Origin: Seohaeicola saemankumensis
Lineage (GTDB): Bacteria > Pseudomonadota > Alphaproteobacteria > Rhodobacterales > Rhodobacteraceae
Assembly: GCF_021021435.1 (NCBI RefSeq)
Contig: NZ_JAINWI010000010.1
Coordinates: forward strand, 186,001 to 250,000
Direction of reading: 5' to 3'
Length of the DNA: 64,000 bases
Shown: positions 1-64,000 of the stretch, in pieces
Position numbering within the stretch: position 1 is the first letter of the stretch
How the letters are laid out: the number at the start of each line of letters is the position of its first letter
The notes under the pieces: model-generated
The model's input: the letters and a program-made list of their open reading frames with translations, nothing else
What the model was told of the DNA's origin: nothing
Database searches by the model: none
Translations under genes and position numbers: made by a program

Positions 1-733
1 TGGGGGACAGGATCGCGGTATTCACGCCCACAACATCGCCATCCAGATTGAACAGCGGACCGCCCGAGTTGCCGCGATTGATGGCAGCATCGGTCTGGAT
101 ATAATCGTCATAGCTGCCCGACAAGGCACGGTTGCGGGCCGACACGATACCCGCACTGACCGAGAAACCCTGCCCCAGCGGGTTACCCATCGCGACAACC
201 CAGTCACCGACACGGGCTGTATCGCTATCGCCGAATTTCACGAAAGGCAAAGGTTCGTCCGCTTCGACTTTCAGTAGCGCAATGTCGGTGTTCGGATCGG
301 TTCCAACCACCTCGGCGATCAGTGTCTTGCCCGAGAAAAACTCGATGGTGATCTCGTCGGCGCTTTCAATCACGTGGTTATTGGTGACGATAAAACCATC
401 CTCGGAGATTACAAAGCCCGACCCCAAGGCGGAAGACCGCCGCGGACGGTTGCCCGGAGGTGCGTTGCGGTCCTGAAACTCGCGGAAAAATTCCTCGAAA
501 GGGCTGCCTTCGGGGACAATCGGGTTGGGACCGGTCCGGCCCGCCACCGTGGTTGACGTTGTAATATTGACCACCGCAGGGCTGATCTTGTCGGCCAGAT
601 CAGCAAAACTCTCGGGACGCGCCTGCACCTGAACTGCCATCAGCAGCATCATCGCGCTGGCGATCAATCCCGTCCAGAAGGCCCTCATCGTGCCTGACCG
701 TTGATCAGGGATCAAAACAATTGCGTTTTTCAC
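1..733 (-). CDS. degP: Do-family periplasmic serine protease (DegP/DegQ/MucD type), C-terminus cut by window edge
   Basis: This is a periplasmic trypsin-like protease and chaperone of the HtrA family that degrades misfolded envelope proteins. About 244 codons are visible. The catalytic triad can be read as His120 (in NNHVIE), Asp150 (in NTDIALLK) and Ser223 (in RGNSGGPL). An N-terminal hydrophobic segment around residues 20-37 fits a signal peptide. I chose the GTG start at 733 because an AAGGAG Shine-Dalgarno lies 8 bases upstream; an internal ATG at 688 would leave a shorter leader and has no comparable site. The PDZ domains lie outside the window. It follows DUF2065, hflC and hflK on the same strand, an arrangement common in Rhodobacterales and consistent with membrane-protein quality control. 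Confidence 0.95.
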   Translation of the reverse strand, partial: MKNAIVLIPDQRSGTMRAFWTGLIASAMMLLMAVQVQARPESFADLADKISPAVVNITTSTTVAGRTGPNPIVPEGSPFEEFFREFQDRNAPPGNRPRRSSALGSGFVISEDGFIVTNNHVIESADEITIEFFSGKTLIAEVVGTDPNTDIALLKVEADEPLPFVKFGDSDTARVGDWVVAMGNPLGQGFSVSAGIVSARNRALSGSYDDYIQTDAAINRGNSGGPLFNLDGDVVGVNTAILSP

Positions 734-897
734 TCCCGTAACTCCTTTCTTGCTCCAGCGTGTCTGCCAAGCGTTGTTGCATCACGGCACGCCGCGTCAT
801 CCTCGGACCAATTATGTAGTATGCGCGACAGGCAACGCAAAGTCCCGATCCGTTCGCTCAAGAGGGTGTGATAGCAGCGGATCGGGCGGGCGGCACT

Positions 898-1095
898 TCA
901 TGCCCCCAACAATTTCGCCAGCCAGACAAAGGCAACCCCTGCCAGGATCGCCAATAAGCCGAGTGTCCGGCGTGCAGGTTCGGGGATTTCCCGCAGCGCC
1001 GCAAGCAGGGTCTCGATAAGCGAAGGGGCCAGCGCATAGGCCAGCCCCTCCACAATCAGCACCAGCCCGAGGGCCAGAAGCGCCGTTTCGATCAT
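898..1095 (-). CDS. DUF2065 small inner-membrane protein
   Basis: A 65-residue protein of the DUF2065 (YjeT-like) family with two predicted membrane helices, roughly residues 3-20 and 43-62, joined by a short charged loop containing REIPEPARR. Its start codon overlaps the hflC stop in a TAATG arrangement, so translation is probably coupled to hflC. The family has no established function. Its constant place between hflC and degP suggests an accessory role in the HflKC/FtsH quality-control group; that role is inference from position. Confidence 0.88.
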   Translation of the reverse strand: MIETALLALGLVLIVEGLAYALAPSLIETLLAALREIPEPARRTLGLLAILAGVAFVWLAKLLGA

Positions 1096-1982
1096 TACTG
1101 GCGGTCCGCGTTGGGGCGATCCGAGCGCAGGTAATCGAAGAACTGGCTATCAGGCGTCATTACCATCGAGGAATTCCCCCCCTGCAATGCCGCCTCATAG
1201 GCCTGCATCGAGCGGTAGAATGTGAAGAATTCCTGGTTTGCCCCAAATGCTTCGGCCAGAATCGCGTTGCGCTCGGCATCTGCCTCACCACGCGTGATCT
1301 GGGCTTCACGCTCGGACTCGGACAGGGTTTCGACCACGGTACGATCGGCCAGGGCGCGGACACGTTGCGCGGCCTCGTTACCGCGTGCGATCTCGTCTGC
1401 GGCCTCGCGTTCCCGTTCTGCCCGCATCCGCGCAAAGGTAGCGTCAAGGTTCTGGGATGGCAGGTTGGTCTGCTTGAGCCGCACATCGACCACGTCCAGA
1501 CCAAGACCACGCGCGGATGTCTGCGCCTGATCGCGGATACGGTTCATCAGGATGCGGCGATCCTCGGACAGAATTGTATCCGACGTCACCTGATCGGCAC
1601 CCAGCACCTCACGGATCTGTGCATTCAGGATCGACGACAGACGATCCTCGGCGGCGCGCAGACCGCCGACGCCCACGGCCTGCCGGAACTGCACCACATC
1701 AGCGATACGGTAGCGCGCGAAGGCATCGACAACCAGACGACGGTCATCGGATGGTGTCACCTCGATCGTATCGGTGTCGAGCGACAGGATACGGTCGTCA
1801 TAGCGCACGACTTCCTGGATCAACGGGATCTTGAAGGCCAGACCGGGCTCTTCCTTGACGGCCTTGATCTGGCCAAATTGCAGGACCAGCGCCTTTTCAC
1901 GTTCATCGACGACAAAAATCGAGGATAGCGCTGTGGCGATCACAACCACGAGGATGGGAAGAAGAAATGTTGTCTTACGCAT
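1095..1982 (-). CDS. hflC: HflC, SPFH/prohibitin-domain modulator of FtsH
   Basis: HflC forms with HflK a large membrane-anchored complex on the periplasmic side that encloses and modulates the FtsH AAA protease. The 295-residue length is usual. An N-terminal signal anchor (residues 6-24) is followed by the SPFH/band-7 domain starting at VVDEREKALVLQFGQI, and then by a long charged helical region with RMRAEREREAADEIARGNEAA. The gene sits four bases downstream of hflK and overlaps DUF2065, so all three are almost certainly one transcript. Confidence 0.95.
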   Translation of the reverse strand: MRKTTFLLPILVVVIATALSSIFVVDEREKALVLQFGQIKAVKEEPGLAFKIPLIQEVVRYDDRILSLDTDTIEVTPSDDRRLVVDAFARYRIADVVQFRQAVGVGGLRAAEDRLSSILNAQIREVLGADQVTSDTILSEDRRILMNRIRDQAQTSARGLGLDVVDVRLKQTNLPSQNLDATFARMRAEREREAADEIARGNEAAQRVRALADRTVVETLSESEREAQITRGEADAERNAILAEAFGANQEFFTFYRSMQAYEAALQGGNSSMVMTPDSQFFDYLRSDRPNADRQ

Positions 1983-1986
1983 AATC

Positions 1987-3150
1987 TCAATTCCCCTGTG
2001 TTGCAGGTGCGGAACGCCGCAATTCGTTCAACGGCAGATAGGGTACGACACCCTGCCCGCCCTCGCTGCCGATGATCGAGTTGTCCAGAATCGTCTTGTC
2101 GATCTGGCTCATCACCCGCTCCATGGTTTCGATGTACAGACGGCTGCGGGTCACATCTTCGGCTTTTTCATATTCAGCCAGAACCGAACTGAAGCGGCTT
2201 GCCTCACCCAGAGCGTTGTTGACGACCTGTGCGCGATAGCCTTCGGCCTGCTCCAGAATCTGCGCAGCCTCACCACGGGCTTCCGCCAGAACGCGGTTGG
2301 CATAGGCATCGGCCTGACGCTGCAGACGGTCACGCTCCTGCTCGGCGGCCTGCACTTCACGGAAGCTGTCGATCACCTCGGCGGGCGGGTCGGCCTTGTC
2401 GAGGTTGACACGGACAATCGTGATCCCGCTCTGGTACTGATCCATCGTGGCCTGAATGTTCTGCATCGCTGTATCGGCGATCAGACCACGGTCACGGTTG
2501 AGGATCGGTGCAAGGGTCGACGCCGCGATGATCTCGCGCATCACGGATTCAGACACGGCCTGAACCGTCAGTTGCGGATCGCGGATGTTGAACAAAACCT
2601 GCGACGGATCGTTGATGTTCCAGACCACCTGGAAGTTGATGTCGACGATATTGGCATCCGTGGTCAGCATCAGGCCAGCTTCCTGCCCGCCGCGCGACAT
2701 CCCGATGCTTTCGGTCCGTTCCGAGGTGACATTCACAACTTCGGCGGTCACCAGAGGCCAAGGTGCGAAGTTCAGACCGGGATTACCGATCTTGTAGAAC
2801 TCGCCCAGAAACAGCTCGACCGATTGTTCTTCGGGACGCACTGTGTAGAAACTTGAGAATGCCCAAAGGCCGATAGCCGCCAGAATTCCCAGACCAACGG
2901 TAGAGCGTGTGAAGAGCGGACCGCGCGATCCCCCGTCACCCGAACCGCCACCCTGACCGTTCCGGCCGCCGCGACCGCCCATCAGGACGCGCAATTGTTC
3001 CTGACCCTTGCGCATAAGCTCGTCGATTTCGGGGATTTGCGGCCCGCCTTCATCGCTGGGGCGTCGTCCACCACCATTGTTGCGACGATCATCGTCGCCG
3101 CCTTTGTTGCCGCCGCCGCCGCCCCATGGGCCGCCCGAATTTCCAGCCAT
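1987..3150 (-). CDS. hflK: HflK, SPFH/prohibitin-domain modulator of FtsH
   Basis: Partner of HflC in the FtsH-modulating complex. The 387-residue protein has the typical Gly/Asn-rich cytoplasmic N-terminus (residues 1-75, with GGPWGGGGGNKGG), a single membrane helix near residues 80-101, then the SPFH domain beginning at VRPEEQSVELFLGEF and an Ala/Glu/Arg-rich coiled region (residues 270-330). It is the first gene of the hflK-hflC-DUF2065 string and starts 78 bases after the glutathione reductase stop, so the cluster could share upstream transcription or have its own promoter in that gap. Confidence 0.95.
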   Translation of the reverse strand: MAGNSGGPWGGGGGNKGGDDDRRNNGGGRRPSDEGGPQIPEIDELMRKGQEQLRVLMGGRGGRNGQGGGSGDGGSRGPLFTRSTVGLGILAAIGLWAFSSFYTVRPEEQSVELFLGEFYKIGNPGLNFAPWPLVTAEVVNVTSERTESIGMSRGGQEAGLMLTTDANIVDINFQVVWNINDPSQVLFNIRDPQLTVQAVSESVMREIIAASTLAPILNRDRGLIADTAMQNIQATMDQYQSGITIVRVNLDKADPPAEVIDSFREVQAAEQERDRLQRQADAYANRVLAEARGEAAQILEQAEGYRAQVVNNALGEASRFSSVLAEYEKAEDVTRSRLYIETMERVMSQIDKTILDNSIIGSEGGQGVVPYLPLNELRRSAPATQGN

Positions 3151-3228
3151 TTACCTGTGTTCCCCTAGTTGTCTTCTTTTCAACGGTTCTAAATACCTGC
3201 CCCTTACCTGTGAGGCCGGCGCGAAATT

Positions 3229-4587
3229 TCAAGCCGTGCGGACCGGTGATTTCATGGTCACGATCTCTTCCGACATGGTGGGATGAACGGCAACCGTACG
3301 GTCAAAATCCTCTTTTGTTGCCCCCATCTTGATCGCAATGCCTGCAAGCTGGATCATTTCACCCGCTCCGGGCGCGACGATATGACAGCCCATTACCCGT
3401 CGTGTCGCCTGGCTGACAACCAGTTTCATCAGCACACGCTGCTTGCTGCCCGCAAAGGCTGTCTGCATCGGCTTGAAGGAAGTGCAGTAGATCTCGACCG
3501 GTTCGATGTCGCGGGCGGCTTCTTCGGACAGGCCAATGGTGCCCATTTCGGGTTGTGTAAAAATGGCGGTCGGGATCAGGTCGTGATCCACGGGTGTCGG
3601 ATTGCCGCCGAACACTGTCTCGACAAAGGCCATCCCCTCGCGGATCGCGACAGGCGTCAGGTTCACCCGGTCGGTCACATCGCCCACCGCATAGATCGAC
3701 GGGACAGCGGATTGCGAATACTTGTCGACCAGAACCTGCCCGTTGCGGCCCAGTTCAAGGCCCAGCGCCTCGAGCCCCATGTTTTCGGTATTGGGGGCAC
3801 GACCTGTGGCGAACATCACCTGATCGAACAGTTCTTCATCCCCGTTGGTAGCTTTGACCCGCAGGCCCGACTTGTCACGTTCCAGCGACAGGATATTGGT
3901 GCCAAGATGCAGCCTGATGCCATTTTGCTGCATTTCCTCGGCAACAAGGCCGCGCGCCTCGTCATCGAATCCGCGCAGGACCTGCGCGCCGCGGTAATAT
4001 TGCGTGACCTCGACACCCAGTCCGTTGAGGATACAGGCGAATTCACATGCGATATATCCACCGCCGATGATCAGCATGGATTTGGGCAGCGCGTCCAGAT
4101 GGAAGATATCGTTCGAGGTGATCGCCAGTTCCGCCCCCGGCATCTCGGGTTTGACGGGTCGCCCGCCCATGGCGAGCAGGATATGCTTGGCGGTCTTGCG
4201 GCGTCCATCGGCCAGTTCCACGGTATGCGGATCGACCAATGTAGCACGGGTATCAAAGGTCTCGACACCGTTGGATTTCAGCAGGTTGCGATAGATGCCT
4301 TCCAGACGGTCCAGTTCGGCATGCAGGCTGGTGCGGAACTTCGTCCAGTCAAACGCCCCCGCCTGCAAATCCCAGCCATAGGCCCGCGCCTCGTCGACGA
4401 CACCGGCGTATTCGCTGGCAAACACCATCAGCTTTTTAGGCACGCAGCCACGGATCACGCAGGTGCCACCATAGCGGTCTTCCTCGGCCAGCGCCACGCG
4501 CACACCGCGCTGAGCGGCCACACGCGCCGCGCGTACACCGCCAGAACCGCCACCAATGACGAACAGATCATAGTCGAAATCGCTCAT
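3229..4587 (-). CDS. gor: Glutathione-disulfide reductase
   Basis: This flavoenzyme reduces oxidised glutathione with NADPH in the cytoplasm. At 452 residues it has the normal length. The FAD-binding motif GGGSGGVRAAR begins at residue 12. The redox disulfide is Cys43/Cys48 in GGTCVIRGCVPKK, the NAD(P)-binding fold starts near IIGGGYIACEFA, and the C-terminal active-site His-Glu pair is in AVHPTMSEEIV. It is the first gene of the leftward group gor-hflK-hflC-DUF2065-degP. Related pyridine-nucleotide disulfide oxidoreductases such as mercuric reductase are unlikely because the C-terminal HPTMSEE motif is typical of glutathione reductase. Confidence 0.95.
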   Translation of the reverse strand: MSDFDYDLFVIGGGSGGVRAARVAAQRGVRVALAEEDRYGGTCVIRGCVPKKLMVFASEYAGVVDEARAYGWDLQAGAFDWTKFRTSLHAELDRLEGIYRNLLKSNGVETFDTRATLVDPHTVELADGRRKTAKHILLAMGGRPVKPEMPGAELAITSNDIFHLDALPKSMLIIGGGYIACEFACILNGLGVEVTQYYRGAQVLRGFDDEARGLVAEEMQQNGIRLHLGTNILSLERDKSGLRVKATNGDEELFDQVMFATGRAPNTENMGLEALGLELGRNGQVLVDKYSQSAVPSIYAVGDVTDRVNLTPVAIREGMAFVETVFGGNPTPVDHDLIPTAIFTQPEMGTIGLSEEAARDIEPVEIYCTSFKPMQTAFAGSKQRVLMKLVVSQATRRVMGCHIVAPGAGEMIQLAGIAIKMGATKEDFDRTVAVHPTMSEEIVTMKSPVRTA

Positions 4588-4810
4588 GTGGTCCCTCTGC
4601 CTTGATCGCGCACAGGTATTTCACATCACAACACGAAGGGCCAGAGAAAGCGGCGACCCTTGCGATCACATGGGGCTGAACGATGGCCACCCTGTCGGAC
4701 CGCACACCTGACGCGAACAAGCCCCGTCAACAAACCATCATCGCAGTGTCACGTCTTGTTCATGTCCGCTGCCTACCGCTGCCCCGGAACATGCGATCAA
4801 AGGAGACAAC

Positions 4811-5626
4811 ATGTCACTTCCCGTCATCGGTGCAGCCCTTGGAACTGCCGGACTTGAAACCTGGCGCGACTGGATTCTTGACAAGAACCGCGACCTTGAA
4901 TTGCAGGCTTTCCACACAGCCGCTGTTCTGGACGGTGACTGGAGCGCCGAAGCCGCGCATACCCTCAAGCTGCTGGATGGATATTCGGGGCGTCTGGGCA
5001 TTCACGGGCCGTTCTGGGGTTTCACAATCGGCACCTCGGACCCCGATGTGCAAAAGATCGTCGCCCGGCGCATGGATCAGGGGCTGGGTATCTGCGCCGC
5101 TCTGGGTGCAACCCAGATGGTCATCCACTCGCCCTATACGACATGGGATTACAACAATATCGACAACTACCCCGAAAACCGCCGCAACCTGATGGACAAT
5201 GTCCATGCCTGTATCGGTGCTGCCGTCAAACGGGCTGCAGATCAGGGCGTGACACTGGTGATGGAGAATATCGAGGATATCGACCCGCTTGATCGCAAAC
5301 GGTTGGTGGAAAGCTTCGCGTCACCTGCGCTGAAGCTGTCGATCGACACAGGCCACGCGCACTATGCCCATGGCAGCAATGGCGCACCGCCCGTGGATTA
5401 CTTCGTGACCGCAGCGGGCGATCTGCTGGACCATATCCATTTGCAAGATGCCGAAGGCTATGCCGACCGCCACTGGGCCATCGGAGAGGGTACGATCCGC
5501 TGGCACGCCGTCTTCCGCGCTATCGCCGCACTGCAGGTCAAGCCGCGCCTGATCCTCGAACTGCGCGACAAAGCGGGGATTGGCGCGTCGATGGCCACTC
5601 TCGAAGAGATGGGGCTGGGACAGTGA
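4811..5626 (+). CDS. Xylose-isomerase-like TIM-barrel sugar phosphate isomerase/epimerase
   Basis: A 271-residue protein of the AP-endonuclease-2/xylose-isomerase-like TIM-barrel family. Metal-binding segments are visible in order: VMENIED, SIDTGHAHYAHG, DHIHLQDAEGYADRHW and LILELRD, giving the usual Glu-Asp-His-Glu ligand set. The substrate cannot be deduced. The start is fixed by AAAGGAGACAAC directly before the ATG. It overlaps the next gene by four bases, and the pair is closed by a strong terminator, so the two products probably act together, perhaps on a sugar phosphate or a phosphodiester. Confidence 0.85.
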   Translation: MSLPVIGAALGTAGLETWRDWILDKNRDLELQAFHTAAVLDGDWSAEAAHTLKLLDGYSGRLGIHGPFWGFTIGTSDPDVQKIVARRMDQGLGICAALGATQMVIHSPYTTWDYNNIDNYPENRRNLMDNVHACIGAAVKRAADQGVTLVMENIEDIDPLDRKRLVESFASPALKLSIDTGHAHYAHGSNGAPPVDYFVTAAGDLLDHIHLQDAEGYADRHWAIGEGTIRWHAVFRAIAALQVKPRLILELRDKAGIGASMATLEEMGLGQ

Positions 5627-6453
5627 CCGGATCGCTCAAGCTGGTCATCATGTCTGACCTGCATATTGTGCCGCAGGGCGAGGTATCGAACACGCTGGAC
5701 ACCGCGGCGCGGTTGCAAGCAGCAGTGGACAGCGTCAACACCCATCATGCTGACGCCGATCTGTGCATTCTGGCAGGCGATCTGGCCGATCTGGGCGAAG
5801 CCGCAGCCTATACGCGCCTGCGCGACATCATCGCGCCACTGGTGATCGAATCCCATCTGATGCTGGGCAATCACGATGACCGGCCTGTGTTTCTGGACGT
5901 GTTCGGACAGGCTCATGCCGATGAGAACGGGCATGTGCAAAAGGTTATCGACATCAAGGGCCACCGGATTGTCCTGCTGGACAGCACCGAACCGGGAGTC
6001 GTTGAGGGTGTGATCTGCCAGACAAGGCAGGACTGGTTGCAAGCGCGGCTGGACGAGGCGCGCGACCGGCCCGTGATCGTGATCGTGCATCATCACGTTC
6101 TGCCGCTGGCGATGCCCGTCGACAGCATCATCCTGCGCGACGGTGCAGGCCTTGTGGATGTGCTGCGCAGTCATCCCGATATCCGGCAGGTGATTGCGGG
6201 ACATGTGCATATCACCACGACAGGTATCTGGCACGGCGTGCCTTTCACGACTCTTGCAGGCGGGCACTACAATGTCAGCGTCAACCTGCCCGGCCATGCC
6301 ACCCCGCAGGAGCGGTTGGAAGGACCAGGGCAATATGCCGTGGTTTTGGCAGATCATGACAGTTGCGTGGTGCATTTCGAGAGCTTTCTTGACCGCCACC
6401 CCGTGATTGCCGCCGACAATTTCGGCAGGATGCGGGCAGATCGCCGTTTATAA
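5623..6453 (+). CDS. Class III cyclic-nucleotide-phosphodiesterase-like metallophosphoesterase
   Basis: A 276-residue calcineurin-like phosphoesterase. All five binuclear-metal motifs are visible in order: MSDLHIV, AGDLADLG, LGNHDDR, HHHVLP and GHVHITTTGIWHG. This set and length match the CpdA/GpdQ group, which hydrolyses cyclic nucleotides or glycerophosphodiesters. The gene is translationally coupled to the upstream isomerase/epimerase by a four-base overlap. That context favours a catabolic phosphodiesterase over cAMP signalling, but the substrate is open. Confidence 0.88.
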   Translation: MTGSLKLVIMSDLHIVPQGEVSNTLDTAARLQAAVDSVNTHHADADLCILAGDLADLGEAAAYTRLRDIIAPLVIESHLMLGNHDDRPVFLDVFGQAHADENGHVQKVIDIKGHRIVLLDSTEPGVVEGVICQTRQDWLQARLDEARDRPVIVIVHHHVLPLAMPVDSIILRDGAGLVDVLRSHPDIRQVIAGHVHITTTGIWHGVPFTTLAGGHYNVSVNLPGHATPQERLEGPGQYAVVLADHDSCVVHFESFLDRHPVIAADNFGRMRADRRL

Positions 6454-6473
6454 ATCAAAGCCTTACAGGGTTT

Positions 6474-6502
6474 GGCCGTGGGATAATCCCGCGGCCTTTT
6501 TT
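6474..6502 (+). terminator. Rho-independent terminator after the phosphoesterase gene
   Basis: The hairpin GGCCGTGGGA-TAA-TCCCGCGGCC has ten pairs (one of them G-T) and is followed by six T residues. It lies 20 bases past the stop of the metallophosphoesterase gene and separates this pair from the ABC importer unit. Confidence 0.9.
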
Positions 6503-6580
6503 GCATGGGCAAGGCCAGACCATGACTATCAACCGGACGCGCAAGCCCTGTCGCATATTTGAATCATCACCGTCAGCAAA

Positions 6581-6620
6581 GGGTCATGCAGGCGTCATTC
6601 AGGGTTCACCGCAGGGTCAT
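6581..6620 (+). promoter_or_regulatory. Candidate GGGTCAT direct repeats upstream of the ABC importer
   Basis: GGGTCAT occurs at 6581-6587 and again at 6614-6620, 33 bases apart (about three helical turns), with a related GGGTTCA at 6602-6608 between them. They lie 64-103 bases before the substrate-binding-protein start. A regulator site is possible; no regulator gene is adjacent. Confidence 0.3.
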
Positions 6621-6683
6621 AGTTTGGGGTGCAGATGGGGACCAAGACCCCAGCCCTGCCAAATATTATCAGGAGATGCCCCT

Positions 6684-8315
6684 ATGTTGATCACCCGCCG
6701 CAACACTCTTAGACTGGGCGCTGCCGCTGCTGGCAGCCTTGCCATGCCGCGCCTTGCCTTCGGTCAGGCTGGCCGCCCCTCGATCACGATTGCTGTGCAG
6801 AAGATCGTCAACTCCAATACGCTTGACGTGCTGCGCGAGCAGTCCAATGTCGGCGAGCGCGTCTTTTTCGGCTCGATCTGGGAATCGCTGATCGGGCGCA
6901 ACCTGCGCGGACAGCTTGAGGCCCAGCCGATGCTGGCGACGGAATGGAAGCGTATCGACGATCAGACAGTCGAATTGAAGTTGCGCGAGGGCGTGCGCTT
7001 TCACAATGGTGACGAGATGACCGCCGAGGATGTGGCCTTCACCTTCTCGCGCGAGCGGATGTTCGGCGACACCGAACCCAAGAACCGCACCACAATCAAG
7101 GCATTCGAGGCTATCCCGACACCGCGCGCGGGCAAGGAACTGCCGCCCGAGGTGCCCGCTGTGGCCCGTCGCGCATGGCCCGATCTGGCGCGCGTCGATA
7201 TCGTGGACAAATACACGGTGCGTTTCGTCAACTCGACACCCGACGTGACGCTGGAAGGCCGTCTGCTGCGCTATGGTTCCGACATCATGTCGCGGCGCGG
7301 TTGGGAAGACTCCGCCTCCTATCTGGATTGGGCGCGCAAGCCCGTCACCACCGGCCCCTACAAGGTGGAACGCTTTGTTCCGGATACCGAATTGCTGCTG
7401 GTCTCGCATGACGACTATTGGGGTGGTCTGCCGCCTCTGGCGTCGATCCGCTTTATCGAGGTTCCCGAAGTTGCCAGCCGCGTCAACGGCTTGCTGTCGG
7501 GCGAATACCAGTTCGCCTGCGATATCCCCCCCGACCTGATCGGCGAAGTCGAATCCAATGCCGGTTTCGAGGTGCAGGGTGGCACCGTTCTGAACCATCG
7601 CCTGACGGTCTTCGACAAGAACCATGCCCAACTGGCTGATCCGCGCGTGCGGCGTGCCATGACACATGCAGTGGATCGCCAGGCCATCGTTGACAGCCTC
7701 TGGGCAGGCCGCACCGTGGTGCCTGCGGGTCTGCAATGGCCCTATTACGACGACATGTTCCACGCCGACTGGACCGTGCCAGAGTATAATCCCGAACTGG
7801 CGATAAGCCTGCTGAAAGAGGCAGGTTACAAAGGCGATACGATCCCCTACCGACTGCTGAACAACTACTACACCAACCAGAATGCCACCGCGCAGATTCT
7901 GGTCGAGATGTGGAAGTCTGTAGGCCTGAACGTGCAGATCGAATCCAAGGAAAACTGGGCGCAGATCATGGAGCGCGGCGAGACACGGGCGATCCGCGAC
8001 TGGTCTAATTCGGCCCCCTTCAATGATCCGGTGTCGTCCATTGTCAACCAGCACGGTCCCAATGGCCAGCAGCAACAAATCGGCGAATGGACCAATGCCG
8101 AAATGAACGAGTTGTGCTATTTCCTTGAAACATCGTTGGACCGCCCCGCACGGCGCAAGGCTTTCCGCCGGATGCTGGAAATTTGCGAGCGCGAAGACCC
8201 AGCCTATTCCGTACTGCACCAGAACGCGACCTTCACGGCCAAATCACGTGCGATCACATGGCAGGCATCCCCTGCTTTCGCGATGGATTTCGGCCCCGGT
8301 AATTTCGCGGTCTGA
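6684..8315 (+). CDS. Opp/Dpp-type ABC importer, periplasmic substrate-binding protein (SBP_bac_5)
   Basis: A 543-residue family 5 extracytoplasmic solute-binding protein that delivers a ligand to the adjacent permeases. The N-terminus MLITRRNTLRLGAAAAG carries a twin-arginine pair and a hydrophobic stretch ending near AFGQA, so Tat export is likely. The family core is visible at VELKLREGVRFHNGDEMTAEDVAFTF and TTGPYKVERF. I start it at the ATG 6684 with AGGAG nine bases upstream; a longer in-frame extension to 6501 covers the terminator and is not plausible. Ligand classes in this family include peptides, nickel chelates, opines and glycosides; the downstream CoA-ligase and dehydrogenase point to a carboxylic compound. 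Confidence 0.92.
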   Translation: MLITRRNTLRLGAAAAGSLAMPRLAFGQAGRPSITIAVQKIVNSNTLDVLREQSNVGERVFFGSIWESLIGRNLRGQLEAQPMLATEWKRIDDQTVELKLREGVRFHNGDEMTAEDVAFTFSRERMFGDTEPKNRTTIKAFEAIPTPRAGKELPPEVPAVARRAWPDLARVDIVDKYTVRFVNSTPDVTLEGRLLRYGSDIMSRRGWEDSASYLDWARKPVTTGPYKVERFVPDTELLLVSHDDYWGGLPPLASIRFIEVPEVASRVNGLLSGEYQFACDIPPDLIGEVESNAGFEVQGGTVLNHRLTVFDKNHAQLADPRVRRAMTHAVDRQAIVDSLWAGRTVVPAGLQWPYYDDMFHADWTVPEYNPELAISLLKEAGYKGDTIPYRLLNNYYTNQNATAQILVEMWKSVGLNVQIESKENWAQIMERGETRAIRDWSNSAPFNDPVSSIVNQHGPNGQQQQIGEWTNAEMNELCYFLETSLDRPARRKAFRRMLEICEREDPAYSVLHQNATFTAKSRAITWQASPAFAMDFGPGNFAV

Positions 8316-8319
8316 TCCG

Positions 8320-9321
8320 ATGAAAACACCACTGGTCAAGATAGAAGACCTGAACGTTGCCTTCGACGGTGCTCCAGCGGTGCGCGGGGTGGACCTTGCG
8401 GTCCACCCCGGCGAAGCGCTTGGTATCGTCGGGGAATCCGGTTCCGGCAAATCCGTCACATGGCTGGCCGCGTTGCGGTTGTTGCCCGGCAAGGCCCAAG
8501 TGCAGGGACGCGTGCTACTGGATGGCACCGATCTGCTGGCCCGACCGATCCCCGATGTGGAACGCATCAGAGGCGGGCGCATCGGGATCATCTTTCAGGA
8601 CCCGTCTTCGGCGCTCAACCCCGTCCTGTCGATCCGTCGCCAGATGTCCGAAGTGCTGGCCCTGCATCGCGGCCTGTCCGGTGCTGCGCTGAAAGCCGAG
8701 GCAAAACGCCTGCTGGATCTGGTGGGTATTCCCGACGCCGAGGGACGCCTGAACTCCTACCCGCATGAAATGTCGGGCGGACAGAACCAGCGCGTGATGA
8801 TCGCGATGGCCTTGGCCGGACAACCTGACCTGTTGATCGCGGACGAGCCGACCACGGCGCTGGATGTGACCATTCAGGCGCAGATTCTTGATCTTTTGCA
8901 ACTCATCAGGCGCGAACTGGGCATGGCGCTTGTGCTGATCAGCCATGATCTGGGCGTTGTCGCGGAAAACTGCGAGCGCGTGGCCGTCATGTATGCGGGC
9001 CGTATCGTCGAGACAGGTCCCGCCGATGCGATCTTCTCACAGCCCCGCCATCCCTACGCGCGCGGCTTGATCGATGCCCTGCCGACCCTGGCCGACACGC
9101 GCCGCCTGACCGCCATTCCCGGCGTCGTGCCCGATCCGCGCGACATGCCGCGCGGCTGTGCTTTTGGGCCCCGTTGCGCCCATGCAGCGCCTGTTTGTCT
9201 TTTGAAAGAGCCGCCTTTGAAGGTGGTCAAACCGGGCCGGCGCGTGGCCTGCGCCCGCCCTGAACTGGTCCTGCAGACGCCCGCGCGAACGCCGCCTGTG
9301 ATAGCCGAGGTGTCATCGTGA
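8320..9321 (+). CDS. Opp/Dpp-type ABC importer, first ATPase (DppD-like)
   Basis: A 333-residue ATP-binding subunit that powers the importer. Walker A GESGSGKS is at residues 38-45, the ABC signature is MSGGQNQR, Walker B is [12 protein letters not shown], and the C-terminal oligopeptide/dipeptide extension contains [15 protein letters not shown]. It starts four bases after the stop of the binding-protein gene, and its stop overlaps the GTG start of the second ATPase by four bases. A longer in-frame reading from 8125 would run into the binding-protein gene and is rejected. Confidence 0.93.
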
Positions 9322-10295
9322 CCGCATTACTGAGCATGCAGGATGTGGCACGCACCTATGTCAGCCGCAAAGGATTACTTGGCAAGCGCAGCCTTGTGCG
9401 CGCGGTGGACGGGATCAGCCTTGAGGTGACGGCTGGCGAGACCTTGGGCATTGTCGGCGAATCCGGTTCCGGCAAATCCACCCTTGGCCGTATGGCGCTG
9501 GGGCTGGAGCCACCGGATGAGGGATCTGTCAACTTCGACAGCGGGCCGATGCCGGCCTATGGCACCCCTGTTTGGCGAAGTTTGCGCCGCCGGATGCAGA
9601 TGGTGTTTCAGGACCCGCTTGGCGCGCTGGACCGGCGTTTGCTGGTGCTGGACCAGATCATCGAACCGCTGGCGATCCACGGCAGTGACGGGGATCACCA
9701 TCAGGCAGGACAGGACGCGCTGACAGCCGTGGGCCTGTCCGCCGATCACGGTCAACGCTATCCGCACGAACTGTCGGGCGGGCAACGCCAAAGGGTCGTG
9801 ATCGCACGCGCGCTGATCACCAATCCTGATCTGCTGGTCTGTGACGAGCCGGTCTCGGCGCTGGATGTGTCGATTCAGGCGCAGGTGGTGAACCTGCTGA
9901 TTGATCTGCAACGCCGTCGCGGACTTGGGATGATGTTCATCAGCCATGACCTGCGTGTCGTGCGCCAGATCAGCACACGTATCGCGGTGATTTATCTGGG
10001 CCGTATCATCGAACAGGCCCCTGCAACCATCCTGTTCCAGAACGCGCGTCACCCCTATACCCGGGCACTTGTGTCCGCAGCCCCCGCCCCCGGACCACGC
10101 CGGACCGAGCGGGTCATCTTGACGGGCGAGCCGCCCAACCCCGCCGCCCGCCCGTCGGGTTGCGCCTTTCATCCGCGTTGTCCCGTGGCGGTGGCGCGAT
10201 GCAGGACCGACATTCCCGCCTTTGCACAAGTCGGCGCGGATCACGGCGCTGCCTGTCATCTGTTATCCCCAGCCGCGAAGGTCGCCGCCCGATGA
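9318..10295 (+). CDS. Opp/Dpp-type ABC importer, second ATPase (DppF-like)
   Basis: A 325-residue partner ATPase. Walker A GESGSGKS is at residues 47-54, the signature is LSGGQRQR, Walker B is [12 protein letters not shown], and the C-terminal [15 protein letters not shown] motif is the usual OppF/DppF ending. GTG is the start codon, embedded in the TGA stop of the preceding ATPase (GTGA). The stop in turn overlaps the ATG of the first permease (ATGA), so the set is translated as a coupled chain. Confidence 0.93.
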
Positions 10296-11224
10296 TCCCT
10301 TTCATTCTGACGCGCCTCTTGCGCGCGCTGATCACCATTGCTCTCGTCGTGACCTTCGCCTTTGTCGTGCTGCGTCTGTCGGGCGATCCGGCCACGATCA
10401 TTCTGGGACCCGAAGCGCCGCCCGAGGCGATCGAGGCATTCCGCAAAAGCTGGGGTCTCGATCAGCCGGTGCTGGTGCAATATCTGCAATATTTTGCGGC
10501 CATCTTTCAGGGCGATCTGGGCATGTCGATGCGCGACGGTCGTCCCGCCTTCGAACTGGTGGTCGAGCGTATTCCCGCAACACTAGCCCTGACCCTGCCC
10601 GCGCTCATGCTGAAATTGGCCCTTGGCCTGCCTGCTGGTGTCTATGCCGCGCTGCATCAGGGCACAGCCTTTGACCGCTCTGTCATGGTGGCGGCGGTAT
10701 TCGGCTTTGCCATTCCCAGCTTCGTTCTGGCCCTCGGGCTGGTGCTGGTTTTTGCAGTCAATCTGGGCTGGCTGCCATCGGGCGGGCGCGACACGGTCTG
10801 GCATGCGGTCCTGCCGATCATCACGCTGGGCGCAGGCGGGGCGGCGGCCCTCGCGCGGTTTACCCGCTCGGCCATGCTAGAGGTGCTGGGGCGGCCTTAT
10901 ATCCGCACCGCATCGGCCAAGGGCCTGTTATGGGCTGTTGTCGTGCGGGGCCATGCCTTGCCCAATGCCGCGATCCCGACTGTCACACTGATCGGCTTTC
11001 TGGTGGGCAGCCTGATCGCCGGGGCCGTGGTCGTGGAAAGCGTCTTCTCGTGGCCCGGCGTCGGGCGGTTGCTGGTCGTGGCTGTCGCCAACCGTGATCT
11101 GGCTGTGGTGCAATGTATCCTGCTCTTGGTGGCGACAACGATGGTCACCTCGAACCTGATCGTCGATTTCCTCTATGGCGCCTTGGATCCGCGTTTGCGG
11201 CAGGGCGCCCGGGCTGCCGCGTGA
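10292..11224 (+). CDS. Opp/Dpp-type ABC importer, first permease (DppB-like)
   Basis: A 310-residue inner-membrane permease with about six helices. It opens with the typical first helix (LLRALITIALVVTFAFVVLRLSG), has the conserved GDPA-like segment and the DQP...QYLQYFAAIFQGDLGMS region of DppB-like proteins, and the EAA-type loop at TASAKGLLWAVVVRGHALPNA. I use ATG 10292, which overlaps the stop of the second ATPase gene; the longer frame to 10160 would lie inside that gene. Confidence 0.92.
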   Translation: MIPFILTRLLRALITIALVVTFAFVVLRLSGDPATIILGPEAPPEAIEAFRKSWGLDQPVLVQYLQYFAAIFQGDLGMSMRDGRPAFELVVERIPATLALTLPALMLKLALGLPAGVYAALHQGTAFDRSVMVAAVFGFAIPSFVLALGLVLVFAVNLGWLPSGGRDTVWHAVLPIITLGAGGAAALARFTRSAMLEVLGRPYIRTASAKGLLWAVVVRGHALPNAAIPTVTLIGFLVGSLIAGAVVVESVFSWPGVGRLLVVAVANRDLAVVQCILLLVATTMVTSNLIVDFLYGALDPRLRQGARAAA

Positions 11225-11243
11225 TCCGCATGAAAGGGACGAC

Positions 11244-12116
11244 ATGAGCATTTTCGACACATCCGCAAATCCGCCGATCCGCGCAAGGCACATCCTGCGC
11301 TGGCCCGACATGCCGTGGTATGTGACGCTGGCGACAGTATGGCTGCTTTTGGTGCTGGCCGTGGCGCTACTGGCCGATGTGATAACGCCCCATGTCTTTA
11401 CGGCGATGGATCTGAACTACCGGCTTGTCCCGCCTTTCCAGACCCTTGCGCATCCGCTGGGCACGGACGAGTTGGGCCGTGATGTTCTGTCGCGGCTGAT
11501 CGTGTCGATCCGTGTCTCCTTGCTGATCGCCTTCGGGGCAACTGTCATCTCGGCGGTGCTGGGCACGACGCTTGGCTTTCTAGCGGCGCATTTTCGCGGC
11601 ATCGTGGAACAGGCGGTGCTGATGCTGGCTGATTTTCAGGCGGCTTTGCCTTTCTTGATCCTTGCTTTGTCCGTGCTTGCCTTTTTCGGCAACTCGCTGC
11701 CGCTGCTGATCGGATTAATGGGTCTTTATGGCTGGGAACGGTATGCTCGTATCGCCCGCGGCCTTGCGATTTCAGCCAGCGCGCAGGGCTATGCCACGGC
11801 TATCACGCAATTGGGTGCCAAACCCATCCGCGTCTATCTGCGCCATATCCTGCCCAATATCGCCTCGACCCTGATCGTGTCGATGACGCTAATCTTCCCC
11901 GAGGTGATTCTGCTGGAATCCGGCCTGTCCTTTCTGGGGCTGGGTGTGCAGCCCCCGATGACCAGTCTTGGCAATATGGTCGGATACGGGCGCGAGTATA
12001 TCACCCGCGCCTCGTGGATCATGCTGACGCCTGCCACGTTGATCGTGCTGACAACACTGGCCGTTTCATTGCTGGGCGACTGGTTGCGCGACAAACTGGA
12101 TCCGACGCTGGACTGA
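11244..12116 (+). CDS. Opp/Dpp-type ABC importer, second permease (DppC-like)
   Basis: A 290-residue inner-membrane permease. The N-terminal helix is at residues 28-48, followed by HPLGTDELGRDVLSRLI, which is diagnostic for DppC/OppC. The EAA loop is YATAITQLGAKPIRVYLRHILPN. Start ATG 11244 has AAAGGGACGAC in front. It completes the importer, and a 99-base gap then leads to the CoA-ligase gene on the same strand. Confidence 0.93.
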   Translation: MSIFDTSANPPIRARHILRWPDMPWYVTLATVWLLLVLAVALLADVITPHVFTAMDLNYRLVPPFQTLAHPLGTDELGRDVLSRLIVSIRVSLLIAFGATVISAVLGTTLGFLAAHFRGIVEQAVLMLADFQAALPFLILALSVLAFFGNSLPLLIGLMGLYGWERYARIARGLAISASAQGYATAITQLGAKPIRVYLRHILPNIASTLIVSMTLIFPEVILLESGLSFLGLGVQPPMTSLGNMVGYGREYITRASWIMLTPATLIVLTTLAVSLLGDWLRDKLDPTLD

Positions 12117-12215
12117 TCGGACTGGCCGTTTCAAGACAAAAAGCGTGCCATGCATTTCGGCATGGAATACGTCCTGATCTGCTGGCATCATCCCCGCCAA
12201 CAGGGGAGGAACAGC

Positions 12216-13733
12216 ATGAACATAGCCCATTGGCTGGAGCGCAGCGCGCAGCAGTTCGCCGCAACGCCCGCGCTTTTCCACGGGGATCACTGCGTTGCGG
12301 ATTACGCGGGTTTTGCTAGCCGCGCGGCAGCATTGGCCTGTGCGTTGACGCGGCAAGGTATCGGCCCCGGTGACCGCGTGGCGATCTTCATGAAGAACAC
12401 CCCCGACTACCTGATTGTGCTGTTTGGTATCTGGTATGCAGGGGCAGTAGCTGTGCCGATCAACGCGAAACTGCACGGCAAGGAAGCCGCTTGGATCATT
12501 GACGACAGCGGCGCGCGTCTGGCTTTTGTCACGCCGGACTGCGGCACGGCACTGGCTGATGCCTCTGATGTCGCCCGCATGGATGTTTCGTCTTCGGGTT
12601 ACGCCGCCATGATCCAAGGCGCAGGCCTTCCCCCGCTGTCGCGCGGGCCGGACGATATGGCGTGGCTGTTTTATACATCGGGCACAACCGGACGGCCCAA
12701 GGGGGTGCAGATCACCCACGGCATGCTTGCCACGGTGTCGCTATGCTATCCCGTCGACGTAGACTCTGTGGCCCAAACCGACGCGGCCTTCTATGCAGCC
12801 CCGATGAGCCACGGCGCAGGGCTTTATGCGCCGGTCCATATTCGCATGGGTGCGCGCCATATTTGCCCCACCTCGGACGGTTTCGATCCCGCCCAGGTTC
12901 TGGAGGTCGCAAGCCATCAAGGGCCGCTGTCGATGTTTCTAGCCCCGACGATGGTGCGCCGCCTTGTCGATGCAGCCAAGCAAATCGGGGCGGATGGCGC
13001 AGGGATCAAGACCATCGTTTATGGAGGCGGGCCGATGTACCGCGCGGATATCGAGGACGCGGTGCAGGTTCTGGGGCCTCGTTTCGTGCAGATTTACGGG
13101 CAAGGCGAATGTCCGATGGCGATTTCCGCTCTGTCGCGGCACGAGGTCGCAGATCGCAGCCATTCCCGCTGGCGTGAAAGGCTGGTCTCGGTCGGGCGCG
13201 CGCAATCGGCTGTCGAGATCGCGATTGGCGATGCCGACGGCCATCCCCTGCCCGCAGGCCAGATGGGCGAAATCATGGTGCGCGGCGCGCCGGTCATGCC
13301 GGGTTACTGGCGAAACCCCGAGGCCACGGCCAAGACCATCCGGGATGGCTGGCTGATGACAGGTGATATGGGGCAGTTGGACGCCGAGGGATATCTGACA
13401 CTGCAGGACCGCTCAAAGGATGTGATCATCTCGGGCGGCACGAACATCTATCCGCGCGAGATCGAGGATGTTCTACTGACACATCCCATGGTGCATGAAT
13501 GCGCCGTGGTCGGTCGCCCGAGCGCCGAATGGGGCGAGGATATCGTGGCTTTCATCGTATTGCAAAAGGACGCCCGCACGGATGAGAAAGAGATGGATGC
13601 GCTGATCCTGTCGGAACTCGCACGTTTCAAGCGGCCCAAGCAGTACAGGTTCGTGCCGGACCTGCCCAAGAACAACTATGGCAAGGTTCTGAAAACTGAC
13701 CTGCGCCGCATGCTGACCAAGGATACAGAATGA
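12216..13733 (+). CDS. Class I adenylate-forming acid:CoA ligase
   Basis: A 505-residue ANL-superfamily ligase that activates a carboxylic acid as acyl-AMP and then acyl-CoA. The P-loop-like motif FYTSGTTGRPKG, the YGQGE segment (A5-like), the TGDMG motif, the hinge DRSKDVIISGGTNIYPREIE and the C-terminal catalytic Lys region PKNNYGKVLK are all present. The ATG at 12216 is preceded by GGGGAGGAACAGC. It follows a complete importer and overlaps an SDR dehydrogenase gene by four bases, so it probably activates the imported substrate or a breakdown product. The acid specificity is unknown. Confidence 0.9.
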   Translation: MNIAHWLERSAQQFAATPALFHGDHCVADYAGFASRAAALACALTRQGIGPGDRVAIFMKNTPDYLIVLFGIWYAGAVAVPINAKLHGKEAAWIIDDSGARLAFVTPDCGTALADASDVARMDVSSSGYAAMIQGAGLPPLSRGPDDMAWLFYTSGTTGRPKGVQITHGMLATVSLCYPVDVDSVAQTDAAFYAAPMSHGAGLYAPVHIRMGARHICPTSDGFDPAQVLEVASHQGPLSMFLAPTMVRRLVDAAKQIGADGAGIKTIVYGGGPMYRADIEDAVQVLGPRFVQIYGQGECPMAISALSRHEVADRSHSRWRERLVSVGRAQSAVEIAIGDADGHPLPAGQMGEIMVRGAPVMPGYWRNPEATAKTIRDGWLMTGDMGQLDAEGYLTLQDRSKDVIISGGTNIYPREIEDVLLTHPMVHECAVVGRPSAEWGEDIVAFIVLQKDARTDEKEMDALILSELARFKRPKQYRFVPDLPKNNYGKVLKTDLRRMLTKDTE

Positions 13734-14533
13734 CCGATCTGACAGGCAAGGCCGCCCTTGTGACAGGTTCGGTTCAGGGGATCGGCTTCGAGATTGCCAA
13801 GGCGCTGGCCATGGCGGGGGCCAGCATTGCGGTGCACGGATTGGCCGATGCGGCACAGGCGCGGGAAGCCTGTGAAGCCCTGAAAGCCGCAGGCGCGCCA
13901 GAGGCACGGTTTTTCGGGCATGACCTGTCCGATCCGCAGGCGGCCGGCGATCTGGTCAAACAGGTCGCAGCATGGACACCAATCGACATTCTGGTGAACA
14001 ACGCGGGCATTCAGCAGACGGCACCGTTGGCCGACATGGATATCAAGGTGTTCCAGCGTATCGTGACGATCAACCTGACCGCTGCTTTTGCCACGATGCA
14101 GGCGGCCATGCCCGCGATGGCCGAACGCGGCTATGGGCGAGTGATCAATATCGCCTCGGTCCACGGGCTGGTCGCTTCGGTGAACAAGGCGCCCTATGTC
14201 GCGTCCAAGTTCGGGCTGGTGGGCATGTCGCGCGTGGCGGCACTTGAATATGCAACGGTCGGAACCCGTGCGAGCGGTGGCGTCACCGTCAATTGCATCT
14301 GCCCCGGCTGGACGGAAACGTCCATTCTGGATCCGCAAATCAATGCCCGCGCTGCGGATCATGACGGTGACCGCGCGGCAGCAATTGCCGATCTGCTGTC
14401 AGAAAAACAACCCTCGCGCCGCATGTCCGATCCCGCTGAAATCGGCGCGCTGGCGCTTTGGCTTTGCGATCCGGTCGCACATAACCTGACAGGCACAGCA
14501 ATCCCCGTGGATGGCGGGTGGACCGCGCAGTAG
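13730..14533 (+). CDS. Short-chain dehydrogenase, 3-hydroxybutyrate-dehydrogenase-like
   Basis: A 267-residue classical SDR. The cofactor motif is TGSVQGIG, the structural NNAGI motif is present, and the catalytic Ser-Tyr-Lys set is in IASVHGLVASVNKAPYVASKFG. The overall pattern, including the HGLVAS and NCICPGW segments, resembles D-3-hydroxybutyrate dehydrogenases. ATG overlaps the ligase stop (ATGA), making it the seventh and last gene of the importer unit. It may oxidise a 3-hydroxy acid taken up by the transporter; the true substrate is an inference. Confidence 0.87.
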   Translation: MTDLTGKAALVTGSVQGIGFEIAKALAMAGASIAVHGLADAAQAREACEALKAAGAPEARFFGHDLSDPQAAGDLVKQVAAWTPIDILVNNAGIQQTAPLADMDIKVFQRIVTINLTAAFATMQAAMPAMAERGYGRVINIASVHGLVASVNKAPYVASKFGLVGMSRVAALEYATVGTRASGGVTVNCICPGWTETSILDPQINARAADHDGDRAAAIADLLSEKQPSRRMSDPAEIGALALWLCDPVAHNLTGTAIPVDGGWTAQ

Positions 14534-14566
14534 CGCTTCGGACAGACTACGCACCTGCCGACCGGC

Positions 14567-14641
14567 CTACCGCAAGCCGAAATAGCTCAGGATAAAGAGA
14601 ACAATGACGATGAGGCCGACAAGGTAAATAATCTGGTTCAT
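14567..14641 (-). CDS. 24-residue single-helix membrane microprotein
   Basis: The product is 24 residues. It starts MNQIIYLVGL, is one unbroken hydrophobic helix, and ends SYFGLR. A longer in-frame reading upstream to 14773 has non-hydrophobic, low-quality sequence, so I keep the ATG at 14641. The Shine-Dalgarno is weak (AGGAAAG, 12 bases off). I recall near-identical short ORFs in other Rhodobacteraceae, which is the main reason to call it. No function is known. Confidence 0.55.
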   Translation of the reverse strand: MNQIIYLVGLIVIVLFILSYFGLR

Positions 14642-14976
14642 TTTGGTCACACACTTTCCTGCACGGCCTAGACCCGCGCCTTGATGTTGATTCTGCCCCG
14701 CAGCCAAGCTGATCTGCGGCGAATTAGGAAGACAGTCGGCGCGTTGCATCCTTTCTGTCTGTCGATCACACACCCAACGCGCGCCTCACGGTTTGCGTTC
14801 CATCCCGCAAGGGAATTGTTGCTGCGGTGCACTGTTCGGAGTTGGAGGATTGGTGGCCTGCACAAAATGATGCTTGGGGCGTGCACAGATCTGGCGCGTC
14901 GCGGTCGCAGATGCGGAACCGATGGCGCTATCGGCGCGTTTGTTGTGCGACGGCAAACGGAAACAGGAAAACGCAC
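14642..14976. other. 335-base intergenic stretch without a gene
   Basis: This divergent gap separates the 24-residue ORF (minus strand) from the DUF3185 gene (plus strand). Short frames in it lack a Shine-Dalgarno and look non-coding. I see no tRNA, no strong terminator and no obvious operator. It presumably carries two promoters. Confidence 0.6.
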
Positions 14977-15180
14977 ATGTCCCAGTCGAAAACCATCGGC
15001 CTCGTTGTTTTGGCAATCGGCAGCATATTGCTGTTTTTCGCGTGGCGCGCGTCGCAGGCACCAGTTGACCAGATTTCGGAGGCTCTGACAGGGCGCTTTA
15101 CAGAGAATACGATGCTCTATCTGGTCAGCGGTCTGATCGGGATTGTTGCTGGCATCGCTTTGTTGCTGCGCGGCCGGTAA
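14977..15180 (+). CDS. DUF3185-type two-helix membrane protein
   Basis: A 67-residue protein with two hydrophobic helices, about residues 7-23 (IGLVVLAIGSILLFFAW) and 44-63, joined by a polar segment with VDQISEALTGRFTENT. This arrangement fits DUF3185. The ATG at 14977 has AGGAAA seven bases upstream. A convergent terminator follows the gene. No function is established for the family. Confidence 0.75.
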   Translation: MSQSKTIGLVVLAIGSILLFFAWRASQAPVDQISEALTGRFTENTMLYLVSGLIGIVAGIALLLRGR

Positions 15181-15230
15181 GCAGAAATTGCCTGTCTTAT
15201 TAAGGGGCAGGACTGTTGGCCCTGTCCGGC

Positions 15231-15257
15231 AAGGCGCGTTGCACCGCGACGCGCCTT
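15231..15257. terminator. Bidirectional hairpin between DUF3185 and rpiA
   Basis: A perfect nine-base stem AAGGCGCGT / ACGCGCCTT encloses a nine-base loop between two convergent genes. The stem ends in TT followed by TG, so the T-tract is short; on the other strand the flank is CCGGAC. It could end transcription on the plus strand. Confidence 0.6.
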
Positions 15258-15264
15258 TGCTGTT

Positions 15265-16053
15265 CTAATCCGCCAAATCGGTGAACAGATTATCGTTTTC
15301 AACGAAATCCAGACGGTCCTGTTCGATCGTGCCCTGATTGATATCGCGGGTTTCCACGCGCCCGTCGCCGTAGCCGACGATGACAACATCGCAGATGTCG
15401 ATGAACAACCCGTTCTCCACAACGCCCGGAACCTGATTGAGAACCATCGCCAGTTGCCGCGCATTACCGATGCGGTTGAGATGCAGATCAAGGATGTGGT
15501 TGCCTTCGTCGGTGATGAATGGCCGGTCTCCGTTCATCCGCAGGGTCACATCGCGGCCCAGCACATCCATCGAGATCAGCATTTCCTCGACCAATGCCCG
15601 TGTGGTCTGCCAGCCGAAGGGAATCACCTCGATGGGCAGAGGGAAAGCGCCCAGCGCCTCGACTTCTTTACCCACGTCGGCGATTACGATCATCTGGTCC
15701 GATGCTGTCGCCACGATCTTTTCCTGCAGTAATGCGCCGCCGCCGCCTTTGATCAGGTTCAGATCACCGTCGAATTCATCCGCACCGTCGATTGTCAGGT
15801 CCAGCCATTTGGCCTCGTCCAGACTGATCACTTCGATGCCCACATCACGGGCAAGGGCTGCTGTGCGTGTCGATGTCGGCACACCTTTGATTTTCAACCC
15901 GTCTTCGCGCACCAACTCGCCCAGACAGCGCACCATCCATGCCGCTGTCGATCCGGTGCCAAGTCCGACACGCATCCCGTTTTCGACAAAATCGACCGCC
16001 CGTTTGGCGGCAACGAATTTCGCCTTGTCGATGGGTGACAATTCTCCGGGCAT
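15265..16053 (-). CDS. rpiA: Ribose-5-phosphate isomerase A
   Basis: This enzyme interconverts ribose 5-phosphate and ribulose 5-phosphate in the pentose phosphate pathway. The 262-residue protein contains VGLGTGSTAAWMV (phosphate-binding loop), TIDGADEFD with the catalytic Asp, and KGGGGALLQEKIVA. It lies alone on the minus strand with its own 147-base upstream region shared with the divergent GST gene. Confidence 0.96.
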   Translation of the reverse strand: MPGELSPIDKAKFVAAKRAVDFVENGMRVGLGTGSTAAWMVRCLGELVREDGLKIKGVPTSTRTAALARDVGIEVISLDEAKWLDLTIDGADEFDGDLNLIKGGGGALLQEKIVATASDQMIVIADVGKEVEALGAFPLPIEVIPFGWQTTRALVEEMLISMDVLGRDVTLRMNGDRPFITDEGNHILDLHLNRIGNARQLAMVLNQVPGVVENGLFIDICDVVIVGYGDGRVETRDINQGTIEQDRLDFVENDNLFTDLAD

Positions 16054-16200
16054 GGCAGCGACTCCGTTCTGAGGGTTGCCCGCTTATAGGAAAGAAGCCC
16101 CGCCAGTGCGAGAGGGCAATCGCGTCGAATTGCGCGAAAGCTGCGGCACAGGTCGCTTTCCAATGATGCAGTCGCACAAAAATGACGTCAGATTGGGCGG

Positions 16201-16890
16201 ATGACACAGAGATACCGCCTGCATTACGCGCCCGATAACGCCTCGCTGATCGTCCGGCTGACGCTGGAGGAAATGGGCCTGCCTTATGATGCGGTGCTGG
16301 TGGATCGCAGCGCCAGCGCCCAGAAAAGCGCGCCCTATCTCGCGCTGAACCCGCATGGCCGTATTCCGGTGCTGGAAACGCCCGACGGGGCGATTTTCGA
16401 GACCGGCGCGATTCAGCTCTGGCTCGCCGACAGACACGCCGCGATGATTCCCGCCCTCGCGCATCCCGACAGGGGGGACGCGCTGAAATGGCTGTTCTTT
16501 CTGTCCAACACGCTGCATGCCGAACTCAGGATGCTGTTCTATCCCGAACTTTATACCGGCCCCGACCTGACGCATCATGCCGCCTTGCGACGCGGTTTGC
16601 GTGCGTCACTGGCCGCCCATCTGGAACGGCTTGATGCCGTGGCGGGCGCGGGTCATGCATGGTTCAACGGCGACAATGTTTCGGTGCTGGATCTCTACCT
16701 TGTGGCCTGCCTGCGCTGGATCGCCCTTTATCCCCGTGATACGGCTGGCTGGTGGGACCGCAAGGCGGCTCTGCATCTGGACGCCCTCTGCGCGCGGATC
16801 GAGGCGCGGCCTGCCGCTGCCCGATGTGCCCGTGCCGAAGGGTTGGGAGAGCGGCCTTTCACAGCACCGGATTATCCCAACCCTCCCTAA
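16201..16890 (+). CDS. Glutathione S-transferase family protein
   Basis: A 229-residue GST with a thioredoxin-like N-terminal domain (YRLHYAPDNASLIVRLTLEEMG, then NPHGRIPVLETPDGAIFETGAI, which holds the cis-Pro and the Glu-Thr/Ser glutathione site) and an all-helical C-terminal domain. The substrate is unknown. The serine deaminase gene starts 14 bases after its stop, so the two are likely co-transcribed. Confidence 0.88.
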   Translation: MTQRYRLHYAPDNASLIVRLTLEEMGLPYDAVLVDRSASAQKSAPYLALNPHGRIPVLETPDGAIFETGAIQLWLADRHAAMIPALAHPDRGDALKWLFFLSNTLHAELRMLFYPELYTGPDLTHHAALRRGLRASLAAHLERLDAVAGAGHAWFNGDNVSVLDLYLVACLRWIALYPRDTAGWWDRKAALHLDALCARIEARPAAARCARAEGLGERPFTAPDYPNPP

Positions 16891-16904
16891 GGAAGTGCCG
16901 TCTG

Positions 16905-18278
16905 ATGTTTCTGTCTGTCTTCGAGATGTTCAAGGTCGGCATCGGCCCCTCGTCCTCGCACACGATGGGCCCGATGGTGGCTGCCGCGCGGTTTCTGGAC
17001 CTGCTGCGCGCCCAGCCTTTCACTGCGCATGGGGTACGCGCCTCCCTCCACGGGTCTTTGGCCTTTACCGGCGTGGGACATGCCACCGACCGCGCCACCA
17101 TTCTGGGGCTGGCGGGGCTACGCCCCGAAACCTACGACCATGCACGCGCCGAGGCGGTGATGGTCAGCATCCGCGACACCAAGACGATCGAGGTTGATGG
17201 CCTGCCGTCCCTGCATTTCGATCCGCTGGCCGATCTGGTCTTCGATTTCGGCTCCGCCCTGCCTGGACACGCTAACGGGATGAAGCTGATGGCGACCGAC
17301 AAACAGGGCGACGTGATCCTGCGCGAGACCTATTATTCCATCGGCGGCGGTTTCGTAATGACCGAATCCGAACTGGCCGCTGGCAAGAATACAGACAATG
17401 GCGCGCCCGTGCCCTATCCGTTCAAATCGGCGGATGAGATGCTGGAAATGACCAAGACATCAGGCAAGAGCATCGCCGAGATGAAGCGCGCCAACGAACT
17501 GTCACGCCGCCCGCGCTCCGAACTGGATCAGGGTGTCAAACGCATCTGGCAGGTAATGAATGACTGCATAAACCGAGGGCTGGAGCATGACGGCATCCTA
17601 CCCGGCGGGTTGAATGTGCGCCGACGCGCGCGCGGCATCCATCAGGCTTTGCTGGCCGAACGGGGCCTGAATCTGACAGCCCCCCATGTCATCAACGACT
17701 GGATGAGCACCTATGCGATGGCCGTGAACGAGGAGAACGCGGCAGGCGGGCAGGTTGTGACCGCGCCCACAAACGGGGCGGCAGGTGTGATGCCCGCCGT
17801 GATCCGCTACTGGCTGGACCATGTGCCGGGGGCGAACCCATCGCGGGTGGGCGAGTTTCTGTTGACCGCCGCCGCCATCGGAGGGCTGGTGAAATACAAC
17901 GCCTCAATCTCGGGCGCGGAAGCAGGGTGTCAAGCCGAGGTTGGCAGCGCCGCCGCCATGGCCGCAGCGGGGCTTTGCGCCGTGCTGGGGGGCACGCCGG
18001 AGCAGATCGAGAATGCCGCCGAGATCGCGCTGGAGCATCATCTGGGCATGACCTGCGATCCCGTTAAAGGGCTGGTGCAGGTGCCCTGCATCGAGCGCAA
18101 CGGGCTGGGCGCGATCAAGGCGGTATCCGCCGCATCGCTGGCGATGCGCGGCGACGGGCAACATCTGGTGTCGCTGGATGTCTGTATCGAGACAATGCGC
18201 CAAACTGGGGTCGATATGAGCGAGAAGTATAAGGAAACATCTCTGGGCGGGCTGGCGGTGAATGTGCCCAACTGCTGA
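16905..18278 (+). CDS. sdaA: L-serine ammonia-lyase, iron-sulfur type, single chain
   Basis: This enzyme deaminates L-serine to pyruvate using a [4Fe-4S] cluster. The 457-residue chain contains the N-terminal beta domain ([16 protein letters not shown]) and the catalytic alpha domain with cluster cysteines in [13 protein letters not shown] and [15 protein letters not shown] start at ATG 16905 with AAGGAAG upstream; the longer frame from 16752 lies in the GST gene. A copy of the dispersed repeat lies 25 bases after the stop. Confidence 0.95.
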
Positions 18279-18302
18279 TCCCCGCAGCGAGGTCCGGAGT
18301 TC

Positions 18303-18326
18303 GAGTATTTTTTGGCAAGGTGAAAG
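18303..18326 (+). repeat. Dispersed intergenic repeat, copy 1
   Basis: The core GAGTATTTTTTGGCAAGGTGAAAG lies 25 bases after the sdaA stop on the same strand, shown here as GAGTATTTTTT then GGCAAGGTGAAAG. It matches the copies at 32299, 37723, 39074 and 62103 at the TATTT and GCAAG..GAAA positions. Confidence 0.6.
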
Positions 18327-18378
18327 CCGCGTCGCATTTGGAATGGCGGGCGAGCGCGGGCCGCGCTAATGCCGTGGC

Positions 18379-19320
18379 ATGAGTGATATCCGCGCCCCTG
18401 CCCTGCCCTATCTGAATGATCGCATCATCCTTGGTGTCGTCCTGATGCTGGGCTTTTGCCTGACGGCCCCGCTGATCGACGTGGCTTCGAAACTGGCAGC
18501 GCAAACGATTCCCGTGGGGCAGATCACCACGGCGCGGTTCATCGTGCAGGGTGCGCTGATGCTGCCGCTCTGCTTGCTGCTGGGGCACGGGTTACGCCTG
18601 CCGTCCGGTGTTGTCACGCGGCTGGTTCTGCGCGCGCTGTTTCTGATCCTGTCGACCTATTTCTTTGTGGCTGCCGTCAAGGTGATGCCGATTGCCGATG
18701 CGCTGGTCATCGTCTTCGTGGAACCTTTCATCCTGCTATTGCTGGGCAAATACATGTATGGCGAGGAGGTCGGCCCGCGTCGCCTTTGGGCTAGTATCGT
18801 GGGATTTGCAGGTGCGCTTCTGGTGATCCAACCAAGCCTTGCCGCTTTCGGGCTGGTCGCGCTGTTTCCGCTGGGCACGGCGCTGTTCTTTGCGTTCTAC
18901 ATGCTGGTGACACGCAGCCTGTCGCGCCAGATGCATCCGGTGCCGATGCAGTTCCACACCTCGGTCTTTGCGGCGACGATCTGCTTGCCGGTCATTCTGC
19001 TAGGGACGGGGATCGAGATTCCCAGCATCAGTCCCGTCTGGCCGCAGGGAACCGAATGGACATGGCTAGTGGCCGTGGGGGCCGCCTCGGCGCTGTCACA
19101 TCTGATGATCAGCTATGCGCTGCGGTTTGCACCCTCGGCCACACTGGCCCCGATGCACTACCTTGAGATATTGAGCGCTGTGGCCTTTGGCTGGCTGTTC
19201 TTCTCGGATCTGCCCAATGCGATGACCTTTGCGGGGATGGCTGTGATCACATCTTCGGGATTGTATATCTTCCACCGCGAACGCCTGCAGGAGCGCGCGG
19301 CGCGACGTCTTAAGCCCTAG
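18379..19320 (+). CDS. EamA/DMT-family transporter, copy 1
   Basis: A 313-residue drug/metabolite-superfamily membrane protein with ten predicted helices in two EamA repeats. Family marks include GEEVGPRRLWASIVGFAGALLVIQP in the middle and RFAPSATLAPMHYLEI near the C-terminus. The substrate is unknown. The next gene is a clear paralogue of the same length, so this is a tandem duplication. The upstream gap holds a dispersed repeat; no strong Shine-Dalgarno is visible. Confidence 0.88.
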   Translation: MSDIRAPALPYLNDRIILGVVLMLGFCLTAPLIDVASKLAAQTIPVGQITTARFIVQGALMLPLCLLLGHGLRLPSGVVTRLVLRALFLILSTYFFVAAVKVMPIADALVIVFVEPFILLLLGKYMYGEEVGPRRLWASIVGFAGALLVIQPSLAAFGLVALFPLGTALFFAFYMLVTRSLSRQMHPVPMQFHTSVFAATICLPVILLGTGIEIPSISPVWPQGTEWTWLVAVGAASALSHLMISYALRFAPSATLAPMHYLEILSAVAFGWLFFSDLPNAMTFAGMAVITSSGLYIFHRERLQERAARRLKP

Positions 19321-19368
19321 CAACAGGCGCAATTGCCATTCCCGCAGCGCCGCCTTAGCCTGCGGCGC

Positions 19369-20310
19369 ATGAACGCTTTGCATCCCCCTGACCGTCCCAT
19401 GCTGGGTATCCTGCTGATGTTCGGTTTCTGTGCGGTGGCGCCCATGGCCGATGCGCTGGCCAAGATACTGGGCGAGACTGTGCCGCTGCTGATGGCGGTC
19501 TTTGCGCGTTTCGCGGTGCAGGCCCTGCTATTGGTGCCTCTGGTGCTGACAACGGGACGTGTCTGGCGGCTGCACGGCAGGATGCTGCATCTTGTTGTGC
19601 TGCGGACCGCGCTGCATATCGCGGGGATCACGCTGATGTTCAGCGCGCTGAAATTCCTGCCGCTTGCCGATGCCATTGCGATCGCCTTTGTCATGCCCTT
19701 CGTGTTGCTTCTTCTGGGCCATACAATTCTGAAGGAAGAGGTCGGCCCCCGCCGTCTGATCGCCTGTATCGTTGGGTTCATTGGCACGCTCCTGGTGATA
19801 CAGCCCAGCTTTGCCGAAGTGGGCTGGCCAGCGCTGCTGCCTGTCGGCGTCGCGGTTGTCTTTGCCGCCTTCATCCTGGTGACCCGTCTTGTGGCGCGCG
19901 ACACGGACCCTGTCGGCTTGCAGGCGGTCAGCGGTGTAATGGCCAGTGTTGTCTTGCTGCCGGTACTGCTGGTCTTCGGCTCATCGGGGCCCGAGGCGCT
20001 GCGGCTGGTGATACCAACGCCGCTGGACTGGGCGCTGTTATTCGGGGTCGGGCTGTTGGGCACGCTGGGGCATTTGCTGATGACATGGTCACTGCGATTT
20101 GCGCCGTCAGCTACGCTGGCCCCGATGCAATATCTAGAGATCCCCTTTGCCACCCTAATCGGCTGGCTGATCTGGCGCGACCTGCCTGACGGGCTGGCCG
20201 CCATTGGTATCCTGATCACCGTGGCGTCGGGTCTTTATATTGTTCTGCGCGAACGTCGCCTCAGTCAAGATGTCGCCCGGGCGACCGTAGCGCCTCAGCC
20301 CCAACCGTAG
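19369..20310 (+). CDS. EamA/DMT-family transporter, copy 2
   Basis: A 313-residue paralogue of the preceding transporter. It shares the KEEVGPRRLIACIVGFIGTLLVIQPSF-type middle segment and the LRFAPSATLAPMQYLEIPFATL segment. I start at ATG 19369 because it aligns with the first copy (both have a short polar start, then GILLMFGF/GVVLMLGF). Its 3' end overlaps the convergent thiamine pyrophosphokinase gene by 16 bases. Confidence 0.88.
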   Translation: MNALHPPDRPMLGILLMFGFCAVAPMADALAKILGETVPLLMAVFARFAVQALLLVPLVLTTGRVWRLHGRMLHLVVLRTALHIAGITLMFSALKFLPLADAIAIAFVMPFVLLLLGHTILKEEVGPRRLIACIVGFIGTLLVIQPSFAEVGWPALLPVGVAVVFAAFILVTRLVARDTDPVGLQAVSGVMASVVLLPVLLVFGSSGPEALRLVIPTPLDWALLFGVGLLGTLGHLLMTWSLRFAPSATLAPMQYLEIPFATLIGWLIWRDLPDGLAAIGILITVASGLYIVLRERRLSQDVARATVAPQPQP

Positions 20311-20972
20311 GGGCGGGCCATCAGCGCTTCGGTCAGGGGGGCGAGCGTATCACGCGGCAGGATCAACAGCATCTTGGGAGCCGTGACAGCCAACCAGATC
20401 GGCCCTGTTGCGCGGTTCGATGTGCCCACCCGCCCGTCGGGGGCAAAGCTCAAACCGCCTACCGGCCATTGCAGGCCTTCGGATTTTGCCTCGACCGCCC
20501 CCATGGGAAAGAGCGAGACAACCGCCCCCGGCACAAGATCCAGCCGCAACGAGGGCGGCGCGAGCATGACGAGCTCCTTTTTTCCAATCAGGATGCAGCG
20601 CTGGCGATGGTGCCGCACCAGACTGTTGAAAACCGCAAGCTGATGATCCAGCCTTGGACCGGTGAAACCCAGACCAAGCAAGAGCGGCGCGCGGATCGCC
20701 GACAGGCATTTGTCGAAATCGGTGCTGTCCTGTTCGTCGATCTGGTGGATACTGCCCGCGTCAAGACGGGCGCGGTCACGGGCCTGGAGCGAATCCATGT
20801 CGCCGATCACAGCTTCGGGAACGTGGCCTGCATCCAGCGCAGCCCTGGCCCCACCATCGGCAGCCACCAGCCGGGGGGCCAATTCAAGCGCTTCCCGCAA
20901 CGTTTTTGTTTCCGTCTCTCCACCTCCGATCAAAGTGACCGGAGCGTCAGAGAGAACAATGATGTCTTGCAT
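20295..20972 (-). CDS. Thiamine diphosphokinase
   Basis: This enzyme transfers pyrophosphate from ATP to thiamine, giving the cofactor TPP. The 225-residue protein shows the family marks in order: AADGGARAALDAG, VIGDMDSL, EQDSTDFDKCL and GFTGPRLDHQLA, followed by the C-terminal thiamine-binding beta domain (GLQWPVGGLSFAPDGRVGTSNRAT). It runs convergent with the second EamA gene, with a 16-base overlap of the 3' ends. Confidence 0.92.
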   Translation of the reverse strand: MQDIIVLSDAPVTLIGGGETETKTLREALELAPRLVAADGGARAALDAGHVPEAVIGDMDSLQARDRARLDAGSIHQIDEQDSTDFDKCLSAIRAPLLLGLGFTGPRLDHQLAVFNSLVRHHRQRCILIGKKELVMLAPPSLRLDLVPGAVVSLFPMGAVEAKSEGLQWPVGGLSFAPDGRVGTSNRATGPIWLAVTAPKMLLILPRDTLAPLTEALMARPYGWG

Positions 20973-21112
20973 GAGAGGATTATCGCCCTTTTTGGAAACA
21001 GATCACAATGTAAACACAAAATGATACTGTAAATATCGAAGATTCGTTCACGTTTCGACGCCTATGCCATGGTAAACACATGAGCTACGGGCAAAGAGAA
21101 AGCGAGTGACCA

Positions 21113-23266
21113 ATGGTGAGCACCAGCAAGATTTTGACGGTCTCCTACGGGACATTTTCATGCACACTCGAAGGATTCGACGATTCTTTCGAAACCATGA
21201 AAGCGATCGCGGAATATTTCCGCGATCTGGCGTCCGAGGACCGGTATTTTGGTGCGGAGCCGCCGGTTCCAGATGCCGAGATGCTGGCGCGAATCGCTGA
21301 GCGCGAGATCGCACGCCGTGTCGAAGCGCGCGAGGAACGTGGGGGAATCGTGTTGCGGGCAGCACCTTACGGGGCCGTCGCGGCACCGCTGGCCCCGCAA
21401 GCAGCACCTGTTGCGCAAGCGCCTGCCACCCAAGCTGAAGAGGCGCCCGAAGTTTCGAAAGTGCAGCCTGCACCTGCGGTTACACCGGATGTGGCTACAG
21501 CGCCCGTCGTGCAAGACCCTGCGACCGCCCCTGCGGTGGAATCGACTGTCGTTGCGGAAGATCCTGTTACACAGACGCCTGCGGCGCAAGATAGCGGCGC
21601 GGATGAATGGGAAGATGTTGCGCTTGACGACTTTTCTGTCGAAACCGCCAGTGTCGTCCCGATGGCCGCACAGCCCTTGCGCCACACACCTGTGCCGCAT
21701 CCCGACCCTGAAAGCGTCGCGGCCAAGCTGCAGCGCATCCGCGATGTTGTGACGAAATCCGCAGCCACGCCCGCGCCGGAAGCTTATTCCGAAGACGAGC
21801 ACGCTGAAAGTTTCCTGACCGAAACTGCGCAGAGTTTTGAAGCGGCCCTTGAACTGGATGACCAGACAAGCGCCGATGATACGGACGGGGACGATGATGA
21901 GATCGCGGCCCTGCTGAGCAGGCTTGCCGGCGAAGACAAGGCAGAGCGCGAGGCGGTCCCCGCCCCTGCCGAGCCTGTTGCTGTTGCTGTTGATATGGAC
22001 TTGCGTGAGGTCGATGAAACCGGCCTTGAAGACGTCGCACAGACGCAAGCTGTGCCGTCTGCGCCGGATTCCGTTGAGGTCGATCTCGAAACGGAGACAG
22101 CCGAGGCTGATGAGGTTGAGGCCGAAGAAGCCGAAGCGGAAACAGATGTCGATGTCGAGGAACCGCAGGCTGCGACACCCAGCCATGTGGTCAAGATCAA
22201 ACGGGTCGAACTGGAAGATGCCATTGCCAAGGGCAAGTTGGAGCAGATTGAAGACGATCTTGAAGACATCCAAGGCGAAGAAGAGGCCCCGGTTGCACGC
22301 CTTGACCCGTTGCAGATGGTGCCGCGCGATGATCTGAGCCCCGAGGACGAAGCCGAATTGCGCCGCGAACTGGCCGCTGTCGAGGCCGAGTTGCTTGATC
22401 TCAACCGCGATACGAACGGTCACGCTGCAACAGTAGATGAACTTGAGGAAATCGAAGACGATTCCGACGACGATGAGGACGTGACCTCGCTCTTCGAGGA
22501 TGACGAAGATGCGGATGACGCGGATGATGCGCCGCTGGTTTTGCGCGATCCGCGCGACCAGTTGGTGAAGGTCAAGGCCGAGGATGATATGTCGCGTCTT
22601 CTGGCCAAGGCGGAAAACGCCTTGATCGAGCCGGAAAGTGCCAGCCGCCGCAATGCGATCGCACATCTGCGGGCGGCTGTTGCGGCCACCAAAGCAGAAC
22701 AATCCGCAGGCACCACATCGTCGCGCGATCCGTCCTATAGCAGCTTCCGCGACGATCTGGACAATGTTGTGCGGCCACGGCGTCCCGTGGGCGAGGCGGC
22801 AGGGGCAACTGCGCGCCCGTCCGAACAGCGTCCCGCGCCGCTCAAGCTGGTGGCCGAGCAGCGCGTTGATCTGCCGCAAACCCGCCCGTCCGAGCAGGTG
22901 CGCCCGCGCCGTGTCTCGCTGGCGCCCACGCCCGATGATGGAGCCGAAACTGCGCCCCCCGCGACAGCGACCGTATCGGAGGGTGGTTTTGACGAATTTG
23001 CCCGCAAGATGGGAGCCACCGCCCTGCCCGATCTGCTTGAAGCCGCCGCCGCTTATCTGGTGCATGTCGAGGGACGGGCCGAGTTCTCGCGTCCGCAACT
23101 GATGACCAAGGCGCGTCAGGCTGCAGGCAAATCGCTGAGCCGTGAAGACGGGCTGCGCTCGTTCGGGCAATTGCTGCGGCAGGGCAAGATCCAGAAAATC
23201 CGCAGCGGGCGGTTTACGGCCTCGGAAGATATCAGCTTCAAACCTGCCGCGCGCCGCGTCGGTTGA
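21113..23266 (+). CDS. Large acidic, mostly disordered protein with conserved N- and C-terminal domains
   Basis: I do not know a function for this 717-residue protein. Residues 1-80 (KILTVSYGTFSCTLEGFDDSF, read in part) look like a folded conserved domain. Residues 90-560 are Ala/Pro/Glu/Asp-rich with runs such as EDDSDDDEDVTSLFEDDEDADDADD in part and almost no hydrophobic core, so this part is probably disordered. Residues 635-717 (FDEFARKMG...FSRPQLMTKARQAAG...FGQLLRQGKIQKI) look like a helical, winged-helix-like domain. Homologues that I recall in Rhodobacterales carry unreliable names such as lipoprotein or CheA; there is neither a signal peptide nor a kinase domain here. The gene stands alone, with a strong terminator after it. 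Confidence 0.82.
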   Translation: MVSTSKILTVSYGTFSCTLEGFDDSFETMKAIAEYFRDLASEDRYFGAEPPVPDAEMLARIAEREIARRVEAREERGGIVLRAAPYGAVAAPLAPQAAPVAQAPATQAEEAPEVSKVQPAPAVTPDVATAPVVQDPATAPAVESTVVAEDPVTQTPAAQDSGADEWEDVALDDFSVETASVVPMAAQPLRHTPVPHPDPESVAAKLQRIRDVVTKSAATPAPEAYSEDEHAESFLTETAQSFEAALELDDQTSADDTDGDDDEIAALLSRLAGEDKAEREAVPAPAEPVAVAVDMDLREVDETGLEDVAQTQAVPSAPDSVEVDLETETAEADEVEAEEAEAETDVDVEEPQAATPSHVVKIKRVELEDAIAKGKLEQIEDDLEDIQGEEEAPVARLDPLQMVPRDDLSPEDEAELRRELAAVEAELLDLNRDTNGHAATVDELEEIEDDSDDDEDVTSLFEDDEDADDADDAPLVLRDPRDQLVKVKAEDDMSRLLAKAENALIEPESASRRNAIAHLRAAVAATKAEQSAGTTSSRDPSYSSFRDDLDNVVRPRRPVGEAAGATARPSEQRPAPLKLVAEQRVDLPQTRPSEQVRPRRVSLAPTPDDGAETAPPATATVSEGGFDEFARKMGATALPDLLEAAAAYLVHVEGRAEFSRPQLMTKARQAAGKSLSREDGLRSFGQLLRQGKIQKIRSGRFTASEDISFKPAARRVG

Positions 23267-23283
23267 TCAAAAGACAAACCAAC

Positions 23284-23319
23284 AAAAAAAGGCGGCCCTT
23301 CATAGGCCGCCCTTTTTTT
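23284..23319. terminator. Strong bidirectional rho-independent terminator
   Basis: Seven A, a seven-base stem GGCGGCC, loop CTTCATA, GGCCGCC, one C and seven T. It sits between the acidic-protein gene (plus) and the DUF2842/purA pair (minus) and can serve both. Confidence 0.93.
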
Positions 23320-23341
23320 CAGAACGGTTTTGGCACATGCT

Positions 23342-23578
23342 CTAGCGCGGGTCGCTGTCTTGCGGCGCGTCTGGGTCGGGCTGGCCTATCCCGCGAAACA
23401 CGAATTTGAACGGCATGATCCACAGAAAACCCAAGCCGATATAGACCAGCAATTCAACCAATATGGACGGACGGTCGATCAGCCCCACAACCGTTACAGC
23501 CACCATGATATAGGCGGGCAAGCCGATCAGCAGGATGACCAGCGACCAACGTTTGCGGGCTTTGTAGCTAAGCGCCAT
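23342..23578 (-). CDS. DUF2842 small membrane protein
   Basis: A 78-residue protein with two helices (about residues 12-33 and 40-60) and the family start MALSYKARKRWSLVILLIGLP, given here in part as ALSYKARKRWSL. The C-terminus is polar (GQPDPDAPQDSDPR). It lies 22 bases downstream of purA on the same strand and probably shares its transcript. Function unknown. Confidence 0.82.
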   Translation of the reverse strand: MALSYKARKRWSLVILLIGLPAYIMVAVTVVGLIDRPSILVELLVYIGLGFLWIMPFKFVFRGIGQPDPDAPQDSDPR

Positions 23579-23600
23579 CGGTTTTCCCTGCCTTTGTGTC

Positions 23601-24893
23601 TCAATCCTCGAACGGGTCCGTCACCAGGATTGTATCCTCGCGTTCGGGTGAGGTGGACAATAGGGCGACAGGGCATTCGATCAACTCTTCGACGCGGCGC
23701 ACATATTTGATCGCAGCGGCAGGCAGGTCGGCCCAGCTACGCGCGCCTTCTGTCGATTCGCTCCAACCTGGCATCTCTTCATAGATAGGGATGCAGCGCG
23801 CCTGATGGTTGGCGGCTGTCGGCAGATAATCGATGCGTTCTCCGTCCAACTCGTAGCCAACGCAGATTTTCAGGGTTTCGAACCCGTCCAGCACATCCAG
23901 CTTGGTCAGCGCGATCCCGTTGACGCCCGATGTGGCGCAGGTCTGGCGCACCAGCACGGCATCGAACCAACCACAGCGCCGCTTGCGGCCTGTGTTGGTG
24001 CCGAATTCATGCCCGCGCTGTCCCAGACGTTCGCCATCGGCATCTTTCAGTTCCGCCGGAAAAGGCCCCTCGCCCACGCGGGTGGTATAGGCCTTCACGA
24101 TCCCCAACACGAAATCAATGGCGCCGGGGCCAAGGCCTACACCTGTCGCCGCTTGTCCCGCGATGACGTTGGACGAGGTCACAAACGGATAGGTTCCGAA
24201 ATCAATATCCAGCAGCGCGCCCTGTGCGCCCTCGAAAAGGATGCGTTTGCCTGCTTTGCGCTTTTCGTTCAGCACCTTCCAGACGGGGGCAGCATATTCC
24301 AGCACGGCGGGCGCGATGTCTTTCAACGCAGCGATCAGGGCGGCGCGGTCCACAGGTTCCATCCCCAGGCCTCGACGCAGCGCGTCATGATGCACCAGCG
24401 CGCGGTCCACGCGAGTTTCCAACGTTTCGGGATCGGCCAGATCGGCCACGCGGATCGCGCGGCGTCCGACCTTGTCCTCATAGGCGGGGCCGATGCCGCG
24501 ACCTGTGGTGCCGATCTTGGCAACACCGACCGCGTCCTCACGGGCGCGGTCCAACTCGCCGTGGAAAGGCAGGATCAGCGGTGTATTCTCTGCAATCATC
24601 AGCGTGTCTGGGTTGATCGTCACCCCCTGAGCACGCAGGCCCGCAATCTCCTTGACCAGATGCCAGGGGTCCAGCACCACGCCATTGCCGATCACGCTCA
24701 GCTTGCCGCCGCGCACGATGCCCGAGGGCAGGATCGCCAGTTTGAACACGGTTCCGTCAATGACCAGCGTATGACCGGCATTGTGACCGCCTTGAAAGCG
24801 CGCGATCACGTCGGCACGTTCGGACAGCCAGTCAACGATCTTGCCCTTGCCTTCGTCGCCCCATTGCGCGCCGACTACCACCACGTTTGCCAT
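23601..24893 (-). CDS. purA: Adenylosuccinate synthetase
   Basis: This enzyme joins IMP and aspartate with GTP in AMP synthesis. The 430-residue protein has [18 protein letters not shown] (GTP loop and catalytic Asp), [10 protein letters not shown] with the catalytic His, and [12 protein letters not shown]. The ATG at 24893 has AAGGAC six bases upstream; a much longer in-frame extension to 25616 runs across secG antisense and is rejected. Confidence 0.97.
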
Positions 24894-25064
24894 TGACTGT
24901 CCTTTTTCGCTCTGGATCAAACCCGTGCCCGTCATATCGGGACGCGCGGGCACATGAAACCGAAATTTCGGGCCTGACGCGCGATCACGCAGCTTTCCGG
25001 CGCAACCCTGCTCTCGCGGCCCACCTGTGGCAGGCCGTCCTTGCACATGCCCGAGTTTCGCGGG

Positions 25065-25093
25065 TTGCTCCCCGAGACCAAATTGCCTAGATA
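25065..25093 (+). promoter_or_regulatory. Candidate sigma-70 promoter of secG
   Basis: TTGCTC at 25065-25070 and TAGATA at 25088-25093 are 17 bases apart, 45 bases before the secG start. The spacing is ideal and both hexamers are close to consensus. Confidence 0.5.
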
Positions 25094-25137
25094 GCACGGC
25101 AGAACACGGCCCACTTAGACCAGTCAGGCGATCGTCA

Positions 25138-25497
25138 ATGGAAAACGTCATCCTTATCATCCACCTTCTTCTGGCCCTCGCGCTGATCGGCGTTGTGCTG
25201 ATGCAGCGCTCCGAGGGTGGCGGGCTTGGCATGGGCGGCGGTGGCGGCGGCGGTGCCATGTCGGGCCGCGCTGCAGCGACGGCTTTGGGCAAGGTGACAT
25301 GGATATTGGCCATCGCCTTCATCTGCACGTCGATCTCGCTGACGATCATCGCGGCGCAGAAATCGGCAGGCTCTTCCGTGCTGGACCGGATCGGTAGCGA
25401 GCGTTCGGCGCCTGCGGCTGATCCTGTGGCCCCGGCGGGCGATCTGTTGCCGCCGCCTGCGGGCGATACGGCTCCGCTGGTTCCACGCGCCGACTGA
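25138..25497 (+). CDS. secG: Protein-export membrane protein SecG
   Basis: SecG is the small auxiliary subunit of the SecYEG translocon. The 119-residue protein has two helices (about residues 3-20 and 55-75) separated by the diagnostic [20 protein letters not shown] loop, and a Pro/Ala-rich C-terminal tail. I start at ATG 25138, where the SecG homology begins ([20 protein letters not shown]); an extension to 25027 has no support. A weak AGGCGA precedes the start. Confidence 0.92.
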
Positions 25498-25524
25498 TCC
25501 ACTAGGGATTGAGAAACCATTGCA

Positions 25525-25547
25525 GGCCGCAACACCATCTTGCGGCC
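25525..25547 (+). terminator. Hairpin after secG
   Basis: GGCCGCAA, loop CACCATC, TTGCGGCC, then AGCTTGCCTTTTG. The stem is perfect, but the T-run is displaced and short, so termination may be partial, letting some transcription through into pyrG. Confidence 0.5.
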
Positions 25548-25668
25548 AGCTTGCCTTTTGTCCGCGAATCCTCTATGGGTCAAATCCCGTGGTGCTGCGG
25601 TTTTTTTCGTCCGCAAAAGGCGCTTATTCGCTGACAGACGCAGCCTGAACGACGGGGGACGCCAACCG

Positions 25669-27312
25669 ATGGCACGCTATATTTTCATCACAGGTGGGGT
25701 TGTATCGTCGCTTGGCAAAGGCCTGGCGTCGGCGGCTTTGGGCGCCTTGTTGCAGGCGCGCGGATTTTCCGTCCGGCTGCGAAAACTGGACCCCTATCTG
25801 AACGTCGATCCCGGCACGATGTCGCCCTTCGAGCATGGCGAGGTGTTTGTGACCGACGATGGCGCGGAAACCGATCTGGATCTTGGCCATTACGAACGCT
25901 TCACAGGTGTTGCCGCGCGCAAGACCGACTCGGTCAGTTCGGGACGCATCTATTCCAATGTTCTCGAAAAAGAGCGGCGGGGCGACTATCTGGGCAAGAC
26001 GATTCAGGTGATCCCCCACGTCACGAACGAGATCAAAGATTTCCTTGCCGTGGGTGCGGATGAGGTTGATTTCATGCTCTGCGAGATCGGCGGCACCGTC
26101 GGTGACATCGAGGGCCTGCCCTTCTTCGAGGCGATCCGCCAGTTCTCCCATGACCGTCCGCGGGGTCAGTGCATCTTCATGCATCTGACCCTGCTGCCCT
26201 ATCTGGCGGCGAGTGGAGAACTGAAGACGAAACCCACGCAGCACAGCGTCAAGGAACTGCAAAGCATCGGTATCGCGCCCGATATCCTTGTCTGCCGGTC
26301 CGAACATCCGATCCCCGAAAAGGAACGCGAGAAGATCGCCCTGTTCTGCAACGTCCGCAAAGAGGCGGTTGTCGCGGCTTATGACCTGAATTCGATTTAC
26401 GAGGCGCCGCTTGCCTATCACCGCGAGGGTCTTGATCAGGCGGTGCTGGATGCTTTCCAGATCAGTCCCGCCCCGCGCCCCGATCTGACTGTCTGGGAAG
26501 ATGTGGTTGATCGTATCAGCAACACGGACGGCACTGTGAATATCGCCATTGTCGGCAAATACACCCAGCTTGAGGACGCCTATAAGTCGATCAAGGAGGC
26601 GTTGACGCATGGCGGCATGGCCAATCGCGTCAAGGTCAAGGTGGAATGGGTCGATGCCGAGATTTTCGATACCGAAGATCCCGCGCCCTATCTGGAAGGC
26701 TTCCATGCCATTCTGGTTCCCGGCGGCTTTGGCGAGCGCGGGACTGAAGGCAAGATCAAGGCTGCCGAATTCGCCCGCACGCGGCAAATTCCCTATCTGG
26801 GGATCTGTCTGGGCATGCAGATGGCCGTGATCGAGGCCGCGCGCAACGTGGCGGGTCTGACCACTGCCGGATCGGAGGAATTCGATCACGAGGCAGGCAA
26901 GAAGCGCTTCGAGCCTGTTGTCTATCACCTCAAGGAATGGGTGCAGGGCAATCACAAGGTTGAACGCAAGGTCGGTGACGACAAGGGCGGCACGATGCGC
27001 CTTGGTGCCTATGATGCGACCTTAGCGGCAGGCTCGCTGGTGGCCAAGGTCTATGGCACGACCGCGATCGAGGAACGCCACCGACACCGATACGAAGTGG
27101 ATATCCGCTACCGAGAGAAACTGGAAGGCTGCGGCTTGCGCTTTTCCGGCATGTCACCCGATGGACGCCTGCCCGAGATCGTGGAATGGCAAGACCATCC
27201 GTGGTTCATCGGCGTGCAGTTTCACCCCGAACTGAAATCAAAGCCCTTCGCGCCGCACCCGCTATTTGCGGATTTCGTGCGCGCCGCGTTGGAAACATCG
27301 CGTCTGGTGTGA
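25669..27312 (+). CDS. pyrG: CTP synthase
   Basis: This enzyme makes CTP from UTP with glutamine as nitrogen donor. The 547-residue protein has the synthetase domain ([20 protein letters not shown], then [20 protein letters not shown]) and a C-terminal class I glutaminase with [12 protein letters not shown] (nucleophile Cys) and VQFHPELKS (His, Glu). The ATG at 25669 is where family homology starts; the extension to 25540 is not supported. Confidence 0.97.
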
Positions 27313-27359
27313 CGGAGCCAAACCGGGTTAGGCCACCGTCCCGGCTCTGTCAGGTCACG

Positions 27360-27908
27360 CTACAGACTGGTCGGTTTGAACCGGCGCAAGCGACCGAATA
27401 ACTGCATCAGGCGCAAGCCAAGACCGCGACCCGATGGTGCGGGGACAACAGCTGCCGTGACCACAGGGTGGAAGCCGATATCTGTCGTATGTTCAAGAAT
27501 GTCAGGGGTAAATATCCAGCGCCCCGCGCGTCCCGCGCCGCCATCGGCAGCTTGCCGGTTGATCCAGTCCTGCATCATCGGGCGTGACTGCCCCAGACCG
27601 ATCTCAGGATCGGGAAGGTAGAAGCCACAAACGATGCGGCGATGGATCGAATCCAGCAAGTTGCAGCGAGCCTTGGCTTCGGGCAGCAAATCCGGTTTCG
27701 CAACCATGTTGAATCGCTGCGGCGCGCCTTTGAAAAAGACCTGAACCGCGGTCTCGAGGTCGATACCCGCCCGCGTCATCAATCGACGCAGCCGTTCCAG
27801 ATCATCGTGATCCCAGTTGACCGTCAGAACTTCCCTGTTCAACGCAGGTATGTTCTGCTGCACCGATTGATCAGCATTCGTGACAGTTGCCTTTGATATC
27901 TTGGTCAT
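27360..27908 (-). CDS. Uncharacterised 182-residue protein
   Basis: I do not recognise this product with confidence. It begins MTKISKATVTNADQSVQQNI, has a helical middle (DLERLRRLMTRAGIDLETAVQVFFKGAPQ in part) reminiscent of DUF4274-like proteins, and ends in a basic tail GLRLMQLFGRLRRFKPTSL. There is no signal peptide and no clear membrane helix. I start at ATG 27908 (AAGGAAA ten bases upstream) instead of 28019, because the extra residues look non-coding. It is divergent from the next, secreted-protein gene across 121 bases. Confidence 0.6.
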   Translation of the reverse strand: MTKISKATVTNADQSVQQNIPALNREVLTVNWDHDDLERLRRLMTRAGIDLETAVQVFFKGAPQRFNMVAKPDLLPEAKARCNLLDSIHRRIVCGFYLPDPEIGLGQSRPMMQDWINRQAADGGAGRAGRWIFTPDILEHTTDIGFHPVVTAAVVPAPSGRGLGLRLMQLFGRLRRFKPTSL

Positions 27909-28029
27909 GAAGTGGTGTTTCCTTGCGCGCTGCGGTGTCCCATTCTGCGCACGCAGTTTGAAAAATGTAGGGAGTGAATGTGACAAGCCTGTGCAACCTG
28001 CGCTTTTATCCGGCCTCAAGGGGAATGAT

Positions 28030-28863
28030 ATGAATTCCGCCTATGGTCTTGCCCTTTGTCTTGCCACATTCTTTCCATCGGCAGTTCCTGTCAGCGCCGA
28101 TCAGGTCCGCCCGCGCCCCTATGCCGCCCTGAAGCAGGTTTTGGACGCGGTCGAGGGATTCGACAGTTGGCCAAAACGTGCCGAGCCCGGGTATCTGTTG
28201 CAGGCGCCGCATCGCGGCGATGGCATTCGTGTGGCCAGCCACTTCAAAGGCCAGACCCTTGGCATCGTGACCCAAAGCAGCGGCGCGCGTTTCGATACGA
28301 TCACCAACGCGCAAGCGACAGCGCCGCTCTCGCTCGTAATGGGGCCGGATGGTCAGGGATTGGCGGTTGCGTATCATAACGGCTTTGGCACAAACGCCGC
28401 ATTCCCTATCGGTCCGGACGGGTTTGCCGTGATTTCAGGGCGGGGTGAGGGTGCCTTGGCAATCCTTTTCGATCACGACCAGCGCGCCACGGGGTTCTTG
28501 GCCCATTCCGACTATGCTGATCCGCTTGGCACCCGCCCTGCCCGCCGTGGCGCTATCGAGGTGGTTTTTATGTCCCGCGAGGGGCATGTTCTGGCCAGAA
28601 TAGAAGCCGGTCTAGAACAGGGGATCACGGCCTTGGGATTTGAAACGGCCAGCGGTGCCCCCGAAATTGCAGGGCTTGTCATCCTCAACACCGATCCCGG
28701 CGGGATTGCGGTTGACGACATCCTGTTCGCAAGGGCCCCGATGGTCGGCAAGATGCAACACCCCGCGCAGAATTGGCGCACGGACTCTTGGCACGCTGGT
28801 TCAGGGACGATAGCGTTTCTACATGCTAGGAAAACTTCTCAAAACCTTCCGCGCCAGCCATGA
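28030..28863 (+). CDS. Secreted protein of unknown function
   Basis: A 277-residue protein whose N-terminus (MNSAYGLALCLATFFPSAVP, cleavage probably after VSA) is a Sec signal peptide. The body is beta-rich with many Gly/Asp turns and two cues of a concanavalin-like or jelly-roll fold (GIVTQSSGARFDTI, VILNTDPGGIAVDDILF); I cannot assign a family. Its last 41 bases overlap the start of the first TerB-like gene in a different frame, which suggests a coupled unit of four genes ending at 30523. Confidence 0.62.
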   Translation: MNSAYGLALCLATFFPSAVPVSADQVRPRPYAALKQVLDAVEGFDSWPKRAEPGYLLQAPHRGDGIRVASHFKGQTLGIVTQSSGARFDTITNAQATAPLSLVMGPDGQGLAVAYHNGFGTNAAFPIGPDGFAVISGRGEGALAILFDHDQRATGFLAHSDYADPLGTRPARRGAIEVVFMSREGHVLARIEAGLEQGITALGFETASGAPEIAGLVILNTDPGGIAVDDILFARAPMVGKMQHPAQNWRTDSWHAGSGTIAFLHARKTSQNLPRQP

Positions 28864-29266
28864 GGCGCCCCTGCCCCAGCCGGATACACAACTGGCACTG
28901 GGGGCTTTGATGGTGCGTGTCGCAAAGTCGGATCACACGTATCTGCTGTCCGAAATCCAGCAGATCGACAGGGTGCTTGCGCGGCTGTTCAACCTCAATC
29001 CGGTGGCGGCCGCGAAAATGCGCGCTACCTGTGAGAAACTTGATGCAAGCGCACCCCATACAGACGCTTTCGCCGCACTGATCCGCGAGGGTCTGGACCA
29101 AGTCCACAGGCTTGCGGCGCTTGAGGCGCTTTGTGAGGTGATGCTTGCGGATGGTACGCCGCATGTAGAGGAAATCGAAGAAATCCACGAGACCCGCCTT
29201 CTTCTGGGTCTGACAGAAGAGGACTTGCGTGAAGCGCTTATCCGCGCCCGCGCTGCGCAAGGTTGA
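28823..29266 (+). CDS. TerB-like (tellurite-resistance-B fold) protein, copy 1
   Basis: A 147-residue all-helical cytoplasmic protein. Family marks are LGALMVRVAKSDHTYLLSEIQQIDRVL and ALEALCEVMLADGTPHVEEIEEIHET (read in parts), including the acidic metal-binding-type positions of the TerB/COG4103 group. No other ter gene is nearby, so tellurite resistance should not be assumed. The next TerB-like gene is a same-length paralogue 52 bases downstream. Confidence 0.78.
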   Translation: MLGKLLKTFRASHEAPLPQPDTQLALGALMVRVAKSDHTYLLSEIQQIDRVLARLFNLNPVAAAKMRATCEKLDASAPHTDAFAALIREGLDQVHRLAALEALCEVMLADGTPHVEEIEEIHETRLLLGLTEEDLREALIRARAAQG

Positions 29267-29318
29267 ATACAAAACGCCCTTGCCGCAATCTACCCGCACA
29301 CAGGAAAGACCCCACCCG

Positions 29319-29762
29319 ATGTTTGCCGACCTGCTGAAACGCCTGACCCAACCTGCAACAGACCGCCCCCTGCCCGATACCGATGCGCGGCTAGCGCTGG
29401 CAGCGCTTCTGGTCAGGATCGCCCGTGCCGACGAGGATTACGCCGCAGAAGAGGTGCACAGGATCGACCGAATCCTGATGTCACGCTACGCGCTGTCCCC
29501 GCACGAGGTGATTGCCCTTCGCAAAGAGGCCGAAGTGCTGGAAGGCGAAGCCCCCGATACGGTGCGCTTCACCCGCGCGATCAAGGATGCCGTCCCCTAT
29601 GAGGAACGTCTGGCGGTGATCGAGGCGCTGTGGCAGGTCGCACTTGCCGATGGTGCGCGCGACGGGGCCGAGGATGCGCTGGTGCGGATGGTCTCCAGTA
29701 TGCTGGGGGTCACGGATCAGGACAGCGCCATGGCGCGCCAACGGATGCAGTCACGCGGATGA
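29319..29762 (+). CDS. TerB-like protein, copy 2
   Basis: A 147-residue paralogue of the preceding gene product, with LAALLVRIARADEDYAAEEV and IEALWQVALADGARDGAEDAL. The start ATG 29319 has AGGAAAGAC upstream. Its stop overlaps the ATG of the PhnD-like gene (ATGA). The equal lengths and shared motif order indicate a tandem duplication. Confidence 0.8.
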   Translation: MFADLLKRLTQPATDRPLPDTDARLALAALLVRIARADEDYAAEEVHRIDRILMSRYALSPHEVIALRKEAEVLEGEAPDTVRFTRAIKDAVPYEERLAVIEALWQVALADGARDGAEDALVRMVSSMLGVTDQDSAMARQRMQSRG

Positions 29763-30523
29763 TCGCCAGCCTGCCGATGTATGACTGGCCCGAGGTTCAA
29801 GCACATCAGGACAGGTATTGGCAGGCGATCCGGCATTTCCTCGGCTTTGGTCCTTTGGAGCTCACGCGCGGTTTTACCGATTACGCCGCGCATTGGCTTG
29901 ATCCCGACCTGCTGCTGTCGCAGACCTGCGGGATGCCATACAGGGCATATCTTCATGGCAAGGTAACCCTGATCGGGACACCCGATTTCGGATTGCCGGA
30001 CAACCCGCCGGCCCATTATCACAGCGTTCTTGTGGTGAACACACTGGCGGATGGCGCCCATCTGTCCGATTTCATGGACGGGATATTCGCTTATAATGAT
30101 GGCGGCTCGCAATCGGGATGGGCGGCGGCCCAGATGCATCTGTCACAGCAGGGGCTGCAGGCCACGCGGTTTATGGAAACAGGCGGGCACCGCGCATCAA
30201 TCAAGGCGGTCGCCGCAGGTCATGCAGATTTGGCCGCGATAGATGCGGTCACGTGGGAACTTGCCCTGCGCTATGAGCCCGCTGCAACATCCTTGCGCGT
30301 GATAGACACAACCATTCCGACACCGGGCCTGCCTTATATCTGCGCGCCGGGTCACGACCCCGCATCGTTGCGCGCGGCCATCAGCGCCGCAATCGACAGC
30401 CTTGACGCCTCTGTGCGCGCGGCATTGCTTTTGCGCGGATTGCAGAAGATCCCCGCGCCCGCCTATCTGGCCCTGCCCGTTCCACATCCCCCGCAAGCTG
30501 ATAGCGCCGCTTTGATCCAATGA
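29759..30523 (+). CDS. PhnD-like (phosphonate-type) substrate-binding fold protein without a signal peptide
   Basis: A 254-residue protein resembling the periplasmic binding proteins of phosphate/phosphonate ABC importers (TRGFTDYAAHWLDPDLLLSQTCGMPYR in part, VVNTLADGAHLSDFM, and GGHRASIKAVAAGHADLAAIDAVTWEL in part). It starts MIASLPMYDWPEV with no signal peptide, and no phosphonate permease or ATPase is adjacent, so it may be a cytoplasmic sensor or orphan domain. It is coupled by ATGA overlap to the second TerB-like gene. Confidence 0.75.
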   Translation: MIASLPMYDWPEVQAHQDRYWQAIRHFLGFGPLELTRGFTDYAAHWLDPDLLLSQTCGMPYRAYLHGKVTLIGTPDFGLPDNPPAHYHSVLVVNTLADGAHLSDFMDGIFAYNDGGSQSGWAAAQMHLSQQGLQATRFMETGGHRASIKAVAAGHADLAAIDAVTWELALRYEPAATSLRVIDTTIPTPGLPYICAPGHDPASLRAAISAAIDSLDASVRAALLLRGLQKIPAPAYLALPVPHPPQADSAALIQ

Positions 30524-30600
30524 CGCGCAAAGACTGTGCAATATGGGCCTGACCAAGGGTCACTTCGGTCGTTTCGGCCCCCGACATTCCGTATTGGAAG

Positions 30601-30631
30601 TTGCATTAAGCCAGTTTTTCCGTCCTATTGT
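30601..30631 (+). promoter_or_regulatory. Weak candidate promoter for the amine/amino-acid importer operon
   Basis: TTGCAT at 30601 and TATTGT at 30626 are 19 bases apart, 31 bases before the ATPase gene start. The spacing is long, so this is tentative. Confidence 0.3.
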
Positions 30632-30661
30632 GACGCTAACGTAAAGCCGCAGCAGCCCTGA

Positions 30662-31453
30662 ATGATGGACAACCCCGTGACCGACGCGCCGCCAGTCATC
30701 GAGATCCGCAACCTGCACAAAGCCTATGGTGCGCTGGAAGTGCTCAAAGGCGTGGATATCTCTGCCAGACGCGGCGATGTGGTCTCGTTGATCGGCTCTT
30801 CGGGCTCTGGCAAGTCAACGCTCTTGCGCTGCGCCAATCTGCTGGAAGACAGCCAGCAGGGCGAAATCCTTTTCAAAGGGGAACCGGTGCGCTGGCGTGG
30901 CACCGGGTTGAACCGCCATCCGGCGGATGCAAAGCAGGTGCTGCGGATCAGGACCAATCTCAGCATGGTGTTCCAGCAGTTCAACTTGTGGGCCCATATG
31001 ACGATCCTGCAAAACGTGATGGAAGCGCCGGTCACCGTCCTCAAACGTGACCGCTCCGAGGTGGAACGGGCCGCGCGCCGCTATCTGGACAAGGTCGGCA
31101 TCGGCGAGAAATGCGACGTCTATCCCGCGCAGTTGTCCGGCGGGCAGCAACAGCGCGCCGCAATCGCCCGCGCCCTGTGCATGGAACCCGAGGCGCTGCT
31201 TTTCGATGAACCGACATCGGCGCTGGACCCCGAACTGGAGCAGGAAGTCGTCAAGGTTATCAAGGATCTGGCCGCCGAAGGGCGCACCATGATGATCGTG
31301 ACCCATGACATGCGACTGGCGGCCGACGTGTCCGATCACGTGGTCTTTCTGCATCAGGGCCGGATCGAAGAACAGGGCGCGCCTGCAACCGTCCTCAGCG
31401 CGCCCAAAACCGAGCGTCTGCAACAATTTCTTTCTGCCTCCGTTCCGGCCTGA
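30662..31453 (+). CDS. Polar amino-acid-type ABC importer, ATPase
   Basis: A 263-residue HisP/OccP-like ATPase. Walker A GSSGSGKS is at residues 45-52, the Q-loop region is MVFQQFNLWAHMT, the signature is LSGGQQQR, and Walker B is LLFDEPTSALD. The insertion DAKQVLRIRTNLS is typical of the lysine/arginine/ornithine and octopine group. Two in-frame ATGs (30662, 30665) are possible starts. It heads a four-gene importer followed by amine-metabolism genes. Confidence 0.94.
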   Translation: MMDNPVTDAPPVIEIRNLHKAYGALEVLKGVDISARRGDVVSLIGSSGSGKSTLLRCANLLEDSQQGEILFKGEPVRWRGTGLNRHPADAKQVLRIRTNLSMVFQQFNLWAHMTILQNVMEAPVTVLKRDRSEVERAARRYLDKVGIGEKCDVYPAQLSGGQQQRAAIARALCMEPEALLFDEPTSALDPELEQEVVKVIKDLAAEGRTMMIVTHDMRLAADVSDHVVFLHQGRIEEQGAPATVLSAPKTERLQQFLSASVPA

Positions 31454-31521
31454 CAACTGCGACGGGGCTGATACAACCGGGACCCGAACCCGGATCAAAT
31501 CCAACCAAGGGAAAACGACTG

Positions 31522-32250
31522 ATGAAAAAAATGATCCTGACGACAACCGCACTGGCGCTGACCGCCGGCATGGCACTGGCGCAAAGCCAGACCATCCGCA
31601 TGGGCACCGAGGGCGCCTACCCTCCGTACAACTTCCTCAACGACAAGGGCGAGGTCGATGGTTTCGAGCGCGAGTTGGGTGACGAGCTTTGCACTCGCGC
31701 CGAGTTGACCTGCGAATGGGTCACTACCGATTGGGACGGGATCATCCCCAACCTCGTGTCGGGCAACTACGACACGATCATCGCGGGCATGAGCATCACC
31801 GCCGAGCGTGACGAAGTCATCGACTTCACACAGAACTATATTCCGCCCGCAGCGTCTGCCTATGTCGCGCTGTCCGCAGATGTCGATGTTGCCTCCGGTG
31901 TTATCTCGGCTCAGGCCTCGACCATTCAGGCGGGATATGTCGCGGAAAGCGGTGCCACCCTGCTGGAATTCGCAACCCCCGAGGAAACCGTGGCCTCGGT
32001 CCGTAACGGCGAGGCGGATGCCGTCTTTGCCGACAAGGATTACCTTGTGCCGATCGTCGAGGAATCCGGCGGCGCGCTGACCTTCGTGGCCGAGGACGTC
32101 CAACTGGGCGGCGGCGTCGGCATGGGTCTGCGCGAAAGCGACACCGAACTGCGCGACAAATTTGACGCGGCGATCCAGTCGATGAAGGATGACGGCACGC
32201 TCAATACGCTGATCGTCAAATGGTTCGGCGAGGACGTGGACACGTTCTGA
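31522..32250 (+). CDS. Polar amino-acid-type ABC importer, periplasmic binding protein
   Basis: A 242-residue family 3 solute-binding protein. A Sec signal peptide (KKMILTTTALALTAGMALA) is followed by TIRMGTEGAYPPYNFLND, the standard first beta strand of this family, and by DWDGIIPNLVSGNYDTIIAGM. Its closest classes bind basic amino acids and opines. A perfect hairpin and a dispersed repeat lie between it and the permease gene and probably boost its relative expression. Confidence 0.93.
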   Translation: MKKMILTTTALALTAGMALAQSQTIRMGTEGAYPPYNFLNDKGEVDGFERELGDELCTRAELTCEWVTTDWDGIIPNLVSGNYDTIIAGMSITAERDEVIDFTQNYIPPAASAYVALSADVDVASGVISAQASTIQAGYVAESGATLLEFATPEETVASVRNGEADAVFADKDYLVPIVEESGGALTFVAEDVQLGGGVGMGLRESDTELRDKFDAAIQSMKDDGTLNTLIVKWFGEDVDTF

Positions 32251-32267
32251 TCCTTTAGCCACCCAAC

Positions 32268-32296
32268 GGGATGCCGCCTTTGATGCGCGGCGTCCC
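32268..32296 (+). other. Intercistronic hairpin after the binding-protein gene
   Basis: GGGATGCCGC, a nine-base loop, then GCGGCGTCCC gives ten pairs including one T-G. No T-run follows, so this looks like an mRNA-stabilising or attenuating hairpin, which is common after binding-protein genes. Confidence 0.6.
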
Positions 32297-32298
32297 CT

Positions 32299-32319
32299 GT
32301 TTCATCTTGCGACAAATAC
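32299..32319 (-). repeat. Dispersed intergenic repeat, copy 2 (reverse orientation)
   Basis: Read on the minus strand it is GTATTTGTCGCAAGATGAAAC without the first base. It lies inside the importer operon just after the hairpin, and it is the only copy that is antisense to both flanking genes. Confidence 0.6.
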
Positions 32320-32349
32320 GCATTCCGAACCTCTGCGTCAGGGCCAGTC

Positions 32350-33234
32350 ATGTTCAGTTTCTGCACAGATCCAGCCACGCTGTCCGATTTTGCATGGATG
32401 GCCTGCTATCTGACGACCGGCAAGCATATGAGTTTCTACTACGCTTTCGGCACTGTGCTGGTTCTGCTAGCGATCACCGCCCCCACCGCGCTGGCCTTCG
32501 GCTTTGCTGGCGCATCCGCCGCACGCTCGCGTTTCCTGCCGCTCAGCCTGTTTGGAAAGGGCTATATTGCCATTGTGCGGGGCGTGCCCGATATTGCGTT
32601 CTTCCTGTTTTTCGTGATCGCACTGGATCAGGGGCTGGAATACCTCAAACACCAATGGGTCTGTCCCGACTGGGATCAACCGGTCCGGCAAGGCAATGAC
32701 TTCATCGTCTGTCAGGCCGCCAAGGTGCCCTTGGGCAATTCGGCGCAATGGGTGCATAAGACCTACAGTTTCTTCGTGGCGGTCTTCACCTTTGCTATCG
32801 TGTTCGGGGCCTTTGCCGCCAACGTGCTTTTCGGCGCGATGCGCGCGGTTCCCCGCGCACAGCTTGAAACGGCCGAGGCTTACGGAATGACGCAGCGCCA
32901 GACATTCTGGCGTATCGTTGTGCCGCAAATGTGGGTCTATGCCCTGCCTGGTCTGTCGAACCTTTGGATGGTCCTGATTAAATCCACCCCGCTGCTGTTT
33001 CTGCTGGGTGTCGAGGATATCGTCTACTGGGCGCGCGAGCTTGGCGGTTCCAAGACACCACGCTTTACCGATTACCCGCATGGTGACTGGCGGATGTGGT
33101 ACTTCCTTGTCCTGTTGGTCTTTTATCTGGCCTTCACACGGGTCTCTGAGGTGGTGCTTGACCGCGTGATGGCGCGGCTGACATTAGGGCAGGCCACAAC
33201 CGGCGGCGAAGCACAGCGCAGGGCAGAGGCATGA
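32350..33234 (+). CDS. Polar amino-acid-type ABC importer, permease 1
   Basis: A 294-residue inner-membrane permease of the HisM/HisQ family. It has the conserved KGYIAIVRGVPDIAFFLFF start of the permease domain and the EAA loop TAEAYGMTQRQTFWRIVVPQMW. It is longer than usual because of a soluble insertion of about 40 residues (YLKHQWVCPDWDQPVRQGND in part) in the periplasmic-loop region. It overlaps permease 2 by four bases. Confidence 0.92.
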   Translation: MFSFCTDPATLSDFAWMACYLTTGKHMSFYYAFGTVLVLLAITAPTALAFGFAGASAARSRFLPLSLFGKGYIAIVRGVPDIAFFLFFVIALDQGLEYLKHQWVCPDWDQPVRQGNDFIVCQAAKVPLGNSAQWVHKTYSFFVAVFTFAIVFGAFAANVLFGAMRAVPRAQLETAEAYGMTQRQTFWRIVVPQMWVYALPGLSNLWMVLIKSTPLLFLLGVEDIVYWARELGGSKTPRFTDYPHGDWRMWYFLVLLVFYLAFTRVSEVVLDRVMARLTLGQATTGGEAQRRAEA

Positions 33235-34037
33235 GTTGCGCGCAAACCATCATGGATTATGGCTTGCGGAGCATCGGCATCGGCGAGCGTCTGTTGCCGC
33301 GCAGCGATTTTACCTTGTGCCAGCAATTCACGCTGATCGGGTCCGGACTGGTCTGGAATATCTATTTCGGGGTCATTGCTCTGGCGGCAGGGTTTTTTCT
33401 GGCCACGGCACTGGCCTTGGGCAAGGGCGCGCGTAGCCGCTGGCTTCGCAAACCCTCTGAATGGTTCATCTTCATTTTCCGTGGATCGCCTTTGTTCATC
33501 CAGTTCTTCTTTGCCTACTTCCTGTTTCTCAGCCTGAAATCGGTGCATCCGTTCTTTGATCCGTTCAGTTCGGCTTGGGCGGGGGCGCTGGTGGTTCTTT
33601 TCTTCAACACAGCCGCCTATTCCGCCGAGATTTTCTATGGCGCGCTGAAATCCATCCCCCGCGGCGATGTCGAGGCAGCGGATGCCTATGGCATGTCCGG
33701 CTGGCCGCGCTTTCGCCGCGTGATCTGGCCCACGATGCTGCGGCTTGCTTGGCCGGGTTACACGAACGAGGCGATATTCCTGTTCCACGCGACCACGCTG
33801 GTATTCTTTTCCGGCTTTCCAGCGCAGCAACAAAAGGGCGATGCCCTTTATTATGCACGCTATTTCGCGGATCAGACCTTCAACCCTTTCGTGCCCTATC
33901 CGATCCTTGCGGCCTATTTTATCCTGCTGACGCTCGTGATTATCGGCCTGTTCGGGCTGGTTAACCGCCGTCTCAACCGCCATCTGCCCGCCGAACAAAG
34001 ACGCAAAATTCGCTTGCGCCCCAATCTTATCAGGTAG
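33231..34037 (+). CDS. Polar amino-acid-type ABC importer, permease 2
   Basis: A 268-residue partner permease. The start of the transmembrane domain (SGLVWNIYFGVIALAAGFFL), the conserved FRGSPLFIQFFFAYF and the EAA loop AADAYGMSGWPRFRRVIWPTM are clear. ATG overlaps the stop of permease 1. A 188-base AT-richer leader region then separates it from the first glutamine synthetase homologue. Confidence 0.92.
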   Translation: MSCAQTIMDYGLRSIGIGERLLPRSDFTLCQQFTLIGSGLVWNIYFGVIALAAGFFLATALALGKGARSRWLRKPSEWFIFIFRGSPLFIQFFFAYFLFLSLKSVHPFFDPFSSAWAGALVVLFFNTAAYSAEIFYGALKSIPRGDVEAADAYGMSGWPRFRRVIWPTMLRLAWPGYTNEAIFLFHATTLVFFSGFPAQQQKGDALYYARYFADQTFNPFVPYPILAAYFILLTLVIIGLFGLVNRRLNRHLPAEQRRKIRLRPNLIR

Positions 34038-34046
34038 TATCAAGTT

Positions 34047-34131
34047 TTTGATCATATTTTACGGGTGTGATCCGAAGTGCTTGGATTAGTGTTTTGGACT
34101 GCTACAACCCGCGTGATGAAATTTGATCATA
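34047..34131 (+). promoter_or_regulatory. TTTGATCATA direct repeats in the glutamine-synthetase leader
   Basis: TTTGATCATA occurs at 34047-34056 and 34122-34131, 75 bases apart (about seven helical turns), in a stretch clearly richer in A+T than its surroundings. Each contains the palindrome TGATCA. They could be paired operator sites for the amine-metabolism genes. Confidence 0.4.
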
Positions 34132-34148
34132 AACAAAGGACCAAGGGC

Positions 34149-34229
34149 ATGGACCTTCACTCCCGACACTGGTGCCCGCTGCGCCGGTGCGGGACAAGCC
34201 AGCCCTCAACCCGTCAGGTGAGACGATGA
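34149..34229 (+). CDS. Candidate 26-residue leader peptide overlapping the glutamine synthetase start
   Basis: An ATG with AAGGA nine bases upstream opens a 26-codon frame (MDLHSRHWCPLRRCG, then TSQPSTRQVRR) that ends in a TGA overlapping the ATG of the next gene. Six of 26 residues are Arg, including one AGA codon. The overlap means ribosomes that finish the leader would be placed at the synthetase start. A leader that senses basic amino acid or polyamine supply is possible; no homologue is known to me. Confidence 0.4.
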   Translation: MDLHSRHWCPLRRCGTSQPSTRQVRR

Positions 34230-35560
34230 AGAACTGGCTGAGAAAGCACCCCGAAGTGCGTACGATCCGCGTGGCTGCGGCCGACCTGAACGCGCAGGCG
34301 CGCGGCAAACGGGTGCCCACGCGCTTTGCCGACAAGGTGGTTGACGATGGCACACGCTTTCCGCTTTCCGTGCTGAACCTCGATATCTGGGGCGAGGATA
34401 TCGACGACAGCCCGTTGGTCTTTGAAACAGGCGATGCGGATGGTGTTCTGAAGCCCACGGAACGCGGCTTCATGCCGATGCCGTGGCTGGAAGCCCCCAC
34501 TGCCCTCTTGCCGATCTGGATGTTCCGCGAGGATGGCCGCCCCTATGAGGGCGATCCCCGCCACGCTCTGCGCGCGGTCGTGGACCGCTACAGGGCCGCT
34601 GGCCTGACACCTGTTGTGGCGGTCGAGCTTGAGTTTTTCCTGATCGACGACTCGGGGCGCAAATTGCAAGTGCCCGTCAGCCCGCGTTCGGGTAAACGGC
34701 GCAAGGCGGCAGAAACCCTGTCGATCCGTGCGCTGGATGCGTTCGATACTTTCTTCACCGACCTCTATGAGGCTTGCGAGGAAATGGACATCCCCGCCGA
34801 CACCGCGATTTCCGAGGCGGGTCTGGGCCAGTTCGAAGTCAACCTGATGCATTGCGACGATGCCCTGCGCGCAGCGGATGACGCATGGCTCTTCAAGATG
34901 CTGGTCAAAGGTCTGGCACGTCGGCACGGTTTTGCCGCCTCCTTCATGGCGAAACCCTATGAAGATTACGCTGGCTCCGGCCTTCACACACATTTCTCTG
35001 TTCTCGACAGTGATGGGCGCAATATTTTTGATGATGACGGCCCTTTGGGAACAGAAAAGTTGCGTCACGCCGTGGCGGGATGCCTGAACGCGATGGTCGG
35101 ATCAACGCTTGTCTTTGCACCGCACTGGAACAGCTATGATCGGATGGTGCCCGGCGCGCATGCGCCCACCGGCATCTGCTGGGGCTACGAGAACCGGACA
35201 GCCGCAGTGCGGATTCCGTCGGGCAGTTCCAAGGCGCGGCGGATCGAACATCGTGTCGCGGGCGGGGATGTGAACCCCTATCTGATGCTGGCGGCCATTC
35301 TGGGCGCAGCCCTGAACGGGATCGAGGACAAGGTCGAACCGCCTGCTCCAATCACCGGCAACGCCTATGCGCTGGATCTGCCACAAGTGCCCACGACATG
35401 GACAGACGCGATTCACGCCTTCGAAACCTGCCCCGAGATCGCGCGCACCTTTGCGCCCGAACTGATCCGCAACTTTGTGCTGACCAAGCGGCAGGAACTC
35501 CACTACATGGGCGAGTTGACCCCAGAAGAGCGCGTCGAAATCTATCTCGATACGGTCTGA
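34226..35560 (+). CDS. Glutamine synthetase family protein, PuuA-like, copy 1
   Basis: A 444-residue GS-fold ligase. Catalytic segments are visible: VELEFFLID, EAGLGQFEVNLMH, GSGLHTHFSVLD, and ENRTAAVRIPSGS. This subgroup (PuuA/GlnA-like) gamma-glutamylates amines such as putrescine instead of ammonia. I start it at ATG 34226, preceded by AGGTGAGACG, because the longer frame from 34172 shows no homology. It follows an amino-acid-type importer and precedes an amidotransferase and a second homologue. Confidence 0.88.
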   Translation: MKNWLRKHPEVRTIRVAAADLNAQARGKRVPTRFADKVVDDGTRFPLSVLNLDIWGEDIDDSPLVFETGDADGVLKPTERGFMPMPWLEAPTALLPIWMFREDGRPYEGDPRHALRAVVDRYRAAGLTPVVAVELEFFLIDDSGRKLQVPVSPRSGKRRKAAETLSIRALDAFDTFFTDLYEACEEMDIPADTAISEAGLGQFEVNLMHCDDALRAADDAWLFKMLVKGLARRHGFAASFMAKPYEDYAGSGLHTHFSVLDSDGRNIFDDDGPLGTEKLRHAVAGCLNAMVGSTLVFAPHWNSYDRMVPGAHAPTGICWGYENRTAAVRIPSGSSKARRIEHRVAGGDVNPYLMLAAILGAALNGIEDKVEPPAPITGNAYALDLPQVPTTWTDAIHAFETCPEIARTFAPELIRNFVLTKRQELHYMGELTPEERVEIYLDTV

Positions 35561-35639
35561 CCCTTCTTTATGCCATTGGCCCCCTTGCTGTGGCGGGGGG
35601 GCTTGGCTACCATCACGGCCATTCCAACACTGGTGATCC

Positions 35640-36323
35640 ATGAAAATCGGCATCCTGCAAACCGGCCACGCCCCTGACGAGGTCAAGGGCGATCTCGGCG
35701 ACTATTCCGATATGTTCACACGCCTGCTGGGCGGGCATGGTTTTGATTTTATCACGTACAACGTGGTTGACGGCGAGTTTCCTGACGACCCGCAGGCGGC
35801 GGATGGCTGGCTGATCACCGGATCGAAACATGGCGCCTATGAGGATCACCCGTGGATCCCGCCGCTGGAGGATCTGATCCGCGCCATTCGCGATGCCGGC
35901 AAACCGCTGATCGGTGTCTGTTTCGGGCATCAGATTATCGCGCAGGCCCTTGGCGGCAAGGTCGAGAAATTCGCAGGCGGCTGGGCCGTGGGCGCCACAG
36001 AATACGCGTTCGAAGATGGTATGCTGACCCTGAATGCATGGCATCAGGATCAGGTGACTCAACTGCCCGAAGGTGCCAAGGTGCTGGCATCAAACGCGTT
36101 TTGCGCCAATGCGGCCCTGGCGATCGGCGATACGATCCTGACCATCCAGCCGCATCCGGAATTCGGCGCGGCCCTGCTGGACGGGTTGATCACCCATCGC
36201 GCGCCGGGGGTGGTTCCCGCAGATCAGATCGCTGCGGCCCGCGAGAAACTTGGCACATCGCTTGACTCAGACCGCTTTGCACAGCGCATGGCGGCCTTCT
36301 TCAAAAGGACCGCAACACAATGA
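35640..36323 (+). CDS. Class I glutamine amidotransferase
   Basis: A 227-residue class I glutaminase-fold protein. The nucleophile elbow is LIGVCFGHQI and the catalytic His-Glu is in QPHPEF. Between two GS homologues it may act as a gamma-glutamyl amide hydrolase in place of PuuD, which has a different family signature; this role is inferred from position. Its stop overlaps the ATG of the next gene. A G/C-rich hairpin (35579-35602) lies upstream. Confidence 0.88.
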   Translation: MKIGILQTGHAPDEVKGDLGDYSDMFTRLLGGHGFDFITYNVVDGEFPDDPQAADGWLITGSKHGAYEDHPWIPPLEDLIRAIRDAGKPLIGVCFGHQIIAQALGGKVEKFAGGWAVGATEYAFEDGMLTLNAWHQDQVTQLPEGAKVLASNAFCANAALAIGDTILTIQPHPEFGAALLDGLITHRAPGVVPADQIAAAREKLGTSLDSDRFAQRMAAFFKRTATQ

Positions 36324-37678
36324 GCGACTGGACCGAAAAACTGCCCGAAGCAGCGCGTCTGTTTCTGGAAAACCGTCGTCTGGACGAGGTGGAATGCATC
36401 ATCTCGGACCTGCCCGGCATCGCGCGCGGCAAGGCTGTGCCTGCCAGCAAATTCGCGCGGCAGGACTATTTCCACCTGCCGGATTCGATCTTCTACCAGA
36501 CCATCACCGGCGACTGGGGCGAGGCAGCGGGCGCCGAGGGCTTTATCGAGCGCGACATGATCCTGCGCCCTGACATGAGCACGGCGACAGCAGCGCCATG
36601 GACAGGCGACTGGACCTTGCAGGTGATCCACGACGCCTATGACCGCAAGGGCAACCCGATCCCTTATGCGCCGCGCAATGTGCTGAAACGCGTGGTCGAG
36701 CTTTATCACAAACAGGGGTGGGAGCCTGTGGTGGCCCCCGAGATGGAATTCTATCTGGTCGCCCGCAATCTGGACCCTGCCAAGAAGATCGAGCCGATGA
36801 TGGGCCGCTCGGGTCGCCCTGCCGCTGCGCGTCAAGCCTACTCGATGACTGCGGTGGACGAATTCGGCCCCGTGATCGACGATATCTACGATTTCGCCGA
36901 GGCGCAGGGCTTCGAGATCGACGGCATCACGCAAGAAGGCGGCGCGGGCCAGTTGGAGATAAACCTGCTGCATGGCGATCCGATCAAGCTGGCGGACGAG
37001 GTGTTCTATTTCAAACGCCTGATCCGCGAGGCGGCGCTGCGTCACGACTGTTTCGCCACGTTCATGGCCAAACCCATCGCCGACGAGCCCGGGAGTGCCA
37101 TGCATATCCACCATTCGGTGCTGGATATGGAAACAGGGCAGAACCTGTTCTCAGGCCCGCAGGGTGGCGAGACAGATGCGTTTTTCCACTTTATCGGCGG
37201 CATGCAGAAGCACCTGCCCTCGGCCATTGCGGTGCTTGCGCCCTATGTCAACAGCTACCGCCGCTATGTGAAAGACCATGCCGCCCCGATCAATCTGGAA
37301 TGGGGCCGCGACAACCGCACCACTGGCATCCGCGTGCCGCTCTCCGGCCCCGCATCACGCCGCGTGGAAAACCGTCTGGCGGGCATGGATTGCAACCCCT
37401 ATCTGGGGATCGCGGCCAGCCTTGCTTGCGGCTATCTGGGCATGATGCAGGAAATCTGGCCCGAAAAGCAGTTCAAGGGCGACGCTTATGAGGGCGAGGG
37501 TGATATCCCCCGCGTCATGGGCGAGGCACTGGACCTTTTCGAAGACGCCAAGGATTTGCACGAGACCCTCGGCCCCGATTTCGCGCGCGTCTATTCCATC
37601 GTCAAACGCACCGAATACGAGGAATTCTTGCAAGTAATCAGCCCGTGGGAGCGTGAGCATCTGCTGTTGAACGTGTGA
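36320..37678 (+). CDS. Glutamine synthetase family protein, PuuA-like, copy 2
   Basis: A 452-residue paralogue of the first GS homologue. Motifs: APEMEFYLVA, EGGAGQLEINLLHGDP, AMHIHHSVLD and RDNRTTGIRVPLSGP. It starts in the amidotransferase stop (ATGA). Having two diverged copies in one operon suggests two amine substrates or a hetero-oligomer. It is followed by two GC hairpins and a dispersed repeat. Confidence 0.88.
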   Translation: MSDWTEKLPEAARLFLENRRLDEVECIISDLPGIARGKAVPASKFARQDYFHLPDSIFYQTITGDWGEAAGAEGFIERDMILRPDMSTATAAPWTGDWTLQVIHDAYDRKGNPIPYAPRNVLKRVVELYHKQGWEPVVAPEMEFYLVARNLDPAKKIEPMMGRSGRPAAARQAYSMTAVDEFGPVIDDIYDFAEAQGFEIDGITQEGGAGQLEINLLHGDPIKLADEVFYFKRLIREAALRHDCFATFMAKPIADEPGSAMHIHHSVLDMETGQNLFSGPQGGETDAFFHFIGGMQKHLPSAIAVLAPYVNSYRRYVKDHAAPINLEWGRDNRTTGIRVPLSGPASRRVENRLAGMDCNPYLGIAASLACGYLGMMQEIWPEKQFKGDAYEGEGDIPRVMGEALDLFEDAKDLHETLGPDFARVYSIVKRTEYEEFLQVISPWEREHLLLNV

Positions 37679-37690
37679 TCTGCGGGGTTT

Positions 37691-37746
37691 GGGGGCGCTG
37701 CCCCCGGCCTGCGGCCTCCCCCGGGATATTTGAGGCAAGAAGAAAC
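37691..37746 (+). repeat. Dispersed intergenic repeat, copy 3, with two leading hairpins
   Basis: Hairpin GGGGGC-GCT-GCCCCC (37691-37705), hairpin GGCC-TGC-GGCC (37706-37716), then the core GGGATATTTGAGGCAAGAAG followed by AAAC (37723-37746). The whole unit lies between the GS stop and the puuB-like start. The GC hairpins may end or slow transcription; the core is the best-preserved copy. Confidence 0.7.
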
Positions 37747-37778
37747 CGACAGGCGTTCGGTCCCAACGGAGGTACGCC

Positions 37779-39083
37779 ATGAACCTGCTATTTTCCAATG
37801 ACCGCCAGGGGCAGTATCCGCCAAGCTGGTACGCGACGACCGCCCATGAGGCCCCCGCTCATCCAGAGCTGAAGGGATCGGTGCGGGCTGATGTCTGCGT
37901 TGTGGGCGCAGGCTATACTGGCCTGTCTGCCGCCCTGCATCTGGCGGAACGCGGTTTTGATGTGGTGCTCCTTGAGGCGCATCGTGTGGGCTTTGGGGCC
38001 TCGGGGCGCAATGGCGGGCAATTGGGATCGGGCCAACGGCAGGATCAGGCCAGTCTCGAGGCGATGCTGGGCAAGGACGAGGCGCGCAAGCTGTGGGATC
38101 TGGGAGAAGAGGCCAAGGAACTGGTCAAGGGGCTGGTGTCAAAACACGGCATCGACTGCGATCTGAAGCCGGGTGTGGCATGGACAGGGTTTTCCACGCG
38201 CGAGACTGACGACTTGCGCGGCTATGCCGAGTTGTTGCAGCGCGATTACGGCTATGATCAAGTGACCGCGCTGGATGCCGATGCCTGCCGCGCGCTATGC
38301 CCCTCGCCTGCCTATAAGGGCGGGATGCTGGATATGGGGGCCGCACATCTGCATCCGCTGAACCTGGCGCTGGGACTGGCGCGGGCGGCAGCGGCTGCCG
38401 GGGTGCGGGTTTACGAGAATTCCCATGTGCATCACATTAAGGAGGGTGGCAAAGTCACCATCCAGACCGGACAGGGGCGCGTTGAGGCGGATCATTTGGT
38501 ACTGGCCTGCAACGGCTATCTGGGCGGACTGAACCGCAAGGTCGCAGCGCGGGTGATGCCGATCAACAATTTCATCGTCGCAACAGAACCTCTGGGCGAG
38601 GATGCCGCGCGCGTTCTGACGCAGGACGTGGCAGTGGCGGATAGCAAGTTCGTGGTCAACTATTTCCGGCTGAGCGCCGACAAACGGTTGCTGTTCGGGG
38701 GCGGTGAAAGCTACGGCTACCGGTTCCCGCGCGATATCGGGGCTGTTGTGCGCAAACCTATGACCGAGATCTTTCCGCATCTGGCGGATGTGAAACTTGA
38801 CTACGCATGGGGCGGCACGCTGGCGATCACCATGAAACGCCTGCCCTATCTGGCGCGGGTTGCGCCCAATATCCTGTCTGCTTCGGGCTATTCCGGTCAC
38901 GGTGTCGGCACCGCGACCCATGCAGGCTATCTGATGGCGCGGGCGATTGCAGGCCAGGCCGAAGGGTTCGACACGATGGCGCGGCTTCCGACCCCGCCCT
39001 TTCCCGGCGGTGCAGCGCTGCGCAACCCGCTTCTGGTCCTTGCCATGACATGGTTCAGCCTGCGTGACCGCTTGGGGATTTGA
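37779..39083 (+). CDS. puuB: FAD-dependent gamma-glutamylputrescine oxidase-like protein
   Basis: A 434-residue DAO-family oxidoreductase. The FAD motif is VVGAGYTGLSAALHLAERG (near residue 40), and the C-terminal GYSGHGVGTATHAG segment closes the cofactor site. It resembles PuuB, which oxidises gamma-glutamylputrescine to the aldehyde. GGAGGT lies six bases before the ATG. The PuuC-type aldehyde dehydrogenase is not in the window. A repeat copy overlaps the stop codon. Confidence 0.85.
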   Translation: MNLLFSNDRQGQYPPSWYATTAHEAPAHPELKGSVRADVCVVGAGYTGLSAALHLAERGFDVVLLEAHRVGFGASGRNGGQLGSGQRQDQASLEAMLGKDEARKLWDLGEEAKELVKGLVSKHGIDCDLKPGVAWTGFSTRETDDLRGYAELLQRDYGYDQVTALDADACRALCPSPAYKGGMLDMGAAHLHPLNLALGLARAAAAAGVRVYENSHVHHIKEGGKVTIQTGQGRVEADHLVLACNGYLGGLNRKVAARVMPINNFIVATEPLGEDAARVLTQDVAVADSKFVVNYFRLSADKRLLFGGGESYGYRFPRDIGAVVRKPMTEIFPHLADVKLDYAWGGTLAITMKRLPYLARVAPNILSASGYSGHGVGTATHAGYLMARAIAGQAEGFDTMARLPTPPFPGGAALRNPLLVLAMTWFSLRDRLGI

Positions 39084-39092
39084 GGCAAAGAC
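39074..39092 (+). repeat. Degenerate dispersed repeat, copy 4, overlapping a stop codon
   Basis: GGGGATTTGAGGCAAAGAC differs from copy 3 by small losses. Its TGA is the stop codon of the puuB-like gene, so the repeat encodes the last codons. Confidence 0.45.
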
Positions 39093-39185
39093 GCGCCAAA
39101 GCAGGTCCTGCGCGCATTTGGCACTTGAGTGAGCGCCACAATCGTTTAGAAATCCTGAAAAGAGAATTCAGGAAAGCCGAAACGC

Positions 39186-40418
39186 ATGTCGCTCGATACA
39201 CCTGCCATCCTTCCCCCGAACACCTATGATGCCGAACCCATCCCGCCCGCTGCACGGGCTGAGATTGACCGTTTGCTGCAATCGGGTGATCTTTTCCGCT
39301 ATACCGCGCCGGACGCCGCCCCTGTAGCGCTACTGGAGCAGGAATTCGCAAAGCTGATGGGCACGCGCTATGCGCTTGCGGTGTCGTCCTGTTCGGCGGC
39401 CCTTTTCCTGTCGCTCAAGGCGCTGGACCTGCCACGCGGGGCCCGCGTGTTGATCCCGGCCTTTACCTTTGCCGCCGTGCCATCGTCGATCGTGCATGCC
39501 GATTGCGTGCCTGTCCTGTGCGAAGTAGCCGAGAATTACCGCATCGACATGGCCGATTTCGCCGCCAAGCTGGAAGATGTGCAGGCGGTGATGATCAGCC
39601 ACATGCGCGGTCACACCTCGGATATGGATGCGATCATGGCACTTTGCGATGCGCGCGGCATTCCCGTGATCGAGGATGCGGCCCATTCGCTGGGCACCAC
39701 ATGGCATGGCAAGATCATCGGCAGCATCGGCAAGATCGGCTGTTTCTCTTTCCAGAGCTATAAGCTGCTGAACGCGGGCGAAGGCGGTATCCTGATCAGC
39801 GATGATGCCGATCTGGTGGCGCGCGCCGTGATCATGTCAGGCGCATACGAGCATAACTGGAAAAAGCATGGCGGCCAGAGCGTCGGAGCGCAGGCCGATC
39901 TTGAGGCGGCCTTTGCCCGCTGGCAGAACAAGCTGCCGCTCTATAACCTGCGCCTGAACAACCTGAGCGCGGCCATTATCCGCCCGCAGCTGGCCGAAAT
40001 GGCGCGCCGCGTTGCCGACGGGCGGCGCAACCACGACTATGTCGCGGCCAAGCTGAATGACTCACCCTGGATCGAGGTGCCTGAAAAGCTGGCCCCAGAA
40101 GAACGCGCGCCGGACTCCATCCAGTTCAATCTAGTCGGCATGAGCGATGAAGATATCCGCGCCTTCGGTCAGGCGGCTGCGGCGCGTGGGATCAAGGTGC
40201 AGATCTTCGGTATGAGCGCCGACAATGCGCGCGCCTTCTGGAATTGGCAGTTTCTGGGAGAAATCCCCGATCTACCACAGACACGCGCCATGCTGATGAA
40301 AGCCTGCGACACCCGCCTGCCCGCGCGGTTGCAATTGCCGGAACTGGACCTGATCGCGGACGCGTTGGTTGCTGCGGCACAGGATGTGATGGGCAATCTG
40401 CGCGCCTACGGCACCTGA
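39186..40418 (+). CDS. DegT/DnrJ/EryC1/StrS-family PLP aminotransferase
   Basis: A 410-residue fold-type I aminotransferase of the sugar-aminotransferase family. The PLP Lys is in SFQSYKLLNAGEGGIL, and the family's CSAALFLSLKAL and DAAHSLGT segments are visible. Such enzymes usually aminate nucleotide-bound keto-sugars, but no nucleotide-sugar gene is present here. It ends five bases from the convergent LysR gene. The substrate is open; a role with the upstream amine genes is possible. Confidence 0.85.
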   Translation: MSLDTPAILPPNTYDAEPIPPAARAEIDRLLQSGDLFRYTAPDAAPVALLEQEFAKLMGTRYALAVSSCSAALFLSLKALDLPRGARVLIPAFTFAAVPSSIVHADCVPVLCEVAENYRIDMADFAAKLEDVQAVMISHMRGHTSDMDAIMALCDARGIPVIEDAAHSLGTTWHGKIIGSIGKIGCFSFQSYKLLNAGEGGILISDDADLVARAVIMSGAYEHNWKKHGGQSVGAQADLEAAFARWQNKLPLYNLRLNNLSAAIIRPQLAEMARRVADGRRNHDYVAAKLNDSPWIEVPEKLAPEERAPDSIQFNLVGMSDEDIRAFGQAAAARGIKVQIFGMSADNARAFWNWQFLGEIPDLPQTRAMLMKACDTRLPARLQLPELDLIADALVAAAQDVMGNLRAYGT

Positions 40419-40423
40419 CCGCG

Positions 40424-41389
40424 TCAGAGAATACGCAGATGGTCGGCCATGAAGGGATGCGCCTGAATGGCCGGCGCAACGATGATATCGCGCAAGAGTG
40501 GCTTCAACTGCCGCGCCACTTGCGCGGGCATGTCCTGCAACACCCCCTTGCGCGCTGTCAGCGAGATCGTACGTGACAGGGGCGCGAAGGGCAGGTCGAA
40601 CACATCCAGCCGGTCCGCAAAGCGCCTTGCCCGCATCAGAGCCAAAGGCGTCAGGATCGTCCAGCCCGCTCCTTCCGCGACAAGTGCGAGGATTGCGTGA
40701 TAGCTGTCCAGTTCGAACCGGTGCGCCAGCGTCAGGTTCTGCCGCGCCAAGTGGGCCGCGATCATGCGGCCCATGTAATGGCGCGTGGTATATTGCACCA
40801 AGGGCAAGGATTTGAGTTGCCGTAGCACATCGCGTTCGGATTTCAGCACACCCTTGGCCGCCGCCACCACAAAGCCTTCGGACAAAAGCGGGTGCAGTTC
40901 CATCCAGTCCGCTTCGGCCCCCATATCGGCGGCCACAATCACATCCAGCGCGCGGGCGTCCAACTGGTCATGCAGATGATGGCTGGCACCGGTTTCCAAA
41001 AGGAACTGGCACCCTTTCAGGCCTGCCGACAGATCGGTCAGAAGGCGCGGCGTCACATCGGCCTCGAAATCCTCGATCATCCCAAGTCGGAATCGGGTGA
41101 GCGCCGACAGATCGGCCATCGCCAGTTCTGCCCGTGCCAGTGACGCCTCGTTCAGGATGATCCCTGCGCGGCGTCGGAACAACTCGCCCGCAGGGGTCAA
41201 GGTGACGGGGCGGGCATTGCGCTGCAACAGAGTGGCCCCGATCGCCCCTTCCAGATTGGTCAATTGCTGGCTGACTGCCGAGGCGCTGGCCCCCAGGCGC
41301 CGCGCCGCCGCCGAAATACTTCCTTCTTCGGCGGTGGCCACGAAGACTTCGATCCCCCACAGGGTTATCCGGCCGGGGCTGTCGACCAT
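40424..41389 (-). CDS. LysR-type transcriptional regulator
   Basis: A 321-residue LTTR. The N-terminal winged helix is ALFVATAEEGSISAAARRLG-like (VFVATAEEGSISAAARRLG, SASAVSQQLTNLE), followed by the effector domain. I start at ATG 41389, which lies eight bases after the phaR stop; the longer frame to 41467 would run inside phaR. There is no good Shine-Dalgarno apart from GGGAAAG in the phaR end. Its target is unknown; it is convergent with the DegT gene. Confidence 0.87.
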   Translation of the reverse strand: MVDSPGRITLWGIEVFVATAEEGSISAAARRLGASASAVSQQLTNLEGAIGATLLQRNARPVTLTPAGELFRRRAGIILNEASLARAELAMADLSALTRFRLGMIEDFEADVTPRLLTDLSAGLKGCQFLLETGASHHLHDQLDARALDVIVAADMGAEADWMELHPLLSEGFVVAAAKGVLKSERDVLRQLKSLPLVQYTTRHYMGRMIAAHLARQNLTLAHRFELDSYHAILALVAEGAGWTILTPLALMRARRFADRLDVFDLPFAPLSRTISLTARKGVLQDMPAQVARQLKPLLRDIIVAPAIQAHPFMADHLRIL

Positions 41390-41396
41390 GAAGGAG

Positions 41397-41984
41397 CTAC
41401 TTTCCCATCTTAGAAAGTTTCGTCTGCAACTCGTGCAGCTGGCGCTTGATCTCGTCAAGGCCTTCATCCGAGGCTGGTTTGGCCTCGTTCTCGTCGCGCG
41501 CGGGGCCGGATGCCCCAGCGGGCCAACCGCCTTTCAGACCGCTGGTCATCGCTTTCATAAAGGCTTCCTGCTGGGCCTGCATCGCCTCGAAACCCGGCAT
41601 CTTGGCAATGGGGCTGACCTTGGCCATGTTTTCCATCATCTTGGACTGACCATCGCGCAGCATGTCGAAGGACATCGCCAGAAACTGAGGCACGACCGAT
41701 CCCGCTTGCGTGGTATAGCTACGAACCAGATCTGTGAGAACATTCACAGGCAACATGGTTTCCCCACGGCTTTCATGTTCGGCGATAATCTGGAGAAGGT
41801 ATTGGCGTGTCAGGTCATCGCCCGACTTCAGATCCACGATCTGCACCTCCCGGCCTTCACGGATGAAACCGGCGATATCCTCAAGTGTGACATAATCGCT
41901 GGTTTCGGTGTTGTACAAACGGCGACTGGCATAACGCTTGATTAGAAGCGGTTTCTTGGTTTCGGCCACGGGCGATCCCCCCAT
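41397..41984 (-). CDS. phaR: PHA synthesis repressor PhaR
   Basis: PhaR binds PHA granules and DNA and represses phasin synthesis when no polymer is present. The 195-residue protein has the N-terminal DNA-binding domain (LIKRYASRRLYNTETSDYVT, LEDIAGFIREGREV) and the PHB-accumulation domain (TRQYLLQIIAEHESRG). ATG 41984 and GTG 41969 are both possible starts; GTG has a G-rich stretch before it. It lies just beyond phaP and its terminator. Confidence 0.95.
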   Translation of the reverse strand: MGGSPVAETKKPLLIKRYASRRLYNTETSDYVTLEDIAGFIREGREVQIVDLKSGDDLTRQYLLQIIAEHESRGETMLPVNVLTDLVRSYTTQAGSVVPQFLAMSFDMLRDGQSKMMENMAKVSPIAKMPGFEAMQAQQEAFMKAMTSGLKGGWPAGASGPARDENEAKPASDEGLDEIKRQLHELQTKLSKMGK

Positions 41985-42021
41985 TGATCCAGATTAGATC
42001 ACAAGCTTATGCGAGCGCAGC

Positions 42022-42054
42022 ACAAAAAGAAAGGGCGGGCACAATGGCCCGCCC
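42022..42054 (-). terminator. Rho-independent terminator after phaP
   Basis: On the minus strand: GGGCGGGC, loop CATTGT, GCCCGCCC, then TTTCTTTTTGTG. It lies 50 bases past the phaP stop and separates it from phaR. Confidence 0.9.
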
Positions 42055-42104
42055 GCGCGTCTTGCATCCCAGGGAGGAGGAGAGAGATGCGAGAGACAGC
42101 GTTC

Positions 42105-42548
42105 TTATTTCGCGGCTGCTTTTTTCGCCACGGTTGTCGCGTCCTTGGCAGCCTTCTGCACTGCGGCAGTCGCTTCCTCGGTCATGTCTTTTCCAGCGGC
42201 CATCATCAATTCGACTGTTTCCATCTGCATTTTCTTGGCTACTTCGGCAAAGGCGGCCATGTGCTCTGCAGCGGCTTCGGCTTGCGCCGATGCGAAGTCG
42301 GTCATGGCTTTTGCATAGTCAGCAGGCTCTGCTTTGACTTTGGTCATGTCCGACAGTTTGGCCAGAGTGTCTTTGGTCCATTTGGTCGAGATTTCGGTCG
42401 ACTTTTCAGCCGCGCCCAGCGCGAGGCTGGACAGCTTTTCGTTCAGCGTCGCCTGGGTTTTGAATGCGTCTTCCATCGCCTTGGTGTCGACGGGGAATGC
42501 GCCCATCATGTCTTTCATCATGGCGGTCATGTCAGGTGTCTTTGTCAT
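42105..42548 (-). CDS. phaP: Phasin, PHA-granule-coating protein
   Basis: A 147-residue amphipathic helical protein that coats polyhydroxyalkanoate granules. It is rich in Ala/Met/Lys with a C-terminal AATAVQKAAKDATTVAKKAA-like tail typical of phasins, and lacks a signal peptide or membrane helix. AAGGAA precedes the ATG. A perfect 17-base inverted repeat lies 60-105 bases upstream and fits a PhaR operator. Confidence 0.9.
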   Translation of the reverse strand: MTKTPDMTAMMKDMMGAFPVDTKAMEDAFKTQATLNEKLSSLALGAAEKSTEISTKWTKDTLAKLSDMTKVKAEPADYAKAMTDFASAQAEAAAEHMAAFAEVAKKMQMETVELMMAAGKDMTEEATAAVQKAAKDATTVAKKAAAK

Positions 42549-42607
42549 TGGTGTATTCCTTGTCTGCTACCCGGGTCCGCCCCGGCTTCAAGCTGACACC
42601 AATATGC

Positions 42608-42653
42608 ATGCTGCATTGCGGCATTTCAAGAGTTTTATGCCGCAATGCAGCAT
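42608..42653. promoter_or_regulatory. PhaR-type operator upstream of phaP
   Basis: A perfect 17-base inverted repeat: ATGCTGCATTGCGGCAT (42608-42624), a 12-base spacer, and its exact reverse complement (42637-42653). Each arm contains the TGC-rich CTGC-N3-GC core reported for PhaR sites of Rhodobacter and Paracoccus. The following T-run is on the wrong strand to terminate phaC. Confidence 0.75.
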
Positions 42654-42688
42654 TTTTTTATTGTCTCTCAAAATCAAACACTTGTCGA

Positions 42689-44467
42689 TCAAAGAACATA
42701 AATTCCTGGGGCCGGACACAGGACAGGATGTCCCGAATCGCCCGGTTCCCTGGCGTCAACCATCTTGCCGGAACGCTTCGCCAGCCATTCGCCCCAACGC
42801 GGCCACCAGCTTCCCTCGTGGAAGGTGGCCCCCGCTTTCCAGTCCTCGGACGCAAGGCTCATATCCTCGTTCATATAGTGACCATATTTCTTCTTCGTGG
42901 GCGGGTTGATGATTCCTGCAATATGCCCCGACTGGGATAGAATGAACGTCCGGTCTTTCGACCCCATCCCCTGCGCGCCGCGATAGCTGTCTTTCCATGC
43001 GGCAATGTGATCGGTCTCGCAGGCGATCAGGCAGACAGGCAAATCCACATCCGCCAGATGCAGCCTGTCATTCATCAGATCAATCCCGCCCTCGGCAAAA
43101 CGGTTCTCTTGGCAGAGCCAGCGCAGATATTCCACAACCATCCGCGCGGGAAGGTTGGTGCCATCCCCGTTCCAGTAGAGCAGGTCGAACGCCGGAGGCG
43201 CCTCTCCCATCATGTAGCTTTTGATCGCGGGTCCGTAGATCAAATCATTCGAGCGCAGGAACGAGAATGTCCGCGCCATGATGAAGGATCGCAATACGCC
43301 GTTCTCGGCCACTTCTGCCTCGATCCCGTCAATGAAATCATCTTGCAAAAAGGGTGTGAACTCGCCCTGCTCCGAGAAATCCGTTAGCGCGGTGAAGAAG
43401 GTCGCGGATTTGACGGATTTATCGCCGCGATGCTTGAGCAACGACAGAACCATCGACAGGGTGGTGCCCGCGATACAATAGCCGACCGTGTTGACCTGCT
43501 TCTGGCCCGTGATCGCCTTGACCTCGCGGAAGGCAGTCAGATAGCCATCGGTGATGTAGTCCTCCAGCCCGACATCACGATAGGTCTCGTCGGGATTGAC
43601 CCAACTGACAATGAACAGGGTAAAGCCCTGATCGGTGACCCATTTGATCAGGCTGTTTTCCGGCTTGAGGTCCATGATGTAATATTTATTGATCCATGGC
43701 GGAAAAATGATCAGCGGGATCGCGTGGACCTTGTCGGTCGTCGGCGCGAACTGGATCAGTTCCATCATCCGGTTGCGGTAAACTACCTGCCCCGGAGTAG
43801 TCGCGATATTCTCGCCCAGCTTGAAGGCGCTTTCATCGGCCAGACGCACCAGCATCTCGCCATCGTTGGCCTCGATATCGGCGACCAGATTCTCCAGCCC
43901 CTTGATCAGCGATTCGCCGTCGGTCGCCACGGCGCGCTCCAGCGCATCGGGGTTGGTGGACAGGAAATTGGTCGGGGCGAGCATGTCGATGATCTGGCGC
44001 GAGAAATATTCGAGCCGTTTCTTCTCACGCGGCGACATGTCGTCGATTTCGGACACGGCTTTTTCGATGGCCTGCGCGTTCATCATGTATTGTTGCTTGA
44101 TGAAGTTGAAATAGGGATGCGACTTCCAAAGCGGGTTGGCAAAGCGGCGGTCGTCAGGCGTGTGATCCTCGGGCGCTTCCAGTTTACCGCTGGCAAGGGC
44201 TTGTTGTGCCTCGATGAAATGCTTGACCGACTGACCCCAATATTCCAGCTGGGTCTCGAACATATGCGCCGGATTCTGCATCATTCGGGTCCAGTATGTG
44301 CTGGCTGCCTTGGCAAACATCTCCTGATCTGGGGCGTTCAAGGTCGGATTTGCCGCCTTTCTGTGTGACATCGCAGTAACAAGGCGTTGCGACAATTCCT
44401 CGACTTTTGCCAGATTCGCGTTCAGACGCTCTAAATTTTCGCCCGAACCAGCCTCTTTAGTTGTCAT
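42689..44467 (-). CDS. phaC: Class I polyhydroxyalkanoate synthase
   Basis: This enzyme polymerises 3-hydroxyacyl-CoA into PHA at the granule surface. At 592 residues it is the class I length. The lipase-like box is GYCIAGT with the catalytic Cys near residue 331, the catalytic Asp is in ETDHIAAW and the His in SGHIAGI. The N-terminal region (HPYFNFIKQQYMMN) is typical. It is divergent from phaZ and followed by phaP, as in Rhodobacter and Paracoccus. Confidence 0.96.
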   Translation of the reverse strand: MTTKEAGSGENLERLNANLAKVEELSQRLVTAMSHRKAANPTLNAPDQEMFAKAASTYWTRMMQNPAHMFETQLEYWGQSVKHFIEAQQALASGKLEAPEDHTPDDRRFANPLWKSHPYFNFIKQQYMMNAQAIEKAVSEIDDMSPREKKRLEYFSRQIIDMLAPTNFLSTNPDALERAVATDGESLIKGLENLVADIEANDGEMLVRLADESAFKLGENIATTPGQVVYRNRMMELIQFAPTTDKVHAIPLIIFPPWINKYYIMDLKPENSLIKWVTDQGFTLFIVSWVNPDETYRDVGLEDYITDGYLTAFREVKAITGQKQVNTVGYCIAGTTLSMVLSLLKHRGDKSVKSATFFTALTDFSEQGEFTPFLQDDFIDGIEAEVAENGVLRSFIMARTFSFLRSNDLIYGPAIKSYMMGEAPPAFDLLYWNGDGTNLPARMVVEYLRWLCQENRFAEGGIDLMNDRLHLADVDLPVCLIACETDHIAAWKDSYRGAQGMGSKDRTFILSQSGHIAGIINPPTKKKYGHYMNEDMSLASEDWKAGATFHEGSWWPRWGEWLAKRSGKMVDAREPGDSGHPVLCPAPGIYVL

Positions 44468-44490
44468 ATTAACAAATCCCTCGTATCGTC

Positions 44491-44503
44491 GCTGCTACGC
44501 AGC
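44491..44503. promoter_or_regulatory. Candidate PhaR site between phaC and phaZ
   Basis: GCTGC-TAC-GCAGC is a palindrome that matches CTGC-N3-GCAG exactly. It lies 24 bases before the phaC start and 74 bases before the phaZ start, so it could control both. Confidence 0.6.
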
Positions 44504-44576
44504 ATTGTTGCCGCCCTGTCGGGGAGGCCAGCGGCACAGTGAATTTACCTGCGTGCGTAACACTTAGGAGACGCCT

Positions 44577-45857
44577 ATGCGGTACATGGCCACTTACGAC
44601 CTTATTGAAACGATGCGTAATACGAACCAATGGTTGGGTGCCTCCGCCCTAGCAATGGCATCCTATCCGGTTTTCAGCATGTTGCCAAACCCTGCTTTGC
44701 CCTGGATGGCGGCATGGGGTGCCGTCACCGAACGCACATTCAAGCGCATGGCGGTCAAGCCTGACTGGGGCATTCGCACCCATACCTGCGAAGACGGAAA
44801 GGACCATCTTGTCCATGTGGATACCGTGGTCACGAAACCTTTCGGCGACCTAATCCACTTCCGCATCGCAGGCCGCACGCCCAGCCCGCGCAAGGTGCTT
44901 CTCGTCGCGCCGATGTCAGGCCATTACGCGACGCTGCTGCGTTCGACCGTGAAAAGTCTTCTGGTTGATTGCGAGGTCTATATCACCGACTGGCACAATG
45001 CGCGCGACATTCCCGTCAGCGCCGGCAAGTTCGATATCGAAGATTACACCCTCTATTTGGTGGATTTCATGCGCCACTTGGGGCCGGACACCCATGTGAT
45101 CGCGGTCTGCCAGCCCGCGCCTTTGACATTGGCCGCGACCGCCTATCTTGCCGAAGAAGACCCAAGCGCGCAACCGCGCAGCCTGACCCTGATCGGCGGA
45201 CCGATCGACCCTGACGCAACCCCGACCGATGTTACGGATTTTGGTCGCCGCGTCACAATGGGACAGCTTGAAGAGACAATGATCCAGCGCGTCGGCTTCA
45301 AATATCCGGGCGTCGGGCGTATGGTTTACCCAGGTCTGCTACAGCTCAGTTCATTCATGTCGATGAATGGCGAGCGCCATTCCAAGGCGTTCCTTGACCA
45401 GATCAACCGCGTCGCGCGGGGCGAGGCCTCGGATCACGATGCCCATAACCGTTTCTATGATGAATATCTTGCCGTGATGGACATGACGGCAGAATTCTAC
45501 CTCAGCACGGTTGAGCGGATTTTCAAGAACGGCGAAATTGCGAAAAACCAGTTCACCGTGAAAGGCCGCCGTGTCGATATCGGCAAGATCACCGATGTGG
45601 CCGTGAAAACCGTGGAAGGTGCAAAGGACGATATCTCGGCACCGGGTCAGTGTATCGCGGCACTGGCACTTTGCACCGGCCTGCCGGACAGCAAGAAAGC
45701 CAGCCATGTCGAACCCGATGCAGGGCATTACGGTATTTTCGCGGGCAAAAGCTGGCGCAACAATATCCGCCCGTTGGTGCTGGACTTCATCGACGCCAAT
45801 AGTTCCGCCCCGATGTCCAAGGGCAAACCGGCCAACAAGAACGCAGCCGCGAAATAA
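44577..45857 (+). CDS. phaZ: Intracellular polyhydroxyalkanoate depolymerase
   Basis: This enzyme mobilises stored PHA. The 426-residue protein has the N-terminal family segment and the lipase-box variant with a catalytic Cys (HVIAVCQPAPLTLAAT), which is usual for intracellular PHA depolymerases of this type. TAGGAG is seven bases before the ATG at 44577; an internal ATG at 44586 is a weaker alternative. A clear terminator follows. Confidence 0.93.
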   Translation: MRYMATYDLIETMRNTNQWLGASALAMASYPVFSMLPNPALPWMAAWGAVTERTFKRMAVKPDWGIRTHTCEDGKDHLVHVDTVVTKPFGDLIHFRIAGRTPSPRKVLLVAPMSGHYATLLRSTVKSLLVDCEVYITDWHNARDIPVSAGKFDIEDYTLYLVDFMRHLGPDTHVIAVCQPAPLTLAATAYLAEEDPSAQPRSLTLIGGPIDPDATPTDVTDFGRRVTMGQLEETMIQRVGFKYPGVGRMVYPGLLQLSSFMSMNGERHSKAFLDQINRVARGEASDHDAHNRFYDEYLAVMDMTAEFYLSTVERIFKNGEIAKNQFTVKGRRVDIGKITDVAVKTVEGAKDDISAPGQCIAALALCTGLPDSKKASHVEPDAGHYGIFAGKSWRNNIRPLVLDFIDANSSAPMSKGKPANKNAAAK

Positions 45858-45884
45858 GCGTTTGTGTTTTGAAAAATACGTGAA

Positions 45885-45910
45885 GGTCGGGCCAGTTGCC
45901 CGGCCTTTTT
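45885..45910 (+). terminator. Rho-independent terminator after phaZ
   Basis: GGTCGGGC, loop CAGTT, GCCCGGCC, then five T. It lies 28 bases after the phaZ stop. Confidence 0.9.
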
Positions 45911-46151
45911 ATTTGCGCGGACTGCCCCGCACCCATCGTATGACCGGCTTGATATCCAGCGCCGCGACCCCCAAGCCAAGCGGGATCATCCAGAAACCAA
46001 GCACCGGCATAAAGCCGAGAATGCCGCCGACAATCAGCAACAACCCGACGATCCATCTGGTTCCCGGCGGCAGAAACCGGCGCATTCTGACCAGAAAGCG
46101 CCGGTTCATCCCTTTGATTCCCTGCGTGTAGCTGGAAGGCTTGCGGTTCAT
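45909..46151 (-). CDS. Small membrane protein, PGPGW-like
   Basis: An 80-residue protein with one long or two short helices (WIVGLLLIVGGILGFMPVLG, then FWMIPLGLGVAALD) and basic ends. The pattern resembles small PGPGW-type proteins, though that exact motif is absent. It starts four bases after the citF-like stop on the same strand. The 3' end touches the phaZ terminator. Confidence 0.6.
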   Translation of the reverse strand: MNRKPSSYTQGIKGMNRRFLVRMRRFLPPGTRWIVGLLLIVGGILGFMPVLGFWMIPLGLGVAALDIKPVIRWVRGSPRK

Positions 46152-46155
46152 CTTT

Positions 46156-47673
46156 TCAACCTGGCTGCTGGCGCACCAGATCAATGACCCGCCCGTCGCG
46201 ATACTCGCAGACCGCCACTACGGGGGCATCCGGCGCATGCAGTGGCTTGTCAGGCCTGGGCGGACAAAGCGCACGCATCGCTTCCAGCGTCATCACGGGC
46301 AGCCCGGCATGGCGCGCGCGCGACTCGAGATCGGGGCGCTTGGGGTTGATCGCGATACCCGCAGGTGTCACCACCGCGTCGATATGCGCACCCGGCGTTG
46401 TGCGGCAGGTCAGATGCTTGACCAGCCGTGGCCAGCCACGAGTCTCAAGCGGGGTAACGACGATAGCCAGTTTCGCGCCCGCCGCCGCATCGGCATGTCC
46501 GCCCGATCCCCCCATAATACCTCCGTCGCTGCCCGTGGTCACGTTGACATCGAACGCCGCGCCCACTTCGGTTGCGCCAAGGATCATGACATCCAGCTTG
46601 TTCACGATAGCGTCGCTGCGCGCCGGATTGGCATAGAGGCTCGCGCTCATCCCGTTGTGCAGCGCGTCATGGGCATAGCTGTGCACCGCATCCAGATCGA
46701 AGCTTTGCACATTCCACAGACGTCTGGCCAGACCCGCGCGGTGCAGCGCCACGATAGGTGCCGTGATTCCGCCACTGACAAACCCTGCGACAACACCCGA
46801 ACCGGCCATCAGATGCCCCAGACGTGCCGCTACCGCCAAGGACGTGCCGCCCGCGCCTGTCTGAAAGCTCATGCCGTCTTGCATCAGACCGGATGCTGCG
46901 ATCAGGTCAGCGGCCATGGCCGCAATGTGCAACCCAGCAGGATCGGTTGTGATCCGCGTTGTGCCCGAGGCGATATTGGCCGCTTCACCGATCCGCTCGA
47001 CTACGACGACATGGTCCACCTGTGCGGCCGGAATGTCTGGCGCGCAGGGCAACTTGTCCACCAGACAATCGGTGACGGCGATGACGCATCGCGCCCTCGC
47101 CGCATCGACCTGCCCGTAACCCAGCGGCCCGAAGGCCGAAGGCCCATGCGCACCGGTCAGATTACCGGAGCGGTCGGCCATGGCCGCCGCGACGAAAGCC
47201 ACATCGACGCGCAGGCGACCGGTCTCGATATCGCGGGCGCGGCCGCCATGAGTTTGCAGGACGGCCGGTCGTGACAACGCCCCCTGCCCGACAGCCTGTG
47301 CAACGGGTCCCGCCATATAGGCCGTATGCAACCCGCTGACCGTGCCGTGCGCGATATGCCCGACCAGCGGCGCGTGGACAGCAAAGACCGAGCTTGGCGC
47401 AAGGGTCAGATCCCCGATCCCTGCACCCGCCAGGGCCTGCATCACCGCATTCAGTACCCCGTCACCGTTTCGCAAATGATGGTGGAACGAGATCGTCATG
47501 CCGTCGCGCACCCCCGCGGCAGCCAGTGCAGCGGCCAGATCCGGGAGGCGCTTGTCAGCCGTTCCGGCATCCGCGCGCAGGGGCAGCACAGGCAGCACCG
47601 GACATTCCAGGGTCACATCAAAAGGCGTCAACGGACCGTAACCTGCCACCAGACTCGGCAGATGCCTGTTCAT
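46156..47673 (-). CDS. citF: Citrate lyase alpha-subunit (CitF) homologue
   Basis: A 505-residue protein of the CoA-transferase family I type found as CitF (citrate:acetyl-ACP transferase). The signature GSDGGIMGGSGGHADAAAG (followed by AKLAIVVTP) and NPKRPDL are clear. No citD (ACP), citE, citC or citG is in the window, so the canonical three-subunit lyase cannot be formed from local genes. Start ATG 47673 overlaps the upstream hydrolase stop (ATGA); a 47700 start is less likely. Confidence 0.85.
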   Translation of the reverse strand: MNRHLPSLVAGYGPLTPFDVTLECPVLPVLPLRADAGTADKRLPDLAAALAAAGVRDGMTISFHHHLRNGDGVLNAVMQALAGAGIGDLTLAPSSVFAVHAPLVGHIAHGTVSGLHTAYMAGPVAQAVGQGALSRPAVLQTHGGRARDIETGRLRVDVAFVAAAMADRSGNLTGAHGPSAFGPLGYGQVDAARARCVIAVTDCLVDKLPCAPDIPAAQVDHVVVVERIGEAANIASGTTRITTDPAGLHIAAMAADLIAASGLMQDGMSFQTGAGGTSLAVAARLGHLMAGSGVVAGFVSGGITAPIVALHRAGLARRLWNVQSFDLDAVHSYAHDALHNGMSASLYANPARSDAIVNKLDVMILGATEVGAAFDVNVTTGSDGGIMGGSGGHADAAAGAKLAIVVTPLETRGWPRLVKHLTCRTTPGAHIDAVVTPAGIAINPKRPDLESRARHAGLPVMTLEAMRALCPPRPDKPLHAPDAPVVAVCEYRDGRVIDLVRQQPG

Positions 47674-48380
47674 TGCAGCACGAAAGGTTGTTTCAACCAA
47701 GCCCGCAACACGGCGGTCACAGCTTCGGGCGCTTCAAGCGTTGGCAGATGACCGGCATCCTCGATTACTTCAAGGCGCGCATAGGGGATCAACTCTGCCA
47801 TGAAAGCATGGCGCTTCAGGGGTGTCAGCGCGTCATGGGCACCGCACATCACAAGTGCGGGCACCTTGCAGCGGCGCAAAGTCGGTTGCTGGTCGCGGCG
47901 GCGCTGCAACGCGCGGACCTGCCGCACCAGTATTTCGGGGCCCAAATCTTGCGCCATCTCGAAAACCTTGTTCAGCACAGAGATCCGCCCCGGACCCGGA
48001 GCCAGAAAATCGGGGCGCATGAAGCCGCGCATCACCTCGTCCAGACGACCGGCGCGGGCCCCGATGATCATAGGCTCGTACGCTGCAGCGGTCTGCGGCG
48101 TTTCCGCCAACGGATTTGTATCCATCAGGGCGATGCGCGTGATCCGTTCAGGCGCACGGCGCAGCAGTTCCATTGCCACGATCCCGCCCATGGACAGGCC
48201 CGCCAGCGCGAATTTCGCAGGTAACAGCGGCAACAGGGCTGATGCGATCTCCTCGACCCTTTCGCCTTGAGTGATCGGGGCGACCATAACCGCATGATCA
48301 CGTGACAGATCGTTTATTTGCGGCGCAAAAAGCCGCGCGTCGCACATCATGCCGGGCAACAGAACAAGGGGGTCGATCAT
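47670..48380 (-). CDS. Alpha/beta hydrolase coupled to citF
   Basis: A 236-residue alpha/beta-fold hydrolase. The nucleophile elbow is AGLSMGGIVA (Ser), and the catalytic acid and base are in CGAHDALTP and DAGHLPTLE. It starts with the oxyanion region LLPGMMCDARLF. The substrate is unknown. Its stop overlaps the CitF-like start, so the two are translated together; a thioester or lactone substrate is conceivable. Confidence 0.85.
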   Translation of the reverse strand: MIDPLVLLPGMMCDARLFAPQINDLSRDHAVMVAPITQGERVEEIASALLPLLPAKFALAGLSMGGIVAMELLRRAPERITRIALMDTNPLAETPQTAAAYEPMIIGARAGRLDEVMRGFMRPDFLAPGPGRISVLNKVFEMAQDLGPEILVRQVRALQRRRDQQPTLRRCKVPALVMCGAHDALTPLKRHAFMAELIPYARLEVIEDAGHLPTLEAPEAVTAVLRAWLKQPFVLQ

Positions 48381-48440
48381 GCGTATCCAAACCTAACTTG
48401 CATCAACGTTGCCGTAAAGGTGACAGAACAGGCCACGGCG

Positions 48441-48890
48441 TCAACCGGATTGGGGCGGGGTCTCGGAGTAGCCGGCCCAGCGGAAGGCGCCATCGGATGA
48501 CAAAGGCGAGAAGGGGTTGAACGCCACCTCCCAGATATGGCCATCAGGATCAGCAAAATAGCCGATATGCCCACCCCAGAAGACGTCATGCGCAGGCTTC
48601 AGAATCCGCGCGCCTGCCGCTTTCGCGCGCTGGATAATCTGTGCCACTTCCGCGCGGTCGCGGGTGTTGCAGCCAAGCGTCATGCCGCCGGTGCCAAGCT
48701 CGACCTCGCTCAGCCCCATGTCACGGGCCAGATCGGCGCGCGGGTAAAGTGCCAGCGACTGGCCCAAGAGATCGAAGACGATGATTCCCGCCTCGCTATC
48801 AACGCGGGTCCAGCCCAGCGCCTCGTAAAAGGCCGCGGCGCGGGCTTGATCGGCAACCGCAAGGGTCACAAGGCTTATGCGTTGATCCAT
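48441..48890 (-). CDS. VOC (glyoxalase/bleomycin-resistance) family protein
   Basis: A 149-residue double-betaalphabetabetabeta protein. It starts MDQRISLVTLAVADQARAAAF, and the second module includes FWGGHIGYFADPDGHIWEVA, which holds a possible metal-binding Glu and His. It lies 60 bases upstream of the hydrolase on the same strand. Function unknown beyond the fold. Confidence 0.82.
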   Translation of the reverse strand: MDQRISLVTLAVADQARAAAFYEALGWTRVDSEAGIIVFDLLGQSLALYPRADLARDMGLSEVELGTGGMTLGCNTRDRAEVAQIIQRAKAAGARILKPAHDVFWGGHIGYFADPDGHIWEVAFNPFSPLSSDGAFRWAGYSETPPQSG

Positions 48891-48925
48891 TGATTTGTCC
48901 CTTCAGGCGTCTTTATAGGTTACGC

Positions 48926-49681
48926 TCAAACCTCCGGTTGGCTTGAGGTGCCAACCTCGGTGACTGCGGCGGTGATCAGATCGAGGCATGCAGGATCGGA
49001 AAAGCGGTGATCGGCCCCTTTGACCAGCGTCAGGCGGATATCCCCGCCCGTTGCATGCGCCAACAACCGCAGGGCGACCGCCTGATCCACATCGGCATCC
49101 GCCGTGCCTTGCAGCATCCTGACAGGGAAAGGCAGCAACAGCGGTGCGCGCAGAACCAGATGGTTGCGCCCGTCTTCGATCATGCGGCGCGTGATCACCA
49201 ACGGATCGCCATATTCCGAAGGAAGGGCCACCTGCCCCACGTCTTGCAGGGCTGCCCGCTGATCCACATCAAATCCCGCCCACATGCTGTCTTCGGTGAA
49301 ATCGGGGGCGGCGGCGATCGTGACAAGCCCCGCGACCTTTCTGGGTAGGGACCGCGCCAGCAGAAGCGAGATCCAGCCCCCCATGGACGAACCGACCAAT
49401 ATCTGGGGGCCTTCGGTCAAACCCTGCACAGCCGCGACCGCATCCGCAGCCCAGTCGCCGATTGCGCCCTCTTCGAACAGCCCAGATGACTGGCCATGCC
49501 CCGAATAGTCGAAGCGTAGAAAGGCGCGACCTTGGGCTTTGGCCCAGTGTTCCAGATGGATGGCTTTCGTGCCCTCCATATCCGACCGGAAGCCGCCCAG
49601 AAACACGATGCCCGGGCCTGCTCCTGCGCTAAGGTGGTAGGCAATGCGCCGCCCCTGATCGGTATCCAGATAATCCGGCAT
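48926..49681 (-). CDS. Alpha/beta hydrolase
   Basis: A 251-residue alpha/beta hydrolase. Visible parts are FLGGFRSDMEGTKA, RFDYSGHGQSSG, the nucleophile elbow VGSSMGGWISL, an acid in GTADADVDQ and the base in GADHRFSDP. The pattern resembles human ABHD10-like and bacterial carboxylesterase-type proteins. AAGGA lies before the ATG at 49681; the frame to 49780 is unsupported. It heads the four-gene leftward run ending with citF. Confidence 0.85.
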   Translation of the reverse strand: MPDYLDTDQGRRIAYHLSAGAGPGIVFLGGFRSDMEGTKAIHLEHWAKAQGRAFLRFDYSGHGQSSGLFEEGAIGDWAADAVAAVQGLTEGPQILVGSSMGGWISLLLARSLPRKVAGLVTIAAAPDFTEDSMWAGFDVDQRAALQDVGQVALPSEYGDPLVITRRMIEDGRNHLVLRAPLLLPFPVRMLQGTADADVDQAVALRLLAHATGGDIRLTLVKGADHRFSDPACLDLITAAVTEVGTSSQPEV

Positions 49682-49857
49682 TTGTCGGTCCTTCGTCCTG
49701 TAATCCGTGCGTCCCCCGGAACTTGCCGCAGACTGGCGGCAAACAAAAGGCCAGATCGCCTGACTTGACTTGGCCTGCACCGCCCGTCACATAGGCCGCG
49801 CACAATATAACCCGCAACCGGGCGTTCCGTGGGCGCCAAACCGACGAGGAGGCCGAT

Positions 49858-51804
49858 ATGGCACAGATCTCTCTCACATTCCCCGATGGCAATGCACGCA
49901 GCTATGACGCAGGCGTCACCGCTGCCGATGTTGCCGCCGATATCTCGAAATCGCTGGCGAAAAAGGCGATCAGCGCCACTGTGGACGGCGCGCATTGGGA
50001 TCTGCAATGGCCGATCATCGCTGACGCGAAGATCGCCATCAACACGATGGCCGACCGCGCGCCCGCGCTCGAGCTGGTCCGCCACGATCTGGCCCACGTC
50101 ATGGCCCGTGCAGTGCAGGAAATCTGGCCCGATGTGAAAGTCACCATCGGCCCCGTGATCGACAATGGCTGGTATTACGACTTCGACCGCAAAGAGCCGT
50201 TCACGCCCGAAGACCTTGTCGTGATTGAGAAGAAAATGCGCGAGATCATCAACAAGCGTGACGCCGTGCGCACCGAAGTCTGGGACCGCCCCCGCGCCAT
50301 CGCGCATTACGAGGCATCAGGCGAGCCCTACAAGGTCGAACTGATCGAGGCGATCCCCGGCGACGAGCCTTTGCGCATGTATTGGCACGGCGAATGGCAG
50401 GATCTGTGCCGTGGTCCGCATCTGCAAAACACCGGCCAACTGCCCGCAGACGCGTTCAAACTGATGTCGGTCGCAGGTGCCTACTGGCGCGGTGACAGCA
50501 GCCGCGCGATGCTGCAGCGCATCTATGGTGCGGCCTTTTTGAACCGCGACGACCTCAAGGCGCATCTGACCATGCTTGAGGAGGCCGCAAAACGCGACCA
50601 CCGCAAGCTGGGCCGCGAGATGGAACTGTTCCATATGCAGGAGGAGGCTCCGGGACAGATTTTCTGGCACCCCAACGGCTGGAACATCTACACCACGCTG
50701 CAAGACTATATGCGCCGCCAGCAGCGCAAGGGCGGCTATGTCGAAGTGAACACGCCCCAAGTCGTCAGCCGCAAGCTGTGGGAGGCCTCGGGCCATTGGG
50801 AGAATTATCAGGAAAACATGTTCATCGTCGAGGTTGACGAGGATCATGCGCGCGAGAAAACCGTCAACGCGCTGAAACCGATGAACTGCCCCTGCCATGT
50901 GCAGGTGTTCAATCACGGTCTGAAATCCTATCGCGACCTGCCTTTGCGGATGGCTGAATTCGGATCGTGCAACCGCTACGAGCCATCCGGTGCGCTGCAC
51001 GGCATCATGCGTGTGCGCGGCTTTACGCAGGATGACGCGCATATCTTCTGCACAGACGCGCAGATCGAGCCGGAAACCAAGAAATTCATCGACTTTCTGG
51101 CGCGCATTTATGCCGATCTGGGATTCGAGAACTGGACCATCAAACTGTCCACTCGCCCCGAAAAGCGCGTCGGCTCGGACGAGAGTTGGGACCGAGTTGA
51201 AAAAGCGCTTGGCGATGCGTGCCGTGCCGCAGGATACGACTATGAGATTCAGGAAGGCGAAGGCGCGTTCTATGGCCCCAAGCTGGAATTCGTGCTGACC
51301 GATGCGATTGGCCGCGATTGGCAATGCGGCACCCTGCAGGTTGATCCCAACCTTCCTGAGCGGCTGGATGCCTCCTATATCGGGCAGGATGGCGCGAAAC
51401 ACCGCCCCGTCATGCTGCACCGCGCTGTGCTGGGCAGTTTCGAGCGGTTCATCGGTATTCTGATCGAAAGCCACGCGGGCAAGCTGCCCTTCTGGTTGGC
51501 CCCGCGTCAGGTGGTTGTCGCCTCGATCGTATCGGATGCGGATGACTATTGTCGCAAGGTTGTCGAGGCCCTCAAAGCCCGTGGAATCAGGGCCGAGGCC
51601 GATCTCAGGAATGAAAAGATCAACTACAAGATCCGTGAACATTCGGTCGGTAAAGTGCCTGTCATTCTGGCCTGCGGGATGAAGGAAATCGAGGATCACA
51701 CAGTGTCCGCGCGCAGACTTGGCGAGAATTCGACATCCGTTACACCGCTTGACGCAATTGTGGACAGCCTCGCAAAAGAAGCGGCACCGCCAGACCTGTT
51801 GTAA
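49858..51804 (+). CDS. thrS: Threonyl-tRNA synthetase
   Basis: This enzyme charges tRNA-Thr. The 648-residue chain has the N-terminal TGS domain (residues 1-60), the editing domain with [14 protein letters not shown], the class II core with NCPCHVQVF (zinc Cys), motif 2 [14 protein letters not shown] and motif 3 near [15 protein letters not shown], and the anticodon-binding domain. GAGGAGG precedes the ATG. It has its own upstream region. Confidence 0.97.
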
Positions 51805-51896
51805 CACTTCGCCCGAAAAAAGCGCATTCCCCGACAGGGAGACGCGCCTGATTCCGCCGATTTGGAAGGCCTGAACGTAAAATTTGGCGGGCTTTC

Positions 51897-51938
51897 GTCA
51901 CGCGGCCGTGACACACTTTGTCGTGACTGGTGCGTGAC
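51897..51938 (+). promoter_or_regulatory. CGTGAC repeat array upstream of the bufferin operon
   Basis: A palindrome GTCACG-CGGC-CGTGAC (51897-51912) is followed by two more CGTGAC copies (51922-51927, 51933-51938), spaced 15 and 11 bases. It ends 72 bases before the bufA start and is directly followed by GAACC and a TATG-containing stretch that may be the promoter. An operator for a metal- or stress-sensing regulator is likely. Confidence 0.5.
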
Positions 51939-52010
51939 GAACCCCACCCGCTACGACTATGTTATCGCCAAGATGCGAGACCGAAATCAACCTCAAGGGA
52001 GAGAACCCCG

Positions 52011-52313
52011 ATGTCCAACACGATGAAAACACTTGCAATCGCTGGTGCAATGGCTACCGCGCTGGCCGCTCATAGCACACCTGCACAAGCGCAGGCCAAG
52101 GAAAAATGCTTCGGCGTGTCTCTGGCTGGCCAGAATGACTGCGCCGCCGGTCCCGGCACCACTTGTGCGGGCACGTCCAAGGTTGACTATCAGGGCAACG
52201 CATGGACGCTGGTAGACGCCGGCACCTGCACCGAAATCGACCTGCCCGCCATGGCAGACGGCACAGAGCGTAATGGCTCGCTCGAGGCGCTGGATCGCGA
52301 CCTGCCCGCATAA
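52011..52313 (+). CDS. bufA: Bufferin precursor (DUF2282, BufA1-like)
   Basis: A 100-residue DUF2282 protein. A signal peptide (residues 1-27, ending TPAQA) is followed by a core with Cys33, Cys44, Cys52 and Cys73 in KCFGV, NDCAAG, TTCAGT and GTCTEI. In bufferins such Cys are modified by an MNIO enzyme to copper-binding heterocycles, then the peptide is exported; which of these four are modified is not visible. AAGGGAG precedes the ATG. A hairpin after the gene may raise its level over the enzymes. Low gene length fits a RiPP-like precursor. Confidence 0.88.
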
Positions 52314-52324
52314 AATTCAGATGG

Positions 52325-52347
52325 GGCGGGTGCCGCAACCACCCGCC
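52325..52347 (+). other. Intercistronic hairpin between bufA and bufB
   Basis: GGCGGGTG, loop CCGCAAC, CACCCGCC, with no T-run following. Such a hairpin could protect or over-express the precursor message relative to the enzyme genes. Confidence 0.6.
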
Positions 52348-52407
52348 TCTGCTACACCAGCCTGCCCTCTCCATGCGCCCGCCCCGCACAAGATCGAGGC
52401 CCTTGCC

Positions 52408-53283
52408 ATGACCCAGCACAGCACCCTACCTGCAGCACCCGGCATCGGTTACAAGCCGCAGCACTACAGCGCCATCATGGACGATGCGCGCCCCGTGCGC
52501 TGGCTGGAAATCCATGCCGAGAACTATATGGGTGGCGGTGGCCGACCGCTGGCGCAATTGCGGCATCTGGCGGAACGATTCCCCGTTTCGGTGCATGGCG
52601 TCGGCTTGTCGATCGGAGGCGAAACCCCGCTTGACCCTGACCATCTCGCGCGGCTCAAACATCTGTGCGACTGGCTGAACCCTGCCAGCTTTTCCGAACA
52701 TCTGGCGTGGTCCACCCATGACAGCGCCTTTCTGAACGACCTGCTGCCCCTGCCCTATACAGATAAGACGCTGACCCGCGTGGGCGACCATATTGATCAG
52801 GTGCAGAACTGCCTCGGGCGGCAAATGCTGCTCGAAAACCCCTCCAGCTACCTGGCTTTCGCCACAAGCACATGGGCCGAGCCCGATTTCCTGCGCGAGC
52901 TGGCCCGCCGTACCGGCTGTGGCCTGCTGCTGGATGTGAATAACGTCTTTGTTTCTGCCACCAACCTCGGATTTGATCCGCGCGGCTATGTCGACGCCTT
53001 CCCGCTGGACGCGGTGGGCGAAATCCATCTTGGCGGGCATGACACGGATACCGATGATCATGGTGCACCTTTGCTGATTGATGCCCACGGCACGGCAGTC
53101 GCCGATCCGGTCTGGACGCTGCTGGATCATGTGCTGGCAAAATCCGGCCCGCGCCCTGTGCTGGTGGAATGGGACAATGATGTGCCAGACTGGCCCGTTC
53201 TGGCCGATGAGGCGCGGCGCGCCGAAAAGGCGCTGGCCGCGCTGCGAATGCAGCGCCCCGCCAGATCCGCGGCGGTCGCGTGA
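52408..53283 (+). CDS. bufB: MNIO-family (DUF692) peptide-modifying oxidase, BufB-like
   Basis: A 291-residue multinuclear non-heme iron oxidase (DUF692). Metal-site segments in order: [54 protein letters not shown] and LVEWDND. MNIO enzymes install thiooxazole-type rings on Cys of a partner peptide, here most likely BufA. I start at ATG 52408; an in-frame extension to 52273 overlaps bufA. It overlaps bufC by four bases. Confidence 0.93.
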
Positions 53284-54041
53284 CCAGCCTTGGCGCAGAT
53301 TTCCTGCCCGCGCTGGTCGATCCCGATCTGCCAGTGCCCGCAGGGCTGCAGGACGGCAAGGGCCGGCCCGCAGGACGGCGCTTCAACGTCTATCGCAACA
53401 ACGTCACGGTCTCGTTGATGGAGGCGCTGGAACAGGGCTTTCCGGCTGTCGCGAAACTACTGGGGCCGCAAAACTTCGCGAATGTGGCCCGCATCTTCGT
53501 GCGCGAAAATCCGCCACAATCGCAACTGATGATGCATTACGGCGCGGCTTTTCCCACCTTTCTGGCCAAACTGCCCGCGGTCGCGCATCTAGGATATCTT
53601 GCGGATGTAGCGCGGCTGGAACTGGCCATGCGCCGCGCCTATCACGCCGCCGACAGCACGCCGCTTGACCCCGCCGTTCTTGGCGCCTTGTCACCCGACA
53701 CACTGGCAGCAACCGCATTTCATCTTGCACCCTCTGTGCAAACGCTCGCCTCAACTTGGCCGGTCCATGCGATCTGGACCTATACGATGGTGCAGGGCAG
53801 CCCCAAACCGCAGGCCGCCCCGCAGGATGTGTTGGTCATGCGCCCCGATTTCGACCCTGAACCTCATGCCCTTGCCACGGGTGGCGCGGCATTCATCACC
53901 TCTCTGATGAACGGGCACAGCCTGGGTGCCGCGCATGATCACGCGGTATCGGCAAACCTGCAATTCGATCCGACAGAAACCCTCGGACTGCTGATCGCGG
54001 GCGAGGCCATTGCAGCCTTACGATTGGAACCCGTTGAATGA
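53280..54041 (+). CDS. bufC: DUF2063 partner protein, BufC-like
   Basis: A 253-residue DUF2063 (HvfC/BufC) protein, the usual partner of MNIO enzymes that presents the precursor peptide. The N-terminal helical domain has [18 protein letters not shown] and [13 protein letters not shown]; the C-terminal domain is less conserved. It begins with GTG in the bufB stop (GTGA) and ends in the ATG of the DoxX gene (ATGA). Confidence 0.9.
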
Positions 54042-54589
54042 ACACCCTGAACCGTCTTCACAACTCGGTCTTTGCGCGGTTTGACCGTGCCGAGTGGCTG
54101 CTTCCACTGCTGGCGCGGCTTGTCTTTGCCGGCGTCCTGCTGACCTATTTCTGGGCCTCTGGACTGACCAAACTGGGGGATGGTATAGGCGGGATCTTTA
54201 CACCCTCGGTCGGGGCCTATGCCCAGATCTTCCCGCGCGCGATGGAGGCGGCAGGCTATGACACCAGCCAGCTAAGCCTGTTTCATACGCTGGTCGTACT
54301 GGCAGGAACATGGGCCGAGTTCATCCTGCCGCTACTGATCCTGCTGGGGCTGCTGACACGGCTGGCTGCCCTGGGCATGATCGGTTTTGTTCTCGTGCAG
54401 ACTGCCACCGACCTGATCGGCCACGGCGCGTTGGCGCATCCCGAAACACTGGGCGCATGGTTCGACCGCATTCCCGACAGCCCGATCATGGATCAGCGCG
54501 CGCTCTGGCTTCTGCTCCTGATGGTGCTTGTTGTCAAAGGTGCGGGCGCATTGTCGCTGGACAGGCTTTTGCGCCCCGCCAAAGCCTGA
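54038..54589 (+). CDS. bufD: DoxX-family membrane protein, BufD-like
   Basis: A 183-residue inner-membrane protein with four helices and the DoxX pattern (LLARLVFAGVLLTYFWASGL, WAEFILPLLILLGLLTRLAA). DoxX proteins close many bufferin operons. A role in electron supply or export is only inferred. It ends one base before the convergent next gene. Confidence 0.88.
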   Translation: MNTLNRLHNSVFARFDRAEWLLPLLARLVFAGVLLTYFWASGLTKLGDGIGGIFTPSVGAYAQIFPRAMEAAGYDTSQLSLFHTLVVLAGTWAEFILPLLILLGLLTRLAALGMIGFVLVQTATDLIGHGALAHPETLGAWFDRIPDSPIMDQRALWLLLLMVLVVKGAGALSLDRLLRPAKA

Positions 54590-54958
54590 TCAGAAATGTG
54601 CGCGCGGCTCGTCCGGTTTACCAGCGGCCAAGGCCAGCAGCCCACCGACCAGACAAAAGCCAATCGGGAACATGGTAAAGACATTGAAGCCAAAGGCGTA
54701 ATACATCCCGCCCGTCGATAGCAGCAGCAGGATGCCCCCCCAAAGCGCGCGCACCTTGGCCATTGCGCCCCCTGCGATCGCCAGCAGCGGTGAGAGAAAA
54801 CTGGCGGCGCGGATCACCTCGATATTGGCGACCTGCTCGAACAGACCCTCGATCTCGCCATAGCGGCTGACCGCCTCGGTGTAGCCATAGCTGAAAAATC
54901 CCACCAGCATGGCCAGCAACCCGCCGATAATCCCCAGCATCAATGCCGCATTCCGCAT
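54590..54958 (-). CDS. Four-helix membrane protein of unknown function
   Basis: A 122-residue hydrophobic protein with four predicted helices (GIIGGLLAMLVGFFSYGY, AASFLSPLLAIAGGAMA, LWGGILLLLSTGGMYYAFG, FPIGFCLVGGLLALAAG) and a short charged loop after helix 1. I do not know the family. It is convergent with bufD without a gap. A longer overlapping frame (54618-55154, minus) is a shadow. Confidence 0.65.
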   Translation of the reverse strand: MRNAALMLGIIGGLLAMLVGFFSYGYTEAVSRYGEIEGLFEQVANIEVIRAASFLSPLLAIAGGAMAKVRALWGGILLLLSTGGMYYAFGFNVFTMFPIGFCLVGGLLALAAGKPDEPRAHF

Positions 54959-55000
54959 GATCCGTCCTCCGTTCCTGTGCAGATAAGCCGTGCCACGCCG

Positions 55001-55318
55001 TCACGCAAGCAGCGCGGCCTGCACATCCTTGCCCCATCCCAGATAGAACGTGCCGTCCTGCGCCGCGATCAGTGGGCGTTTCATCAGCGTGGGATGCGCA
55101 GCGAGCAAGGACAGTGGGTCGCGCGCACGCTCGGCGTCCGACAGACCGCGCCATGTGGTCGAGGCTGTATTGAGCAGTTTGTCACCAAGGATCGCATGGG
55201 CCCGTTCCAGCACATCCACCGGCACGCCTTCCGCACGCACATCGACAAACCCGGCCTGCGGCAATGCCCTGAGCGCCTTGCGGCAGGTGTCACATGTTTT
55301 CAATCCATAGAGCTTCAT
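55001..55318 (-). CDS. ArsC/Spx-family thioredoxin-fold protein
   Basis: A 105-residue protein of the ArsC/Spx/MgsR family. The redox motif is KTCDTCRKAL (CXXC, residues near 8-11) and the C-terminal RPLIAAQDGTFYLGW is typical. Arsenate reductase is possible, but the single CXXC and lack of an ars operon make a Spx-like redox role equally likely. GGAGG precedes the ATG at 55318; the longer frame to 55375 is unneeded. Confidence 0.85.
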   Translation of the reverse strand: MKLYGLKTCDTCRKALRALPQAGFVDVRAEGVPVDVLERAHAILGDKLLNTASTTWRGLSDAERARDPLSLLAAHPTLMKRPLIAAQDGTFYLGWGKDVQAALLA

Positions 55319-55386
55319 TGCTGCCTCCCAATCGGTCATTCGGGCCTCAATAGCCTCTGATCCCTGCAAGATCACAGGCCTTTTTC

Positions 55387-55414
55387 TTGATTTTTACAAA
55401 TCCCGTGCAATCTT
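55387..55414 (+). promoter_or_regulatory. Candidate promoter of the cold-shock gene
   Basis: TTGATT at 55387-55392 and AATCTT at 55409-55414 are 16 bases apart, 71 bases before the cold-shock ATG. The long leader fits the usual cold-shock 5' untranslated region. Confidence 0.45.
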
Positions 55415-55484
55415 TTTCCCATGCGCGCCGCGCAACATGCCTCAAAAGGCGTGGAAACGATCGAATATGAAGGAGACACGGAAC

Positions 55485-55691
55485 ATGCCCAACGGCACCG
55501 TGAAGTGGTTCAATACGACCAAAGGCTATGGTTTTATCGCTCCCGATGACGGGGGCAAAGATGTTTTCGTGCATATCTCGGCGGTGGAGCGATCCGGCCT
55601 GACGGGCCTCGCCGACAACCAGAAACTGTCCTACGATTTGCAAGAAGGCCGTGACGGGCGGCAAATGGCGGCAGACCTCAAGCTGCTGTAA
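55485..55691 (+). CDS. CspA-family cold-shock protein
   Basis: A 68-residue RNA-binding OB-fold protein. RNP1 is KGYGFIAP and RNP2 is DVFVHISAV, with the start NGTVKWFN. AAGGAGA lies upstream and the ATG at 55485 fits the family start. The 16-residue in-frame extension upstream is leader RNA. Confidence 0.95.
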   Translation: MPNGTVKWFNTTKGYGFIAPDDGGKDVFVHISAVERSGLTGLADNQKLSYDLQEGRDGRQMAADLKLL

Positions 55692-55708
55692 AGCCTGCCG
55701 ATATGCGA

Positions 55709-56101
55709 TCAGGTGAGGGCGCGGGTGATCATTACCCCCGCCCAGGCCGACACGCCTGTCAGAACAGAGCCCCATGTCAGATCCAGCGCCACCATCTGCC
55801 AGTGCCAGTCCTTAAGGGTGGCATAATTGGTAAACTCATAGGTGCCGTAAGCCATCGCGCCCAGAAACGCGCCGCCCAGCAGTGCCTGCACCGCGTTGTC
55901 CTCGCGCAGGGCGGGTAAGGACACAAAATACAAAAGCCCGCCCACGTAGAACATATAGAACACCGCCGCAGGCCCGATGCGGATCGGTTCCGCCAGCAGC
56001 GGGCCGATATGGGTCTCGAACGAGGGTTTGATCACACGGGTCAGCATGATCGCATCAAGCACCAGAAAAACCAGCGCGGTCGAGACGTAGAGGATAATCA
56101 T
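55709..56101 (-). CDS. DUF2177 membrane protein
   Basis: A 130-residue membrane protein with four helices. It starts IILYVSTALVFLVLDAIMLT and includes YGTYEFTNYATLKDWHW and the C-terminal LDLTWGSVLTGVSAWAGV, the DUF2177 pattern. Start ATG 56101 is where homology begins; 56125 or 56155 would add polar residues with no better ribosome site. Function unknown. Confidence 0.78.
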   Translation of the reverse strand: MIILYVSTALVFLVLDAIMLTRVIKPSFETHIGPLLAEPIRIGPAAVFYMFYVGGLLYFVSLPALREDNAVQALLGGAFLGAMAYGTYEFTNYATLKDWHWQMVALDLTWGSVLTGVSAWAGVMITRALT

Positions 56102-56292
56102 GTGCAAGGGGGCTGCCTTTCGCATTGTGTCGAGGGGATACGGGCCCGCTGCCACTTTGGATGACTGGCGTTAACCAAACGGTCAGTTCTCAAGCCGAAT
56201 TCTAGCGTCATTCTTTGGGTGAAGCCTTAGTCTTGCCCACTTCTTCAGACAGCTTGGCACTTACACTCCTATGACAAAAAACTCTCCGACCA

Positions 56293-56649
56293 ATGGCTAT
56301 TGATCCTTCCCATTTTCAAAATGCTCGCAATGTGATTGCCCCCGTCGAAGGGGAGATCTGGATACTTCTTGCGTTCTTCGCGATTTGCATTTTGTTGTGG
56401 TGGTTTCTTGGTCGATCACTAAAGCGGATACATGCAGCAGCACATCGGACGAGTTCTCTTGCAGACAAAATCACTCACAAAGCACCATATCATCGCAGCA
56501 GCAGTGCTTGCCTGCCTCACTGCCCTTGGGAAGCGAATGGTGGCCAAAATCTGAAGCGTTGGCGCTGCTCACGTTGTGGAATACGCGCCTACAGCAGTGA
56601 TGGTTTCCCTCCGAAGGAATGCAAACAGGGGTTGGAAGGGAAACTTTGA
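56293..56649 (+). CDS. Membrane-anchored zinc-ribbon protein, possibly transferred
   Basis: An 118-residue frame with one strong helix (IWILLAFFAICILLWWFLG, near residues 22-40), a middle linker, and a C-terminal zinc-ribbon-like motif WRCSRCGIRAYSSDGFPPKE with a third Cys after it. Its base composition is visibly lower in GC than all neighbours, and no Shine-Dalgarno stands out, so it could be recently acquired or poorly expressed. I recall similar CxxC-AYSS-PPxxC ends elsewhere, which supports a real gene. Confidence 0.5.
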   Translation: MAIDPSHFQNARNVIAPVEGEIWILLAFFAICILLWWFLGRSLKRIHAAAHRTSSLADKITHKAPYHRSSSACLPHCPWEANGGQNLKRWRCSRCGIRAYSSDGFPPKECKQGLEGKL

Positions 56650-56699
56650 GTGCGGTTTACACTCCAACCAACTCCGCTCACGCGATAAAAAACAAAATG

Positions 56700-57017
56700 T
56701 CAGCGTTTATTGTCGAGCTTGCCGAACTCGCTGTCCAGAAGCGCGCGGATTTTCTTGCCCCCGCCACGCAGGGCAGACCCTACATCCGCGTCATTATGCG
56801 TGACGGTTTGCGGCTGCATGCCCTCGGGACGCGCTTCGATGGTGCAGCGGATATCATCGGCCCCGCCCTTGGCCCCGTTCACATCGGCCAGATGCACCTC
56901 GATCCGCGACAGACGGGCGGTCAGATGGCCAAGCGCATGGATCACGGTATTTTCCGCGATCTCGGCCAGACGGTCATCACCCTGAATATGGCTGTCGGTG
57001 TTGAACTGGAACTGCAT
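56700..57017 (-). CDS. HPF/RaiA-like ribosome-associated protein
   Basis: A 105-residue protein of the HPF/RaiA type (INTDxxIxG start, here FQFNTDSHIQGDDRLAEIAE; middle RIEVHLADVNGAKGGADDIR; then IEARPEGMQPQTVTH). It is short and lacks the C-terminal dimerisation domain of long HPF. Its role in ribosome hibernation is likely but not certain. The GGTGACC before the start fits translation on the minus strand. Confidence 0.78.
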   Translation of the reverse strand: MQFQFNTDSHIQGDDRLAEIAENTVIHALGHLTARLSRIEVHLADVNGAKGGADDIRCTIEARPEGMQPQTVTHNDADVGSALRGGGKKIRALLDSEFGKLDNKR

Positions 57018-57325
57018 CGGTCACCTCCTTGTGGTTTACTGGAGGGAGGTATGTAGCCGGCAATCGCCCTGCAAGACTTGTGGTGGCGAAACGCCCGAAA
57101 TCGGCTCCAAGAAGCGAGATAGACGACACGCGGGGTGACGATGCAATCCCCAAGCCGCGCGGTCGCCGTCACGCGGGGCGGCGAACTCCGGCCAAAGAGA
57201 GGCAGTTTATCCCCGCCACATCATACGCGTTGTCCGGTTGCCGCCACCGTCGCAAAATCGCCGCCCCGGGGGGCGTGACGGCGATCGCGCGGCGGCGCTT
57301 GCTGCGCTTTGTACCGCGCGGGGGA
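57018..57325. other. 308-base GC-rich gap without a gene
   Basis: No open frame with a credible start was found. It holds a candidate thyX terminator at 57253-57285 and a nine-base direct repeat CACGCGGGG (57127 and 57170). The rest is unassigned. Confidence 0.55.
57253..57285 (-). terminator. Candidate terminator after thyX
   Basis: On the minus strand ATCGCCG ... CGGCGAT, with an inner CGCCCC/GGGGCG alternative pairing, followed by TTTTGCG. The short T-run makes this moderate. Confidence 0.45.
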
Positions 57326-58231
57326 TCACCCCAAAGTATCGATAAACTCCCGCCATTCCCCCTTGCTCATGCCGGATGTTTCCTGCGTGACCTCTTCACC
57401 TTTCAGCATCCGGCGCACGCAATCAAGGGCTGTTGCGCTCATCGTGGCGCCACCCATGCGATAATCCTCGAAGGCCTTGTAGGCGAAGGGCACCCAGTCG
57501 GCCACGACGTTGCAGATCGCATCGGCATAGACGCGGATCTCGTATTGCGCGTGGGCGTCCGCCCGCAGCCGCAGGAAGTGCAGCAGGTTGTGCAGATCGA
57601 CTTTCCAATACCACTGGGTGTAGATATTCGCGGGCAGGTTCATCCGCGCCAGCTCGCGCGCAAGTCCCGCCTGCCCTTCTTGCGAAATCATCTGTTCGTA
57701 ATGGTCATAGGCGCGGTTCGCGTCGGTCTTGAGGATTTCGAGAACGCGCGCCGCCTCCTCGCCCTCCAAAGTTGCGCCACGGCCCTGATTGTTGACCACC
57801 GATTGCGCCGCCAGATGTTCGGGCGCAGGGATGTAGAACTCGCGGTCAAGAATAGAATAGCGGGCGGAGTATTCATTCACATTCGCCGTCCGGTGCCTGA
57901 TCCACTGCCGCGCCACGAAAACCGGCAGTTTGACATGCAGCTTGACCTCGCACATCTCGAACGGGGTCGAATGCCAGTGCCGCATCAGATAGCGGATCAG
58001 GCCTTCGTCATTCTGCACTGATTTGGTGCCACGGCCATAGCTCACACGCGCCGCCTGACAGATCGCCGCATCGTCGCCCATATAGTCGATGACACGGACA
58101 AAGCCGTGATCCAGCACGGGGATCGCGGTATAGAGATGCTGTTCCATTCCGGGCGACACGGCGCGGCGTGTGGGCGTTGTCTGCCCGCGCTGTGCATCAA
58201 CCTCGGCCTGCTGGTCTGGTGTAAGAGGCAT
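57326..58231 (-). CDS. thyX: Flavin-dependent thymidylate synthase
   Basis: ThyX makes dTMP from dUMP with methylene-THF and FAD. The 301-residue protein carries the signature [15 protein letters not shown] and QWIRHRT, with the family C-terminal region. I start at ATG 58231 (AAGGA ten bases upstream), since the two upstream ATGs at 58258 and 58306 lack a ribosome site. It stands alone on the minus strand. Confidence 0.93.
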
Positions 58232-58434
58232 ATCGGTGGTTCCTTCATCTGCGGGCATGAGTCGTCCGACACTATATCTTGAGTGGGCTATGAGGGAAAA
58301 CCACAATAGTGGGGTGGCTGTCCGGGCAACAACTCTTGGAAAATGGTCTGCTTATGAGTGTGGCTGATTGACTTTCACAGCCACAGGCGGGACCGTGCGG
58401 CAATATCTTGAGACAAAGCTTAGGGGCCATTTCC

Positions 58435-59442
58435 ATGACCAGATTTCCCGCCTTTCTTCTTGCTGCCTGCATTCTGGCGGCTTGTAGTGGAAATCCCTTT
58501 GCGCCAACTGTTGTGGTCTCTCCACCTCTTGACGAGACGGAACAACCGGCCACGCCTGACCCCGGTGCTGCAAGTGCGCTTCCTAGCTCCCTGGCACAGA
58601 ATCTATCGACCGTGAGCTATAACGCGGATACGAATACGCTGGTAATGCGGCTGACATCGCTCAACGCCGGAACGCTGGATGCAACTTATCAGCGGACACC
58701 TGTTCTGGACCGTCCGGGATATCATGCCTACACGCTTCAGGATGACCCGCTGGACAGACATGTTACCGCGATGGTGGCCCGCAGCACAGACCCTGGCAGA
58801 TCCGTGCAAGCAGGTATCGCGTCGGATGGCGGACAGTTCAACACCTTCTTCAGCGGTGGCTTTTACGAACGCAACGAACCCGTTCTGGACCCACCTGTTC
58901 CTTATACATTGCCAACAACAGGTCTTGTGTCCTACGCGGGTGGCTATGTTGCACAGACCAACGTGAATGCGCCGGGAGATCAACTTCTCGTCGTCGACCC
59001 CGCCATCGACCAATCTTTGCGCCCGATCCAAAGCGCGCAGGTCATCGGGACAATTTTCCTGAACGTCGATTTTGCCGAGAACACTGTCAACGGAAGTATA
59101 TTCGACCGAAGCTTCTCGCAATACGGGGCCACATTGCCCGGCGGCGGCAACAATGAATTGCGCAACGTGACACTGCGCGTTGCTGATATCAACAGAACCG
59201 ACAGCACATTCTACGGCGGATTGGTGAATTACGAGAACGTCCCAAACCGTGATATCGGCGACTATGGTGGCATTTTCGGTGGAACAGATGCATCCGCTGT
59301 TGGCGGCGTCGTTGCCCTAACGGAATTCGACGGGCCAAGCGATGATCTGGGCTTCACGGCTGAACGCGAGATTGGCGTGTTCGTGCTGAGCCGTTGCGGG
59401 GTTTCCGGCTCGGACCCTGTTCTTTGCGATGATGTCAACTGA
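58435..59442 (+). CDS. TbpB-like surface lipoprotein, likely Slam client
   Basis: A 335-residue lipoprotein. The lipobox is ILAACSGN (Cys17), followed by a Pro/Thr-rich linker (residues 22-45), then a beta-rich body. The C-terminal GGIFGGTDASAVGGVVALTE matches the end of the TbpB/HpbB-type handle-barrel domain (G-x-F-G-x-x-A-x-x-x-G-G). The next gene, a Slam homologue, overlaps by 14 bases, so it probably moves this lipoprotein to the cell surface. The ligand is unknown; no TonB receptor is adjacent. Confidence 0.82.
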   Translation: MTRFPAFLLAACILAACSGNPFAPTVVVSPPLDETEQPATPDPGAASALPSSLAQNLSTVSYNADTNTLVMRLTSLNAGTLDATYQRTPVLDRPGYHAYTLQDDPLDRHVTAMVARSTDPGRSVQAGIASDGGQFNTFFSGGFYERNEPVLDPPVPYTLPTTGLVSYAGGYVAQTNVNAPGDQLLVVDPAIDQSLRPIQSAQVIGTIFLNVDFAENTVNGSIFDRSFSQYGATLPGGGNNELRNVTLRVADINRTDSTFYGGLVNYENVPNRDIGDYGGIFGGTDASAVGGVVALTEFDGPSDDLGFTAEREIGVFVLSRCGVSGSDPVLCDDVN

Positions 59443-60865
59443 TCGCCCTTGGGCCTGCCTGTTCTGCATTCTTCTGTGCGTCCTGATTTTCAGCAGTCCG
59501 GCAAAGAGTCAGCCAAGCGACGCGCCATTGCAGGCCGAAGTGAACCTGACCCTCGATCAGGCGCGCATGATAGGCGTTCAGGCGCTGGAAAGCGGCGACG
59601 CCGTGCTTGCGCTGGAAATCGGCAAAGGTCTGTTGCAAGCGGAACCTGAAAGCTTTTTCGCGCATATGCTGCTTGCTCAGGCGTATCGCCAAACATCCGA
59701 CACGACGCAAGCCCGCCGCGCGGCGGCTGCAGCTTACCGCCATGCTGATACATCGGACGAGAAATTCGCGGCGTCCCAGCTTGCTGCCCGCTTGTCGGTT
59801 GAAGAAGGACGGTTTACCCAAGCACAATTCTGGCTGCGACGCTCTATCCTCCATACGCCCGGTCCAGAGTTTCAGCCTCAGGTTGAGGATGATTTTCGCA
59901 GGGTGCGCGCGATGGACCCGCTGCGTTTCCGTTTCAACTTCTCGATCGCGCCTTCCTCTAATGTGAACAATGGAAGCGACAGCGCCTATGCGTTGATTGA
60001 CGGCGTGCCTGTTATCGGCCTGCTTGATGGCCTGTCGCAAGCGCTGTCCGGTGTGACAGCGTCTGCAGACCTGTCGCTGAGCTATCGGCTGTTACAATCA
60101 CAGACAAGCGAGACATCTGCCTTGGCGAGAGCCTTCACATCACGCGTCTGGCTTGACAGTAGCTCCTTCGAGTTGGCCAATAGCGGTCGTGGTCCGAATG
60201 TCTCGAATTCCGATTTCAGCTTTGCATTGGTAGAGGCGGGATTGCGCCATGCGGTTCGCCTTGACGGTCCCACAGGTCCAGGCTTTTTGTCCGGCGAGAT
60301 CGCGGCCGGCAAGACCTGGTACGGGGAGGACCCCTATCAGAACTTTACCCGCATCGGGCTTTCGCACAGTGTGCTCATCAGCGACGTCATGCGATTGACC
60401 TATGGTGGTGGCCTCGAAAAGCGCAGGTTCGACAGGGGCAACAACCTGCCTGTAGAGACCGCATCCTTGCAAGCCGCACTGGCCCACAGCTTTGCAAATG
60501 ACGACCGCCTAACCTTTGGCCTGTCATGGCGTGAAAGCGAAAGCGGTAGTCGCAATGCCAATTCCGTCAGCAAGAGCGCATATGCCAGATACGAGATGGC
60601 GGAGCCTGTCGGACCTGCACGCCTCTCCCTTACCTTGGGGACTCAACAGACCACTTACCCGGACTATGCGGTTGGTTTCATATTCGTTCCCGGTGGGCGA
60701 CAGGACGAAACTGTGTTCGGAAGTATCGGAATGGTGTTCGACGGGGTGGACTATGCAGGATTTGCCCCATCTCTCACCTTGCGGGCTCAGAAGACACGGT
60801 CCAATGTCAGCCGTTTTGAAGCCAGCGAGGTCTCAGTATCGTTTGGCATTCAGTCACGGTTCTGA
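59429..60865 (+). CDS. Surface lipoprotein assembly modifier (Slam, DUF560)
   Basis: A 478-residue outer-membrane protein. A signal peptide (residues 1-27, ending PAKS) is followed by a helical TPR-like domain (residues 35-155, repeated ALESGDAVLALEIGKGLLQA-type helices) and a long C-terminal beta-barrel domain ending in phenylalanine (SFGIQSRF), the normal OMP ending. Layout and length fit Slam, which helps surface lipoproteins across the outer membrane. The start overlaps the lipoprotein gene by 14 bases. Confidence 0.85.
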   Translation: MMSTDRPWACLFCILLCVLIFSSPAKSQPSDAPLQAEVNLTLDQARMIGVQALESGDAVLALEIGKGLLQAEPESFFAHMLLAQAYRQTSDTTQARRAAAAAYRHADTSDEKFAASQLAARLSVEEGRFTQAQFWLRRSILHTPGPEFQPQVEDDFRRVRAMDPLRFRFNFSIAPSSNVNNGSDSAYALIDGVPVIGLLDGLSQALSGVTASADLSLSYRLLQSQTSETSALARAFTSRVWLDSSSFELANSGRGPNVSNSDFSFALVEAGLRHAVRLDGPTGPGFLSGEIAAGKTWYGEDPYQNFTRIGLSHSVLISDVMRLTYGGGLEKRRFDRGNNLPVETASLQAALAHSFANDDRLTFGLSWRESESGSRNANSVSKSAYARYEMAEPVGPARLSLTLGTQQTTYPDYAVGFIFVPGGRQDETVFGSIGMVFDGVDYAGFAPSLTLRAQKTRSNVSRFEASEVSVSFGIQSRF

Positions 60866-60900
60866 GACTGTCCCGACGCAATCGGACCTAGAAAGGAACT

Positions 60901-61332
60901 ATGATGAACATCCGGTATCTGCACACAATGGTGCGCGTGAAAGACCTTGAAAAGACACAGGCCTTCTTTGAATTGCTGGGGCTGGTCAAGACGCGGCAGT
61001 ATGACAGCGAAGCGGGTCGGTTCAGCCTGATTTTCATGGCACCTCCCGGGCAGGAGGAATGTCCGGTCGAACTGACCCATAACTGGGACGGCGATGACGG
61101 TCTGCCATCGGACAGCCGCCATTTCGGTCATCTGGCCTATGAGGTGGACGATATCCACGCCATGTGCCAGCACCTGATGGACAATGGCGTGACGATCAAC
61201 CGGCCGCCACGCGACGGTCGTATGGCTTTTGTCCGAAGCCCAGACAATGTCTCGGTCGAATTGCTGCAAAAAGGCGAGGCGCTGACACCTGCGGAACCCT
61301 GGCTCAGCATGCCCAATACAGGCCACTGGTAA
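60901..61332 (+). CDS. gloA: Lactoylglutathione lyase (glyoxalase I)
   Basis: This enzyme converts the glutathione hemithioacetal of methylglyoxal to S-lactoylglutathione. Metal ligands at expected places: His8, Glu57, His77 (in HFGHLAYEV) and a C-terminal Glu in VSVELLQKG. Length 143 is normal. It lies 35 bases after Slam and 9 bases before the DUF1194 gene. AAAGGAAC precedes the ATG. Confidence 0.93.
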   Translation: MMNIRYLHTMVRVKDLEKTQAFFELLGLVKTRQYDSEAGRFSLIFMAPPGQEECPVELTHNWDGDDGLPSDSRHFGHLAYEVDDIHAMCQHLMDNGVTINRPPRDGRMAFVRSPDNVSVELLQKGEALTPAEPWLSMPNTGHW

Positions 61333-61341
61333 GGTCAGGCG

Positions 61342-62079
61342 GTGGCGGGCACGTCTGCCCTGCGGGCAATCCTCGCTTGCGCGCTGGTGTTGGGCTGTGC
61401 AAGCGCCGCCGCCGCGCAAGGCCCCTGCCGTCTGGCGTTGGTGCTGGGGATGGATATCTCTTCCTCGGTCGATCCGCTGGAAGATGCTCTGCAGCGTGGC
61501 GGTCTGGCGCAGGCTTTGCGCGCCCCTGATGTGGCCGATGCAATCCTCAGCCAGCCCGACCGCCCCGTAGCACTGGCCATGTTCGAATGGAGCGGGCGGG
61601 TACAGCAGGATATAGTCCTGCCTTGGGTGATGCTGACCGATGGTGCGGCAATCCTTGCCACCGCCGACCGCATCGCCACGAGCAGGCGCAGCTATGCCGA
61701 GTTTTCCACCGCGATCGGCCATGCAGTAGACTATGCCTATGATCTTTTCCGCGAAGGTCCGGTCTGTGATGCGCGGGTGCTCGACCTTTCGGGGGACGGC
61801 GTCAACAATGACGGTCCAAGCGCAGCCGAAGCCTATGCCATGCGCGATTACAGCGACATCACGGTCAACGCGCTGGCCATCGAAGTCGAAGAAACCGGCA
61901 CCGATCACGGGCTGAGCGAGGGCGCGGAAGAAGGTCTTGCGGCTTATTTCAAAGCCGAGGTGATCCACGGCCCCGGCGCTTTTGTCGAAAGGGCGGACGG
62001 GTTCGAGGATTTCGCCCGCGCGATGCGGCGCAAACTCTTGCGCGAATTGCAGATACAGGTCGGGCAGACCCAAGATTGA
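61342..62079 (+). CDS. DUF1194 secreted von Willebrand factor A-like protein
   Basis: A 245-residue protein with a signal peptide (residues 1-25, ending SAAAA) and a VWA-like domain: LVLGMDISSSVDPLEDA with the MIDAS DxSxS motif, VLDLSGDGVNNDG with the second site. DUF1194 covers it. GTG is the start codon. Function unknown; adhesion or metal binding are options. Confidence 0.85.
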   Translation: MAGTSALRAILACALVLGCASAAAAQGPCRLALVLGMDISSSVDPLEDALQRGGLAQALRAPDVADAILSQPDRPVALAMFEWSGRVQQDIVLPWVMLTDGAAILATADRIATSRRSYAEFSTAIGHAVDYAYDLFREGPVCDARVLDLSGDGVNNDGPSAAEAYAMRDYSDITVNALAIEVEETGTDHGLSEGAEEGLAAYFKAEVIHGPGAFVERADGFEDFARAMRRKLLRELQIQVGQTQD

Positions 62080-62102
62080 TACAGGCGCCGTTAGATCCCC
62101 GC

Positions 62103-62128
62103 CATTTCTTCTTGCCTTAAATATCCCC
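62103..62128 (-). repeat. Dispersed intergenic repeat, copy 5
   Basis: On the minus strand the copy reads GGGGATATTTAAGGCAAGAA followed by GAAATG. It lies 32 bases after the stop of the MarR gene, in the same orientation, and is preceded by a GGGGCCTCCGGC stretch like that of copy 3. Confidence 0.65.
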
Positions 62129-62159
62129 GCCGGAGGCCCCATCCCGGCAGGCATTGTTA

Positions 62160-62657
62160 TCAGTAAATATAGCGGATCTGATCAGCCCAATAGCGTTCCA
62201 CCCGTCGCAGCGAGGTGGTGATCACGTCAATACCGTCAGGCCCCAACACGCCGCGGCTTTCCAGCCCTTCGGCGTGGCGGGCGAAAAGGCGTGCCACCAC
62301 ATCTCTGATCTCGCGCCCGCGCGGGGTCAGCTTGACCCTGACCGAGCGGCGGTCAATCTCGCAGCGTTGATGGTGCATGAAACCCATATCGACCAGTTTC
62401 TTGAGGTTATAGCTGACATTGCTGCCCTGATAGTAGCCGCGCGTTTTCAACTCGCCGGCGGTCACCTCGTGATCGCCGATGTTGAACAGCAGCAGCGCCT
62501 GAACAGCGTTCACCTCAAGCATGCCGACGCGTTCGAATTCGTCCTTGATGACGTCAAGCAGCAATCTGTGCAGACGTTCCACCAGCGACAGGGCTTCCAG
62601 ATAGCTGGGAATGAAACCGCTGCGGGAACCGGCGGCCAAGGGATTGTGCATCGTCAT
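62160..62657 (-). CDS. MarR-family regulator, LdtR/PetP-like
   Basis: A 165-residue winged-helix regulator. The recognition region is YYQGSNVSYNLKKLVDMGFM and the wing RCEIDRRSVRVKLTPRG. Such proteins (LdtR, PetP) regulate cell-envelope or photosynthesis genes in alphaproteobacteria; the exact target is unknown. A palindromic site lies just upstream, so autoregulation is likely. Confidence 0.85.
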   Translation of the reverse strand: MTMHNPLAAGSRSGFIPSYLEALSLVERLHRLLLDVIKDEFERVGMLEVNAVQALLLFNIGDHEVTAGELKTRGYYQGSNVSYNLKKLVDMGFMHHQRCEIDRRSVRVKLTPRGREIRDVVARLFARHAEGLESRGVLGPDGIDVITTSLRRVERYWADQIRYIY

Positions 62658-62661
62658 GAAT

Positions 62662-62693
62662 GTCTCCGACGGTATTGATACCGAAAGGGAGAC
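62662..62693. promoter_or_regulatory. Nested palindrome upstream of the MarR gene
   Basis: CGGTAT-TG-ATACCG (62670-62683) is nested within GTCTCC (62662-62667) and GGAGAC (62688-62693). It starts 4 bases upstream of the MarR start codon, so a bound repressor would block translation start or the promoter. Confidence 0.5.
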
Positions 62694-62782
62694 TGACGTG
62701 AAAAACCGAAAATTGCGTTAAGCTGGGACGTAATTCCCTAAAAACCTTCGGATTTTCACAAGCTGGGCTGGAAAGCCCCGTT

Positions 62783-63082
62783 TCAGCGTGGCGTGTTATG
62801 AGAATTTCCGGTCAGCATCGAGCGGATTTCGCCCACGATCGGGGCAAAGGCTTCGGGTGGTTCCTGCACCCCGCTGACCCAGTAATAAAGATCATGGTCA
62901 TTCTCGCGCAGCAAGGCGTCATAGCTGTCCAGCATATCCGCATCCAGACCGGCCAGACGCGTTTCGGCAAAGCGCGACAGGATTACGTCCATCTCCTTGA
63001 TGCCGCGCCGCATCGACCGCATCACCAAACGGCGCAGGCGTGTTTCCGGCAATTCGCCTTGCGGGGCCTGTTCGATCAGCAT
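62783..63082 (-). CDS. sdhE: Succinate dehydrogenase assembly factor SdhE
   Basis: A 99-residue SdhE/SDHAF2 protein that helps attach FAD to flavoproteins such as succinate dehydrogenase. The RGxxE-type motif is RRGIKEMDVILSRF, followed by SYDALLRENDHDLYYWVSG. It begins one base after the XRE gene stop on the same strand. Confidence 0.9.
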   Translation of the reverse strand: MLIEQAPQGELPETRLRRLVMRSMRRGIKEMDVILSRFAETRLAGLDADMLDSYDALLRENDHDLYYWVSGVQEPPEAFAPIVGEIRSMLTGNSHNTPR

Positions 63083-63083
63083 C

Positions 63084-63515
63084 TCATTCGCCCTTCAGCT
63101 TCATCCGCAGGCTTTTCTCAAGCCGCCCCAAACGCTCGGCTGCGGCACCGATCTGGGTTTTCAGGTCGCGGATCTCGACCAGAACAGCATTGATATCGGG
63201 CGCAATGGCCGCTTCGTCAACAGGGGCCGCAACCCCATCGCCCTCGCCGGTCAGCAACCAGACGATCGAGACATTCAGAAGCCCTGCCATCATCGACAAT
63301 TTGTTCGCGCGGGGTTCCGACAGATCGTCCTCCCATCCGCGCACGGTGCTTTGCTTGACACCAAGCCGCCGCGCCAGCTGTTTCTGGCTCATACCGGCGG
63401 CTTCGCGGGCGGCTGCAACACGGTCACCGAAGGTGGCCATCTCGGGTCCGTACCAGTTTTCGTCAATATCCGGTCCGTCGGCCTCGATATGGGTATTCTC
63501 TTGGTCCGTTGTCAT
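63084..63515 (-). CDS. XRE-family helix-turn-helix regulator
   Basis: A 143-residue protein with an acidic N-terminus (residues 1-22), an HTH_XRE domain (AREAAGMSQKQLARRLGVKQ, STVRGWEDDLSEPR) and a coiled C-terminal helix (NAVLVEIRDLKTQIGAAAERLGRLEKSL in part). AGGGGAAAT precedes the ATG at 63515; longer frames run into the divergent aminotransferase gene. It is probably co-transcribed with sdhE. Confidence 0.88.
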   Translation of the reverse strand: MTTDQENTHIEADGPDIDENWYGPEMATFGDRVAAAREAAGMSQKQLARRLGVKQSTVRGWEDDLSEPRANKLSMMAGLLNVSIVWLLTGEGDGVAAPVDEAAIAPDINAVLVEIRDLKTQIGAAAERLGRLEKSLRMKLKGE

Positions 63516-63573
63516 ATTTCCCCTATCCACCGATCCTGCTTGATCGGCATTGCTACGCATCCTAAGACATTGA

Positions 63574-64000
<427 letters not shown>

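Follow-up and report, generated by a model that had tools for sequence, protein, structure and literature searches.

Many characterised T11SS/Slam systems take host iron, and the experimentally characterised ones all come from an animal-associated cluster (Grossman et al. 2025, PMC12282271). The window, the whole 64,000-nucleotide stretch of DNA analysed here, raises the question of what such a system does in an alphaproteobacterium, where a putative surface lipoprotein (the client) and a Slam-type outer-membrane protein are encoded side by side. The answer reached below is that the two probably form a client-translocator pair for TonB-independent surface display. The placement in the Alphaproteobacteria agrees with 46 named relatives, the titles of which read Rhodobacteraceae, Rhodobacterales or Alphaproteobacteria, or give genera that we take to be Rhodobacterales.

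Both open reading frames of the pair announced by the first-pass annotation were found, including the 14-base overlap on the forward strand (Table 1), which suggests translational coupling of client and Slam. The client opens with MTRFPAFLLAACILAACSGNPF, and the Slam protein, likewise starting at an ATG, ends in Phe. The divergent thyX gene lies upstream of the client, while genes for a gloA-like glyoxalase and a DUF1194 protein follow Slam; each of the three products exceeds its own Pfam cut-off. The gene set of the cluster 3 T11SS locus, thyX - lipoprotein - T11SS - gloA - DUF1194, is thus complete in the window, the assignment being made by gene set. The source genome (4.09 Mb) contains a single SlipAM match, the window Slam. 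An inverted repeat, CCACAATAGTGG (58301-58312), is situated between the thyX and lipoprotein starts and is common to two near relatives; it was ruled out as a family feature because a search upstream of thyX for its CCAC-N4-GTGG form gave 0/114 regions from Slam-bearing genomes and 0/55 from other genomes.

Table 1. Features of the client-Slam locus in window coordinates
Feature	Position	Strand	Basis
Surface-lipoprotein client, 335 aa	58435..59442	+	ORF, lipobox, model; PF01298 19.6 bits, below cut-off 26
Slam / T11SS outer-membrane protein, 478 aa	59429..60865	+	PF04575 36.8 bits, cut-off 22; AlphaFold2 mean pLDDT 91.9
thyX, flavin-dependent thymidylate synthase, likely start codon 58231	57326..58306	-	PF02511 190.8 bits
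gloA-like glyoxalase, backbone neighbour	60901..61332	+	PF00903 59.5 bits
DUF1194 (vWA-like) protein, backbone neighbour	61342..62079	+	PF06707 225.6 bits

The profile search that had been proposed as a check on the second gene places its product in the Slam/DUF560 family: residues 295-464 match PF04575 (SlipAM, the DUF560 of the literature) above the cut-off, and a TPR_19 match (PF14559) reaches 31.7 bits against a cut-off of 25. No match was obtained with phmmer against PDB sequences. The AlphaFold2 model, which is of high confidence (pTM 0.80), has seven TPR-like helices (42-162) and a barrel of 14 long strands, not counting a short strand pair at 187-198, and the N-terminus resembles a signal peptide, so that the signal peptide, TPR-like helices and Phe-ended barrel of the original description were all recovered. 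The Slam layout consists of a TPR domain and a 14-strand DUF560 barrel (Hooda 2017, PMC5449769), and the predicted helices and barrel of the window protein are this layout.

The client carries the lipobox LAAC at 14-17, with Cys17 as the lipid-bearing residue, followed by a linker. Its model (334 of 335 residues, the last one absent; mean pLDDT 84.2, pTM 0.81) predicts an N-terminal beta domain of seven strands within 57-146 and a C-terminal barrel of eight strands at 164-320, the handle fold on which the annotation of a Slam client had been made to depend; Cys321 and Cys331 lie close to the C-terminus. Foldseek matches of the client include fHbp, TbpB, hemophilin and NHBA, with E of about 1e-6 to 1e-4. 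Their TM-scores by query length are low (0.29-0.40), while by target length the shortest listed chains fit best (8bk2_A 0.69, 6cuj_A 0.67), which suggests that the barrel matches and the N-terminal domain differs. The annotation as a TbpB-type client therefore holds for the fold, and the C-terminal segment GGIFGGTDASAVGGVV on which it was based is present, but it fails at the profile thresholds: PF01298 (TbpB_B_D) stays under its curated cut-off (Table 1), and NCBIfam NF041636 (slam_lipo) gives 24.1 against 80. Comparison with PDB sequences by phmmer returned one chance-level match only (E 0.45). A scan of genome contigs with a single protein gave no match.

The same lipoprotein type was followed in relatives. 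A lipobox was recognised by regular expression in 37 of 42 named clients, three of the five others being cut by a contig end. The client structure alignment combines the window client with 29 of these 37, which were picked for having a lipobox, and all 30 share its Cys; the C-terminal Cys pair is common to 16 of the 30, the window client among them. At E <= 0.001, TbpB_B_D (PF01298) detects 3/30 aligned clients and FHBP_C 4/30. A second client subtype has an ETGGFI-like end (L051, L054-L057, L059, L060, L062-L064, L068, L075, L076 and L079); those of its members that were aligned are without the C-terminal Cys pair, and most of these carry an insert ahead of a conserved HRA/HKA-type motif.

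Slam homologues, defined by a match to the window Slam protein at E <= 0.001, are present in 203 of the 394 genomes sampled from the family (source genome counted), in about half of the sampled genera (202/393) and in four of the seven genomes of the genus. For the client, a profile was built from 27 sequences, namely the window client and 26 of 31 relatives (L014 and L023-L026 were left out). A client lies directly upstream of Slam at all 31 first-returned loci, 26 of which had built the profile, at 42 of 45 named loci (46 less L074, which has no Slam-profile match) and at 107 of 120 further loci among the matches listed. The last figure was 98/120 under a strict distance rule, which was widened because the ORFs there run from stop to stop. 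Flanks were covered for the 31 first loci, for the 120 further listed matches and, at greater length, for 20 of the first 31; the four locus sets share genomes. By comparison, none of the 55 thyX regions taken from genomes that lack a Slam match contained a detected client; set against 31/31 and 107/120, this shows that the pairing is not due to chance.

The pairing has exceptions, and these count against the client-translocator reading: 13 of the 120 further regions lack a detected client, as do 28 of the 203 Slam-bearing genomes. Two of the 13 regions (L145, L192) start at a contig end, and in a third (L153) a lipoprotein falls under the profile threshold. Over the 394 genomes, 175 have both proteins, 28 Slam only, 5 the client only and 186 neither. 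One of the five client-only genomes (G293) encodes a client homologue between thyX and gloA (L276:4992-6104), with no Slam match in the region. Another genome (G169) has two Slam homologues (L085, L086); in the 5 kb around the second, neither a client nor gloA, DUF1194 or thyX was detected. A short ORF with a lipobox, about 206 codons long (L159:4175-4792, reverse-complement coordinates), stands beside a Slam without a recognised client and may represent a different client type.

The control genomes were drawn from those without Slam. When 80 of the 191 genomes without Slam, picked mainly for completeness (>= 97%) and including 75 with a TonB receptor, were searched with a more sensitive profile, 10 gave weak and partial Slam-like matches (best E 1.5e-10), all of them elsewhere than at the thyX places. 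Such matches could stem from distant relatives, and 'Slam-negative' is therefore to be read as having no close homologue. Of the 80 genomes, 56 possess thyX; 55 were used, one at a contig edge (G241) being left out.

In place of surface display for its own sake, the client could carry haem or metal to a TonB-dependent receptor whose gene lies elsewhere in the genome, like TbpB, HpuA or hemophilin. Hemophilin and TbpB are among its fold matches, the His of a motif LDRHxTA is kept in many, not all, clients, and TonB receptors were reported in 120 of 185 lipoprotein-bearing Slam clusters (Hooda 2017, PMC5449769). The source genome itself has one TonB-receptor Plug match, on a different contig from the window (C9 as against C2), which bears out the annotated absence of an adjacent receptor; in one genome (G321), Slam and a receptor share a contig at a distance of about 12 kb, as judged by comparing the lists by eye. 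Against this stand the results for the family. The neighbourhood survey called for by the first-pass annotation, made with one query protein, found a receptor homologue in the flanks of 0/120 further loci (about 5 kb) and 0/45 named loci (up to 10 kb). Plug-domain receptors are present in 230 of the 394 genomes and are statistically independent of Slam (both 117, Slam only 86, receptor only 113, neither 78; odds ratio 0.94, p = 0.76), which strengthens the original suggestion that the client does not serve a TonB iron receptor. No Plug match was found in 86 of the 203 Slam-bearing genomes, 67 of which are at least 97% complete, or in 72 of the 175 genomes with both client and Slam (58 at least 97% complete). 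With 86 of 203 Slam-bearing genomes lacking a Plug match, service as a TonB co-receptor was rejected as a general function; feeding such receptors cannot be the general role of the client, and a haem or metal carrier of this kind is an unlikely explanation of the pair.

Another explanation makes the neighbouring genes the partners, with DUF1194 as the true cargo or partner and thyX and gloA as members of a shared one-carbon, glyoxal or nickel metabolism pathway; links of channel neighbours to these three areas were raised in PMC12282271, where the co-occurrence itself is also published. Indeed, among 100 thyX-containing Slam regions, gloA is present in 92 and DUF1194 in 60, the commonest orders being thyX, client, Slam, gloA, DUF1194 (52/100) and the same without DUF1194 (30/100). 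Thirteen Slam regions have full flanks and lack thyX; of these, 10 contain the client, 7 gloA and 5 DUF1194. However, the neighbours persist where the pair is missing. In the 55 thyX regions of Slam-less genomes, which contain no Slam-profile and no client match, gloA occupies the strand opposite thyX in 50 and DUF1194 is kept in 29, and enrichment of gloA and DUF1194 at Slam loci over these controls is not significant (p = 0.77 and 0.40, in tests that take genera as independent). Since the frequencies are alike without the pair, the co-occurrence gives little ground for a functional link. DUF1194, gloA and thyX were rejected as functional partners, since the same neighbours stand at thyX sites without the pair, and an explanation through them is very improbable; they are probably a positional backbone outside the client-Slam mechanism. 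The gap between thyX and gloA in the pair-less regions is at most 400 bases in 44 of the 50 and holds 1-2.5 kb of other sequence in the remaining six. In five pair-less genomes (L248, L250, L252, L253 and L258) the other sequence measures about 1 kb and includes a long ORF frame, and thus other genes may enter the thyX-gloA site.

The Foldseek search of the Slam model against the PDB placed TPR-barrel polysaccharide exporters (BcsC, PelB) and porins on top, with TM-scores (query) below 0.4 and no Slam structure among the 50 matches listed; for this reason the fold search alone cannot decide for Slam. That the barrel protein is such an exporter or another outer-membrane protein, with the lipoprotein an unrelated periplasmic partner, is nevertheless extremely improbable in spite of these top matches, given the PF04575 score above cut-off, 14 predicted strands, as reported for Slam (PMC5449769), the lack of a polysaccharide synthase among four neighbouring genes that were checked, and a client barrel with the Slam-cargo fold.

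The history of the two genes was compared with that of their neighbours at 99 loci with all four genes. Tree distances of client and Slam correlate with a rho of 0.66, which stays at 0.66 after removing thyX and gloA, against 0.05-0.08 for correlations with thyX or gloA (Slam itself 0.08 and 0.06, respectively). The values fit descent of client and Slam as a unit. Slam distances barely follow those of thyX or gloA, as an exchange of the unit between lineages might produce, but the distances of thyX and gloA correlate with each other at only 0.24, both trees being weakly supported. In 51% of cases, moreover, the genome with the nearest Slam is also one of the five closest by thyX.

The preferred reading of the genes as a client-translocator pair starts from computed results, namely the domain layouts, the near-constant pairing, the correlated descent and the independence from TonB receptors and neighbours. 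The pair looks self-contained, in need of neither a TonB iron receptor nor the metabolic genes beside it. By analogy with known Slam systems, we infer that Slam moves the client across the outer membrane. Following the Slam/T11SS literature and general knowledge, the client would be exported by Sec, lipidated at Cys17 with processing by SPII, and carried by Lol transport to the periplasmic side of the outer membrane. Slam, with TPR helices placed in the periplasm and a barrel of 14 strands, would then recognise the eight-strand barrel of the client and move it outside, where the N-terminal beta domain would be displayed on the cell exterior. The displayed domain may bind or stick to something, with no handover to a TonB-dependent receptor. 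A tentative extension, somewhat less probable than not, is that in marine Rhodobacteraceae the pair represents a variable surface-display cassette at the thyX | gloA site, swapped as a unit between lineages by recombination in stable flanks and serving TonB-independent binding or adhesion (e.g. attachment to algae or particles, or a role as a variable surface protein exposed to phage) and not iron uptake.

Slam-related genes have been reported in all Proteobacteria clades, free-living species included (PMC5449769), and nine DUF560 clusters, made up mostly of water and soil organisms, reportedly contain no characterised protein (Grossman 2021, PMC8406197). Like Neisseria Slam1 and Slam2 with TbpB, LbpB, HpuA and fHbp (PMC5449769), the window pair combines a TPR and 14-strand DUF560 barrel protein with a TbpB-like eight-strand-barrel lipoprotein client, often encoded adjacently. 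It differs in that no TonB receptor is nearby, the client stays under the TbpB_B_D cut-off and it comprises one N-terminal beta domain and one barrel. With Hemophilin/HrpC and TXISS-1B (PMC8406197) it shares a single-barrel client and a Slam-type translocator; however, those clients are mostly soluble (SPI), while the window client has a lipobox, and the characterised Hrp locus includes TonB and a haem receptor, in contrast to the receptor-free surroundings in the window.

The closest known system is the cluster 3 T11SS locus, in which thyX, a cargo lipoprotein, a T11SS protein, gloA and DUF1194 were described in that order in Rhodobacteraceae/Roseobacteraceae, in 11 genomes, 10 of which carry a lipidated cargo with an eight-strand barrel (PMC12282271). 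The locus of Ruegeria pomeroyi, a strain with the pair, is depicted in that paper. The locus type is therefore not new; among the matches listed, the open-access literature gave no other work on T11SS cargo in Rhodobacteraceae. The gene set, the SPII eight-strand cargo and the little association with TonB are the same. In that survey, 31 putative cargo ORFs in all were counted for 145 outer-membrane proteins, and TbpBBD in 8 of 145 loci, whereas here a client stands upstream in 107 of 120; cargo directly upstream of these channels is near-universal, which is new relative to the published rarity. Rare linkage, below-threshold similarity or cargo loss were named there as explanations, and the published rarity is best explained by the second of these, the client counts suggesting that cargo was missed through profile thresholds. 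In a further difference, thyX, gloA and DUF1194 are found together here without the pair too, which suggests that position accounts for the published links between the channel and the thymidylate, glyoxalase and DUF1194 genes. With the locus type already in print, the useful part of the present comparison is thus the corrections on cargo frequency, neighbours and TonB, and a near-universal client, often in genomes without a detected TonB receptor, makes these loci a clean test of Slam display beyond iron.
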